Virus record (IMG/VR): IMGVR_UViG_3300037234_000196
Span: 1 to 44,760 of that record
Reading direction: 5' to 3' (one strand)
DNA length: 44,760 nt
From: a virus
Within the stretch, counting starts at the first letter, position 1. The number at the start of each line of letters is the position of its first letter. This document shows positions 1 to 44,760 of the stretch, piece by piece. The position numbers and the translations under genes were made by a program. Below the pieces are notes generated by a model. It was given only the letters and a program-made list of their open reading frames with translations, had not been told where the DNA came from and searched no databases.

Positions 1-248
1 CTGCTGCTGCTGCTCCTGCTGCTGCTCCTGCTCCTGCTGCTGCTCCTGCTGCTGCTCCTGCTACCATCGAACCTGCCCTTCTGTCAGACATCGATATGAA
101 CAATGAACTGGTCGCTGAGTCGAAACGAATCGGTGATACTGATGCTGTCAGAAATGCAATGAGTGAGCTTGGCCTTACGTCAGTGACTGGCTTAACTGCT
201 GATGTTCAGAACTCATTGTTGTTAGTTGTTCGTGCGATTCAGTCATGA
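1..248 (+). CDS. Ala/Pro-repeat phage protein, 3' part (continues from 44393)
   Basis: This is the 3' end of the gene that starts at 44393; codons are in frame from position 3. It encodes an Ala/Pro tract (positions 3-62), then a non-repetitive tail of about 60 residues beginning [14 protein letters not shown] and ending VVRAIQS. Joining the window ends gives 152 residues in one frame. The TGA at 246-248 overlaps the ATG of the nuclease gene at 245, so the two are translationally coupled. Function is unknown. The tract pattern here differs from the copy at 44500-44663, although the downstream sequence is identical. The position, upstream of a recombination/ssDNA-binding pair, suggests a role in replication or recombination, which is inference only. 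Confidence 0.75.
   Translation, partial: AAAAPAAAPAPAAAPAAAPATIEPALLSDIDMNNELVAESKRIGDTDAVRNAMSELGLTSVTGLTADVQNSLLLVVRAIQS
61..157. repeat. Terminal overlap copy 1 (identical to 44664-44760)
   Basis: These 97 bases recur without a mismatch at the right edge of the window (44664-44760). The match continues leftward only as variable GCT/CCT codons. This is the signature of a circular or circularly permuted genome assembled as a linear contig with overlapping ends. A short physical terminal repeat is possible but less likely, because the junction falls inside a gene whose frame is restored by closure. Confidence 0.9.
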
Positions 249-1654
249 GCGAAGGTCATGCAAGGTTAGGTCCATCGAATAAGCGATGGCCTGAATGTCC
301 GGGGTCAGTGCGTGAAGAAGAACGCTATCCTGACATACCCGGCGAAGCTGCCATCGATGGTACAGGATCACACCTGTTGCTTGAGATGTGTCTCGATAAC
401 AATGTACCCGCCATTCAGTACGACCAGCAGATCATTGGTGCCAATCACCATGATAACCCCGGTGGATGGTTGATCGATCCAGCTCGTTGTGGTCGTGTGC
501 AGATGGCGTTGGATTACGTCACTCGTCGTGTTGCTGAGTTGAAAGCTCAGTTTGAAGGCTGTCAAGTCACTGTTGAGTCTGAGCAGAAATCAGATCCAGG
601 TGGTGCATTCGGTCGTGATGATTGGTGGGGTACATGTGATATCACCATCACAGCACGTGACAAGATGACTGCTGAAGTGTTCTTCATTGAAGTCGCTGAC
701 TATAAAGATGGTCGTGGTTATGTCTCTGAGAAATGTAACAGTCAGAACATTAGCTATCTCTTTGGTAAGATGCGACCACACATTGCCAGTGGTCCTGAGT
801 TAGTCAGACCGTTTGACGGTAGTAAGATCGGTGCTATCAGAATGACGATCATTCAACCGAAGACTAACCCAGTGATTCGCTATGAGTGCTCGACTCGACC
901 TGAAGATGGTGTCGCTGTGATTAATATCATCGCCGCCGCTGAACGGTTGTCTACAGCTGCACACGCAACTGACGCAGATGATGCACCACTGAACCCTGGT
1001 GATCATTGCCAATGGTGTAAAGCCAATCCTAAACGCGGTGGTCATTGCACTGCGAAAACCGATCAATCAATCCAGACGGTGACTGATATGAATATAATTT
1101 CAATGAGTCCAGAATTGGTAACTGATGATGGAACCCTGCTTGACCTGATCAGCAAAGCTGTATCAGATCCGAAGTCGTTGCCAGTTGAAGTGCTATCTCA
1201 ACTGGCTGACGCTGAAGAAGGGTTCCAGGCTGCATTCGACAAAGTGAAAGCTGAGATTCAGGAACGCATTGAACAAGGTGACAGTGTACCTGGTTATGCA
1301 ATGGTGCCGGGTCGTGGTTCTAACATCTGGAATGAAGATGAAGAAGTCATCGTCAAGAAACTGAAAGCACGACGATTGAAAAAGGATGACATCTATCCTA
1401 TGAAACTCATTTCACCGGCACAAGTTCTGAAGTTAGAACAGCTAACTGATGATCAGAAAAAGCGCATTGAGAAAGACTTGATCACGTTCAAGGGTGGTAC
1501 ATTGCAACTGAAGAAAGTTGCTCACGATCATCAAAGTGAGAAAGTTGTTGCACAAAGTGGTACAGATGATGTACAATCAAACGCAGTTGAACTGATGTTC
1601 GCTGATGTTCCTAAAATCCAGGCAGAAGAATCTGCTGAAGTTTCATTTTTATAA
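245..1654 (+). CDS. DUF2800-family PD-(D/E)XK nuclease (RecB/Cas4-like)
   Basis: The 469-residue product has the hallmarks of DUF2800 phage proteins, predicted RecB/AddB-like exonucleases. The N-terminus has the family motif HARLGPS...W..CPGS. A nuclease core is visible: D132 (in GTCDIT) and D152-Y-K154 (DYKDG). Four cysteines, C18, C255, C258 and C268, are spaced as in the iron-sulfur cluster of AddB/Cas4-type nucleases. The rest, after about residue 280, is a helical C-terminal region. The gene overlaps the preceding gene by ATGA and is followed 14 bp later by the DUF2815 ssDNA-binding protein, a pairing conserved in many phages. The likely role is end-resection or recombination during replication. 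The family call is firm; the activity is inferred. Confidence 0.85.
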   Translation: MSEGHARLGPSNKRWPECPGSVREEERYPDIPGEAAIDGTGSHLLLEMCLDNNVPAIQYDQQIIGANHHDNPGGWLIDPARCGRVQMALDYVTRRVAELKAQFEGCQVTVESEQKSDPGGAFGRDDWWGTCDITITARDKMTAEVFFIEVADYKDGRGYVSEKCNSQNISYLFGKMRPHIASGPELVRPFDGSKIGAIRMTIIQPKTNPVIRYECSTRPEDGVAVINIIAAAERLSTAAHATDADDAPLNPGDHCQWCKANPKRGGHCTAKTDQSIQTVTDMNIISMSPELVTDDGTLLDLISKAVSDPKSLPVEVLSQLADAEEGFQAAFDKVKAEIQERIEQGDSVPGYAMVPGRGSNIWNEDEEVIVKKLKARRLKKDDIYPMKLISPAQVLKLEQLTDDQKKRIEKDLITFKGGTLQLKKVAHDHQSEKVVAQSGTDDVQSNAVELMFADVPKIQAEESAEVSFL

Positions 1655-1668
1655 GAGGTGACTTAGTC

Positions 1669-2550
<882 letters not shown>

Positions 2551-2590
2551 ACAATAGTGGTAAGCGGTTACAGGATTGGGCGTGTTCCCG

Positions 2591-2619
2591 TTGTAACAAA
2601 TGCTGCCACACTCTTTAAT
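2591..2619 (+). promoter_or_regulatory. Possible sigma70-type promoter before 2639 gene
   Basis: TTGTAA at 2591 and TTTAAT at 2614 are separated by 17 bp in the 88-bp gap ahead of the 2639 gene. A short inverted repeat (GTTACA/TGTAAC) overlaps the -35 region. The boxes match consensus only moderately, so this is a weak call. Confidence 0.3.
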
Positions 2620-2638
2620 TTAATATAGGATTAGTAAT

Positions 2639-2923
2639 ATGAGTGATTCAAATTGTTCAATGGAAATGCCCATCTATGATTGTCATAAACAGGTGCACGC
2701 ATTGAAGATTAAAAGCATTGAGCCTTCAGAACTCGATGACGGTGGTTCAACTATTACACCAGAAGAAAAAGGTTATGCACCATTCTACGTTGATAATGAC
2801 TATGTAGAAAAGCATGAACCGAAAGCAGGTGGATATTATGTTGTTTATAAAGGCGGTTATAAATCATTCTCACCTGCTGATGCTTTTGAAAGTGGATATA
2901 CACCGCAGTTAATTCCTGCATAA
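2639..2923 (+). CDS. Small conserved phage protein (GGYYVVYKGGYKSFSP motif)
   Basis: The 94-residue acidic protein has a C-terminal GGYYVVY..GYKSFSPA.AFE.GYT motif that I recognise from small conserved hypothetical proteins of many proteobacterial phages; no function is established. No membrane segment or signal peptide is visible. It stands alone: an 88-bp gap with a possible promoter lies upstream, and a strong intrinsic terminator begins 20 bp after its stop. It may therefore be the last gene of the nuclease/ssDNA-binding unit. Confidence 0.8.
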   Translation: MSDSNCSMEMPIYDCHKQVHALKIKSIEPSELDDGGSTITPEEKGYAPFYVDNDYVEKHEPKAGGYYVVYKGGYKSFSPADAFESGYTPQLIPA

Positions 2924-2943
2924 CAATTACTCCTGCCTTTAAG

Positions 2944-2966
2944 CCCTCCTTCGGGAGGGTCTTTTT
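2944..2966 (+). terminator. Rho-independent terminator
   Basis: A CCCTCC stem, TTCG tetraloop and GGAGGG stem are followed by TCTTTTT. This is a textbook intrinsic terminator directly after the 2639 gene. Its T-run is also the outer end of the 19-bp inverted repeat 2960-3067. Confidence 0.9.
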
Positions 2967-3067
2967 AAAGTGACACTGGTTTAATATAAACAATTATTTT
3001 TATATACGGTTGCTTATTAGACTTATCATCATGTAGTGCATTCGTGATCAGTGTCACTTTAAAAAGA
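2960..3067. repeat. 108-bp element bounded by perfect 19-bp inverted repeats
   Basis: Positions 2960-2978 and 3049-3067 are perfect reverse complements (arm core TTTTTAAAGTGACACTG) around a 70-nt AT-rich interior with no gene. One G:T and one more Watson-Crick pair extend the stem inward. No target-site duplication is visible on the flanks. It could be a small inverted-repeat element, a large RNA stem, or a regulator-binding pair. Confidence 0.8.
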
Positions 3068-3071
3068 ATAA

Positions 3072-3190
3072 TGCTGACGCTGGATTGCAAGCGGGGTTCG
3101 AGACCCTGGGTAGATCGAGGATGATCCGCATCACTCACGAAGTGATATAAAAGCCGGTGCATGGTGGTTCGATTCCACCAGTCAGTACCA
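3072..3190 (+). ncRNA. tRNA-like sequence with encoded CCA (non-canonical)
   Basis: The 3' part is convincing: GGTGG-TTCGATT-CCACC at 3163-3179 is a T-arm with the invariant TTCGAnT loop, followed by a strand ending GTCAGTA-CCA. TGCTGAC at 3072-3078 can pair with GTCAGTA at 3181-3187 over seven pairs, one of them a G:T. Between them lie CGGGG-TTCGAGA-CCCTG (3092-3108), which could be a second T-arm or an anticodon arm with loop TTCGAGA, and ATCAC-TCACGAA-GTGAT (3130-3146). The total of about 119 nt does not fit one standard cloverleaf. It may be a degenerate tRNA, a tRNA with an insertion, or two tRNA remnants. Confidence 0.4.
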
Positions 3191-3214
3191 TTTAATAACA
3201 ACGAGGTGACAGTG

Positions 3215-3403
3215 ATGGAGCTATACGAAATTCAAAGAGCGTTGAGTAAAGCGAGATCAGAGCTAAAAGCCGTTGAAGATAACGCGAGTATCATGGCTGA
3301 TTTAATCGCTGGTAATTTAAGATCGATACCAGCTTATAAATTGAAACGATTAAAGAAAGAACTCCGTGATTTCAATATGCACACTCAGACGTGGATGAGG
3401 TGA
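3215..3403 (+). CDS. Small basic helical protein, unknown function
   Basis: The 62-residue product (MELYEIQRALSK...HTQTWMR) is charged and probably all helical, with an early ELKAVEDNA segment that could form a short coiled coil. The start at 3215 is chosen because GAGGTGA lies 8 bp upstream; the same GAGGTGACAGTGATG arrangement precedes the next gene. The upstream in-frame codons run through the tRNA-like region and are not likely coding. No family recognised. Confidence 0.65.
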   Translation: MELYEIQRALSKARSELKAVEDNASIMADLIAGNLRSIPAYKLKRLKKELRDFNMHTQTWMR

Positions 3404-3408
3404 CAGTG

Positions 3409-3696
3409 ATGAATGACAATAACGATGACGGTATATCGCAGGTGTTAATCTCTAAAGCTGAATGGTTGCTGAAATATAAACCAGAAACAGCTGATGAAGC
3501 CTTTAATATGCTGTACGAACAATTCAATGAACAGACAGAAACAATGCTAGAGCTGACTGCATCGATGATCAGTCGTCCTCCTATGAAAAAAATTACAAAA
3601 TGGTATGAATTCTGGAACCCGCAGAGTGGTTTTATCGGGGGGATAATAATGGGTGTTGTACTTTTAATTATTATGTGGTTTATATCGCACAAATGA
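3409..3696 (+). CDS. Tail-anchored single-pass membrane protein
   Basis: The 95-residue protein has a soluble acidic N-terminus (residues 1-60), an aromatic-rich segment (KWYEFWNPQSG) and one C-terminal membrane helix (about residues 74-92, GGIIMGVVLLIIMWFIS). It should therefore face the cytoplasm with a C-terminal anchor. The start at 3409 has GAGGTGACAG upstream, overlapping the end of the previous gene. Its stop overlaps the polymerase ATG (ATGA). Lying next to the polymerase, it could tether replication to the membrane; this is speculation from position. Confidence 0.7.
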   Translation: MNDNNDDGISQVLISKAEWLLKYKPETADEAFNMLYEQFNEQTETMLELTASMISRPPMKKITKWYEFWNPQSGFIGGIIMGVVLLIIMWFISHK

Positions 3697-5735
3697 TTAA
3701 CCCCGACTTCCTCTACGGTATGACAACCGGTGACATCAGGTATGACATCGAAACGTACCCCAACGCGTTCACCGTGTGGTTCTACCACCCTGGAACACAG
3801 CGTAAGTGGTACTTCGAGATCAGCTTCAGACGCAATGATATACAGTCGCTGTGTCAATTCATGGAAGTGATGGCTGAGCAGCAGTGTCGCATGGTTGGGT
3901 ACAATAACATCGGGTTCGATTACCCGGTGATGCACTTCATCTATCGGAACAGGCACTCGTGCATCGGTGTCATCGACATCTACAACAAAGCGATGGCGAT
4001 CATCGAGGCGCATGGTCCAGCTAAGTTCGCACACATGGTGTGGGAATCTGACTGGATCGTACCTCAGATTGATCTGTACAAGATCCATCACTTCGATAAC
4101 ATGTCAAAGGCGACTAGTCTCAAGGTACTTGAGTTCAATATGAGAATGGATAGCATCGAAGACTTACCTTTCCCCGTTGGCACCATGCTAACCAGTGAGC
4201 AGGTTGACACTCTCGATGAGTACAACTGGCACGATATTGTTGCAACTGATATGTTCGCTGATCGCACTGAGAAGCACATCAAACTACGTGAAGGTTTATC
4301 AGAACAATTCGGTGTCAACATGATGAACATGAGTGACGTGAAGATGGGTGAAACTATCCTTGTCACCGAGATGGAGAAACGAGGTATCTCATGCTATGAA
4401 TACGATGGTAGGAAGAAAATCAAGAAGCAGACGAAACGCGAATCAATCGACCTGTCGCAAGTCATGTTCCCGTATGTTAATTTCGAGACATTACCATTCC
4501 AACAAATCAAAGCGTACCTGGAGTCAAAAGTCATCACAGAAACCAAGGGTGTGTTCAAGGGACTCATCGCATCTGTTGATGGACTCGACTACCACTTTGG
4601 CACAGGTGGATTACATGCCTCTGTTGAATCACAGGTCATCCACACTGATGATCGATACCAACTTGTTGATGTTGATGTTGCTAGTTTTTACCCTAACCTT
4701 GGGATTAAGAACAAGCTCTACCCGGCGCATCTAGGTGAGGCATTCTGTGACGCGTATCAAGGTGTCTATGAAACACGTATGACTTACCCGAAGAAGACCG
4801 CAGAAAATGAAGCATTCAAGCTGGCACTGAACGGTGCCTATGGCGGCAGCAACAACGACTACAGCCCGTTCCTCGATTCGTTCTACACCATGTCGATCAC
4901 CATCAATGGTCAACTGCTGCTATGTATGCTGGTCGAGCAGTTACTGAAGACACCTGGTCTACGCATGATCCAGGCCAATACTGACGGTGTGACTTACCTG
5001 TGCCCTCATGAGTATCTTGAACACACTCGATCAGTGTGTCGATGGTGGGAGCAACTGACAAACCTTGAGCTTGAAGAAGTGTTGTACAGTCGCATGTTCA
5101 TACGTGATGTGAACAGTTATATTGCCGAGTATAGTGACGGCAAACTCAAACGAATCGGAGCGTACGCACATGTCACAGCTGAAGAAGACCCCGGAACCAG
5201 AGAGTTGCCGTATCACAAAGATTGGTCAGCACGAGTCGTTGCACTCGCTGCTGAAGCTGCGCTCGTACGTGGTGTTGATATACGTGAGTTTGTTACTAAT
5301 CATGATGACATATTCGACTTTTTTCTTCGCACAAAAGTACCACGATCCAGCACCCTTGAATGGGGAGGTGAGCAGGTCAGCAACATTGTACGATACTACA
5401 TCAGCACAGATGGCAAACCACTTGAAAAAGTGATGCCACCGAACGGTGAGCCAGGTGAGTATAAACGCGCGAACAAGTTGACTGATCAATACTTCAACGA
5501 GGTCATGACTGAGATTGGTTTCGGCGTACATGATGAACGCATCCACACTAAGAACAAATCAACCTACGGTGAGCGTCGCAGTGGTATTAATACAGGATGG
5601 GATGTGATGGTGTGTAATAATATTTCTCAGGATGAATGGGTGCAAAGTAATTATCACCCGCGTGATTTGAATCATGAATGGTACATTCAACAAACAGAAA
5701 AATTAGTGAAACCACTGTTGCAAGGTTCAATGTGA
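3693..5735 (+). CDS. Family B-like DNA polymerase with 3'-5' exonuclease domain
   Basis: The 680-residue replicative polymerase has an N-terminal exonuclease with Exo I D18-I-E20 and an Exo II-like NNIGFDYPV segment. The polymerase motifs are family B in style: motif A DVDVASFYPN (D326/D328), motif B K376-LALNG-AYGG and motif C NTDG (D431). Motif C reads NTDG instead of the usual DTDS, so only one of the two aspartates is kept, a pattern found in some phage PolB-like enzymes. It is shorter than typical PolB. The start at 3693 gives an ATGA overlap with the membrane-protein gene; an upstream in-frame ATG at 3675 is possible. It should work with the SNF2-like helicase at 7695 and the primase-helicase at 40960. 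Confidence 0.85.
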   Translation: MINPDFLYGMTTGDIRYDIETYPNAFTVWFYHPGTQRKWYFEISFRRNDIQSLCQFMEVMAEQQCRMVGYNNIGFDYPVMHFIYRNRHSCIGVIDIYNKAMAIIEAHGPAKFAHMVWESDWIVPQIDLYKIHHFDNMSKATSLKVLEFNMRMDSIEDLPFPVGTMLTSEQVDTLDEYNWHDIVATDMFADRTEKHIKLREGLSEQFGVNMMNMSDVKMGETILVTEMEKRGISCYEYDGRKKIKKQTKRESIDLSQVMFPYVNFETLPFQQIKAYLESKVITETKGVFKGLIASVDGLDYHFGTGGLHASVESQVIHTDDRYQLVDVDVASFYPNLGIKNKLYPAHLGEAFCDAYQGVYETRMTYPKKTAENEAFKLALNGAYGGSNNDYSPFLDSFYTMSITINGQLLLCMLVEQLLKTPGLRMIQANTDGVTYLCPHEYLEHTRSVCRWWEQLTNLELEEVLYSRMFIRDVNSYIAEYSDGKLKRIGAYAHVTAEEDPGTRELPYHKDWSARVVALAAEAALVRGVDIREFVTNHDDIFDFFLRTKVPRSSTLEWGGEQVSNIVRYYISTDGKPLEKVMPPNGEPGEYKRANKLTDQYFNEVMTEIGFGVHDERIHTKNKSTYGERRSGINTGWDVMVCNNISQDEWVQSNYHPRDLNHEWYIQQTEKLVKPLLQGSM

Positions 5736-5753
5736 TGTGGTACAGTGTGCTAC

Positions 5754-5960
5754 ATGAACAAACAACAGTGGAAAAAATTCTATAGGACTTTACGTATAGT
5801 CCGTCGAGAAGCCTACAAAGTTACTTTAGACATGATGATCTATGGTACGGGTACGATGATGGTTTCTGATGACGGATCAGATCCTAAACATGTTCCGATT
5901 GAAGAAATGCTAATTGATGAGGTGATGAGTGATGAAAGTAAAAAAATGGTTAACAGTTAA
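5754..5960 (+). CDS. Small unknown protein
   Basis: The 68-residue product has a basic N-terminus (MNKQQWKKFYRTLRIVRREAYK) and an acidic C-terminus (IEEMLIDEVMSDESKK). No family or membrane segment is recognised. ATG 5754 is preferred over the upstream GTG at 5745, although its Shine-Dalgarno sequence is weak. It overlaps the next gene by 29 bp in another frame, and the GAGGTGA for that gene lies inside it. Confidence 0.6.
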   Translation: MNKQQWKKFYRTLRIVRREAYKVTLDMMIYGTGTMMVSDDGSDPKHVPIEEMLIDEVMSDESKKMVNS

Positions 5961-6204
5961 TAACAAAGGTGCTTGTCGAGTAACTAAGGCAAAGCCTGGG
6001 CTAGATTGGAATGAAGTTGCTATCTTTTTAGAGATAGAGTTACCTGATGCGTTATTTAATAAGCCGCGACTTGAGGCGAAGATAACCGTACCAGATGAGG
6101 CTGCGGTTAGTGATGTAATTGAAAGCGTTGTTGCTGAGAATGTGCAAGAAGCCATTGAACAGGCAACCGGTCTAACATTCTCCGTTGCCGTTGTACAATC
6201 ATAA
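5932..6204 (+). CDS. Small unknown protein, 90 aa
   Basis: The 90-residue protein (MKVKKWLTVNNKGACRVTKAKPGLDWNEV...) looks like a compact alpha/beta domain. Short beta-like segments such as VAIFLEIELP and LEAKITVP are followed by a helical stretch and FSVAVVQS. The start ATG has GAGGTGA 5 bp upstream, inside the previous gene. A similar layout occurs in small phage proteins next to replication genes, but I know of no function. Confidence 0.65.
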   Translation: MKVKKWLTVNNKGACRVTKAKPGLDWNEVAIFLEIELPDALFNKPRLEAKITVPDEAAVSDVIESVVAENVQEAIEQATGLTFSVAVVQS

Positions 6205-6225
6205 CAATCGAATAAGGTAACTATA

Positions 6226-6933
6226 ATGAACAACACAACAGTAAAAATTAAATACAGCAACGGTTCAACTCGTGAGTTCGTCGCCAGTGATGAGCTTGAG
6301 AAGTCGATCAACAACGGTGAGATGTTTAGCGTCACCACGATGCACAGCGATATGGGTGCCGATGAAGAGGCTGCGCTGTCGAAGATGTATGCAGGCAACC
6401 CGATGAATGCGCTGGGTCACATGATGATGATGAAGCGTAACGCTGAGAATATGGTCGCAGAAGAACCAGAGATGAGTGTCGCTGTTTCAATATTAACAGC
6501 GTGTATATCGCTGCTGAGTAATGAGATCACATCTGATGGTTCGGGGATGTCAATGCCCTCTTACGAACAGGTTGTGGATAGAGCTGATCGGGAAGATAAA
6601 GTTGGAGAAGGTCAATACCGATGTGAGATGTGCCAAGGTGTATTTGATGAAGGGTGGTCTGACGAAGAAGCACATAAAGAAGCTGATGCTAATGGTCTTG
6701 ACCCCGCTGAGTGTGGTATTTGTTGTGATGATTGTTATAAGAAAACATCATACTACACACCACCGGACGAGGAAGGTCATAAATGTCCTGCAATCAACGC
6801 ACCGTGTGAACATTTCGCTGAACCGTGTGACGGGGAACTTGTTTATTGCACTCATCCTGATAATTCTGATAAAGATCATGTAGGTAATTGCACCAGTTTT
6901 CTCTGCCCTCTCTGTACTAACGGCGGCGGTTAA
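6226..6933 (+). CDS. Cys-rich (zinc-binding) phage protein
   Basis: The 235-residue protein has two parts. Residues 1 to about 110 are a helical N-terminal domain (YSNGSTREFVASDEL...ISLLSNEI). From about residue 130 to the end is a cysteine-rich region with repeated CxxC pairs (YRCEMCQGVFDEGW, ECGICCDDC, CPAINAPCEH, FLCPLC). The C-terminal half should bind several zinc ions and could contact nucleic acid or protein. It lies between replication genes and shares the A of TAATG with the VRR-NUC gene. Function unknown. Confidence 0.75.
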   Translation: MNNTTVKIKYSNGSTREFVASDELEKSINNGEMFSVTTMHSDMGADEEAALSKMYAGNPMNALGHMMMMKRNAENMVAEEPEMSVAVSILTACISLLSNEITSDGSGMSMPSYEQVVDRADREDKVGEGQYRCEMCQGVFDEGWSDEEAHKEADANGLDPAECGICCDDCYKKTSYYTPPDEEGHKCPAINAPCEHFAEPCDGELVYCTHPDNSDKDHVGNCTSFLCPLCTNGGG

Positions 6934-7250
6934 TGGGTGTTCGTGAAAACAAAGTCGAACGCTACCTTGACACCGAGGTGAAGAAGATCGGGGGAATCAC
7001 TCGTAAGTGGGTTAGCCCTGGGCGTGATGGTGTGATGGATCAAATCTGCTTTCTGAACCCTGAGTGGTTTGTCGAGGTTAAAACAACTGACGGGGTTCAG
7101 GAACCGCACCAGTATCGTGAAGCTCTACGATTGATAAATACCGGCGCGAGGGTTGCAATTGTTTATGGCAACAACGGTGTGGATAAATTCATCGAGTGGG
7201 TGAAGGTTCGCCGACATGATCAACCGCAGGTTCAGGTGGTGTTTAAGTGA
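6933..7250 (+). CDS. VRR-NUC domain nuclease
   Basis: The 105-residue protein is one VRR-NUC domain, a PD-(D/E)XK nuclease type found as a stand-alone enzyme beside phage SNF2-like helicases. N-terminal RENKVERYLDTEVKK.GG, catalytic D36 (GVMDQI) and E48-V-K50 (WFVEVKTTDG) are visible, then QYREALRL.NTGARVAIVYG. The expected role is structure-specific cleavage of branched DNA during replication or packaging. It overlaps its neighbours on both sides, and the helicase lies one gene further on, as in many phages. Confidence 0.9.
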   Translation: MGVRENKVERYLDTEVKKIGGITRKWVSPGRDGVMDQICFLNPEWFVEVKTTDGVQEPHQYREALRLINTGARVAIVYGNNGVDKFIEWVKVRRHDQPQVQVVFK

Positions 7251-7702
7251 TTAAGGTAAATCAGAAAGAAGTAGATCCTAAGACTGGTGACTGTATGAGG
7301 GCATCAATAGCCAGCGTGCTAGAAGCTGAATTGGAGGCTGTGCCACATTTAACAAGAACAGTTCAAGAAAAGTGGTTCACTGTGATGTATTACTTTTTCA
7401 TCTCATATGGATTTAAGTATTCTGGTATGTGGTGGCCTACCAATGGTAAGAGAAAGCTAAGAAAGAGAGACTCAATTGGCGGGTTTTACTTAGCCTCGGT
7501 CTACAGCAGGACATATCCGAGAAAGAGAAACATCACTCATCTTGTTGTGATGGATTCTAATTGGAATGTTGCGCACGATCCGCATCCTAATAAAAAATGG
7601 CAAGATGAAAGCCTATTGAATAACCCAGATCTTGAATCAATTTATAAGTTCAGAACGATGAACAAAACAGACAAGTGTTATTGGCATTATTTAAATGATT
7701 GA
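7247..7702 (+). CDS. Papain-like (cysteine peptidase-fold) phage protein
   Basis: The 151-residue protein starts with GTG overlapping the previous stop (GTGA). It has GDCMRASIASVLE, with C16 at the start of a helix, THLVVMD (H98) and NVAHDPHPN (D111). The order Cys-His-Asp/Asn and the helix after GDC fit a papain/C39-like fold, as in a group of small uncharacterised phage proteins. Whether it is a peptidase, a transglutaminase-like enzyme or inactive cannot be told from sequence. It sits between the VRR-NUC and helicase genes. Confidence 0.65.
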   Translation: MIKVNQKEVDPKTGDCMRASIASVLEAELEAVPHLTRTVQEKWFTVMYYFFISYGFKYSGMWWPTNGKRKLRKRDSIGGFYLASVYSRTYPRKRNITHLVVMDSNWNVAHDPHPNKKWQDESLLNNPDLESIYKFRTMNKTDKCYWHYLND

Positions 7703-9191
7703 CCTACTCCACCCGCAACAATTACATGACTATCAGAAGCAGTGCGTGATGCACATGCTTCAACATGACGACTCAATGCTGTGGCTTTCGATGGGATTAG
7801 GTAAAACGCCAGTCACACTTACCACAATCGTTGACAGGATGCGTGCAGGTCAGGTACAGAAGACACTGGTGTTCGGACCACTACGAGTCATACAGGCTGT
7901 GTGGGCACGTGAGGCAAGGAAGTGGAGTCACACTAAGCACCTTCGATTCAGCGTTGTACACGGCACCAAAGAGAAACGATCACGCGCACTGTTCGCAGAT
8001 GCTGACGTGTACCTTATCAACTATGAAGCAATGAATTGGCTCGCGGAACAACTGGATCACTACTACATCAGCCAGGGTAAGCCACTGCCGTTTCAAATGG
8101 TAGTCTATGATGAAGTGTCAAAGCTGAAGAACAGCACCACGCTACGCATGAAGGGTGGTAACCGTGACCGCAAAGATAAACGTGGTGAGTCATTCAAGAT
8201 CAACGTCACTGGTTGGCGTAAGATCCTGAACCACTTTAAATATCGAACCGGCCTCACTGGTACACCTGCATCAAATGGTTACCTGGATCTTCATGGTCAG
8301 TTCTTAGCAGTCGATGGTGGTCAACGCCTGGGTGAGTTCATCACTCATTATAAAGACAGCTACTTCGTCAGTGATTACAGCGGGTGGAAATACTCACCGA
8401 CTGAATTAGGCAAACAGTGGATCGAGCACAAGATCAGCGACATCACTGTGAAGATGGATGCACGCGACTACCTCGATCTACCTGATGTCAAGATGACGAA
8501 TCTGATGGTTGACCTGCCAGCGGCAGCACGTAAAGCCTATAAAGAAATTGAGAAGAATATGTTCACTCAGCTCGATAGTGGTAGTGAGGTCGAGGTATTC
8601 AGTCGATCATCGGTGTCAAATAAATGTTTACAGTTCTGCAATGGCTCCCCATATCTCAGCAGTGAGTCACCGGAGTTTGAAGTCATACATGATGCGAAGC
8701 TGGATGCACTGGAAGAGGTGCTGGAAGAAGCCGGGGGATCACCGGTGTTGTGTAGCTATTCATTCACGGCTGATGCTGACCGTATTATGAAACGGTTTAA
8801 AAAATACAAACCTGTGAACTTGACTAAAACAAAATCAACCGATACCGAGGCAGTTATCAACCGATGGAATAAGGGTGAGATTAAATTGTTAGTCGGTCAT
8901 CCTGCGTCAATGGGGCATGGGGTTGATGGATTGCAGGACTCAGGTCACATCGTCGTGTGGTTCGGCATCAACTGGTCACTGGAATTGTACGAGCAGATGT
9001 GTGGTCGCATCGACAGACAAGGTCAGACTCACCCTGTATCGATCATCAGGATCTTATGCAATGATACAATTGACCTGGCTGTTGCTGATGCTATCGAACG
9101 TAAGACCGATGACCAGGAAGGATTGAAAGCAGCATTGCAACGATACCGTGATGGTATTACCACTAATGATTTGGAGGTTAATTTTTTCTGA
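7695..9191 (+). CDS. SNF2-like superfamily 2 helicase
   Basis: The 498-residue ATPase shows the SF2 motifs in order: motif I MGLGKT (33-38), motif II D139-EVS, motif III LTGTP (187-191), motif V GHPASMGHGVDGLQ and motif VI Q434-MCGRIDRQGQ. The last two match the SNF2/RapA-like group rather than DEAD-box proteins. It would unwind or translocate on phage DNA near the polymerase and VRR-NUC nuclease. It overlaps the gene before it by 8 bp and the glycosyltransferase gene by 1 bp, so it belongs to the same transcript. Confidence 0.9.
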   Translation: MIDLLHPQQLHDYQKQCVMHMLQHDDSMLWLSMGLGKTPVTLTTIVDRMRAGQVQKTLVFGPLRVIQAVWAREARKWSHTKHLRFSVVHGTKEKRSRALFADADVYLINYEAMNWLAEQLDHYYISQGKPLPFQMVVYDEVSKLKNSTTLRMKGGNRDRKDKRGESFKINVTGWRKILNHFKYRTGLTGTPASNGYLDLHGQFLAVDGGQRLGEFITHYKDSYFVSDYSGWKYSPTELGKQWIEHKISDITVKMDARDYLDLPDVKMTNLMVDLPAAARKAYKEIEKNMFTQLDSGSEVEVFSRSSVSNKCLQFCNGSPYLSSESPEFEVIHDAKLDALEEVLEEAGGSPVLCSYSFTADADRIMKRFKKYKPVNLTKTKSTDTEAVINRWNKGEIKLLVGHPASMGHGVDGLQDSGHIVVWFGINWSLELYEQMCGRIDRQGQTHPVSIIRILCNDTIDLAVADAIERKTDDQEGLKAALQRYRDGITTNDLEVNFF

Positions 9192-9784
9192 TGAAAATCG
9201 CAATCGTAATACCGTCACCGGATATGGTGCACACTGACTTCGCTCTGAGTCTCGCACTTATGATGAGCTACACCCAGTCAATCGGTGGTGTCCAGCTGGT
9301 CATCATCAACCCTCGGTCAAGTCTCGTGCAGAAGGGTCGATGGGATGGTGTGAACAATGCACTGAACTGCGACGCAGATAAGATTCTGTTCATCGACAGT
9401 GACCAGACCTTCCCTCATGATGCGTTGATCAGACTCATCAACCACGGTAAAGAAATCATCGGTGCAACTTATCGACTGAGGCAGACTGATGTCGCATACA
9501 CTGCGCGTGATAAAAAAGGAAGACGGTTGTGTTTTAAAAACCAAACAGGGTTGCATGAAGTAGCCAGCAACGGTTTAGGTTTTACCCTGATTGATGCTGG
9601 CGTATTCAGAGCAGTAGGTGTACCGTGGTTCAACGTAACATTCAAAGCAACATTCGGCATGGGTCGATGGGTCAGTGAAGATGAGCACTTCTTCAAAGCT
9701 GCTCATACACATGGTTACACCGTATGGGTGGATGCTGACCTTACTAAAGAGGTTGGTCACATTGGGACCAAGTGTTATATTTAG
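9191..9784 (+). CDS. GT-A fold glycosyltransferase
   Basis: The 197-residue enzyme begins MKIAIVIPSPDMVHTDFALSL and has the nucleotide-sugar/metal motif IDSDQTF (D69-x-D71), then GATYRLR and a C-terminal acidic SEDEHFFKAA segment. This matches small phage glycosyltransferases of the GT-A type. The acceptor is unknown: it could be modified DNA, a host surface sugar or a virion protein. It is the last gene of the replication module and meets the late region tail-to-tail; the two stop codons overlap by 4 bp, with no terminator between. Confidence 0.8.
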   Translation: MKIAIVIPSPDMVHTDFALSLALMMSYTQSIGGVQLVIINPRSSLVQKGRWDGVNNALNCDADKILFIDSDQTFPHDALIRLINHGKEIIGATYRLRQTDVAYTARDKKGRRLCFKNQTGLHEVASNGLGFTLIDAGVFRAVGVPWFNVTFKATFGMGRWVSEDEHFFKAAHTHGYTVWVDADLTKEVGHIGTKCYI

Positions 9785-9942
9785 TGTTTCTTACTCACCG
9801 CCACTGCATTATGTTGTGATGCTTTAATAGCACGACCTTGTTCTTCAGCTTTGGTACGCGCATCTTCGCCGGTGTAACATTTACCATTGTCACCGTATTT
9901 ATATCCGGACTTACCATCATGTGTGCATTGTTTAACTGGCAT
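9781..9942 (-). CDS. Small conserved phage protein, 53 aa
   Basis: The product reads MPVKQCTHDGKSGYKYGDNG, then KCYTGEDARTKAEEQGRAIK and a short basic tail. The QC..DGK.GYK.GD.GKCYTG....A..QG.AI.AS pattern is a small phage family I recognise, of unknown function. It is the last gene of the leftward late region. Its stop (TAA) overlaps the end of the glycosyltransferase on the other strand, and its start overlaps the upstream membrane-protein gene by 11 bp. It is a late gene beside lysis genes, so it may act at lysis or in the virion. Confidence 0.7.
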   Translation of the reverse strand: MPVKQCTHDGKSGYKYGDNGKCYTGEDARTKAEEQGRAIKASQHNAVAVSKKH

Positions 9943-10270
9943 GATTAAAAGTCTCAATTATCCAGTTGATGATAGCAACAACACCAACGCCAATAGCACC
10001 CCATTTCAGACACCACAGCATGAACCCCTGAACACCTTTACCAACGCGTGCGGCACCCTGGAAGTCTGTGGTGAGCTGCACAATTACACGGGTACCTTCG
10101 ACTACTGATGCCACTGATGTAGTCAACGCGGTGATTGCATCAGTGTTTGTCTGCTGAACTTCGATGAGTTTATCGAACTTCTCAGCATCTCTTTTTTCAT
10201 GTTGCTCGAACATCTCAACATGCTTATCGAATCTCTCACACAATTGAAATAACCTTTCGTTAGTATCCAT
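9932..10270 (-). CDS. Coiled-coil protein with C-terminal membrane helix
   Basis: The 112-residue protein has an N-terminal charged helix (about residues 1-60, heptad-like FDKHVEMFEQHEKRDAEKF) and one membrane segment near the C-terminus (about residues 84-105). It lies directly after the holin-like gene in the lysis cassette, which suggests a holin partner or spanin-like role. It lacks a signal peptide or lipobox, so a classic spanin is unlikely. Confidence 0.7.
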   Translation of the reverse strand: MDTNERLFQLCERFDKHVEMFEQHEKRDAEKFDKLIEVQQTNTDAITALTTSVASVVEGTRVIVQLTTDFQGAARVGKGVQGFMLWCLKWGAIGVGVVAIINWIIETFNHAS

Positions 10271-10287
10271 TTCAAATCCCTTAATGT

Positions 10288-10650
10288 TTAAATTTTCTTA
10301 GCCTTGAATACACCTTCAGCAAACCCGCCACCGAAGTAAAACGCAATTATGGTGAACATAATCTCACCGACATAGAACTCAGACATGACTGCTTTGACTG
10401 CATCAATGTCACCGATGCCAGCTAACGTCAAACCGAGCACAAGCATGAATGAGAAGATGAACGTAGCACCGAACATCAACGCCAGGTATCGCTGTGCGAT
10501 CTTAAACGGTGCGTAGGCTTGCATCAATTCAGTCTTCGCTTTGGTCTTTGCTTCGATCATCTCAGTGTCAGATGTATGGAATGAGTCAATCAAATCCATG
10601 CCTTTACTGATAACATCCCCGCTACCGAAAATCACGCTTAGTATTCCCAT
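10288..10650 (-). CDS. Holin-like membrane protein (3TM/GTA-type holin family)
   Basis: The 120-residue protein has an amphipathic N-terminal segment, two clear membrane helices (about residues 55-78 and 93-112) and a basic end (FKAKKI). The pattern QRYLALMFG...SFMLVLG...EFYVGEIMFTIIAFYFGGGFAEG resembles the holin family of gene-transfer agents and related phages. It would sit in the inner membrane and release or activate the endolysin. It lies between the endolysin gene and the coiled-coil membrane gene, a normal lysis-cassette position. Confidence 0.8.
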   Translation of the reverse strand: MGILSVIFGSGDVISKGMDLIDSFHTSDTEMIEAKTKAKTELMQAYAPFKIAQRYLALMFGATFIFSFMLVLGLTLAGIGDIDAVKAVMSEFYVGEIMFTIIAFYFGGGFAEGVFKAKKI

Positions 10651-10677
10651 ATCAGTACCCTCTAATAAATAATTTAA

Positions 10678-11103
10678 TCATCGCTTATCCCACCTGGCAG
10701 GACCAATGGTTCTAGTATCGAAATGTACCCGATTGCTGTACCGACCCATGCCAAAGCGACCTGAGTATTCCTGCTCAAGATAATCAGCTACACGGTCAGG
10801 ATCAATCTGCTCATTGGTGAATCGGTTGAACAGCTTGAAGTCAGCAGCACGACCATAAATGTGCTGAGTCTTTGACGAGTACGGGACATAATCAGGATTA
10901 TAATGTTTCTGCACTTTCTCATTGTGCTCCACGCACCGATTGGGACCAGTGATCTTAATGCGAGCACTGATACCATCAACACCTTCAAAATGATGTACGC
11001 ATTTCTGTAGAACTTCAACAAGCTCCACATCAACAGTGTCGAACCCGCAACCACATTCACATGCGAATTCTGACCTGCTTAAATTTTTAGTTAAGTCACC
11101 CAT
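10678..11103 (-). CDS. Endolysin, peptidase M15 family
   Basis: The 141-residue zinc peptidase belongs to the M15 (VanY/D-Ala-D-Ala carboxypeptidase) group used as phage endolysins. The family start is LSRSEFACECGCGFD. The metal site is visible as H81-x6-D88 (QHIYGRAADF) and H127 (VHFDTR). It should cut the peptide cross-links of peptidoglycan at the end of infection. No signal peptide is present, so export would depend on the holin encoded just downstream. The stop/start overlap with the preceding secreted-protein gene suggests coupled translation. Confidence 0.9.
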   Translation of the reverse strand: MGDLTKNLSRSEFACECGCGFDTVDVELVEVLQKCVHHFEGVDGISARIKITGPNRCVEHNEKVQKHYNPDYVPYSSKTQHIYGRAADFKLFNRFTNEQIDPDRVADYLEQEYSGRFGMGRYSNRVHFDTRTIGPARWDKR

Positions 11104-11357
11104 TATAATTTAAGTAAAAACCCGCAATGGTTAAGTCCTGCTCCTTTTTCGGTTTTTGGAAATGAGCTAATATGCTCACAAAATATTACTGTTTCTTTTT
11201 CAGTTTCATATTCTAATCGCAAGATGCCAAGTGGGTCAGGGAGATCAACCTCCGGTTTAGCACTTTTCTCGTCGCTTAGAGATAGTCCGGCATAGAAACT
11301 GAAGTCTGCCATTACAGTGCAGGGTAGGAATAATAGGATGAATATATATTTATACAT
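11103..11357 (-). CDS. Small exported protein in lysis cassette
   Basis: The 84-residue protein has a signal peptide (MYKYIFILLFLPCTVMA, cleavage before DFSFYAGL). The mature part is a short beta-rich domain with two cysteines (FCEHIS and NHCGF) that could form a disulfide in the periplasm. The cysteine in the signal region does not make a good lipobox. It sits between the tail fibre and endolysin genes, overlapping the fibre gene by 1 bp. A role in outer-membrane or periplasmic steps of lysis, or in superinfection exclusion, is possible; the function is unknown. Confidence 0.7.
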   Translation of the reverse strand: MYKYIFILLFLPCTVMADFSFYAGLSLSDEKSAKPEVDLPDPLGILRLEYETEKETVIFCEHISSFPKTEKGAGLNHCGFLLKL

Positions 11358-12658
11358 TAGTTTACATACTGAATAGTTACCCAGCCTCGGTTAAAAGAGG
11401 TGGCGTTGTAGTTTGGATCATCAAAGAGACCACTGGCATCCCTACCTAGTGTAATATCAGTTCCGTTATTATTTGGCGAGAAGTAGCCACCATTTTGTGT
11501 TGCATTACGATAATCTAGATTAGTGTAGAGTGAATTATCATCAGTACGGATCATAACATTAATCGCTCGGATATTAGTCATTGTTAATCCATGCGCCACG
11601 TTAATTGCTTGGGTGGCATCCATATCCCAGTCGCCAATCTCTATAACTTTTGTATTTAATCCATTAAAACTTTTACCTACAAACTCGCCAGCAGCATTAA
11701 CATGGGCATTTGACCCGCCAGCACCATCACCAAAAACAGTACCACCAGTACCTTGATAGAAGCCTAAATAAACAGCATTTGCTCCAACATGACCTGATAG
11801 AAATAAGTGGTTATTTCCTGCTTTAATATTTAAGGGGGCTGACGATGTTCCAGTGACATCAACCAACTCTGTAAGGGTCTTGGCATCAAGCGTCTGAGCA
11901 CCATCTTTCGTAGCACATTCTGCCAGAGCACCCTCTACCTCACCACTGTCAAAATTACCTGCTGTGTCATTTATCGTAATATCAACAGCTGCATTACTCG
12001 GATTAACAGTTGACCATGACGTTGTACCAAGATCATAAGTTCTAACAACATTACTGACGTTATTCTTATACATCGCACCATCAATCAATGCGTTACCCTG
12101 GTTATCCAAAGTAGGGTCAGAAGATTTAGCACCGAGATATACAGTGATGAACTCTTCATTCAACGTCACCACAGTAAGATCACCATCGACATCAAAACCC
12201 AGTATCTTATTGATACGATCAGCAGCAGCATCTGAGATAGTGAAATCACCATCGACATCAATTGAATCTGATAATCCAAAATGACGAGCCATACCGTCGC
12301 GCAACTGTTGAATCAGGAAAGTAATATGATCCATCTGTGCTTCATGTACATCAGGAAAGAATCCACCCTGTGATGCGAACTCAGTCAACTGGTTCTCAAC
12401 ACGATTCGATCTGATGTACCACTGGTAATCAGTTGGCAGATTCCCTGCAACACGTGTAATTAGACCACCGGCATCGATACCAATACCCGCAACAGTGTAA
12501 TCTGTATCGACCGTTAGAATAGTCTGCACACCTGCGTCATCAGTTTCATACACTGACAGCTGAGTTTTATCTTCAACTCTGAATGTGTATGAATACTCAG
12601 CTGACGCACCGTTGCCTATATAAGGGCCAGATGTGATATTTGTTGTATTGACAGTCAT
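11357..12658 (-). CDS. Tail fibre protein, T7 gp17-like N-terminus
   Basis: The 433-residue protein begins with the T7-type tail fibre attachment domain (about residues 1-150). The signs are YTFRVEDKTQLSVYETDD, YTVAGIGIDAGGLITR, YQWYIRSNRVENQLTEF and FFPDVHEAQMDHITFLIQQL. The rest is a repetitive beta-rich shaft and a distal tip (about residues 300-433) that should decide host receptor choice. GAGG lies before the ATG. It follows the gp16-like giant gene exactly as in T7 gene order and ends 1 bp into the secreted-protein gene. Confidence 0.85.
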   Translation of the reverse strand: MTVNTTNITSGPYIGNGASAEYSYTFRVEDKTQLSVYETDDAGVQTILTVDTDYTVAGIGIDAGGLITRVAGNLPTDYQWYIRSNRVENQLTEFASQGGFFPDVHEAQMDHITFLIQQLRDGMARHFGLSDSIDVDGDFTISDAAADRINKILGFDVDGDLTVVTLNEEFITVYLGAKSSDPTLDNQGNALIDGAMYKNNVSNVVRTYDLGTTSWSTVNPSNAAVDITINDTAGNFDSGEVEGALAECATKDGAQTLDAKTLTELVDVTGTSSAPLNIKAGNNHLFLSGHVGANAVYLGFYQGTGGTVFGDGAGGSNAHVNAAGEFVGKSFNGLNTKVIEIGDWDMDATQAINVAHGLTMTNIRAINVMIRTDDNSLYTNLDYRNATQNGGYFSPNNNGTDITLGRDASGLFDDPNYNATSFNRGWVTIQYVN

Positions 12659-12694
12659 CTCATAACCTCAGTGTTCGTTTGTGTGATTCTAGCA

Positions 12695-15600
12695 CTACTC
12701 ACGGCTAGGACCAAATAGTAACTCTCGGGTGGTGAACTCTTCACCATCTTCAATGACATCATATAAGTGCTCCCCGGTGGACCACATTTGATTGACTCCA
12801 GGGACACCGATACCCGCAGCAATCAGCTTGCTCACATTCTTAATCTGACCGAGGGTGATGTCTTCATCAGTCATAATGTTCTTAACCAGACCCTTGCCTG
12901 ACGTGATGCCTCGCTCCATCATCGCAGCTACAGGGGTGGAATTGTAACCAAAGTCTGTGAATGCACCACTGGCAACATCCCTTACAAAAGGCACAGATGT
13001 CACAGGGTATAATGCTACCATTGTCAAAAAATTACTCATTCTCTCATCTTCACCCTCTGGTTCATCCAGCTCACCGCGCATGAACATCTCAAGGAATACA
13101 GGTATGGTGAACAAGAACATCGCTTTAGCAGCTGCTGATGTTGGTGAATACACACCAGATTTAGTACCTCTTATCAGATCCCTTGTCAAATTACCCAATG
13201 AGCTGAAGAACGTCATAAACATGGTGAACGTGGTGTGTATTTTAGACTGACTACGCATGATGCGTGCCATATCTTTAGTGGCACCAGAGCCTTGAGTATT
13301 TTCTAAAGTCACATCAGCAAAGTGAACAGCCTTAACTTCGTCACCATTCTCACTCAGATGTTTATCATAAGCTGCGTGCCATGTGGGTAAGTCAACCATG
13401 TACACCTGAATCAATGCAATGTGCTTCATTGACACTTCTTGCACAGCTGCCAGTGGACCTGTCTTCTTACTTAATCTATTCATTGCATTTCGGATTTCAC
13501 GATCCATTGTTTTAACACGATGCGGCAGAACCTTAGAACGCTCGTTTGCAAAATCCCAACCTGACTGCATATTTTCACGACTGCCGAGCAACTTGCGTAT
13601 TGTTCTCATGTACCACGCATTACCAACAACAGCTTGTACACCCTTAACAGTCGGACCCACACCCAACTCAGCAGCAGTTGTGAATATGCCGAACAGCTGC
13701 ATGATACCTGTTGTTGCTTTGAACCCCATTACACCGAGTGTGGTGCCAAAACGTAACCGACCGAATGCTTCATCGATGTATGTCTTCACCGGTTGCTGTC
13801 TTCCATCCTTAGCAATGTCGTTCAACCAAGGTTTCAATTCTTTAAACTCAGCCTCACCCATGACAGCAGTGATCGCACTTGCGACATCAGGTGACTGTAT
13901 AAGCCTGTTTACCTGGCGCACAGCATCATGGTGAGTGATGTAATGGATAGTCTCGTTGAAATGATCAGGTACAACCTCCATGCTGAGGTAGATTCGATCA
14001 TAGAAACCAGTACGTTCATTAGTTGCACCGGTGTTCACCGATGACTGGATGCTGGCTGTGTTGTTGAACATCGATTCAGTCTCAGCTTCACGCTTCTCAG
14101 CGTTCTTCTCAGCCTTGTGACTGCGTTTCGGTGAGTATTTGACCGGATAGTAACCACCTTTGAATGTACCATGTTCAGTCACAACAGGGGTCGCTACAAC
14201 CTTTGGTGGCACCAACCCAGTAGTACGACGGTGAACCTCAGCGAGTTGTGGGTATAGAGTATCCATTTGATCCCAAATCAACTGCACCAGCTCCCAGTCA
14301 CTCTTCGTCATGTGTGCCAGCACAGCCTGTAACTTAGGATTGTCAATTGTGATCTCAGCTTCATTCTCAGGGTCAGCCCAACCTTCACCGAGTAGTAACT
14401 TTTTCAAGTTACCCTGGTTACCAGTATTCAATGCAACTGCGAGAACCTGATGACCTTGTAAAGTATCATCGATCTCAGGGATAAAGACCTTCGTGTTATG
14501 GCGTGCTGCATCTTCTTTGCTTCGATTATTGATAGCTTTGATTACTGGTGTAGCTACGTCATCAACCAGATTCATCTTAGCATCGAGCGCATCGGTAAAC
14601 GGCTGAGTCAATATATCATGACTCATACCAACACGATCACCACCGTCGAGCCATGATGCAAGGAATGGGATCTTGGTGAGCTGTGATGCCCACCGTTGAA
14701 TATGTTCAGACAGTGTTGCTTTGCGTGCGTCATCGATACGACTGCGACTTTCTTTAGTCTCGAAGCGTGCATCCTGTTCACTGATATGATCAATCCAGTT
14801 AGCCTTCAGCTTCTGGAACTCAATCTCTTCACCGGCTACTTTCAATTTATTCGCGTACCGGGCAACATGCTCGATGTTCTTCACTGAATCATTGACACCC
14901 TGTAAATCTGAGAATGGTATATTTTTCCAATGGGTCACATAGGATTCATTCAGCACAGCATTTGACAGCACCAGACCATCACCGTCGTTTTCCATGCGAT
15001 CCTTCATCCACGTGTTGATGCTTTCAACTTCCTTTAGTGTAGCTACTTTTCTGAACTCAAAGCGACCGAGGATCTTAGTGATCTGATCCATGTAGCCGTT
15101 CTCAGCTTTCATTATTTCTTCACGTACTTTCTTCTTGTTGTACCGCGCCATGCGATCAACAATTTTAGTGGTCTCGTTCTTTGCACTGGTTGCAGCCATG
15201 CCGAGGTAATAATTCATCACCTGACGCATCTTGGCCTCAGCCGCACCTTCTTTGTTACCCTCAGCCAACATGCGTGCAGATTCCTGCGCTGCTCTGATCT
15301 CAGCTTTACGGTACTTGCCTGGGTGGTTCTCACGGAACGATAAGCGACCGATACGTTCTTCAGCCATTGCTTTAATTGTCGCACGATCAACAGTCGGTGC
15401 AGTTGTACCTTTAGCCAACATCTTCAATTCGTGCAGTATCAACTTACCACGTTCTTCATTCTGCACCGCTTCATCAGCTTCACGTTCAATGGTGCCATCG
15501 GTGAGGATATCACCGTGACGTTCAACCATACGAGCTTCAGCATTGACTTCAGCTTGAGCTTTGATAGTTGGAGCAGTGATCAGATCGATCAACATCTCTG

Positions 15601-18600
15601 AGCCTGATCCATAACCGAAGAAAGCAGCAGCTTCATCAGGGTGTACACCCCGCATACCTTTGGCTGTCATACCACGCAGTTCAGGGGGGACGATGACGGA
15701 CTTGACATCACGCTTATCAATTTTCTCTTCACCCACCATCGCTTTGACAGCGGCATGGTCGATCTTGAATTCACCGTCGCGCAACTCAGTACGAGCTTTA
15801 TAAATTTGCTCTTTACTCAGCGAGTCGAGTTCTTCATCGATGATGTCCTGCTTCTCTTCTTTCCACCACTTCTGAGTTTGGCGTGTCAGTTGTTTGATGA
15901 TCTTATTGCGCAGAGTTTCAGACTGTACGTCTTTCACTTTCTCCTGACGCTTCTGATAATCAGCGAACTCATCTTCAGTCATACCTGCCATCGCAGCATT
16001 AGTGAACATCGGTTCAACTCGTGCGCGTGACTCAGCAGCCTGGATCTGTTCTTCAGTAGCAATCAGTCGGTCGAACACCTGACGCATCTCATCGTCAAGG
16101 TTCACGTCAAGCTGTTTACGCAGAGACTGGTAGATTCGTACAAGCCAGCGTGCGAATGCTCTGAACGCGTTACGCAACTCGATAGACGGTGCTTTACCTT
16201 CCATCAGATAAGTCTCGAAGCCACGTGCGAACTGCTCATGAACAGCACGACGGATTGCTGCATCTTTGTCCTTGTTATCAGTGGTATTGTTGTCAAGGAA
16301 TGTGATTACATCATCGGCGGTGATTTCAACTTTCTTCTTGTCAGTACGCTCACCTTGTTTCAATACGTCAAACTCACCATCAACATAAGTCGTCGCCTCC
16401 TTCGCCACATCCTCAGCGTTACGCTTGTACCAGTTATTGATCGATTGGAGCATCTCGGTATCACCGTTGACCTCCATCTCGTACATGAAGTGGGCGAACT
16501 CGTGCAGGAACGTACTCAGATCAGCAGCTTCAGTCAGACGGATGACACTGTTTGATGGGTCATAGTAGCCGCGTGCGACTTGTTCACCGTCGGTGCGTTG
16601 ACGGAAGATGCTGGGGTCAGTGGGGTCGAATGTACCAATGTTTTCAACTGATTTAATATTGGTCTTACCGCTGTCGAAAATATGAACGTGAGCAGTACCT
16701 GATTCAATGTTCATTGTTTCAAATCGAGTTTCTGCATTTCTCAGAATGATAGAATCAAAACCCATTTCTTCAATGACTTCAGCAATCAGCTGTGATTGAA
16801 TTAACTCTCCAGTTTCAGGGTCATCTGCATACTGGTAGTCTTCACTTTCACGTAGAAGATTTTCGATGGTCTCAGGCGTAGCTTCACCACCAAGCTCAAA
16901 TACCTGACCAGAAAGGTTAGCAGCATCAACATCGTGACGATTTGAAATAGTTTGAATCGCTTCAATTAATTCATTAGGAGTTTCAGCTTCAATATCCCAT
17001 CGAGCTTCATCAATATCAACTTGATAGCTATCAATGTTTTCATTAACTTCTTCAATAGTGACATCGTTGTTATCAGCAACCTGTTCAATAGCATTATTCT
17101 GAATTTCTTCATTGTCAACAAACTCAATCCATTCAGCGTTCTCCCCGATGACAAACGGGTTGTCAACACGCACGAACAGTTCCATTGTTTGCTCTTCGCC
17201 ACCTGACAGTTCTTGACGCACTACGTTTCTAGCAAATTCCATTGTATCTTCATCATAGAATTCTTCACCGAAACGATCTTTAGCTGCATCGATACCTTCT
17301 TCATCAATGACATCCTGAATATCATCAACAACCTGTTCAGCACGTTGTTCAATACGGTTTGTTAAATCTGGACCTTCACCTGCGTAATTATCAGAAGCAT
17401 CACTCTCAGAACTAGTGAAGTAATTGATAGCACCAAACTGACCTTCAAGATTTCCGCGTAACGCATCGAACACATCGAAATCATGAGTCGTACCGTGAAA
17501 TACTTTGACTACCACTGGTGTATCAGCTTTGAACACGTGATCATTAATATCTTCAGGTTCTATTACTTCACCATCGCCAGACCATTTTTTGAACTCTTCT
17601 GTTTCAGTCGATACAATTTCAACAGGTGCCTGAGCAAACACCAAATCTTCTTCCAACTTAGTAACAGTCGCACCTTCAAACGCGATGATCCAGTTCAACC
17701 CTTCAACCAGTACACCGTCATGACCTAACTCCATCAGAGCTTCACGACGCTGCATAACCTCTTCAGCAGTGAGATCACCCAGCACATCAGCGAACACCTC
17801 AGCGTCAATGACAAGCGGGTTCTCAAGGGTGATTTCATGCACACTTAACTCGTTGCCGTAACGCTCAGCATTGCCGACATCATCGAATGAGAGATAGTGA
17901 CCCAGGTTACCGGCTGGTGTTGTGGTGTTCTGACCTAGAAGACTGTCATCAAACTGAGTAAAGTCTTTAGGGGATCGGTGGGTGACTGTTACTGTTTCGC
18001 CTGCTTTTGCCCGGTTGAACTCGGATAGAGCTGCTGCGTCATCTCTGATTTTCGTTTCTGTGATAAGGTCTTGCCGGGCTTGCTGCTGGTCAACTTCTTC
18101 ACGTCGTCTTGTAATTTGCTCATCTGTTATTACTCCGGGTTGTGCGAACGGTCTACGCCCTGCAAATTCAGCATTAACCATTCGACCGATTGATTGTTTT
18201 AATCCTGGCGATACTTCAAAATTTTCAATTTCTTCTGATAATGCGACACTGATGGCTTGACTTGGAAAATCAAAACCTAACCAATTATCACGATCAAGCG
18301 CGTTAATGAACTTACGATAATCTGGACCAAATTCATCAGCAGCTTCTAATACTTCATTAACTTCAGCATCTTCAGGTAACACATCGAGAAATTTGTCACG
18401 AGCAGATTCAAATATCTCAGGTGCATCTTTGTACGCAGGCTGCTCCAACACCATCTCACCTTCAAGTCGCGCACGCTCACCGGTGAGTGGACCTTCAATA
18501 GTCAAACCTGAATCTTGATAAACCTGCTGCACAGTCTTACCTTGGCGGCGTGCCTGAGCTGTTGCCCACGCTGGGACGATCTGCGCCATTGTTGATGCAT

Positions 18601-20362
18601 TAGCCGCGTTCACTTGACCTGAGTCGATCAGCTGATCACGAACCTGATCATAGATCTCTTGAGCTTCAACGTACTCGCTGGTGTTCTCCTGAGCTTCCTC
18701 CATCAAACCCTTGATGTAATTGTCAGTCTCATGCTGCACCTGCTCCTGGCGGAACGGTGAAGTGGTCTGATCACTCATTGTCATGCTGTCACGCAACTCG
18801 GTGAAGTGGTCAGTACCTGCAATGTCAGCAGCAAAATCAGCAACAGGCACCTGGACATCAACACCCAGCGCAGCAGCTTCACGCGCCTGTTCTGACAGCA
18901 GCTTCAACGCAGGGTCAGCTTCAATCTCTTCAATGGTCTTGCTCTGAAGGTACAATGATGTCTGAACACCATCAATGAACACGTGAGTATTATTCTCACC
19001 GTCAGCTTCACCGACGAATTGTCTAAATGATTCTTTGTCGCGTTCACGGAGTTTTGAGTCACTGACATTCTCATTAAGAGTGTCGATCTTCAACTGCTCA
19101 TTCTCAGACAACTTATCACGCTGCCGTGTTTCTGCGATGACACTGGCGGTTGTACCAACACCCGCGAATATCAATGATGCTTGAGCACCTTTCTTACCAG
19201 CTTCAAGTACACGTTCACCAGTTTCTTCACTGAATATAGTATCCAGTGCAGATGATAAATCCTGTTCAGTGAATGACTCTTCATCGATGTACTTAGCCAG
19301 TTCACCACCGATGACATTCGTGAATTCCTGTGCACTCTCGGTGACAGCTTCAGTAGCCACTGCGATGCCGTAGTCTTTCATCAAGCGAGTGATCATCGCG
19401 CGACCAGTCTCAGTACCCAGTGCTCTCTTCACTTTACTCTTAATCACAGCACGCATACCAGGTGTAACGGTACGACCCAACGCAGCTAATGATATGAACT
19501 CTAACCCTGCGTTAATTCCACCGACTAGCGTAGCTGCACCACCTGCAACCCGTGGTGATACATAATTACCTTGTTCATCTTGTAATACAATAAACTCATT
19601 GAATGCCAGACCAGCTTCTAAGTCGAAAGCAGCTTTAGCAACACCAACGCGACCTGATATTTTCGCAGCAGGTACACCGAGCGCAATTGCACCAGGTACA
19701 GCACCAACGCCGCCGAATAACACACCCCCAGCAGCACCAGTAGCACCGGCGACAACACCACCTGCTGCTGCATAACCCAAACCGGTACGCAGTATCTCAA
19801 ACATAATCGGCAACTGTTCTGCTGCTGCAACTGGCGCACCAACGAAGAATCCATATTCATCTGCGCCTTGTTTGGTTAGATCTTCAATTTCTTTTAATCG
19901 TGCGATCTGCTCATCAGTGACAACCTCATTTGCACCGAGCGACTGATACATCCTACTTAGGCCGATCTCTGACGACTCGACCATGAGTTGCCCTTTCTCG
20001 AATGACTCTGCTATATCAACCCCGTATTCACTTACAGTTTTTAACCCATCTTCAATTAGCTGCATGACACCAATATCATCCTGGGCAACAACAGCATTGT
20101 CGAAGTTACTGAGGTATTTAGATGTAGCGGGGCTGTTGGTTGTTATGTCATTGAAATCAATACTGTCAAGGTTGAATTTGTGTTCAACGCTCTCATCGAC
20201 TGCGAACGGGGGTACATCAGTGTCAATCGACAACTGCTGAGTTTTAGCATGTTCATCAGGATTGATCTTCAGTGCTTCACTAAAATTCGATTCTAACAGG
20301 TTATTCTCATCAACCTGTTGTTCAACTTCACCGAACTGAACCTTACTCAAATCAAAGGTCAT
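12695..20362 (-). CDS. Giant internal virion / polyvalent protein (gp16-position)
   Basis: This 2555-residue protein is 17% of the genome and sits where T7 has its ejected core protein gp16. Visible parts: a Gly/Ala-rich hydrophobic stretch (about 180-245) that could insert in membranes; a first ADP-ribosyltransferase-like region (about 790-905; H795 in THRSPKDF, GHYLSF, LGHDGVLVEG); a second (about 950-1230; H956 in FHGTTHDFDVFD, AINYFTSS); a zinc-peptidase motif H1287-EFAH1291; long charged helical regions; and C-terminal hydrophobic segments (near 2205-2245, 2410-2460). This domain mix is typical of polyvalent proteins injected with phage DNA. No peptidoglycan-cleaving domain is obvious. 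Region calls come from motifs by eye; overall role as an injected effector is inferred. Confidence 0.8.
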   Translation of the reverse strand: MTFDLSKVQFGEVEQQVDENNLLESNFSEALKINPDEHAKTQQLSIDTDVPPFAVDESVEHKFNLDSIDFNDITTNSPATSKYLSNFDNAVVAQDDIGVMQLIEDGLKTVSEYGVDIAESFEKGQLMVESSEIGLSRMYQSLGANEVVTDEQIARLKEIEDLTKQGADEYGFFVGAPVAAAEQLPIMFEILRTGLGYAAAGGVVAGATGAAGGVLFGGVGAVPGAIALGVPAAKISGRVGVAKAAFDLEAGLAFNEFIVLQDEQGNYVSPRVAGGAATLVGGINAGLEFISLAALGRTVTPGMRAVIKSKVKRALGTETGRAMITRLMKDYGIAVATEAVTESAQEFTNVIGGELAKYIDEESFTEQDLSSALDTIFSEETGERVLEAGKKGAQASLIFAGVGTTASVIAETRQRDKLSENEQLKIDTLNENVSDSKLRERDKESFRQFVGEADGENNTHVFIDGVQTSLYLQSKTIEEIEADPALKLLSEQAREAAALGVDVQVPVADFAADIAGTDHFTELRDSMTMSDQTTSPFRQEQVQHETDNYIKGLMEEAQENTSEYVEAQEIYDQVRDQLIDSGQVNAANASTMAQIVPAWATAQARRQGKTVQQVYQDSGLTIEGPLTGERARLEGEMVLEQPAYKDAPEIFESARDKFLDVLPEDAEVNEVLEAADEFGPDYRKFINALDRDNWLGFDFPSQAISVALSEEIENFEVSPGLKQSIGRMVNAEFAGRRPFAQPGVITDEQITRRREEVDQQQARQDLITETKIRDDAAALSEFNRAKAGETVTVTHRSPKDFTQFDDSLLGQNTTTPAGNLGHYLSFDDVGNAERYGNELSVHEITLENPLVIDAEVFADVLGDLTAEEVMQRREALMELGHDGVLVEGLNWIIAFEGATVTKLEEDLVFAQAPVEIVSTETEEFKKWSGDGEVIEPEDINDHVFKADTPVVVKVFHGTTHDFDVFDALRGNLEGQFGAINYFTSSESDASDNYAGEGPDLTNRIEQRAEQVVDDIQDVIDEEGIDAAKDRFGEEFYDEDTMEFARNVVRQELSGGEEQTMELFVRVDNPFVIGENAEWIEFVDNEEIQNNAIEQVADNNDVTIEEVNENIDSYQVDIDEARWDIEAETPNELIEAIQTISNRHDVDAANLSGQVFELGGEATPETIENLLRESEDYQYADDPETGELIQSQLIAEVIEEMGFDSIILRNAETRFETMNIESGTAHVHIFDSGKTNIKSVENIGTFDPTDPSIFRQRTDGEQVARGYYDPSNSVIRLTEAADLSTFLHEFAHFMYEMEVNGDTEMLQSINNWYKRNAEDVAKEATTYVDGEFDVLKQGERTDKKKVEITADDVITFLDNNTTDNKDKDAAIRRAVHEQFARGFETYLMEGKAPSIELRNAFRAFARWLVRIYQSLRKQLDVNLDDEMRQVFDRLIATEEQIQAAESRARVEPMFTNAAMAGMTEDEFADYQKRQEKVKDVQSETLRNKIIKQLTRQTQKWWKEEKQDIIDEELDSLSKEQIYKARTELRDGEFKIDHAAVKAMVGEEKIDKRDVKSVIVPPELRGMTAKGMRGVHPDEAAAFFGYGSGSEMLIDLITAPTIKAQAEVNAEARMVERHGDILTDGTIEREADEAVQNEERGKLILHELKMLAKGTTAPTVDRATIKAMAEERIGRLSFRENHPGKYRKAEIRAAQESARMLAEGNKEGAAEAKMRQVMNYYLGMAATSAKNETTKIVDRMARYNKKKVREEIMKAENGYMDQITKILGRFEFRKVATLKEVESINTWMKDRMENDGDGLVLSNAVLNESYVTHWKNIPFSDLQGVNDSVKNIEHVARYANKLKVAGEEIEFQKLKANWIDHISEQDARFETKESRSRIDDARKATLSEHIQRWASQLTKIPFLASWLDGGDRVGMSHDILTQPFTDALDAKMNLVDDVATPVIKAINNRSKEDAARHNTKVFIPEIDDTLQGHQVLAVALNTGNQGNLKKLLLGEGWADPENEAEITIDNPKLQAVLAHMTKSDWELVQLIWDQMDTLYPQLAEVHRRTTGLVPPKVVATPVVTEHGTFKGGYYPVKYSPKRSHKAEKNAEKREAETESMFNNTASIQSSVNTGATNERTGFYDRIYLSMEVVPDHFNETIHYITHHDAVRQVNRLIQSPDVASAITAVMGEAEFKELKPWLNDIAKDGRQQPVKTYIDEAFGRLRFGTTLGVMGFKATTGIMQLFGIFTTAAELGVGPTVKGVQAVVGNAWYMRTIRKLLGSRENMQSGWDFANERSKVLPHRVKTMDREIRNAMNRLSKKTGPLAAVQEVSMKHIALIQVYMVDLPTWHAAYDKHLSENGDEVKAVHFADVTLENTQGSGATKDMARIMRSQSKIHTTFTMFMTFFSSLGNLTRDLIRGTKSGVYSPTSAAAKAMFLFTIPVFLEMFMRGELDEPEGEDERMSNFLTMVALYPVTSVPFVRDVASGAFTDFGYNSTPVAAMMERGITSGKGLVKNIMTDEDITLGQIKNVSKLIAAGIGVPGVNQMWSTGEHLYDVIEDGEEFTTRELLFGPSRE

Positions 20363-22017
20363 TATTTTGTCGCCTGTCTGTATGTACTCAGAATAGTGTC
20401 AATTGTCACAGGTTGATCACTTAATTTCAATAAATCCTTGACTTGAGTAAACGACTCTTCACCATGTGCATCAACAAATTTACTCAACTCAGCAACCTGT
20501 TCAGGGCGTGCAGTCTTCAGATCAATATCAACGTCAGGCATGAGGTAATCAAACCCACCTAGTGAACGCTCAATTACGAATCTGCGACTATAATCAGCCA
20601 ACAGTTCATCGATTTCACTGGGTGCAAGTTTACCACCCTTAATCTCTTCAGCATCTTCAATCGCACCCTGTACTGTGGTCATAAGCGTTTGTACTTGTGC
20701 TGATTTTGCCTTGTTACCTTTCCATGTTTTCTTCTTGCCGAAGAACTGTTCAGCAATCAAAGTGACCTTGTTGGCAGGGGTCTGTACCGATGTGACACTC
20801 TGACCCCTCTTTGCCTTGTCCACTGCCGACCGTAACTTAGATAAGTCAGCAGGTTTGAGCACATGAGTCCATTCAGCAGGGTTGACCTGCATCAATTGTT
20901 TACGTGGAAGACTTAGTAACTCATTGAATTTAATCTGATCGGTGGTCATGTGTTTACCAGCCAACAGATTGTTACGCTGCTGTGATGACATACCTTCCCA
21001 TGCTTCAGCATTATTAGCTTTGAATGATTCAGTAGTACCACCACCGTTAAAATGCTCTATACCCTGATCGTAAAACTCAGCTTCAATTTCTTTCTCAGCT
21101 TGAGTTTTACGGGTGTACTGTGTCATCGCTTCAGACATTGTTTTCTTACGCAGGTCAAGATCTTCAATCTTGTTGACTTCTTCAATGATGTCAGCTTTAT
21201 TCTCATGCTGACCCACCAGCTTGCCAGCGGTGAGAGTCGCAGCACGAGCGTCAGATTCAGTCTTCTCAATCTTCGCTTTCTTCTCGACTAACCCTTCCAG
21301 CTTCACTTTGTCCGGGCCTTCTAATCGTTCACCGTAGGATTCCAGTGCCTGCTTACCCTCAGCAGCACTACTTTGTGTAGCAGCCTCGACAGTGGATTTA
21401 GCGAACGATGATTCAAATGTTTGCAGCTTCTCAGCTTTAGCTTCAGGACTGTCGCCCATCAAGTCAGACGCATCGATAATAGCCTGACGACCGAGTACAT
21501 TCTGCACTTTTAATCGATCAGGTTCATTCCAGTATAGTGATGCGTTTTCAATTGAGTTCTCAACCTGTGCCTCAATGGTGGACACTTCCCAGGCTTTGAG
21601 ACCTTTGGCAGAATGTCTGCTGATGTCAACCTGACCACGCGTGATATGAGCGTCAGCAGCGCGGTCGAACATCTGTTTAGCTTGAACACCAAGGGTTTCC
21701 CCGTATTTCATCTTCAGATCATCCAGAGCCTTTGTAGCGGCTGCTGAATTATCATAAGCATCACGACCTTGAGAGTTAAAGTACCCACTGTCAGGGTTGA
21801 AGAACATATCATTTTTATCACGCTCAAAATTAACGACAGCTTCTTCAGCTGAGGTGGTGTCAACACGCTGTTTGAGCTGTAAACCTGATCGAACCACGTC
21901 GGTCAGCCCTTTAGCAATAGCACCACCGAACGCACCTGGTGGAGCATCTTGAGCAGTCGGCTGTGATACTACTTGAGTCTGTACTTGTTCAGGTTGGTAC
22001 GTTGCTATTTTTGGCAT
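20362..22017 (-). CDS. Internal virion protein (T7 gp15-like position)
   Basis: The 551-residue protein is almost all helical and charged, with an N-terminal Pro/Gln-rich stretch (PEQVQTQVVSQPTAQDAPPG) and then GAFGGAIAKGLTDVV. By order (after the gp14-like gene and before the giant gene) and composition it fits the gp15-type internal core protein that forms part of the ejection channel. Direct sequence similarity to T7 gp15 is not evident to me. Its stop overlaps the giant gene's start by 1 bp. Confidence 0.7.
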   Translation of the reverse strand: MPKIATYQPEQVQTQVVSQPTAQDAPPGAFGGAIAKGLTDVVRSGLQLKQRVDTTSAEEAVVNFERDKNDMFFNPDSGYFNSQGRDAYDNSAAATKALDDLKMKYGETLGVQAKQMFDRAADAHITRGQVDISRHSAKGLKAWEVSTIEAQVENSIENASLYWNEPDRLKVQNVLGRQAIIDASDLMGDSPEAKAEKLQTFESSFAKSTVEAATQSSAAEGKQALESYGERLEGPDKVKLEGLVEKKAKIEKTESDARAATLTAGKLVGQHENKADIIEEVNKIEDLDLRKKTMSEAMTQYTRKTQAEKEIEAEFYDQGIEHFNGGGTTESFKANNAEAWEGMSSQQRNNLLAGKHMTTDQIKFNELLSLPRKQLMQVNPAEWTHVLKPADLSKLRSAVDKAKRGQSVTSVQTPANKVTLIAEQFFGKKKTWKGNKAKSAQVQTLMTTVQGAIEDAEEIKGGKLAPSEIDELLADYSRRFVIERSLGGFDYLMPDVDIDLKTARPEQVAELSKFVDAHGEESFTQVKDLLKLSDQPVTIDTILSTYRQATK

Positions 22018-22020
22018 GGT

Positions 22021-22545
22021 TTATAGACTCAGTGGTGCTGGGTTTTTCGTTATACCTGCGCTATTCGGTGTAAACCATTTATCAGCCACACCTGTGTCTA
22101 ATACATCAGCAGTGCCACCGAGTATTGTACCAAACGCTTGCTGTTGACCAGCTGATTCAGCGAATGCACCTTGCTGACGGGTCAAACCTGCACCAGTCTG
22201 CAATGATTCAACCTGTAATTGAGTATTACTGCGAATACGCAGTGCGTCAGCTTCACCGAGTGTGAGTGTATCTTCCTGCAATTGTAGAGCTGAACCTGAC
22301 TCTAACTCAACCCCGGCAGCACCTAGCTGTGCTCTCTGTTTAGACAACAACTCAGCGGTTTTACGGCGTTGGATATTCTCAGCTTCAGTACCAGCGCGTC
22401 GTGTTTCCTGAGCTTGATTCTCAGCTACACGGGCATTATATTCGGCAGTACCTTTTCTGAATTTACCTTGAGCACGCTGACCTTGATATGCCATAGCTGT
22501 TGACGCTACAGTCATGACAGCCATTATTGTTGTTGGTTCACACAT
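22021..22545 (-). CDS. Internal virion protein (T7 gp14-like)
   Basis: The 174-residue protein begins MCEPTTIMAVMTVASTAMAYQGQ, a start typical of podovirus internal core proteins of the gp14 type. There is a short hydrophobic N-terminus, then long helices rich in Ala, Gln and Arg. Such proteins are ejected and form a pore in the host outer membrane. The gene lies between the gp13-like and gp15-like genes, as in T7, and its ATG overlaps the preceding stop by 1 bp. Confidence 0.75.
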   Translation of the reverse strand: MCEPTTIMAVMTVASTAMAYQGQRAQGKFRKGTAEYNARVAENQAQETRRAGTEAENIQRRKTAELLSKQRAQLGAAGVELESGSALQLQEDTLTLGEADALRIRSNTQLQVESLQTGAGLTRQQGAFAESAGQQQAFGTILGGTADVLDTGVADKWFTPNSAGITKNPAPLSL

Positions 22546-23015
22546 CAGTCGGATCTCTCAAGATAGAATTTATGGAACAACTCACCCTCGCACCCGTACT
22601 CAACAGGGTCACCAAGTGTGAATCCGATCCGTTTAAGCCATTTGATGCTGACCTTATTCTCAGTGTGTACATAGTTGAACAACCTCGGACATACAGTCAG
22701 CATTTCGTTAATTATTTCAGGAACCTGTATTAAAAAATGACGCTTGTATTTCAAGGCACCATCAGTGCCAAGCAACCACGGAACCCCTGTACCCGTTAAT
22801 ATATCACGAATTACCAGCCCTAGCACTACACACGGCACATCGTTCACGACAACGACAACTGTGTAATCTGATATCTCACACCCATCTAACAGCGCACTAA
22901 GTGGTGTGAGATGACCTGAAGCCCATATCTCATCAACATCAGCCTGGCGCATATCAGCTGCAACAGCTTCGATAAGCTCACGAGTGGGCTTGAGAAATTT
23001 AACTCCCGCCGACAT
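22545..23015 (-). CDS. T7 gp13-like protein (GNAT-fold)
   Basis: The 156-residue protein matches the gp13/DUF2833 group of podoviruses: an acetyltransferase-like fold with TRELIEAVAADMRQADVDEIWASGH, a VVVVNDVPCVVLGL strand pair, WLLGTDG and a C-terminal WLKRIGFTLGDPVEYG. It is made late and in T7 is a virion morphogenesis protein. Catalytic acetyltransfer has not been shown for this family. It overlaps the tail tube B gene's end by 17 bp. Confidence 0.8.
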   Translation of the reverse strand: MSAGVKFLKPTRELIEAVAADMRQADVDEIWASGHLTPLSALLDGCEISDYTVVVVVNDVPCVVLGLVIRDILTGTGVPWLLGTDGALKYKRHFLIQVPEIINEMLTVCPRLFNYVHTENKVSIKWLKRIGFTLGDPVEYGCEGELFHKFYLERSD

Positions 23016-25323
23016 CTACGCTCGGAATCACTGATAAGATTGCCATTGGCAACGGTGCTCGTTGTTCAATGCGAACTCCGCCGCCTTTAGACCATAATGG
23101 TTCAATGACAACTTCTTGTTTGTATGTTCTCAATGCAATAGCATCATAAGCATCAGCTTCAAATCGAGGTTTAATTTCATGGAATATGACATCTTGACCA
23201 CTGGTTGCATCTTGGCGTGGTCCAACGAACCCACCACGTGTACCTTCAACTTCAATGAATACTTTAGAAACAGACACTGAACGAGCCTTCAATGAGTCAG
23301 AGGGTGATGCTATGTCAATATCAAGCATCTCGATAACAGGTGTATATGGTAGACCGACATGCACCTTAGACGCTTCACGATCCAGTGTGATAGAACCACC
23401 TGATACAGTCTTACCTTCAACAACATAACCATCAGCAAGCACAGCTACAGCCTCACCTTCAAGGTGATCAAGTCCACTGATGACCGTAGCCGGTGACCCG
23501 TTATAAGACAACCCTGAATCAACATAAAAAGCATCTTCAGCGACCTTACTCTCACGCTTCTCAAGACGTTCAACGTATCGTACAGTGTTACCGTCAATTG
23601 TTCTTTTAACTATCGCATACAACGCATCACGACCGTCTTCACTGATCGTTGCTATAGATTCAAACTCACCATCAGTAACATGGTGGTGCCAACCCCACAC
23701 CTGGTGCTCACGTTGGTAAGTAAGACCGAGCAGTACCCCATCATTACGAACACACCATAAGATTCCGTACGGCTCGTTAGAATAAGCCATTTCAATAACT
23801 TCATGATCTTCAAACAGATGCTCAGACATCAATGATAAATCGTTACCTGTATATTTATCATTGCTGAACTCATACCCCAGGTCACGAATGCGTGCACCTT
23901 TTTCCTGTAGATACAACACGGTACTGTTAATGATCACAGGTTTAACCCATGATGCGCCATTGTATGATTGAGGACGGACACCGATGGTTGATGGGGTGAG
24001 AACTCTGTCTTGACCTTCACTCACCAGCCACTCGCCGCCTGATGTAAGTAATATCAGCGAATCTAAAGATATTATGTGTCGGATTTCATTTACCTGTTGC
24101 GCTGCAATAGTAAACGTCACAGCATCATCATCGCGTGCAGGTTTAGATGTTCGCAATGAATTGAAATTATTAACCTGGGTGGTATATGTTGCTTGAGGTT
24201 CATTATTCGTATTAGCGAATATTTGACGTTGCTGATAATAATTTACAGCAGCAGGTTTGTTATCTGCGCCAGCGAAGGATTGTCTGTCTTCAGGAGGGGC
24301 ATCACTGGTGATAGGTGCGATGTTATAATCATCAAAAGAATTATTGCTAGAATCACCAATCCACCCGTACACATCAGTATTGTTCGATGGGTCTTTATAA
24401 ATACGATAATAATCAGCACCACTGACCGCACCCCATTCAATGCGCACACCACCAGTGACTGATAACGAATCAGTGATAACAGATGCTGCTGATGATGCTA
24501 GGGATTCTATCCCTGACTCATCAACTGCTGTCACTACATAAGTGTAAGTTTTTTCAAAATCACCAAAGCCAGAACCAACTGTTGTCGCACTGTTCTCACG
24601 AGTAGCAGTACCACCTGATGTGTACGCAGTGTGACCTGTAGAGTCTTCACCATCGAGTTCAATGTGATCGGCATCCACTACTGTGATCCTGAATAACCTA
24701 TCATTAACCTCAACCATTCCTACAACATTTTCAATAGTGGTTAGGTTACCTGTTACAAAACCATGCCCCACAGCAGTCACAACAGCTGGGTTAGCCTGTG
24801 AAATACCAGTTATAACTTTGACTGTCGCACCTGAAAAAGCCGGTGCAGTGACAGATGATGAATAGTCAATATCAGTTAATGTCCAGTTATCATCAGCAAG
24901 GCGATTCAGATTCGCAGGGTCATGGTCAGGATGAACAATGGTCATTACATCTGCTGATTGAGTGAAACCTAATCTCGATAACTGTACTTCAGTGTAGGGG
25001 GTGACCAATTCAAAAAGAGCTGGACCAGCACCATCGAGTACATACCCTCCGTTTTTAATGACTCGCATTTTCAAATGCTCAAAATGCAATATGTACGTTT
25101 GCTCAGTGCTAAAACTGAATGGTATGAGTTTACCTACTTTTGAATGGTCGTCAGATTCACCGATGAACTTGAACCCGGGGCGTGAATAAACACCACCCTG
25201 CGCACGTACGAAGAAATTCTCACAGAGGTTAAGACCTGTTGAATATTTAACGATATCAGCACGAGACTGTAAAGATGGTGCAATCTCACCAGATGTAAAA
25301 CTGCGTTGGATAGTCTGTGGCAC
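22999..25323 (-). CDS. Tail tubular protein B (nozzle)
   Basis: The 774-residue nozzle protein has the family start PQTIQRSFTSGEIAPSLQSR followed by ENFFVRAQGGVYSRPGFKF. Most of it is beta-rich. Around residues 260-310 is an inserted fibronectin III-like segment (KTYTYVVTAVDESGIESLASS...VRIEWGAVSGADYYRIYKD) that could be surface-exposed. It starts with GTG, with AGGAG 7 bp upstream. It follows tail tube A by 3 bp, as gp12 follows gp11 in T7, and would form the distal tail knob. Confidence 0.85.
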   Translation of the reverse strand: MPQTIQRSFTSGEIAPSLQSRADIVKYSTGLNLCENFFVRAQGGVYSRPGFKFIGESDDHSKVGKLIPFSFSTEQTYILHFEHLKMRVIKNGGYVLDGAGPALFELVTPYTEVQLSRLGFTQSADVMTIVHPDHDPANLNRLADDNWTLTDIDYSSSVTAPAFSGATVKVITGISQANPAVVTAVGHGFVTGNLTTIENVVGMVEVNDRLFRITVVDADHIELDGEDSTGHTAYTSGGTATRENSATTVGSGFGDFEKTYTYVVTAVDESGIESLASSAASVITDSLSVTGGVRIEWGAVSGADYYRIYKDPSNNTDVYGWIGDSSNNSFDDYNIAPITSDAPPEDRQSFAGADNKPAAVNYYQQRQIFANTNNEPQATYTTQVNNFNSLRTSKPARDDDAVTFTIAAQQVNEIRHIISLDSLILLTSGGEWLVSEGQDRVLTPSTIGVRPQSYNGASWVKPVIINSTVLYLQEKGARIRDLGYEFSNDKYTGNDLSLMSEHLFEDHEVIEMAYSNEPYGILWCVRNDGVLLGLTYQREHQVWGWHHHVTDGEFESIATISEDGRDALYAIVKRTIDGNTVRYVERLEKRESKVAEDAFYVDSGLSYNGSPATVISGLDHLEGEAVAVLADGYVVEGKTVSGGSITLDREASKVHVGLPYTPVIEMLDIDIASPSDSLKARSVSVSKVFIEVEGTRGGFVGPRQDATSGQDVIFHEIKPRFEADAYDAIALRTYKQEVVIEPLWSKGGGVRIEQRAPLPMAILSVIPSVDVGGS

Positions 25324-25326
25324 CGC

Positions 25327-25980
25327 TTATCTCCTAATGGTTTCAAACTCACTTAGTGGAGGTTCATTGTACTGATCATTCAAGTCATTCGCCAGAGCAG
25401 CATTTAAGTATTCTTTGTACAATTGCAGGTTGTCATTGCGAAACTGCCGACCTGTTTCAGCACCTACAATCGGTATCGCTAAATGAGCAGACAGCAGCAT
25501 GGCAAGTGCCATGACGAAATCATCAGTGAATAAGTTCGGATCGGTTACTTTTACCGCGTAGTCAATTCGCAACTCAGACTCGTTAGCACCAATTGTTTTA
25601 TTGTTATCGAAGTTGAACACCTCATAAGGAACTTGAGGTCGTAAGTCTTTCAATGGTAACAGTTGACTATCAAGTAATCTTGACACTACACCAGCATCTG
25701 CGTTCAGCAACTCTTCATGAGCACCAACTAAACGGTGAATCTTTAAACAGTCAGTAGGATATTGGTATGCGTAAGCCCAGTTAAATATCTCTGTTGTTAA
25801 TACAGATAGTGCTCTAATCTTACGATTGAATCCCCAACCTTCAGTCAATAATCTATCACGTAGAATAGGGTATTTAAGTTTACAAGTCTGTGCCTGTAAA
25901 CTACCCTCAGTAAGAGAGTTGATACTCCCACCGCGTATATCAGATAATGCTAAATTGCAGATTTCAACTTCACTTGACAT
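25327..25980 (-). CDS. Tail tubular protein A (adaptor)
   Basis: The 217-residue protein fits the gp11-type adaptor (MSSEVEICNLALSDIRGGSINSL..., CKLKYPILRDRLLTEGWGFNRK, YAYQYPTDCLKIHRL, and LLSAHLAIPIVG near the end). It forms the ring between the portal and the nozzle. It is directly followed by the nozzle gene and preceded by the small 25983 gene with 2 bp between. Confidence 0.85.
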   Translation of the reverse strand: MSSEVEICNLALSDIRGGSINSLTEGSLQAQTCKLKYPILRDRLLTEGWGFNRKIRALSVLTTEIFNWAYAYQYPTDCLKIHRLVGAHEELLNADAGVVSRLLDSQLLPLKDLRPQVPYEVFNFDNNKTIGANESELRIDYAVKVTDPNLFTDDFVMALAMLLSAHLAIPIVGAETGRQFRNDNLQLYKEYLNAALANDLNDQYNEPPLSEFETIRR

Positions 25981-25982
25981 GG

Positions 25983-26228
25983 TTAATCCTCAGATGACTG
26001 CCATTCAGAATTATAAAAGAATTTGAATATTTCTTCACGGTTAGTATTATCAAAGTGCTTGACGATACATTCGTATTTCAGTATTTTACTATGATTCACT
26101 TTGATTAGTTCTTGAGTACCTGCGACATTTGATGTTTTAGATAGCAACCCACCCTCATGTAACAATTCAGCCTCAATTAAGAAATCACGATAATCATTTG
26201 ACTTAGTATCAACTAAATATGTATTCAT
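25983..26228 (-). CDS. Small unknown virion-region protein
   Basis: The 81-residue protein (MNTYLVDTKSNDYRDFLIEAEL...EWQSSED) is charged, with alternating beta-like stretches. Start 26228 is chosen because the ATG overlaps the stop of the lectin-like gene (ATGA) and has an AGAGG upstream. The longer frame to 26294 would run well inside that gene. Position between capsid decoration genes and tail genes suggests a structural or assembly role. No family recognised. Confidence 0.65.
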   Translation of the reverse strand: MNTYLVDTKSNDYRDFLIEAELLHEGGLLSKTSNVAGTQELIKVNHSKILKYECIVKHFDNTNREEIFKFFYNSEWQSSED

Positions 26229-26974
26229 GAGAGCGGCCTCTCTAGCGACCCTGTGACAGTGAGGCCACCGCCGGTGCCCTTGTTTATATGCCAAGACGCA
26301 TAATCGCCAGCAAAGTACATTATTGGAGCAGTTCCGGTTGCTGCCGAACCATCGCCATTTGAATTCAAAACTGGTTGACCTTGAGAATTAAAAAATTTCC
26401 TGCGGTTAGCTTCGACTGAGAAATCAATACCCGTATCTACATTGAAATACATAAAATTAATGTCTGCGTTTACCTTGGCTATTCCTCCAATCCAGAACGC
26501 ACCAATGACATGCTCTGTTACCGTGTAATCAATGTCGCCAGCAACTCTTGTTGTAAGCGTTAAATCGGAAGCGTCATCAATATATAGATGATTATTTGCA
26601 TCAGCGGAAGTATCCCAACTGCATAATATATTATGGTATCTTCCATCGGCGGTTATAGTTCCAGTGGACGCAATCTCAATCTTTGCTGCTGATGTAGAAT
26701 CGAGCATTTTGAATAACAGAGTATTATCAAGCTGCTTTATTATCTCTACTTTTGCAGAGTTGGTGGAGTACAGTTTTTGCACAACTCCATCGCCACCATT
26801 AAACCGGATACGTGCAACAAAAATGCCTGTTGCGCCATCAGCATTGCCAGCTAAATCTGCGCCTCTACTAAGGTAATCATTAGTGCCATCAAATGATGCA
26901 CCGAAAATACCAAAAGAAGGTCTACCAACACCCCTCACAGCGTTTCTCACAGCACCTCTGATAGCGTTACGCAT
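26225..26974 (-). CDS. LamG/concanavalin A-like domain protein
   Basis: The 249-residue protein has a short Arg-rich N-terminus (MRNAIRGAVRNAVRGVGRPS). A LamG-type jelly-roll follows, marked by FDGTNDYLSR, RIRFNGGDG, ITADGRYHNILCSWDTS, HLYIDD and IGAFWIGGIAKVNADINFMYF. Such domains bind sugars and decorate capsids or tails. It lies between capsid and tail genes, so it is probably virion-attached; the N-terminal repeats may be the docking segment. The ligand is unknown. Confidence 0.75.
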   Translation of the reverse strand: MRNAIRGAVRNAVRGVGRPSFGIFGASFDGTNDYLSRGADLAGNADGATGIFVARIRFNGGDGVVQKLYSTNSAKVEIIKQLDNTLLFKMLDSTSAAKIEIASTGTITADGRYHNILCSWDTSADANNHLYIDDASDLTLTTRVAGDIDYTVTEHVIGAFWIGGIAKVNADINFMYFNVDTGIDFSVEANRRKFFNSQGQPVLNSNGDGSAATGTAPIMYFAGDYASWHINKGTGGGLTVTGSLERPLS

Positions 26975-27285
26975 TATGGATGATCAGGTGTAGAAATCTC
27001 AACAGCAACTGCACCAGCGGTCTCACTCTTATTAATGCGATAATAACCAGCCGCATCGATCACGACACCGGAGTTTGTCGGTGTGATCTGTTGAATAACA
27101 CCGTTGACATAATAATCACTGAAACTTCCAGCTGAGTCTTCCTTCTGAACAGTTGCAGTTTCAGTAGTAGCAAGCCCTGGTGCTGTCAGATGCGCATGAG
27201 CACCACCGGCGCGTTGTACACCTCGTACTGGGAACTTTCTCGACTGACCTGCGCCAGTCGCAGCTGTTAAAATTACTGTACTCAT
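26974..27285 (-). CDS. Small beta-rich virion protein
   Basis: The 103-residue protein is rich in Thr, Ala and Gly (VILTAATGAGQSRKFPVRG..., YYVNGVIQQITPTNSGVVIDAAGYYRI) and should be all-beta. It resembles small phage decoration or accessory proteins found next to lectin-like genes. Overlaps of 4 bp upstream and 1 bp downstream show one translational unit with its neighbours. Confidence 0.65.
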   Translation of the reverse strand: MSTVILTAATGAGQSRKFPVRGVQRAGGAHAHLTAPGLATTETATVQKEDSAGSFSDYYVNGVIQQITPTNSGVVIDAAGYYRINKSETAGAVAVEISTPDHP

Positions 27286-27590
27286 GATTCACCTCCATAC
27301 ATTCGTTTAACAATGTCATCGTTTTCACGACTCACTTTCAAAGATGTCAACTGCAATCGTACTGACTTGTTCGTTGATTCACTGTCACTGTGTTCTGACT
27401 TACTATCGACAAACGCATATCCGCGAATCTCGACAACATCACCGACTGCAAGGTTATCAACACCAAGTTCGTCAACGAGGTCATCATCAAAATTGATGCT
27501 TGTACCATAGGGGTAATGATTATCGTCAGAGCAACATGTCACACCCATCGACGACGATTCTTTTTTAATCTTCACTTGATCTTCAGGCAT
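27282..27590 (-). CDS. Capsid-associated small protein (staple-like)
   Basis: The 102-residue protein has the pattern YPYGTSINFDDDLVDELGVDNLAVGDVVEIRGYAFV...SVRLQLTSLKV. This recalls small OB-like capsid decoration or staple proteins encoded beside major capsid genes in other tailed phages. The identification rests on memory of the pattern and on position. The frame opens with MPEDQVKIKKES and ends VKRMYGGES. Confidence 0.6.
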   Translation of the reverse strand: MPEDQVKIKKESSSMGVTCCSDDNHYPYGTSINFDDDLVDELGVDNLAVGDVVEIRGYAFVDSKSEHSDSESTNKSVRLQLTSLKVSRENDDIVKRMYGGES

Positions 27591-27601
27591 GACTCATCCT
27601 C

Positions 27602-27895
27602 TTAAAGTGTTTGGACGTTACTACCAGACTCACCGGTGCCAAGGAATGATGCGTCTTTAATATCTTTTTGATCACCGTCAGCTTTCTCATCATCGGTGAC
27701 CTTCTGCGCCGCTTCAAGTGCCTCACGCTTCTTCTTAACACCATCGGATTCTTTCGGCATCTCAGCCAACCAGGAAGGCATAGGGTTACTTTTTTTTGTG
27801 AATGGTTTCGCAGTATGCAGAACTGACCGCTTACCTTCAGGATCATACAGCTTACCTTCAAAGAACCCGGTTGCAATTACTTTATAACGTGGCAT
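27602..27895 (-). CDS. Small structural-region protein
   Basis: The 97-residue protein has a beta-like N-terminus (MPRYKVIATGFFEGKLYDPEGKRSVLHT), a Pro-rich hinge (NPMPSWLAEMP) and a charged, probably disordered C-terminus (KREALEAAQKVTDDEKADGDQK). This layout, following the cement gene, is common for small head-completion or accessory proteins. No function is known. Confidence 0.65.
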   Translation of the reverse strand: MPRYKVIATGFFEGKLYDPEGKRSVLHTAKPFTKKSNPMPSWLAEMPKESDGVKKKREALEAAQKVTDDEKADGDQKDIKDASFLGTGESGSNVQTL

Positions 27896-27918
27896 TTTAA
27901 ATGCTCCAAATCAAGGTT

Positions 27919-27947
27919 AAAGAAAAGGGCGACCGGAGCCGCCCTTT
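27919..27947 (-). terminator. Intrinsic terminator after cement gene (leftward)
   Basis: AAAGGGCG and CGCCCTTT form an 8-bp stem with an 8-nt loop (27924-27947). Read leftward it is followed by TCTTT. It lies 6 bp past the cement-protein stop and would reduce transcription into the accessory and tail genes. Confidence 0.7.
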
Positions 27948-27952
27948 CTCAG

Positions 27953-28387
27953 TTACGCGCCTGTGACGTTAGTCTGGTTGCCCATAGTAATGCCAGCAGT
28001 GATTGTACCGCCGCCATCAGCAGCTGAACCAGCTATCACGTATTCAATACCCAGGTAGCGTTCAACGATACCATTAGGTAAGAAGTCCAGATTAAACTGC
28101 TTACCTGCAAGCAGATCACCAATCAGGATAGTCTGAGATGCGATAGTAGTACCGAGTGTTGCAGCTGCACCAGTAGACAGATTGACTGTCAAACTGTCGC
28201 AAGTTGCGAAGTCGGCGGTAACCTGCACTAAGAGTGGAATCTTAGCACCTTTACCTACATCATCATTTAATGCAGCCTTGCCACCATACGGTGTACCTGC
28301 TACGCCTAAGTCGATGACATTGGTCGAATCCGCACTAACGGTAACCTCCTGATCATCAGAAAACAACTGTTGTAATGAAAAAATCAT
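27953..28387 (-). CDS. Bbp16-family capsid cement protein
   Basis: The 144-residue protein matches the cement protein family of Bordetella phage BPP-1 (Bbp16): MIFSLQQLFSDDQEVT, STNVIDLG, KGAKIPLLVQV and the jelly-roll-like remainder with LGIEYVIAG. It would lock capsomers of the HK97-fold shell. It follows the major capsid gene, as in BPP-1. AGAGGA lies 10 bp before the ATG. It is flanked by leftward terminators on both sides, so its level may be set separately. Confidence 0.85.
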   Translation of the reverse strand: MIFSLQQLFSDDQEVTVSADSTNVIDLGVAGTPYGGKAALNDDVGKGAKIPLLVQVTADFATCDSLTVNLSTGAAATLGTTIASQTILIGDLLAGKQFNLDFLPNGIVERYLGIEYVIAGSAADGGGTITAGITMGNQTNVTGA

Positions 28388-28402
28388 TTTGATTAATCCT
28401 CT

Positions 28403-28437
28403 AAAAATTAAAAATTAGCCGAGGTGTTACCCCCGGC
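28403..28437 (-). terminator. Intrinsic terminator after major capsid gene (leftward)
   Basis: A 7-bp GC-rich hairpin (28418-28437, stem GCCGGGG/CCTCGGC with one G:T, 6-nt loop) is followed leftward by TAATTTTTAATTTTT. It lies between the capsid and cement genes and probably attenuates rather than stops transcription, since no clear promoter follows. Confidence 0.7.
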
Positions 28438-28455
28438 AATTGATGAACCGTTCGG

Positions 28456-29454
28456 TTATGTGACCTTAGCTTCAGTGTTGATGATGGCATCTGTTTCACG
28501 AATCGGAATACCACGATAAGTGGTAACTTCCTTACCTTCAAGCTCTACCACCTTGAGGCGCACAAAGGTATCACTGGCACCGGCGTTGGTAGCAAGGGCA
28601 TCAAGTGCTTCAAGCACATCACGGTTACAGTAGATGGCAATGTTACCACCAGCGACACGACGATTTTGCAACTTGTAATATGCCTTACGCATAAAGTCAT
28701 ATAAAGCAACTGAACCACCAGCCATCAATGACACGTCGATGTTCGCAATACGTGCAACATAACGCCAATCTTTAACAGCCAGACCAATGTGCCATGTAAA
28801 TTTCTCTTCCATCGCGTAGTAAGCATCACCGTTATCATCAACGATACGCTGTTGACCCATGTCTTCACGCTGAACACCAGCCTGAGTACCTTTAGGATAA
28901 AGCAAGTTACATTGGTTATCACCCCATGTAACAAACCATATTGACGTGTTGTCTGAACCAGTACCACCGGCATTAATAATCTGATTACCGTTAGCAGCAG
29001 TCGTGTCGTTGAATCGTGGGGCCAGACCCATGAACTCTTCAGGATCATCTGCTGTGCTACCGTAGAATAACTTAGTAGCAACTTCCTGAGACATAGCTTC
29101 AAGATAAGACTGAGCCTCAGATAAGCGTACAGCACCTTCATTGGTAGACAGATCCAGCAGACGCTTGTCGATGGTACTCAGACCTTCAACGAAACCAGTG
29201 GTATCTTCAACCTGGGATGTTTTACCTTTACCGTTGGGGATACCCTTGTAAAGTTTACCCCACGTAACGCTTGGCAGACCAGAACGCACAGTGTGTAAGT
29301 GAGTTGTACCCTTGTTACACTCGACCGCAATCGCGTCATCAAGTATAGGGTTCATTTCCATAAGCATTTCAATAACATCGACGAAATTACCGCGTCCGTC
29401 CTGTAGCTTATATACGTCGATCAGATCGACAAAAGTAGCTCCTAAAGTAGCCAT
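28456..29454 (-). CDS. Major capsid protein (BPP-1-like, HK97 fold)
   Basis: The 332-residue shell protein has the start MATLGATFVDLIDVYKLQDG, then DVIEMLMEMNPILDDAIAVECN and RSGLPSVTWGKLYKGI. It continues with the LFYGSTADDPEEFMGLAPRF loop and a C-terminal YKLQNRRVAGGNIAIYCNRDV region. This is the major capsid family found with Bbp16/Bbp19-type neighbours in BPP-1-like podoviruses. GAGG precedes the ATG. It follows the scaffold gene by 22 bp and a terminator follows its stop. Confidence 0.85.
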   Translation of the reverse strand: MATLGATFVDLIDVYKLQDGRGNFVDVIEMLMEMNPILDDAIAVECNKGTTHLHTVRSGLPSVTWGKLYKGIPNGKGKTSQVEDTTGFVEGLSTIDKRLLDLSTNEGAVRLSEAQSYLEAMSQEVATKLFYGSTADDPEEFMGLAPRFNDTTAANGNQIINAGGTGSDNTSIWFVTWGDNQCNLLYPKGTQAGVQREDMGQQRIVDDNGDAYYAMEEKFTWHIGLAVKDWRYVARIANIDVSLMAGGSVALYDFMRKAYYKLQNRRVAGGNIAIYCNRDVLEALDALATNAGASDTFVRLKVVELEGKEVTTYRGIPIRETDAIINTEAKVT

Positions 29455-29476
29455 TTGATATTACCTCGTAAGATTG

Positions 29477-30214
29477 TTAGGCATCCGTTTTCGGATACAT
29501 TCTAGACACACGGTCAGACTCTTCAGAAGATTGAGCACCAGTTACACCCGGTACATCTTCATTCAATGTTTGACCAACTCGAACCATAAACCGGATAACT
29601 TCAGGGTGGTTGCCCACACCGTGTTCTTCCAGCAGCTGTTTCAATTCTGGAGTTCCATATTTAGAAATAGCAGATTGCGCGATCTTGACACTTTCTTCAA
29701 ACTTGTCTCCACCGAACTCACCGTCATTTTTAGAACTGGTCTTCCAGTCACTCATCAGCTGGTTGAAGTTTTCGACTTGCGTCTGCGAACCCGCCTGGAC
29801 TTGTTTTGCGTAAAGGTCAATAACCTTCTGAGCCTGTTCCTGATTCAAACCCAACTCTTTGAAAAGAGGGGATGCTTCAGCGAGAGCAGTTTCATTAAGT
29901 TCAGTGCCTTCAGGCATAACAAAGTCGGCATAAGTGTCGGGAGGCGTATCACTACCTTCTGCACCAGCAATATCAGCAGCAGCATCAACAATAGCTTTTG
30001 CAGCTGCTTTATCATCAGCAGATAACCCTGGGTCATCTGCATCAAGAATAGCTTGTGCAACTGCAACATCAGCAGCCGCACCTTCAGCAGCAGCACCTTC
30101 GCCGCCGCCTTCAGCACTGCCACCTTCGGCAGCAGCACCTGTTAATACGGTTTCAGTACCACCTTCGGCAGCACCTTCTGTTTGAACACCTTCTGTACTT
30201 GATTCGTCACTCAT
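29477..30214 (-). CDS. Capsid scaffolding protein
   Basis: The 245-residue acidic protein has an Ala/Glu/Gly-rich disordered N-terminus (about residues 1-60). A helical core follows (LFKELGLNQEQAQKVIDLYAKQ, FNQLMSDWKT), and the C-terminus is HPEVIRFMVRVGQTLNED. This is characteristic of podovirus capsid assembly scaffolds. Start 30214 is preferred over 30229 because GGAG is 9 bp upstream of it and lies inside the preceding gene. It sits directly before the major capsid gene, as expected. Confidence 0.85.
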   Translation of the reverse strand: MSDESSTEGVQTEGAAEGGTETVLTGAAAEGGSAEGGGEGAAAEGAAADVAVAQAILDADDPGLSADDKAAAKAIVDAAADIAGAEGSDTPPDTYADFVMPEGTELNETALAEASPLFKELGLNQEQAQKVIDLYAKQVQAGSQTQVENFNQLMSDWKTSSKNDGEFGGDKFEESVKIAQSAISKYGTPELKQLLEEHGVGNHPEVIRFMVRVGQTLNEDVPGVTGAQSSEESDRVSRMYPKTDA

Positions 30215-30476
30215 TGAGATCATCTCCAATCATTTTTAAATAATCACCTGGTGCAGCTTCTTTGATTTGTCGTTCAAGATCCAAAGCCGCATCCCTCTTA
30301 CCTGAACAATACGCAGATCGAACAGGATTTTCATTAAACATGCTGTCAAATATACCACAGTTTTGCAGGTACTCCAAAATAAACCTTCTACCTTCAAATG
30401 TTCGCATAAAGTTTTGAATAACAAGAAGATTCGGGTTGCTGTCATTACTATTCGATTTCTGCTCATCATCACTCAT
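30207..30476 (-). CDS. Bbp19-like phage protein
   Basis: The 89-residue protein matches the Bbp19-type domain: FMRTFEGRRFILEYLQNCGIFDSMF, then YCSGKRDAALDLERQIKEAAP. In BPP-1-like phages it lies between the portal and scaffold genes, as here. Its function is not established; a head assembly role is likely. The start overlaps the portal stop by 1 bp and its end overlaps the scaffold start by 8 bp. Confidence 0.8.
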   Translation of the reverse strand: MSDDEQKSNSNDSNPNLLVIQNFMRTFEGRRFILEYLQNCGIFDSMFNENPVRSAYCSGKRDAALDLERQIKEAAPGDYLKMIGDDLNE

Positions 30477-32152
30477 TATGCGACACCTGCGTTACGCATG
30501 GTTCTACCTAGCACATTGTCTTCACTGATTTCAGTTTCAGATGCTTTCTTCGCCATATCAACCATCTGACCACCCTGCTCCATCATAGCAGCACGTTGTC
30601 TGGCTTGAGCTTCAGCAGCAGCAGCAGCAAGTGCATCACTGTCACTAGTAATAAGTGAAGGATTAACACCCAGTGCTTCAGCGTAATCATCGACTGCTTG
30701 ATTAATATTGATCTTATGACGTGCTTCAGGCCATATCGCTGCCACACCACCGACGAACTGTGCAATGCGATCAATGGCACCAGTATTCACCAGTCGTTGT
30801 GCTTGTGCTAACACAGACACATACTCAACGCTCAGCTCACGATCCTGCAATTCAGGTGGTGGCGTAGGCAGCACACCGTTGCGTTGCAAGATATTGAAGG
30901 TACGATCAATCAATGGATCGAGCAACTCAGTATGCAGACGTTCAAGCACTGGTCCCAGCATCAGCAGCTTCTCTTCATGCTTCTCAGCAACCTCACGCGC
31001 AGTAATTTGACGGCGGTCAGTATTAGCAAGCATCAAGAACAAATCTTCATAGAACGCACGTTGTATACGGTTCTCTACATTCAGGATTTCACCTTTGATT
31101 TGCTCGACTTCAGGTCTGTAGTTCTCATAAATACTCTTCAACCCGCCGTTGTTCGTGTCACTGTGCCATATAATCTCGTTATAACTAGGTACACCGTTCT
31201 TCATCTTACTCTTCAGTGCAGATGGACCCTGCAACGGTGGACTCACTAACTTATCAAATGCCTGATACTTGCGACGTTCAGCCAACTGCAATGCCTTAGT
31301 GTCGCCTAAAGCAGTGATACCGGGACAATCAGTCGCATAGACATCTTCGCCGGTGACATCCCAACGAGGTGCCAAGATAGGGAACTCATCGAAACCTGAT
31401 TCACGCAGGAACTTCTCCTGTGCATCACGTGAGCCTTTGTTCGCTTCATAGTAAACAGAACGTGTGGGTTTATCACTCGCCTTGACGCTGGTCATGTCAC
31501 GATCATCATTAGGTTCAATGGCATGGACGATCTTCACCCAGGCTTCAGTGTTGCCTGTATCCCACTGTCTTTTAACACTTTCGCTGACATTCTCGATACC
31601 AAACTGTTTGACGACCTGACCGACAGTCAACTCATATTCACGATACATAGTGTCAGTTTCATTCTTACCATCCATACCTAGCATGTAGCTGCCGACGGTG
31701 TAAGGTTTGCACCAGATGACGTTATCAAAATCATGGAACACACCCATCGCAGCTGTGCCGAATACACCCAGTTCAGAGTACAACTGATGCAGTGAGTTAT
31801 AAGTATTCGATGACGCGAACACTTTGTACATGATTGTCTGCACTTCATGCAACCACATCTTCACCGCTGTAATGTCGTCCAGCTTCCTGTCACCGGTTGC
31901 CAGTCTGAACCAAGGTCGCGCCGGTGATGTGATGCCTGACATCATGCCGGAGGCTAACGTCCTGGCTGACATTCTGCTGCTGTTGTTGATCTGCTTCGTG
32001 TTGCGCTTGAACCCTTTGTTTCGATCAGATGTTAAGAATCGACCACGGTGTGCCAGATGATAGTCTGACAGTTCCCGGTACAAGGGTATGAATGACGACC
32101 GTTCAGATCGCATTGCTTCAAGTCGCTTGTTGTAACTTCTAATTGTTGGCAT
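30476..32152 (-). CDS. Portal (head-tail connector) protein
   Basis: The 558-residue portal of the podovirus head-tail connector family shows YNKRLEAMRSERSSFIPLYRELSDY and RGRFL at the start. SSRMSARTLASGMMSGITSPARPWFRL follows, then LGVFGTAAMGVF and a C-terminal helical region with an Ala-rich stretch before the end (DALAAAAAEAQARQRAAM). Twelve copies would form the packaging and ejection ring. It is preceded by the 32159 structural gene and followed by the Bbp19-like gene. Confidence 0.9.
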   Translation of the reverse strand: MPTIRSYNKRLEAMRSERSSFIPLYRELSDYHLAHRGRFLTSDRNKGFKRNTKQINNSSRMSARTLASGMMSGITSPARPWFRLATGDRKLDDITAVKMWLHEVQTIMYKVFASSNTYNSLHQLYSELGVFGTAAMGVFHDFDNVIWCKPYTVGSYMLGMDGKNETDTMYREYELTVGQVVKQFGIENVSESVKRQWDTGNTEAWVKIVHAIEPNDDRDMTSVKASDKPTRSVYYEANKGSRDAQEKFLRESGFDEFPILAPRWDVTGEDVYATDCPGITALGDTKALQLAERRKYQAFDKLVSPPLQGPSALKSKMKNGVPSYNEIIWHSDTNNGGLKSIYENYRPEVEQIKGEILNVENRIQRAFYEDLFLMLANTDRRQITAREVAEKHEEKLLMLGPVLERLHTELLDPLIDRTFNILQRNGVLPTPPPELQDRELSVEYVSVLAQAQRLVNTGAIDRIAQFVGGVAAIWPEARHKININQAVDDYAEALGVNPSLITSDSDALAAAAAEAQARQRAAMMEQGGQMVDMAKKASETEISEDNVLGRTMRNAGVA

Positions 32153-32158
32153 AAGTCT

Positions 32159-32959
32159 TTAACCTAGTTGTGGTTCATACCAGAATATAACAGTGCTGAA
32201 ATCAATTTCTTGATTAGTATTATTTGTCACTCCGTAACTATACTTTGTATTTGGTTTTAATATCCATTCACCACCAGTGATAATGTCTAATCCATTACCG
32301 CCTTTTTGCGCCACTGATGGGATTAGAGATTTTCCTATCGGGTTGCCTATATCTGTAATAACAGGATTTTGATATAACATCATCGTCGGAGTATTATCAC
32401 TCGTTCTATTGTTATTACCAGCACCTAATAAATCACCATCATCAGTTGTCACAACATCTTCAAAGTATTCGACAGTACATGGGGCCGCTGTTGTCTGTAT
32501 GTTGAACGATCTTAAATGAACAGGATCATCGCCTGTTATCATTAAGTGAGTTTCTGTAGTATCGGCGGCTAATGCTGGATGAATGTCTGCATGAGTAAAC
32601 CCATTCCCTTGGTGAATTTGAGCATGTTGATGCGTTATTGTTGGTATCGAACCATCATCAGATTCATAAGGGTTACCGAGCGCGTCATACAATGCAACAT
32701 GAACCGGATCAGTCTCAGTAGCAACTAGTGAACATTTATCACTTGTCGGTAGTGCCCATACATTTGTGTCAAGTGATAGAAACTGCATCGGGTCATCGTT
32801 GCCACCGAGTGTATGATACACAGAATTAGTTTTAGCTGGTTTCAATTCACTCAGCGTAATGCGTACATCATCACGATGTGATTGCAACAGCAGTGGATTG
32901 AACCCTGTGTTGACCTGGACATACTGCGTAGGATCAAGATTGACTGAAACAGTCGCCAT
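32159..32959 (-). CDS. Structural-region beta-sandwich protein
   Basis: The 266-residue protein has a beta-rich sequence and an end motif GGEWILKPNTKYSYGVTNNTNQEIDFSTVIFWYEP. This motif is shared by many phage virion proteins encoded between terminase and portal genes, including head decoration or fibre-like proteins. No enzymatic motif is seen. It starts 2 bp upstream of the small 32961 gene's end and ends 7 bp before the portal start. Confidence 0.65.
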   Translation of the reverse strand: MATVSVNLDPTQYVQVNTGFNPLLLQSHRDDVRITLSELKPAKTNSVYHTLGGNDDPMQFLSLDTNVWALPTSDKCSLVATETDPVHVALYDALGNPYESDDGSIPTITHQHAQIHQGNGFTHADIHPALAADTTETHLMITGDDPVHLRSFNIQTTAAPCTVEYFEDVVTTDDGDLLGAGNNNRTSDNTPTMMLYQNPVITDIGNPIGKSLIPSVAQKGGNGLDIITGGEWILKPNTKYSYGVTNNTNQEIDFSTVIFWYEPQLG

Positions 32960-32960
32960 A

Positions 32961-33170
32961 TTACTGACCTAGCAATGTTTTCTGTGCAGTAGCTCCACCG
33001 TCTTGAATGCCACGTGAACCTGTCAGAATGGTACTTCGACCGCCCCCGGTAGCAGCACGACGACGACGTACATCACGATCACCCCCGACAGCTGCGCCTA
33101 CATCAGGTGCAACAGGTGCTTCTGGTACCGCCGGTGGTGGTGCAGGTGCTGATGGTGATGATGTGCACAT
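32961..33170 (-). CDS. Small Pro-rich virion-region protein
   Basis: The 69-residue protein has a Pro/Ala-rich N-terminus (MCTSSPSAPAPPPAVPEAPV), an Arg cluster (DVRRRRAATGGG) and the ending RSTILTGSRGIQDGGATAQKTLLGQ. That STILTG....G.A...KTLLG ending is shared by small podovirus proteins encoded near the terminase. GAGGA precedes the ATG. Function unknown; probably virion-associated. Confidence 0.7.
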   Translation of the reverse strand: MCTSSPSAPAPPPAVPEAPVAPDVGAAVGGDRDVRRRRAATGGGRSTILTGSRGIQDGGATAQKTLLGQ

Positions 33171-33212
33171 ATCGTTTATCCTCAGTTGATTAAATCAATG
33201 GGTTATAGCATA

Positions 33213-34769
33213 TCACATGTCAGCCAGCGGGTCATAGTCTGCGTTGTTATTATCACGCAGCGGCAGTGCTGCATCGAGATGACCGCGTACAAAGTCTAGT
33301 TTAGGTACATGCTGCGCGAATGTCAGGTACAGTGCATCAGCCCAGTCTGGTGAGCATTTGATGCGTTTCTTCATGTCCTTCTTTTTCTCAAGCACAAGTC
33401 GATCTCTGTCATCATGCCAGAACTCACGAGCAACCAGTTCATTCTCAAGTTGAATGTCATCATAAATCGCACCACCTTTCATCAACCATTCTCTGCATCG
33501 GGCACCCATTTCAGCTGTTTTACTGGAATACAGCTTCTCATCATCAGCTTTATGCCCGAAACCAATGTCAATGACATGATAGCCAAGCTGACGCAACCTA
33601 TCACCGATGGGTCCACCAATACCAGTGACATCCAGGAACGTGACATCAGGCTTATGTCGATCAAGTATCATGGTGACGAGTGACACAACCTTCATGCTGT
33701 CACGTGACTTCTCACCGGGTATCCTGTACACCTTCTCAGACTTAGCATCCTTACCACGTCTGAACTGAATCATGCAGTTATCTTCACCACCTCGTGCGAC
33801 ATCGATGCCACAGATGAGTGGATCATCACCGAGATAGATACCCGGGCCACGCTTCATGGCATTGAATACATCATCGCCAGGGATGAACTGCATATCGCCT
33901 GCACGTGGAAACTTACCCAGCACACGTACTCTGAAGAAGTCAGAATCTTCACCCCAGTCTTGCCGCCACTGCTCGATGAGCTTCTTATTGGTCATCTTGG
34001 CTGTGCGACTATCTACCTGTCGCTTGTGCCAGCGCGACCCGGCACCCAGCATCGTGAAGCAGTCTTTGAATTTACCGGTATTACGTGTAGGGTTACCAAA
34101 CACAAAGAACATCGGCTCACCGTCAGTCAAACCACCTTCAGCAACCTCCCATATCTTGTCAGGCACCGCACTGGCTTCATCAAATATGTAGAATGGTGTT
34201 GAGCTGGCTGAATGGAGTCCAGCGAATGCTTCAGAGTTCTCTTCACGGCACGTCTGAGCATCAGCACGCCATGACTCAGGCCACGACTTATGATACAGCG
34301 ACATCGAGCCGCGACCATTATTGTATTCAAACCAATGACCTACAATGCAGCGAGTGCGCCATTTACCAAGCTCACCCCATGTCTTTGTGCGTAATTGATC
34401 AGATGTGTTAGCTGTGATAATGCCTTTCGAATATGGCCTGGTGGACATGATCCATAAGATGATCCATGCAGTGATTGCTGACTTACCGATGCCATGACCT
34501 GATGCCGTAGATTCACGAATAGGGTCAACAGGTGCAACACCATCAAAACCACGATCAATAACCTGCTTACCGACATCAATGAGCATCTCACTCTGCCACT
34601 TATCAGGACCATCGAACCCTTCAAGCTCACCATGCCCCCAGTCGAACGCCCACATGACCCAGCCAAGAGGGTCAGCATAATACTCAGAACATTCATCAGC
34701 TAGAAGTAAATCGATTTGACCAGGTAGATAATCACCTGATGATGTCATTGCTGATTTTACGGTTGCCAC
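33213..34769 (-). CDS. terL: Terminase large subunit
   Basis: The 518-residue DNA packaging motor has an N-terminal ATPase with Walker A ASGHGIGKSA (about residues 89-98) and Walker B FYIFDEAS (D197, E198). FGNPTRNTG (coupling motif) follows, then a C-terminal RNase H-like nuclease with D323 (CGIDVARGGEDN), FLDVTGIGG and SPDWADALYL. It starts with GTG preceded by AGGTG; an overlapping ATG is out of frame. A 107-bp gap with a strong hairpin separates it from the small subunit. Confidence 0.95.
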   Translation of the reverse strand: MATVKSAMTSSGDYLPGQIDLLLADECSEYYADPLGWVMWAFDWGHGELEGFDGPDKWQSEMLIDVGKQVIDRGFDGVAPVDPIRESTASGHGIGKSAITAWIILWIMSTRPYSKGIITANTSDQLRTKTWGELGKWRTRCIVGHWFEYNNGRGSMSLYHKSWPESWRADAQTCREENSEAFAGLHSASSTPFYIFDEASAVPDKIWEVAEGGLTDGEPMFFVFGNPTRNTGKFKDCFTMLGAGSRWHKRQVDSRTAKMTNKKLIEQWRQDWGEDSDFFRVRVLGKFPRAGDMQFIPGDDVFNAMKRGPGIYLGDDPLICGIDVARGGEDNCMIQFRRGKDAKSEKVYRIPGEKSRDSMKVVSLVTMILDRHKPDVTFLDVTGIGGPIGDRLRQLGYHVIDIGFGHKADDEKLYSSKTAEMGARCREWLMKGGAIYDDIQLENELVAREFWHDDRDRLVLEKKKDMKKRIKCSPDWADALYLTFAQHVPKLDFVRGHLDAALPLRDNNNADYDPLADM

Positions 34770-34800
34770 ATTATCACCTGTGTATGAATTTAAAGCCTCC

Positions 34801-34847
34801 CTGCAACACGCATTGACGGTGACGGATCAATGGTAGTCGTGTTGCAG
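34801..34847. promoter_or_regulatory. Long hairpin between terminase genes
   Basis: CTGCAACACG (34801-34810) pairs with CGTGTTGCAG (34838-34847). Directly inside, CATTGA (34811-34816) pairs with TCAATG (34827-34832). This gives 16 bp of stem with a 10-nt loop and one 5-nt bulge on the right strand. There is no T-run, so it is not a normal terminator. It may be a packaging recognition site or a translational control element for the large subunit. Confidence 0.65.
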
Positions 34848-34876
34848 AGTGCTAGGTGCATAGATTAACAAAGAAA

Positions 34877-35326
34877 TCAAAGGAATGAAACAGTGTCATC
34901 ATCCTTTTTATCACCTTTATTCAATCGCTTGCGACCACGTAACAGTCGTTCCATGATCTCATGATCACTGCTGACCTCGACCTTCTCAGCTGCCAGTGCA
35001 TCGACGAATGTATGTTTAGCTACCAGGTTAAGTGCTGTGTTACTTGCAGTGATGTTCCCCGTCTGCCGGGCAATCAGATGATTGTCCACTGCTTCCATCA
35101 GCACCCACTCAGCATCAATGTGACTGGCATCAAGCCTGCTCATCAGAACGCGCTGGATCGCTTTCTCGACCTCATCTACCTTCAGGATACCGTAACCACT
35201 GTCAGGCTCAAACCCTGAAGCCTGAGCCGCACGACGTGCGTTGAAGTCTTTGCAGTATTCAATGACGAAATTGATATACTTAGACTTCAACCCGGTCAAG
35301 TCTGATTCTGTGATTCTACAAGGCAT
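34877..35326 (-). CDS. terS: Terminase small subunit
   Basis: The 149-residue protein fits the Terminase_2 family. A helix-turn-helix N-terminus (YINFVIEYCKDFNARRAAQASGF..DSGYGILK) recognises phage DNA, a central IQRVLMSRL....DAEWVLMEAVDNH region follows, and a basic C-terminus (RGRKRLNKGDKKDD) probably contacts the large subunit. It is encoded first in the packaging block, ahead of the large subunit. Confidence 0.9.
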   Translation of the reverse strand: MPCRITESDLTGLKSKYINFVIEYCKDFNARRAAQASGFEPDSGYGILKVDEVEKAIQRVLMSRLDASHIDAEWVLMEAVDNHLIARQTGNITASNTALNLVAKHTFVDALAAEKVEVSSDHEIMERLLRGRKRLNKGDKKDDDTVSFL

Positions 35327-35372
35327 GGTTTACCAAATATCAACTAGTTACGTGTGAGTGTATCACAATTAG

Positions 35373-35642
35373 TCACGCATCAAAATGCTTTACCATACCG
35401 TCGCGCTCTCTAAAATAATTCAAAGTGTTAACTCTCTTCTCTCTGTCCTGCTGATATAGATCAGGTTCGCAGCACGAGAAATCAGGGCAGCACTCATCGT
35501 CAATTTTATTGTGTTCGCTTTTACCATTAACCCATTTTTCAACTTGCTTAAAAAACCTTTGCTTATATCTGGCAGTGGCTCCGCAGGTACAGTTATCCTC
35601 TGGTACTTTTTGTTTATCGCAACTCATCATGTGATGTGGCAT
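35373..35642 (-). CDS. Small Cys-rich conserved phage protein
   Basis: The 89-residue protein has CTCG near residues 18-21 and the motif DDECCPDFSCCEPDL, a pattern I recognise from small conserved proteins found near terminase genes in many phages. The helical middle (RYKQRFFKQVEKWVNG) and a C-terminal REKRVNTLNYFRERDG complete it. The cysteines suggest metal binding. It is the first gene of the leftward late unit. Confidence 0.75.
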   Translation of the reverse strand: MPHHMMSCDKQKVPEDNCTCGATARYKQRFFKQVEKWVNGKSEHNKIDDECCPDFSCCEPDLYQQDREKRVNTLNYFRERDGMVKHFDA

Positions 35643-36145
35643 GGTTGATCACCGTCCTAAATTAGTTTCATTCACCACTGAGTATATCACGTCATCAACA
35701 CAGCTTCAGGTGAATGTGACACACTGTTACCCAGCATCTCAGACCAACATTCTAAGCGTCATTCACCGTGGAAGCCCACGACTACCCCGTACACCCTATA
35801 CCTTGTTTCGGGTCTCAACCTTAGCGTTTCGCAATGTCCGAAAAATCCTACCCAGCGACTTGTGAAAAAAAGAAGGAGGGTGCTTGTTTGAGCACTTTCA
35901 CCAGATATATCATAGAGTTACAACAAGCATCTATCCATTAGTAGGTATATGTGATATAAATGTTTTACCTTTGAGATCAATGACTTATAACAACAATTGA
36001 AAGTGTTTAGGTTGTTCACAGGGTAGTCGTCGGTTTTTTCCTGTTATAGATCAACTAGTTACCCCTCAACATCTCTAACGAGTGTTAAGAACCACACTGC
36101 ACCACAACACCAGATATCACCACTCACAGCAACAACTGGTTACTT

Positions 36146-36172
36146 TTTGTACAATGACGCGGAAAATGTCAA
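36146..36172 (-). promoter_or_regulatory. Possible leftward promoter for late genes
   Basis: Read on the minus strand, TTGACA (36172-36167) and TACAAA (36151-36146) are 15 bp apart. The -35 is perfect, but the spacing is short and the -10 only moderate. It points at the terminase block, which otherwise has no clear promoter. Confidence 0.3.
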
Positions 36173-36215
36173 TTGAATATTGAATAATGACCCTACAGAA
36201 AAAGTGCGTCATCTC

Positions 36216-36248
36216 TGCACACACCCTTGCCGATTTAGGGTGTGTGCA
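36216..36248. repeat. Perfect 12-bp hairpin in regulatory gap
   Basis: TGCACACACCCT (36216-36227) and AGGGTGTGTGCA (36237-36248) are perfect reverse complements around a 9-nt loop. Inverted GCGTCAT (36206-36212) and ATGACGC (36260-36266) flank it, making a nested palindrome. It is not followed by a T-run on the plus strand. On the minus strand a CTTTTT lies several bases past it, so a leftward terminator is possible but imperfect. Confidence 0.75.
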
Positions 36249-36300
36249 AAATCCACGTCATGACGCTCAGAATGTTTTTACATTGATTTACAATAAATAG

Positions 36301-36329
36301 TTGACACGTGTGTAACATTGTGAAACAAT
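36301..36329 (+). promoter_or_regulatory. Promoter of small-gene operon with ACATTGTG site
   Basis: TTGACA at 36301-36306 and AACAAT at 36324-36329 are 17 bp apart. The spacer holds a palindrome ACACGTGT (36304-36311) and ATTGT-GAA-ACAAT (36317-36329), which contains the ACATTGTG word (36315-36322) also present in the 44121 promoter. It lies about 30 bp upstream of the 36362 start. Confidence 0.6.
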
Positions 36330-36361
36330 CTGATTAACAGTTAATTAACGAGGTGATGACT

Positions 36362-36649
36362 ATGTTGAATAATGTGATACGTGAAACTATAAGGAAGTTG
36401 GTTATTGATGGGCACAGTGCAGAAATAAGAGCACTTCTATTGAATAGTAATCAACTTGATCTCGTTGCGCGTGTCAAGAGAGTTGATACACTAAGAGCCA
36501 GTCTACTTTCTCACAGTGACGGTGTTTCTATCCAGAATGCGAGTTCTAAGTTGAACAGACTTTATTCAACTGGGTATTTGAAAAGAACTGAAACAAGTGC
36601 AGACAGTGGCGGGTTAGAGTATTTCTATTCGATTGCTGAAAATAATTAA
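36362..36649 (+). CDS. Winged-helix DNA-binding protein (candidate regulator)
   Basis: The 95-residue product has a helical N-terminus and a winged-helix-like C-terminal half. VKRVDTLRASLLSHSDGVSIQNASSKLNRLYSTGYLKRTET is a helix-turn-helix with the recognition helix near QNASSKLNRLYSTGYL, and SGGLEYFYSI forms the wing. The start at 36362 has GAGGTGA 8 bp upstream. As the first gene of the small-gene operon, right after its promoter, it may regulate that operon or the late genes. Confidence 0.7.
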   Translation: MLNNVIRETIRKLVIDGHSAEIRALLLNSNQLDLVARVKRVDTLRASLLSHSDGVSIQNASSKLNRLYSTGYLKRTETSADSGGLEYFYSIAENN

Positions 36650-36670
36650 TCAACACAGAAGGTGACAACA

Positions 36671-37162
36671 ATGAACAACATTAAAATAGTACCCAACCTG
36701 CAACCCTGGGAAGTGATGAAGCGTGCCAGTGAGGGTGAGTCGGTGGCTTTATGTATATCCCCGCCTCATGCCGATGTTAAATGGGAGAGTGTCGAGGATG
36801 TCAGTTGGAATTGGGGGGAGTTTATCTACGCCATCATCGACACCACTGCACCAGAGATAGACTGGAGCGGGTTCGACTTTGATTTCTTTAATCAGTATGG
36901 TGGGCTAGGCACATCAAGCGTTGCTGATTCAAGCAGGAAGTATGTAACGAAGTCAGAACCGCTATCACCTGAGGTAATAAAGATCCGCGAATCCCCCTTC
37001 TACTACTGGCCCGGCGGCGACAAAGCACCTGTGCCTGATAATGTAGAGGTTGAAGTTATCATGCGCAGCGGTACCGATGGTACTGTAGGTGAAGCGCACT
37101 ATTTCAAATGGGGCAACCACACCAGCATCATCGCCTTCAGAATCACAGGCAATGTGTCATGA
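36671..37162 (+). CDS. Small phage protein with SIIAFRI motif
   Basis: The 163-residue protein is acidic and Trp-rich (WESVEDVSWNWGEFIYAI, EIDWSGFDFDFFNQYGG). It ends with KWGNHTSIIAFRITGN, similar to the W.H....DIIAYR motif of many small phage proteins. Start 36671 has GAAGGTGA upstream. No catalytic motif visible; function unknown. Confidence 0.65.
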   Translation: MNNIKIVPNLQPWEVMKRASEGESVALCISPPHADVKWESVEDVSWNWGEFIYAIIDTTAPEIDWSGFDFDFFNQYGGLGTSSVADSSRKYVTKSEPLSPEVIKIRESPFYYWPGGDKAPVPDNVEVEVIMRSGTDGTVGEAHYFKWGNHTSIIAFRITGNVS

Positions 37163-37515
37163 TCACATTCACTGAAGAAGAAATCAGAACCATGTCAACT
37201 GCGCGACTGAAGATAATTGTTCAACCATTCTTTCACGCATATCACACAGCAACGCAGATCCTCGTTCGTTGGGAGCTGCTTCATCGTGAGCACGTTCAAC
37301 ATATGATACCAAGGATGATATTTGCCAGCGGTGCCGTGGGATGTTTTAAGGCCGGTGTGAGTGACAGACGATTCATTGCTGTAGATTCAGCTAGTGAACC
37401 TGACTCATCAGTTTGCGTATGCCCCAGTTGTTGCACGGTTCAAATAATGATTGGTCCAGAGTATAAGTGTAACGAGTGTAATTACCCTCTAATAGATGAG
37501 GAACTAGAATCATGA
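37159..37515 (+). CDS. Zinc-ribbon protein, paralogue of 37696 gene
   Basis: The 118-residue protein has an N-terminal part TEEEIRTMSTARLKIIVQPF followed by FHAYHTATQILVRWELL, which closely matches the product of 37696. A C-terminal zinc ribbon follows (CVCPSCC...YKCNECNYPL). The start overlaps the previous stop (ATGA). The shared domain is probably a small helical binding module; function unknown. Confidence 0.7.
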   Translation: MITFTEEEIRTMSTARLKIIVQPFFHAYHTATQILVRWELLHREHVQHMIPRMIFASGAVGCFKAGVSDRRFIAVDSASEPDSSVCVCPSCCTVQIMIGPEYKCNECNYPLIDEELES

Positions 37516-37703
37516 AACGCTACAATGAATCAGAGCTGATTGATAAGATCATCGACTGCATGGATCGCAGCGATCAACTCAGCGACTGGGAGCGCGGGTT
37601 CATGTCAACCTGCCTCGATACCACCGACAAGCACATCATGCTGTCACAGGAACAGCGTGATATTATCCATACAACGTACAACAGGGTGACTGCTGATGAG
37701 TAA
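37512..37703 (+). CDS. Small unknown protein
   Basis: The 63-residue protein (MKRYNESELIDKIIDCMDRSDQLSDWERGFMSTC...IHTTYNRVTADE) is helical and charged. The pattern L.DWE.GFM.......LS..Q...I...YNRV recurs in small phage proteins near replication or early genes. Overlaps of 4 bp with the gene before and 8 bp with the gene after. Function unknown. Confidence 0.65.
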   Translation: MKRYNESELIDKIIDCMDRSDQLSDWERGFMSTCLDTTDKHIMLSQEQRDIIHTTYNRVTADE

Positions 37704-37917
37704 ATACACTGAAGCTGAGATTAAAAAGTTACCAACACCACTGCTGAAGATAATCGTTCAACCGTTCTTCAGTGCTTATCTCACAGCGACACAGGTGATG
37801 GCAGGTTGGGAATTGTATAACAGACAGTTGCCAAAACGACCCCCTATGGTCAGTGACCGCTTGATTAAAATGACACTCAACAGCAAGTATGGTGTTTTCG
37901 GTGGTGATCAATCATGA
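37696..37917 (+). CDS. Small protein paralogous to 37159 gene
   Basis: The 73-residue protein has TEAEIKKLPTPLLKIIVQPF then FSAYLTATQVMAGWELYNRQ, aligned with the N-terminal half of the 37159 product at both protein and DNA level. It lacks the zinc ribbon and ends with its own tail (MTLNSKYGVFGGDQS). This is a tandem duplication with the 37512 gene between the copies. Confidence 0.65.
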   Translation: MSKYTEAEIKKLPTPLLKIIVQPFFSAYLTATQVMAGWELYNRQLPKRPPMVSDRLIKMTLNSKYGVFGGDQS

Positions 37918-38204
37918 GTAAATCAATGCTGGATAAGATACGTCAGGCGCGTGCTGAGTTCATCCCAGCCAAAGGCACCTTCCCGACCACCATCTACATG
38001 ACTGAGTCAGAGATGAAGCAGCTCAGAAGCGAGATGAAAGCTCATCAGATCTGCACACGCAGGCGTGACTTGAAACAGCGTATGCGTCCTGACCTGTTGC
38101 CACCACTGCAACGAGTACCACCGATCCATGCTGGGTGTATGATACTCGGTATGACGATCGCTGAGACTGATACACCGGGGCTGCATCTGGAGCGTCAGTC
38201 ATGA
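37914..38204 (+). CDS. Small basic protein, unknown
   Basis: The 96-residue basic protein (MSKSMLDKIRQARAEFIPAK...QICTRRRDLKQRMRPDLLPPL) has a central helix and an Arg-rich segment that could bind nucleic acid. The start and stop overlap the neighbouring genes by 4 bp each. No family recognised. Confidence 0.6.
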   Translation: MSKSMLDKIRQARAEFIPAKGTFPTTIYMTESEMKQLRSEMKAHQICTRRRDLKQRMRPDLLPPLQRVPPIHAGCMILGMTIAETDTPGLHLERQS

Positions 38205-38380
38205 GCACCCGCATATCACCAGCTCAACGCAACGTGCTGCACAGCCTGACGGTCAACCTGCTGAAGTGGGACTCTGACCTCACTGAGTTCCAAAGGAAGC
38301 CTTACATAGCGTTACAGAGTAAAGGTTTGATTAAACTGACCACTGATGATAATGGTCATAATTACTGGGAGTTGGTGTGA
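38201..38380 (+). CDS. Mini winged-helix-like protein, 59 aa
   Basis: The product reads MSTRISPAQRNVLHSLTVNL, then LKWDSDLTEFQRKPYIALQS and KGLIKLTTDDNGHNYWELV. The order helix, helix, YIALQSKGLIKL, then a two-strand wing (TTDDNGHNYWEL) fits a minimal winged-helix domain of the type phages use for regulation. It overlaps the previous gene by ATGA, and its TGA shares a base with the next ATG. Confidence 0.6.
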   Translation: MSTRISPAQRNVLHSLTVNLLKWDSDLTEFQRKPYIALQSKGLIKLTTDDNGHNYWELV

Positions 38381-38835
38381 TGAGTGAAACAGGAATGAAG
38401 TTGACGATAGTAAAAAGCTATCTTCACGGAATAGCAACGCAATTAAATCTTGATCCTTATGGTTATCAGTCCTGGGATTTATTAGCAGATGGGATCGGAC
38501 ATTCTATTTATGAACGGCATCAGGAAGCCCAAGCATTGAAGGCAATGGTGAATGAGTTGCGTGAATCGCTCGACGATATTACGGAGTGCGGAGCTACTGG
38601 TGAGGATACGGATGTAATGCGCGATTATGCCAAAGACGCTCTAGCCAAAACCCCACAACAAGCCCTGGCCTCGCATAATGCAGGGATAGAGGAAGAGGTT
38701 ATTGCTGACTTGTTAGAGAAGCTGAAAGACTATCTCGAAGAGCCAGCATGGAATCATTTAGAACACGCCACTAGAACAGTGGCCCGCAAATACCAATCGC
38801 CCACCAATGAAGACCAAATTGGTAGCAACTCATGA
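38380..38835 (+). CDS. Small acidic helical protein, unknown
   Basis: The 151-residue protein (MSETGMKLTIVKSYLHGIATQ...DQIGSNS) is mostly helical, with an ALKAMVNELRESLDDITE stretch typical of small early phage proteins. It also has a C-terminal LLEKLKDYLEEPAWNHLEHATRT segment. No domain recognised. It overlaps both neighbours (1 bp before, 4 bp after). Confidence 0.6.
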   Translation: MSETGMKLTIVKSYLHGIATQLNLDPYGYQSWDLLADGIGHSIYERHQEAQALKAMVNELRESLDDITECGATGEDTDVMRDYAKDALAKTPQQALASHNAGIEEEVIADLLEKLKDYLEEPAWNHLEHATRTVARKYQSPTNEDQIGSNS

Positions 38836-39002
38836 ACCGCAACACAGCAGCAGCGAATAAAATATTGTACGGGCGCAGTACCAGAGCACCGACAGTATTC
38901 CGTGAACCTAAAGTCTCACCCGAGCAGAAAGCCAAACGCGACCAGATCGAAGAGATCAAGTTTAAGATGAACAACCCGTCTGATAAAGACCCACTTTTGT
39001 AA
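38832..39002 (+). CDS. Small basic protein, 56 aa
   Basis: The product reads MNRNTAAANKILYGRSTRAP, then TVFREPKVSPEQKAKRDQIE and EIKFKMNNPSDKDPLL. It is charged and basic, with one helix around residues 30-46. Its ATG overlaps the previous stop (ATGA), and its stop is followed by AAGGAGAG, the ribosome site of the next gene. Function unknown. Confidence 0.6.
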   Translation: MNRNTAAANKILYGRSTRAPTVFREPKVSPEQKAKRDQIEEIKFKMNNPSDKDPLL

Positions 39003-39013
39003 GGAGAGTGACA

Positions 39014-39235
39014 ATGAATAACGACCAAGATCTTGAGAAAGCTGTAGCGCAATTATTGAGAAATTTAGTTTTCAATGAAGACGCAGTTCAATTTGGCAAA
39101 TTAGCCAAAGAAATAATGGTAATTGTCCGTGAGCGCGATAGAGAATTGTTACACATTGCTTACGGACAATTACAGCAAAGTTCAACCGCTTATGATAGTG
39201 GCTGCAATATTATTCGGCAGATATTAGGAGAGTGA
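39014..39235 (+). CDS. Small helical protein, 73 aa
   Basis: The product (MNNDQDLEKAVAQLLRNLVFNED...IIRQILGE) is all helical and charged. Start 39014 has GGAG 8 bp upstream; the same GGAGAGTGACAATGAAT string precedes the next gene. No family or function recognised. Confidence 0.6.
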   Translation: MNNDQDLEKAVAQLLRNLVFNEDAVQFGKLAKEIMVIVRERDRELLHIAYGQLQQSSTAYDSGCNIIRQILGE

Positions 39236-39237
39236 CA

Positions 39238-39441
39238 ATGAATCCATCATGCTTTAAAAAGAAACTCGACAGTGAAGCCTGTAACCACAGTTACCCTGTG
39301 TCAGATGAATGCTACCGGGATGAAACCATCAACTCAGCAGCACGTCACGCAGGTAAACTGTATCTCAAGAACAAGGTGATGAGACTCACTGACTTCGGTA
39401 CAGTGCTGTGCTTCGTATCACCCGGGAGAATGTCATTATGA
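39238..39441 (+). CDS. Small protein, 67 aa
   Basis: The product (MNPSCFKKKLDSEACNHSYPVSDECYRD...CFVSPGRMSL) has four cysteines and some charged residues; metal binding is possible but no clean motif is present. The start at 39238 is supported by GGAGAG. Its end overlaps the membrane peptide at 39438 by 4 bp. Function unknown. Confidence 0.55.
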   Translation: MNPSCFKKKLDSEACNHSYPVSDECYRDETINSAARHAGKLYLKNKVMRLTDFGTVLCFVSPGRMSL

Positions 39442-39551
39442 ACTGGTACAGGTTACTCTGTTTGACTCTGATGATCGCTTCGGGGGTGTTTGTTGTTTAT
39501 CTACTCAGCATCACAGTCGATATTGTGAAATTAATCGGAGAGGTGTTATGA
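39438..39551 (+). CDS. 37-residue membrane peptide
   Basis: The product reads MNWYRLLCLTLMIASGVFVV, then YLLSITVDIVKLIGEVL. A single membrane helix covers about residues 5-27. It is coupled to both neighbours by 4-bp overlaps (ATGA). Such small phage membrane peptides may affect membrane potential or host envelope proteins; nothing here shows which. Confidence 0.55.
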   Translation: MNWYRLLCLTLMIASGVFVVYLLSITVDIVKLIGEVL

Positions 39552-39670
39552 AAAAACTATCACTAAACAAAGACCTGCCCATCGCACTATCAGCGGTGCC
39601 ACCCGGCTGCACTGTAACCCGGTGCATTCGCATCAACATGGTGTGGCGTGTGTGGTTCCGTCATGACTGA
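39548..39670 (+). CDS. Small basic protein, 40 aa
   Basis: The product reads MKKLSLNKDLPIALSAVPPG, then CTVTRCIRINMVWRVWFRHD. It is short and basic. GGAGAGGTG lies before the ATG, and overlaps of 4 and 8 bp link it to its neighbours. No function can be assigned. Confidence 0.5.
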   Translation: MKKLSLNKDLPIALSAVPPGCTVTRCIRINMVWRVWFRHD

Positions 39671-39917
39671 ATATCATTGTGTTAATAGCTGCAATAAATG
39701 CGGCGGTAAAAACGACGTAGGTCAGACGGACAGTATTGAAACCGGAAACATGGAGGTGAAGCAAGCAGGTCGAAATGTAACCACGATTTATAGCGAGGGT
39801 AAAATGTGCGAAGCAAGAACAAAATGCACAGTTTGTGGGCATGAGGATTACTGGGCTTATGGGTTCTTTGAGTCTATGCAGCACATAGAGAGTAAATGTG
39901 AAAAATACTCATTCTGA
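39663..39917 (+). CDS. Zinc-binding small protein (CNKCGG / CTVCGH)
   Basis: The 84-residue protein has two CxxC pairs: CNKCGGKND near the N-terminus and CTVCGHEDYWAYGFFES near the C-terminus. Together they should form one zinc ribbon. Acceptable phage families with this layout are of unknown function. The start at 39663 overlaps the previous gene by 8 bp, and its end overlaps the next gene by 20 bp. Confidence 0.65.
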   Translation: MTEYHCVNSCNKCGGKNDVGQTDSIETGNMEVKQAGRNVTTIYSEGKMCEARTKCTVCGHEDYWAYGFFESMQHIESKCEKYSF

Positions 39918-40086
39918 AGATAACTGCCAAGCCTACCAGACCTCCACTGGTGACTTCATCTGCAACAGGTGTGGTTACCAGTGGGATCGTGACGACACAG
40001 CACCACCGTGTAAGGACACCACTGCGAAGGCGAGTCAGTACACCAGGGATAAAGAGATGGTTAAGATTAAGGGGTTGTTGAAATGA
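39898..40086 (+). CDS. Zinc-ribbon small protein
   Basis: The 62-residue protein starts with GTG and has the motif GDFICNRCGYQWDRDDTAPPC, seen in short phage zinc-ribbon proteins. A basic helix follows (TRDKEMVKIKGLLK). Function unknown; nucleic-acid or protein binding is likely. It overlaps the neighbouring genes on both sides. Confidence 0.65.
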   Translation: MKNTHSEDNCQAYQTSTGDFICNRCGYQWDRDDTAPPCKDTTAKASQYTRDKEMVKIKGLLK

Positions 40087-40148
40087 GAACCCATGTCCTT
40101 ATGGTGTTCATCGTGATCTATGCGGTTGCAGCTTTGTCGTTGATGTAG
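40083..40148 (+). CDS. 21-residue membrane peptide
   Basis: The product is MRTHVLMVFIVIYAVAALSL plus M, a single membrane helix. The ATG overlaps the previous stop (ATGA), the pattern used throughout this operon, which is the main support. It would be the last gene of the rightward small-gene operon. It lies 33 bp from the end of the leftward cassette region and has no clear terminator. Confidence 0.45.
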   Translation: MRTHVLMVFIVIYAVAALSLM

Positions 40149-40181
40149 GTGTATATTTGCCTGTATGCCTATGAATACCTG

Positions 40182-40577
40182 TTAGGCGCTCAATACTTCT
40201 TCGTATTCATCGTCCTCAAGTAACTTAATATTTATTGGCCTGCTATTTTTTATACTGTAAAAAGAAGGTTGCTTACCGTGCTTATCTGCCCATGAATCTA
40301 CAGCGGCCTTTATCAAGTCAACAAGTTCTTTGCCTTGCTCAACGGTACAATCAGGCCAGCTATCGCAGTATTCCCCCATCTCTTCATACGCCATGTCCAT
40401 CATAGCTTCGAGATCGTTTGGCATGAAGTCAGAGGCGGTAAACTTCACCGGCTCACCGGCATATATCGTTCTTATGTCGCCAACTTTTACGCCAACATCA
40501 TCAAACGCACTCTCACCGGCTTCATGTATGCTGTCATGATTATATGTTTCTTCGTCTGTGCTGTATTTTAATTCCAT
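40182..40577 (-). CDS. Cassette B gene, unknown acidic protein
   Basis: The 131-residue acidic protein (MELKYSTDEETYNHDSIHEA..., TIYAGEPVKFTASDFMPNDLEAMMDMAYEEMGEYCDSWPDC, PINIKLLEDDEYEEVLSA) has a helical centre and a Glu/Asp-rich end. The SDF......E.M...AYEE.GE motif resembles small phage-encoded proteins. Its ATG is only 13 bp from the cassette edge, and its stop lies inside the GCCTAAC core. Function unknown. Confidence 0.8.
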   Translation of the reverse strand: MELKYSTDEETYNHDSIHEAGESAFDDVGVKVGDIRTIYAGEPVKFTASDFMPNDLEAMMDMAYEEMGEYCDSWPDCTVEQGKELVDLIKAAVDSWADKHGKQPSFYSIKNSRPINIKLLEDDEYEEVLSA

Positions 40578-40590
40578 ATCTCTATCCCGC

Positions 40591-40655
40591 GCCTAACAAG
40601 GCGCATCAGCGGGAACGCGCAAAGAGAGTGCGTCCCCTGTGTTAATTGGTTATAT
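40591..40655 (-). other. attC-like recombination site between cassettes
   Basis: The order on the minus strand is: R'' ATATAAC (40655-40649), a 9-nt spacer, L'' CAGGGGACGC (40639-40630), an 11-nt loop, L' GCGTTCCCGCTG (40618-40607), a 9-nt spacer, R' GTTAGGC (40597-40591). L'' and L' pair over all ten positions of L'' if one T and one G of L' are left unpaired. These are like the extrahelical bases that guide integrase to one strand of attC. Spacers are longer than the usual 5-6 nt, so a somewhat diverged site is likely. Confidence 0.75.
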
Positions 40656-40910
40656 TCTTTGCTCAGCTAAAAGAGTCGTATCATCCATTCCTCTGGACTC
40701 AAGCCCTAATGTTTCACTTTCACCAAAACAGTTACCATTAACATCCACGAAGCCAGCGGATAATGGTGTTCTACTTACTCGATGCCATGCGCCATGCATT
40801 TGGTTTTTCAACCGACTGAGCGCATCAGCCATAACATCATGGTTAATGTTTCTAGGAAAAGTAATTATTTCTAAATCATTATCTTCATTAATCATACAAA
40901 CGTATTTCAT
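40650..40910 (-). CDS. Cassette A gene, small conserved unknown
   Basis: The 86-residue protein (MKYVCMINEDNDLEIITFPRNINHDVMADALSRLKNQMHG...) has the pattern SAGFVDVNGNCFGESETLGLESRGMDDTTLL, which I associate with a small conserved family in phages and bacteria of unknown function. TTTGGAG precedes the ATG inside the cassette, so it carries its own ribosome site. Its stop TAA is part of the R'' core ATATAAC. Confidence 0.8.
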   Translation of the reverse strand: MKYVCMINEDNDLEIITFPRNINHDVMADALSRLKNQMHGAWHRVSRTPLSAGFVDVNGNCFGESETLGLESRGMDDTTLLAEQRI

Positions 40911-40959
40911 TTTTTAATCTCCAAAATATAACAAATCAATCAAGCGCGACGGATAACCA

Positions 40960-43557
40960 TCACTTCACCATCTTCATCATCACTTCACCACGCACCTCTG
41001 TAATCTGACGCTGGTATTCATGATATAAGTCAGATGAATTCATTGCTTCGTACTTCTCTCTGTTACGCAGCACCCACAGTCTCACAGGTGTGCCTAAATG
41101 ATAAGCACGAGCTTGCGAGAACCTGTTTGTCTCTTTGATGATCATACCTGTCTTCACTGGTGTGAAGTACCTGCCCTCAGTGTACATGTCACCCGGCGCG
41201 AATATAGCACCACTCTTCAATGTCTCTGACATGTCGCTGGCTGTCACCAGGTCACATTTGAACGCACCCAGTTGCTTATTGGCGAACGCTTCAAGTGTCT
41301 GCACCATCGGTGACTTAGATGCTTCTCTGATCTCACGCAGGAAGTCAGTCATTGGTGGAGCTTCAGCCGGGTTGAAGTCACTCAGGTCAACCTGATACAT
41401 CAGATGGTATGCCACAGCTTGCCAGCCATTACCCTTCATCCAGTTCCATCGATCCTCCCAGTAGTCCAACCAGTCGCGTCGCATATTATCTTGATCATCA
41501 CGCGGGTTGAGGTCAGACCATACCGCGAAGAATCGACGTGATGGGCCATTCAACCTGAGTGGCATCATGCTGTTAGTGGTCATGGTTGCGTTCAGTATGT
41601 TGCGGATCTTAATCGGCTTGATGCCTTTCTGATTCACACGCAGTGTATCCGGTGGAGCAGCTGCTAACGGCTTCAGTTTGTTACTGATCGCCATCGCCTC
41701 ACGTCGGTCACCCAGCTCTGCTTCATTGATGTGCAGGTACTTGGTAGACAGCAGATGATCGTCGAAGTCACGCAGCAACTCTTCACCACTGATGACTGTG
41801 TAGTTGTCACCCATAGCTCGTGTAAGCGGGTACAACAGATAATCTTTACCACAACCCTCACCACTGCCTAACAGCAGCATGTGGTTGATCTTACGTTCAG
41901 GATGGCGCAAGGTGAACGCCATCCATTGTTCAATATGCTTCCTGTGCTCACTCCATCCGAGCGCGTCGAAGTGGTCGTGCCAGCGTGCGATGTCACCCTG
42001 CGCACCGTTTGACTGAGTGATGTCGGTCCAGGTGTTAGCATACATGGTGCCATTCTCATTGAATATCTGAGGTTGTTTCGGTGCATAGTCCAGCCGGTCA
42101 ACCTTTCGCACTCGACCATCCTGTAGAGCTATCTTCCTGGCCTCAGCATCCTCATGACTGAAGCTGTTCTGGAATGCCTCAGTGCTGAAGAAGATGCGTG
42201 ACTCCCAGTCATAGAACTGATTCAACTCTTTTACAAATACCACATTGTCATAGAAGTCAGCTTTGCTGGCTCGTTCACCGTACCATTGCTTACGCAGGTC
42301 TTTAAGAATCTCTTTTAAATCAACTTTTGACCACGACATAATGTCGCACACAGTGTTGTGCCAGTGCTTCTGATCGATCTTTGGCAGGTCGTCGGTGTAT
42401 TTCAGCACCTGTGACGACATAGTGCGTGCTTCATTGCTGGTCGGATGCAGTCGCAGCAGCTCATCACAGAGCATCTGGATTGCATCGAGGTCAGGGGTTT
42501 CATCTACCTGTGCTGTTTCCTGTAATGGCAGTATATTTTGTGGTTGAAGGAAGCTAATAGGAACGGGTTCGGGGGTTCGTATTTGTTGAACCGGGGTAAG
42601 GAAACTGGGTTCGGCAATAGATGAGAACTCACGCATAATCTGCCAGTTTTTGAGTGTTCCAGAGAACTCCACATTGTGACTATCGATGAACCGAAGCAGG
42701 TCGCGTCCTGTACGCTCTTGACAAGCCCCATGGTGGCACTTAAACCCAATACTCCCGTCTGCGTTTGTGAACACAGCAGAGCCAGAATCGTCTGAACCCG
42801 TGTGGTCTTCCACCCACGGGCATGTGATGTCAAAGCGCCCATCAGATCGCACCTCTTTAATGTGAATAATTTCAGGAATGTTAATTAGCGGATGGTCAGA
42901 TACAGCGGCTGCGCCATCGATACGTGACTCACGTCGCACCCGATCAAGATCAACACAGAACGGTGCAGCCAGTTGTTCAAGTGTCACACGTCTGGTTGGT
43001 TCCCATAATGTCAGTTGACATTTGTAAGGCACACCGTTGATCGACTTTGATGCTTTACTGTTTGACCCTTCAGGTAGGCGCACGTAGCGTGTGACCCCTT
43101 TCATACCTGGATCACGACCTTCAGGAGCTAGCCCGTTAGCAACCAGACCATCGAGTAAGTTCTCAACACGACTGCGATCTTCACATGGTTCATTGAGAAT
43201 GTACCCCCACTGCTCCGAACCTTGTGATGTCTCAAGTATCCACGCAGGACTGGGTAGCTTTGACACCTCATCCATCGACAGCTTCTCTTTGACATCATCC
43301 AGCACGATCACCGGTGTATGTCTGAAGAGTGCTTTGCGTCTGCGTGCCTGCCCCTCGTCATCACAGTAGAAGTTACTGATGGTGAAGTATTGATTGCTAC
43401 CGGGTTGGATATTGTACCGGCTGAAGTAGTCACCCTTCCATGCGATTAGGTGCTTGTCTTTAGGGATGTCACCTGGGTCATAGGGGAAGTCTGTTACATG
43501 TACCCACGGCGCATGTTCACCAAATAACGCAGTCAGGAATTCACTGTTTGTCACCAT
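40960..43557 (-). CDS. Primase-helicase (DUF5906-type helicase domain)
   Basis: The 865-residue replication protein has an N-terminal primase-like region (about 1-210; TPVIVLDDVKEKLS, ILETSQGSEQWGYIL, TRYVRLPEGSNSK) of the archaeo-eukaryotic type used by phages. A zinc motif follows near 244-275 (CPWVED...FKCHHGACQ). The C-terminal helicase has Walker A G564-SGEGCGKD and Walker B YLHINEAEL near 607-615. Then come TMTTNSMMPLRLNGPSRRFFAV, typical of DUF5906/D5-like helicases. It would prime and unwind DNA for the family B-like polymerase encoded on the other arm. Its stop lies 27 bp from the cassette junction. Confidence 0.9.
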   Translation of the reverse strand: MVTNSEFLTALFGEHAPWVHVTDFPYDPGDIPKDKHLIAWKGDYFSRYNIQPGSNQYFTISNFYCDDEGQARRRKALFRHTPVIVLDDVKEKLSMDEVSKLPSPAWILETSQGSEQWGYILNEPCEDRSRVENLLDGLVANGLAPEGRDPGMKGVTRYVRLPEGSNSKASKSINGVPYKCQLTLWEPTRRVTLEQLAAPFCVDLDRVRRESRIDGAAAVSDHPLINIPEIIHIKEVRSDGRFDITCPWVEDHTGSDDSGSAVFTNADGSIGFKCHHGACQERTGRDLLRFIDSHNVEFSGTLKNWQIMREFSSIAEPSFLTPVQQIRTPEPVPISFLQPQNILPLQETAQVDETPDLDAIQMLCDELLRLHPTSNEARTMSSQVLKYTDDLPKIDQKHWHNTVCDIMSWSKVDLKEILKDLRKQWYGERASKADFYDNVVFVKELNQFYDWESRIFFSTEAFQNSFSHEDAEARKIALQDGRVRKVDRLDYAPKQPQIFNENGTMYANTWTDITQSNGAQGDIARWHDHFDALGWSEHRKHIEQWMAFTLRHPERKINHMLLLGSGEGCGKDYLLYPLTRAMGDNYTVISGEELLRDFDDHLLSTKYLHINEAELGDRREAMAISNKLKPLAAAPPDTLRVNQKGIKPIKIRNILNATMTTNSMMPLRLNGPSRRFFAVWSDLNPRDDQDNMRRDWLDYWEDRWNWMKGNGWQAVAYHLMYQVDLSDFNPAEAPPMTDFLREIREASKSPMVQTLEAFANKQLGAFKCDLVTASDMSETLKSGAIFAPGDMYTEGRYFTPVKTGMIIKETNRFSQARAYHLGTPVRLWVLRNREKYEAMNSSDLYHEYQRQITEVRGEVMMKMVK

Positions 43558-43572
43558 TGAATTGTTGCTCGG

Positions 43573-43770
43573 TTATTTAGTTAATTCTAATCTTGATGCA
43601 CCACATTTCAACGCAAAGAACGCTTCTTCACCGTCTTCTCGCTTAGCATACACTCTACTATTCTCAACCTTTGTTATTTCAAGCAAGTCATCGATGTTTG
43701 CAAACCCCGGTGCACCCATACCAACCACTTTAACTTCATCACCAACTTCAATAGTTTCAAAATCAATCAT
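43573..43770 (-). CDS. Small beta-barrel-like protein
   Basis: The 65-residue protein (MIDFETIEVGDEVKVVGMGAPGF...VYAKREDGEEAFFALKCGASRLELTK) has the VGDEVKVV... and VYAKREDGEE pattern of small SH3-like or KOW-like barrels. It sits directly before the primase gene in the same leftward unit. Function unknown; a transcription or replication accessory is possible. Confidence 0.65.
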   Translation of the reverse strand: MIDFETIEVGDEVKVVGMGAPGFANIDDLLEITKVENSRVYAKREDGEEAFFALKCGASRLELTK

Positions 43771-43795
43771 AATCTCATCACCTTAATTTGAATTA

Positions 43796-44023
43796 TTAGT
43801 TTACTTTGCGGCTTATTAATTTGAATTTAGGGTACACTTCCCCATCCCAACCAATATACATTTTGATTTCAGGGAGCTTGCTTATAAATTCAGCAGCGTT
43901 ACCTTGTGCTGTCAGTTTCCCGTCGTCTGTAAACAAACCCAACGACTCATCGCGTATTGCGCGTTCTGATTTATTCTCTAAACCGTCAAACGATGTTTTT
44001 ATTATTTCGACAACTTCACTCAT
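43796..44023 (-). CDS. Small unknown protein, first gene of primase operon
   Basis: The 75-residue protein (MSEVVEIIKTSFDGLENKSERAIRDESLGLFTDDGKL...ISRKVN) is predicted to be a helical N-terminus with a beta-rich end (EIKMYIGWDGEVYPKFKLIS). It starts just downstream of the leftward promoter at 44084-44112, with GAGGTGA before the ATG. No family recognised. Confidence 0.65.
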   Translation of the reverse strand: MSEVVEIIKTSFDGLENKSERAIRDESLGLFTDDGKLTAQGNAAEFISKLPEIKMYIGWDGEVYPKFKLISRKVN

Positions 44024-44083
44024 AACTCATCACCTCAATTTGAACCGTTAATAATACGCCAACAGAATAGTTCTGTCATGGTG

Positions 44084-44112
44084 ATATTAAGGGAGGTGTG
44101 GAACAATGTCAA
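44084..44112 (-). promoter_or_regulatory. Leftward promoter for primase operon
   Basis: On the minus strand, TTGACA (44112-44107) and TAATAT (44089-44084) are separated by 17 bp. It drives the 44023-40960 genes and lies back-to-back with the rightward promoter; the two -35 boxes are only 8 bp apart. Confidence 0.65.
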
Positions 44113-44139
44113 ATAAAATGTTGACAACTGCCACATTGT
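44104..44139. promoter_or_regulatory. Candidate operator, inverted ACAATGT / ACATTGT
   Basis: ACAATGT (44104-44110) and ACATTGT (44133-44139) are exact reverse complements, one over each divergent promoter. TGTCAA/TTGACA (44107-44112, 44121-44126) forms a second inverted pair between them. The RHH protein encoded 49 bp downstream is the natural candidate to bind here; the word ACATTGTG recurs at 36315-36322. Confidence 0.5.
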
Positions 44140-44150
44140 GCAACTAGAAT
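44121..44150 (+). promoter_or_regulatory. Rightward promoter for RHH regulator and replication genes
   Basis: TTGACA (44121-44126) and TAGAAT (44145-44150) are separated by 18 bp. This is the best consensus promoter in the window. It precedes the RHH gene at 44188 and the operon that continues across the window ends into the nuclease and ssDNA-binding genes. Confidence 0.7.
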
Positions 44151-44187
44151 AGAATCCGTAATCAATTTATTAACCGAGGGTTTAAAC

Positions 44188-44403
44188 ATGTCTGAGAATG
44201 ATAACGAGGTGCTGGATGGTAACTTGCGAGTGCGAGTAAGCCAACAGGAACTCGATATTTTTGAAGCAAAATCTGAGCGCATGGGCAAACCCAGCGCAAC
44301 TTTAGTCCGTGAAATTATAGCGGCATTTAATGATGGTCGCTTGCGTATCATCCCAACCAAAGGTCAAAAAGAATCTTTAGGAGAACTGTACAATGTCAAT
44401 TGA
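44188..44403 (+). CDS. Ribbon-helix-helix (Arc/MetJ-like) regulator
   Basis: The 71-residue protein has [36 protein letters not shown], the strand-helix-helix pattern of RHH repressors: a beta strand with alternating polar residues for DNA reading, then two helices for dimer formation. GAGGG lies before the ATG. It is immediately downstream of the divergent promoters and probably represses one or both. Its end overlaps the next gene by 11 bp. Confidence 0.8.
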
Positions 44404-44760
44404 AAACAACTTGAAACGTAGTGCTGATGCACTTGAATCTATCGCTGAGTCATTATCACTATTGTTAATTGCTATGGGCGGTAATACGAGTGTCACAGTT
44501 GCTGCTCCTATTGCTGCTCCCGTTGCTGCTCCCGCTGCTGCTCCCGCTGCTGCTCCCGCTGCTGCTCCCGCTGCTGCTGCTGCTGCTCCTGCTGCTGCTG
44601 CTCCCGCTGCTGCTGCTCCTGCTGCTGCTGCTGCTGCTCCTGCTGCTGCTGCTGCTGCTCCTGCTACCATCGAACCTGCCCTTCTGTCAGACATCGATAT
44701 GAACAATGAACTGGTCGCTGAGTCGAAACGAATCGGTGATACTGATGCTGTCAGAAATGC
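44393..44760 (+). CDS. Ala/Pro-repeat phage protein, 5' part (continues at 158-248)
   Basis: The gene starts at ATG 44393 with TAGGAG upstream and runs off the window; with closure at 157/158 it ends at 248 for 152 residues. The N-terminus [23 protein letters not shown] is a helix of a type found in small phage proteins. It is followed by an Ala/Pro tract of about 55 residues (44500-44663) and the tail shared with the left edge. Codons are GCT with CCT and CCC, unlike the CCT-only tract of the DUF2815 gene. Function unknown; possibly an accessory to the ssDNA-binding system. Confidence 0.75.
44500..44663 (+). repeat. GCT/CCY codon repeat in wrap-around gene
   Basis: This is a trinucleotide tract of GCT with CCT or CCC about every 4-7 codons, encoding AAAP-type units whose Ala runs lengthen toward the 3' end (two, three, then four to six Ala). 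Its pattern is not the one seen at positions 3-62, although both lie next to identical downstream sequence. Confidence 0.95.
44664..44760. repeat. Terminal overlap copy 2 (identical to 61-157)
   Basis: This is an exact copy of 61-157, marking the other edge of the overlapping contig. Removing one copy leaves about 44.6 kb of unique sequence. Confidence 0.9.

Follow-up and report, generated by a model that had tools for sequence, protein, structure and literature searches.

Integron cassettes are mobile units of one gene each that as a rule reside in bacteria; the integron itself is commonly regarded as a bacterial platform whose cassette genes point away from attI and its promoter. In phages, 17 clusters of attC sites have been described by Qi et al. 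(2023; PMC9892861), who report that attC arrays pass from chromosomal integrons into Vibrio phages and that IntI1 recombines five of the six attC sites of virulent phages that were tested. The cassettes of the phages TJE1 and PH101 are described there as oriented one way, as is typical of bacteria, and a reversal with respect to attC is not mentioned (PMC9892861). Given these clusters, cassettes in phages are not new, virulent phages included, and the original prediction followed up here, whose author knew of no established system of podoviruses with integron cassettes, had been anticipated in this respect. We found no account of reversed phage cassettes in the open-access literature, a scope that is no proof of novelty; the reversed polarity, the common attI-like site, and the phage-specific type of attC described below nonetheless appear to be new.

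The window analyzed here is the whole of a 44,760-base virus record from a marine phage, of which the capsid protein is about 85% identical to the capsids of the Vibrio phages 1.021, 1.185, MZH0603, and PS25B.1. Two small genes on the minus strand, A and B, follow directly downstream of, and in the same direction as, a DNA primase gene (40960–43557, minus strand; matches to Pfam DUF5906 and to PHROG primase). Gene A (40650–40910) encodes 86 amino acids and matches phrog_3988 (E 1.8e-14), with relatives in 117 phage records by tblastn; gene B (40182–40577) encodes 131 amino acids and matches phrog_1672 (E 6.7e-21), and tblastn gave only distant relatives of it, in phages of Vibrio and Pseudoalteromonas. 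Both families are of phage type and of unknown function. Sequence searches of the PDB with the two proteins gave no match, and a single-sequence scan of genome contigs gave no relative of protein B. A plus-strand frame at 40639–40917 was also considered as a gene and rejected. The site 3′ of the primase gene (40148–40960 in the window, and the equivalent in L003 to L032) is hypervariable, with small genes that differ in nearly every relative. The searches located cassettes A and B in the window phage and in one contig of 4.1 kb (L002) and nowhere else, and the other relatives with this primase carry different genes there; the expected absence of the block from related phages was thus borne out. 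Promoter and terminator scans gave no more than chance level. Elsewhere in the window, one sixth of the genome is taken up by a single very large open frame (2555 codons; 12695–20362, minus strand).

Both genes are enclosed by 7-mer boxes, which lie, as do the genes, exactly where the original prediction had placed them. On the plus strand, block B runs from GTTAGGC (40181–40187) to GCCTAAC (40591–40597) and block A from GTTATAT (40649–40655) to ATATAAC (40926–40932); in each block the start and end boxes are exact reverse complements, and A and B each terminate with a TAA inside a box. Such a double match had been called improbable by chance, a claim that did not survive simulation. When GTTRNNN was paired with its exact reverse complement 150–1000 bases downstream (GTTRNNN/NNNYAAC), the window contained 39 box pairs and five doubles with cassette-like spacing, and order-2 Markov simulations averaged 2.2 doubles. 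We therefore rejected the double match as proof of cassettes; it is insignificant alone, and the evidence must rest on the hairpin between the two blocks. The geometry of the boxes is, furthermore, symmetric, so that the polarity of a cassette is not readable from its boundaries alone.

This hairpin was the best match of two attC covariance models across the 44.8 kb on both strands, and its folding z was −3.5. The model R1 was trained on 29 attC sites whose polarity was known, from one array of Vibrio, two of Shewanella, and class 1 cassettes. As a control outside this training set, it recovered four sites in the Pseudoalteromonas phage PH101, for which Qi et al. had described an attC cluster (PMC9892861). 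It gave a single match in the window (40591–40647, plus strand, 15.8 bits, E 0.3), which is weak but top-ranked in the genome, and scored 5.5 bits on the minus strand. The model R2, built from 32 attC sites of other phage contigs (see below) with no sequence of the window, scored 29.7 bits at exactly 40591–40655 on the plus strand (5.7 bits on the minus strand), with an E-value of 3.6e-5 that is rough, given that other records, about 0.7 Mb in all, yielded one false match (24.3 bits); this match, in phage G015, lay inside a coding sequence and was rejected. The attC site predicted earlier at 40591–40655 is hence recovered to the base by a search of both strands. It reads R″ GCCTAAC (40591–40597), the arms CAGCGGGAACGC and GCGTCCCCTG, and R′ GTTATAT (40649–40655), i.e., the R″–L″–L′–R′ arms and G|TT boxes of an integron cassette. 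By eye, its 5′ arm (CAG[C]GGGA[A]CGC) has two extra bases when set against GCGTCCCCTG, likewise in Vibrio sites. An Rfam search gave no attC match in the window, an exact-pattern scan for this site matched no viral contig and, among genomes, a single unrelated acidobacterial sequence, and BLAST searches of phages and plasmids with this site and with a phage-type attC returned nothing useful.

The top strand of the predicted attC, by its structure and by R1, is the plus strand. Genes A and B, being on the minus strand, are thus oriented opposite to attC, and the intact site belongs to block B; in attC polarity, cassette B opens with the G|TT box GTTAGGC and closes where its attC ends (40181–40655, plus strand), with its gene antisense inside. 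A gene along attC with its stop beside R″, which is typical but not absolute for cassettes, was not found in the window. The cassette reading of the original prediction thus stands as to the type of DNA, for which the R2 score at the boxes speaks, and fails as to the usual gene orientation. On these model predictions, the block at 40181–40932 is integron-type material.

We ran R1 on 31 viral loci encoding relatives of the window primase. In L011, whose primase is 70% identical, an array of four cassettes lies directly downstream of the primase gene with attC opposite to the primase and the cassette genes, i.e., in the same place and polarity as the block in the window. A second half attC (R″–L″ side, ATATAACAAATCAATCAAGCGCGACGG; 40926–40952, plus strand) lies at the other box of block A. 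It gave no significant match alone by R1 or R2, and a degenerate pattern made from it and one of the L011 sites retrieved complete attC sites in other phage contigs; further IMG/VR contigs were then found by patterns from the sites of those contigs. Because it was gathered by attC-like patterns, this is a non-random sample and gives no estimate of prevalence. Sites of this type were found in L055, L056, L059 (G029), L060, L061, L070 (G033), L071 (G034), L078 (G035), and L079 (G036), so that with L011 there are ten other phage contigs, with arrays of 1 to about 15 cassettes each. Several of them are confirmed as phage by their genes: G034 has terminase, capsid, tape measure, and tail fibre genes; G029 has portal, protease, and capsid; G035 has terminase, portal, and capsid; L060 and L061 carry replication genes, L055 has RecT, and L056 has a tail fibre gene. 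Five records that did not contribute to the training of R2 (G034, G029, G033, L078, and L079) also contain arrays or sites by this model, and R1 reaches 26.1 bits in L056 and 23.9 bits in L011. The closing stem of this phage-type attC is invariant; its inner helix is roughly half paired if a single register is imposed, and its covariation score exceeds all shuffles. In the 11 phage contigs, counting the window, all 51 boxes that follow one another are exact 7-mer complements; this count, like that of orientation below, leaves out three attC-like candidates at array ends without an exactly matching box (4453 in the reverse complement of L011; 6588 and 6977 in that of L060).

In terms of orientation, the longest frame was antisense to attC in 57 of 57 phage cassettes when those with a frame of at least 45 codons were scored in the 11 contigs, the window included. 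Bacterial control arrays scored in the same way had 27 of 30 cassettes forward and three reversed (Fisher p 1.7e-19, although the cassettes are not fully independent). The original prediction, which had the window alone, could foresee cassettes in a phage, and a family of reversed-gene arrays elsewhere in phages was not visible to it. A Shine–Dalgarno-like motif precedes 31 of the 57 phage genes, and 33 have their final TAA in the R′ box. In the window, L011, L055, L060, and L061, replication or recombination genes flank the array and point the same way as the cassette genes; in G034 and L056, the array converges with tail genes instead. These genes, reversed throughout, suggest a separate, phage-adapted pool of shuffling genes. 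In the PH101/H101 genome (L053, 26920–28988), we also observed four R1 attC sites on the plus strand with the annotated genes between them on the minus strand, and unannotated forward frames there too.

Among the reversed cassettes, one in L055 (1604–2218, minus strand) encodes a DNA modification protein of the Mom family (Pfam E 2.9e-25), possibly an anti-restriction gene, and one in L078 (1796–2536, minus strand) encodes a DNA methyltransferase (PHROG E 1.4e-80). The start of the latter cassette is common with a cassette of L079 (reverse complement, 7008–7777) in another array context, and the break falls at G|TT. Other products encoded on the reverse strand match phrog_8970 and phrog_986. 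A leader of about 190 bases from attC to the start codon is also common to cassettes with different genes (L078, 1541–1739; G034, 36931–37129; L056, 7006–7213; L060, reverse complement, 2144–2341). A promoter or a regulatory element may lie in this leader, although simple promoter scanning stayed at chance level.

At one end of nine arrays, that of the window not among them, [CT]AGT stands directly before the first cassette box and forms an attI-like flank ([CT]AGT|GTTA); the background frequency of this motif is 1.2%. In L055, G033, and L079, conservation of the flank extends over about 150 bases as far as G|TT, and the cassettes beyond it differ. One cassette adjoins the attI-like site in G034 and is third in L079, with identity of 88% to the right and 38% to the left of G|TT; for the cassette common to L078 and L079, the corresponding values across G|TT are 97% and 17%. 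Breakpoints placed exactly at G|TT are, as far as these alignments go, marks of site-specific exchange. A search with the TIGR02249 profile found no integron integrase in the window record or in the array records; an integrase would therefore have to act in trans. A host integron was not found in a scan of bacterial genomes with one narrow pattern.

The window is a short and probably decayed example of this larger kind. Cassette A, in attC polarity (40649–40952, plus strand; boxes GTTATAT/ATATAAC), has its attC cut off at the primase junction, where the L′–R′ half of the site is missing at the end of the primase gene, and the left flank (40149–40180), which ends in GAATACCT before the first box GTTAGGC, does not recognisably match the attI-like flank that the other arrays have. 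With a single complete attC beside the half site, and nothing recognisable as an attI-like flank, the locus has probably decayed in part. In L011 (reverse complement, 4246–4460), the last block before the primase gene has mismatched boxes (GTTATGT/ACCTAAC) and only a degenerate half site. Judging from L011 and the right end of the window, the primase-side end of an array may be prone to decay. As for class, at least two attC sites, as expected of a CALIN, are present in L011, L055, L056, L060, G034, L078, and L079, while the window has one complete site and one half, with no TIGR02249 match in its record. Nor is it a complete integron of intI plus attI, since no intI was found in the window and the attI-like flank is seen in nine relatives but not in the window itself.

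We consider it likely that the block is the remnant of a small phage-adapted cassette array, lacking an integrase of its own, in a podovirus of Vibrio type, downstream of the primase gene. In such arrays, the attC sites follow an attI-like site at one end, with the genes antisense to attC. The integron integrase of an infected host would fold the bottom strand of attC, which in the window is the coding strand, and cassettes would be swapped at G|TT between phages. Read-through from the phage operon would express the genes, and any new cassette would come in at the far end of that operon. What counts against this reading is the single complete attC in the window, its weak R1 score, and a left flank with no attI-like motif. 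More broadly, we lean towards the idea that phages keep an integron-like system of their own, in which a conserved attI-like site serves for docking, a pool of reversed genes is read from the operon towards that site, and cassettes, DNA-modification genes included, are traded between kinds of phage by host integrases.

In keeping with the original prediction, these might be ordinary cassettes of a bacterial chromosomal integron, passively carried by the phage with their genes in the usual orientation. Arrays of attC do enter Vibrio phages from chromosomal integrons (PMC9892861), and the symmetric boxes leave the polarity open; nonetheless, both models put attC on the plus strand against genes on the minus strand, every one of the 57 phage cassettes is reversed, A and B match phage protein families, and the attC type is unlike that of the Vibrio and Shewanella arrays tested, so that we hold passive carriage to be improbable. 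The absence of IntI from all records, TIGR02249 being the only recombinase profile sought, and the differences in attC type and attI-like flank from bacterial arrays would also fit a separate system resembling integrons, in which a phage-encoded recombinase other than IntI uses attC-like sites. Such a system is, however, quite unlikely when R1, a model of bacterial attC, recognises the sites in L056 and L011 (26.1 and 23.9 bits), the G|TT box and the extra 5′-arm bases are common with bacterial attC, and IntI1 recombines several phage-borne attC sites (PMC9892861). Two ordinary accessory genes of a phage, with an unrelated hairpin between them and fortuitous 7-mer matches, would account for the weak R1 score and for box doubles at a number expected by chance, but hardly for an R2 match (29.7 bits, E 3.6e-5) that ends exactly on the boxes, for the same place and polarity as the L011 array, and for a second half attC at the other box; pure coincidence is accordingly very improbable.

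If the reading of a phage-adapted array is correct, phages of several kinds use integron recombination as a gene-shuffling system of their own with a common attI-like site, and the cargo would include DNA-modification genes (Mom and a DNA methyltransferase). Whether accessory genes are traded among phages via the integrases of their hosts then becomes testable. Also, a polarity taken from the direction of genes can put attC in the wrong cassette, as had occurred for the attC of the window.

Compared with known systems, the arrays resemble most closely the CALINs of the Pseudoalteromonas phage PH101/H101 and the Tetrasphaera phage TJE1 (PMC9892861), where small genes are likewise bounded by attC with no integrase, and the sites of the CALINs of Qi et al. 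are recognised by IntI1 (PMC9892861). The arrays here differ from those CALINs in their type of attC, in the attI-like flank common to them, in genes that are consistently reversed, and in sizes that reach about 15 cassettes, features undescribed there. With the sedentary chromosomal integrons of Vibrio and Shewanella they share the attC fold, the G|TT boxes, and one small gene per cassette, mostly of unknown function, whereas those integrons have forward genes (27 of 30), GCGTTA instead of GGTTA on the R′ side, and both integrase and attI. The mobile class 1 cassettes (aadA1, dfrA1, and others) have attC sites of similar size and fold (60–95 nt) and are distinguished by forward genes, resistance functions, and the presence of intI1.
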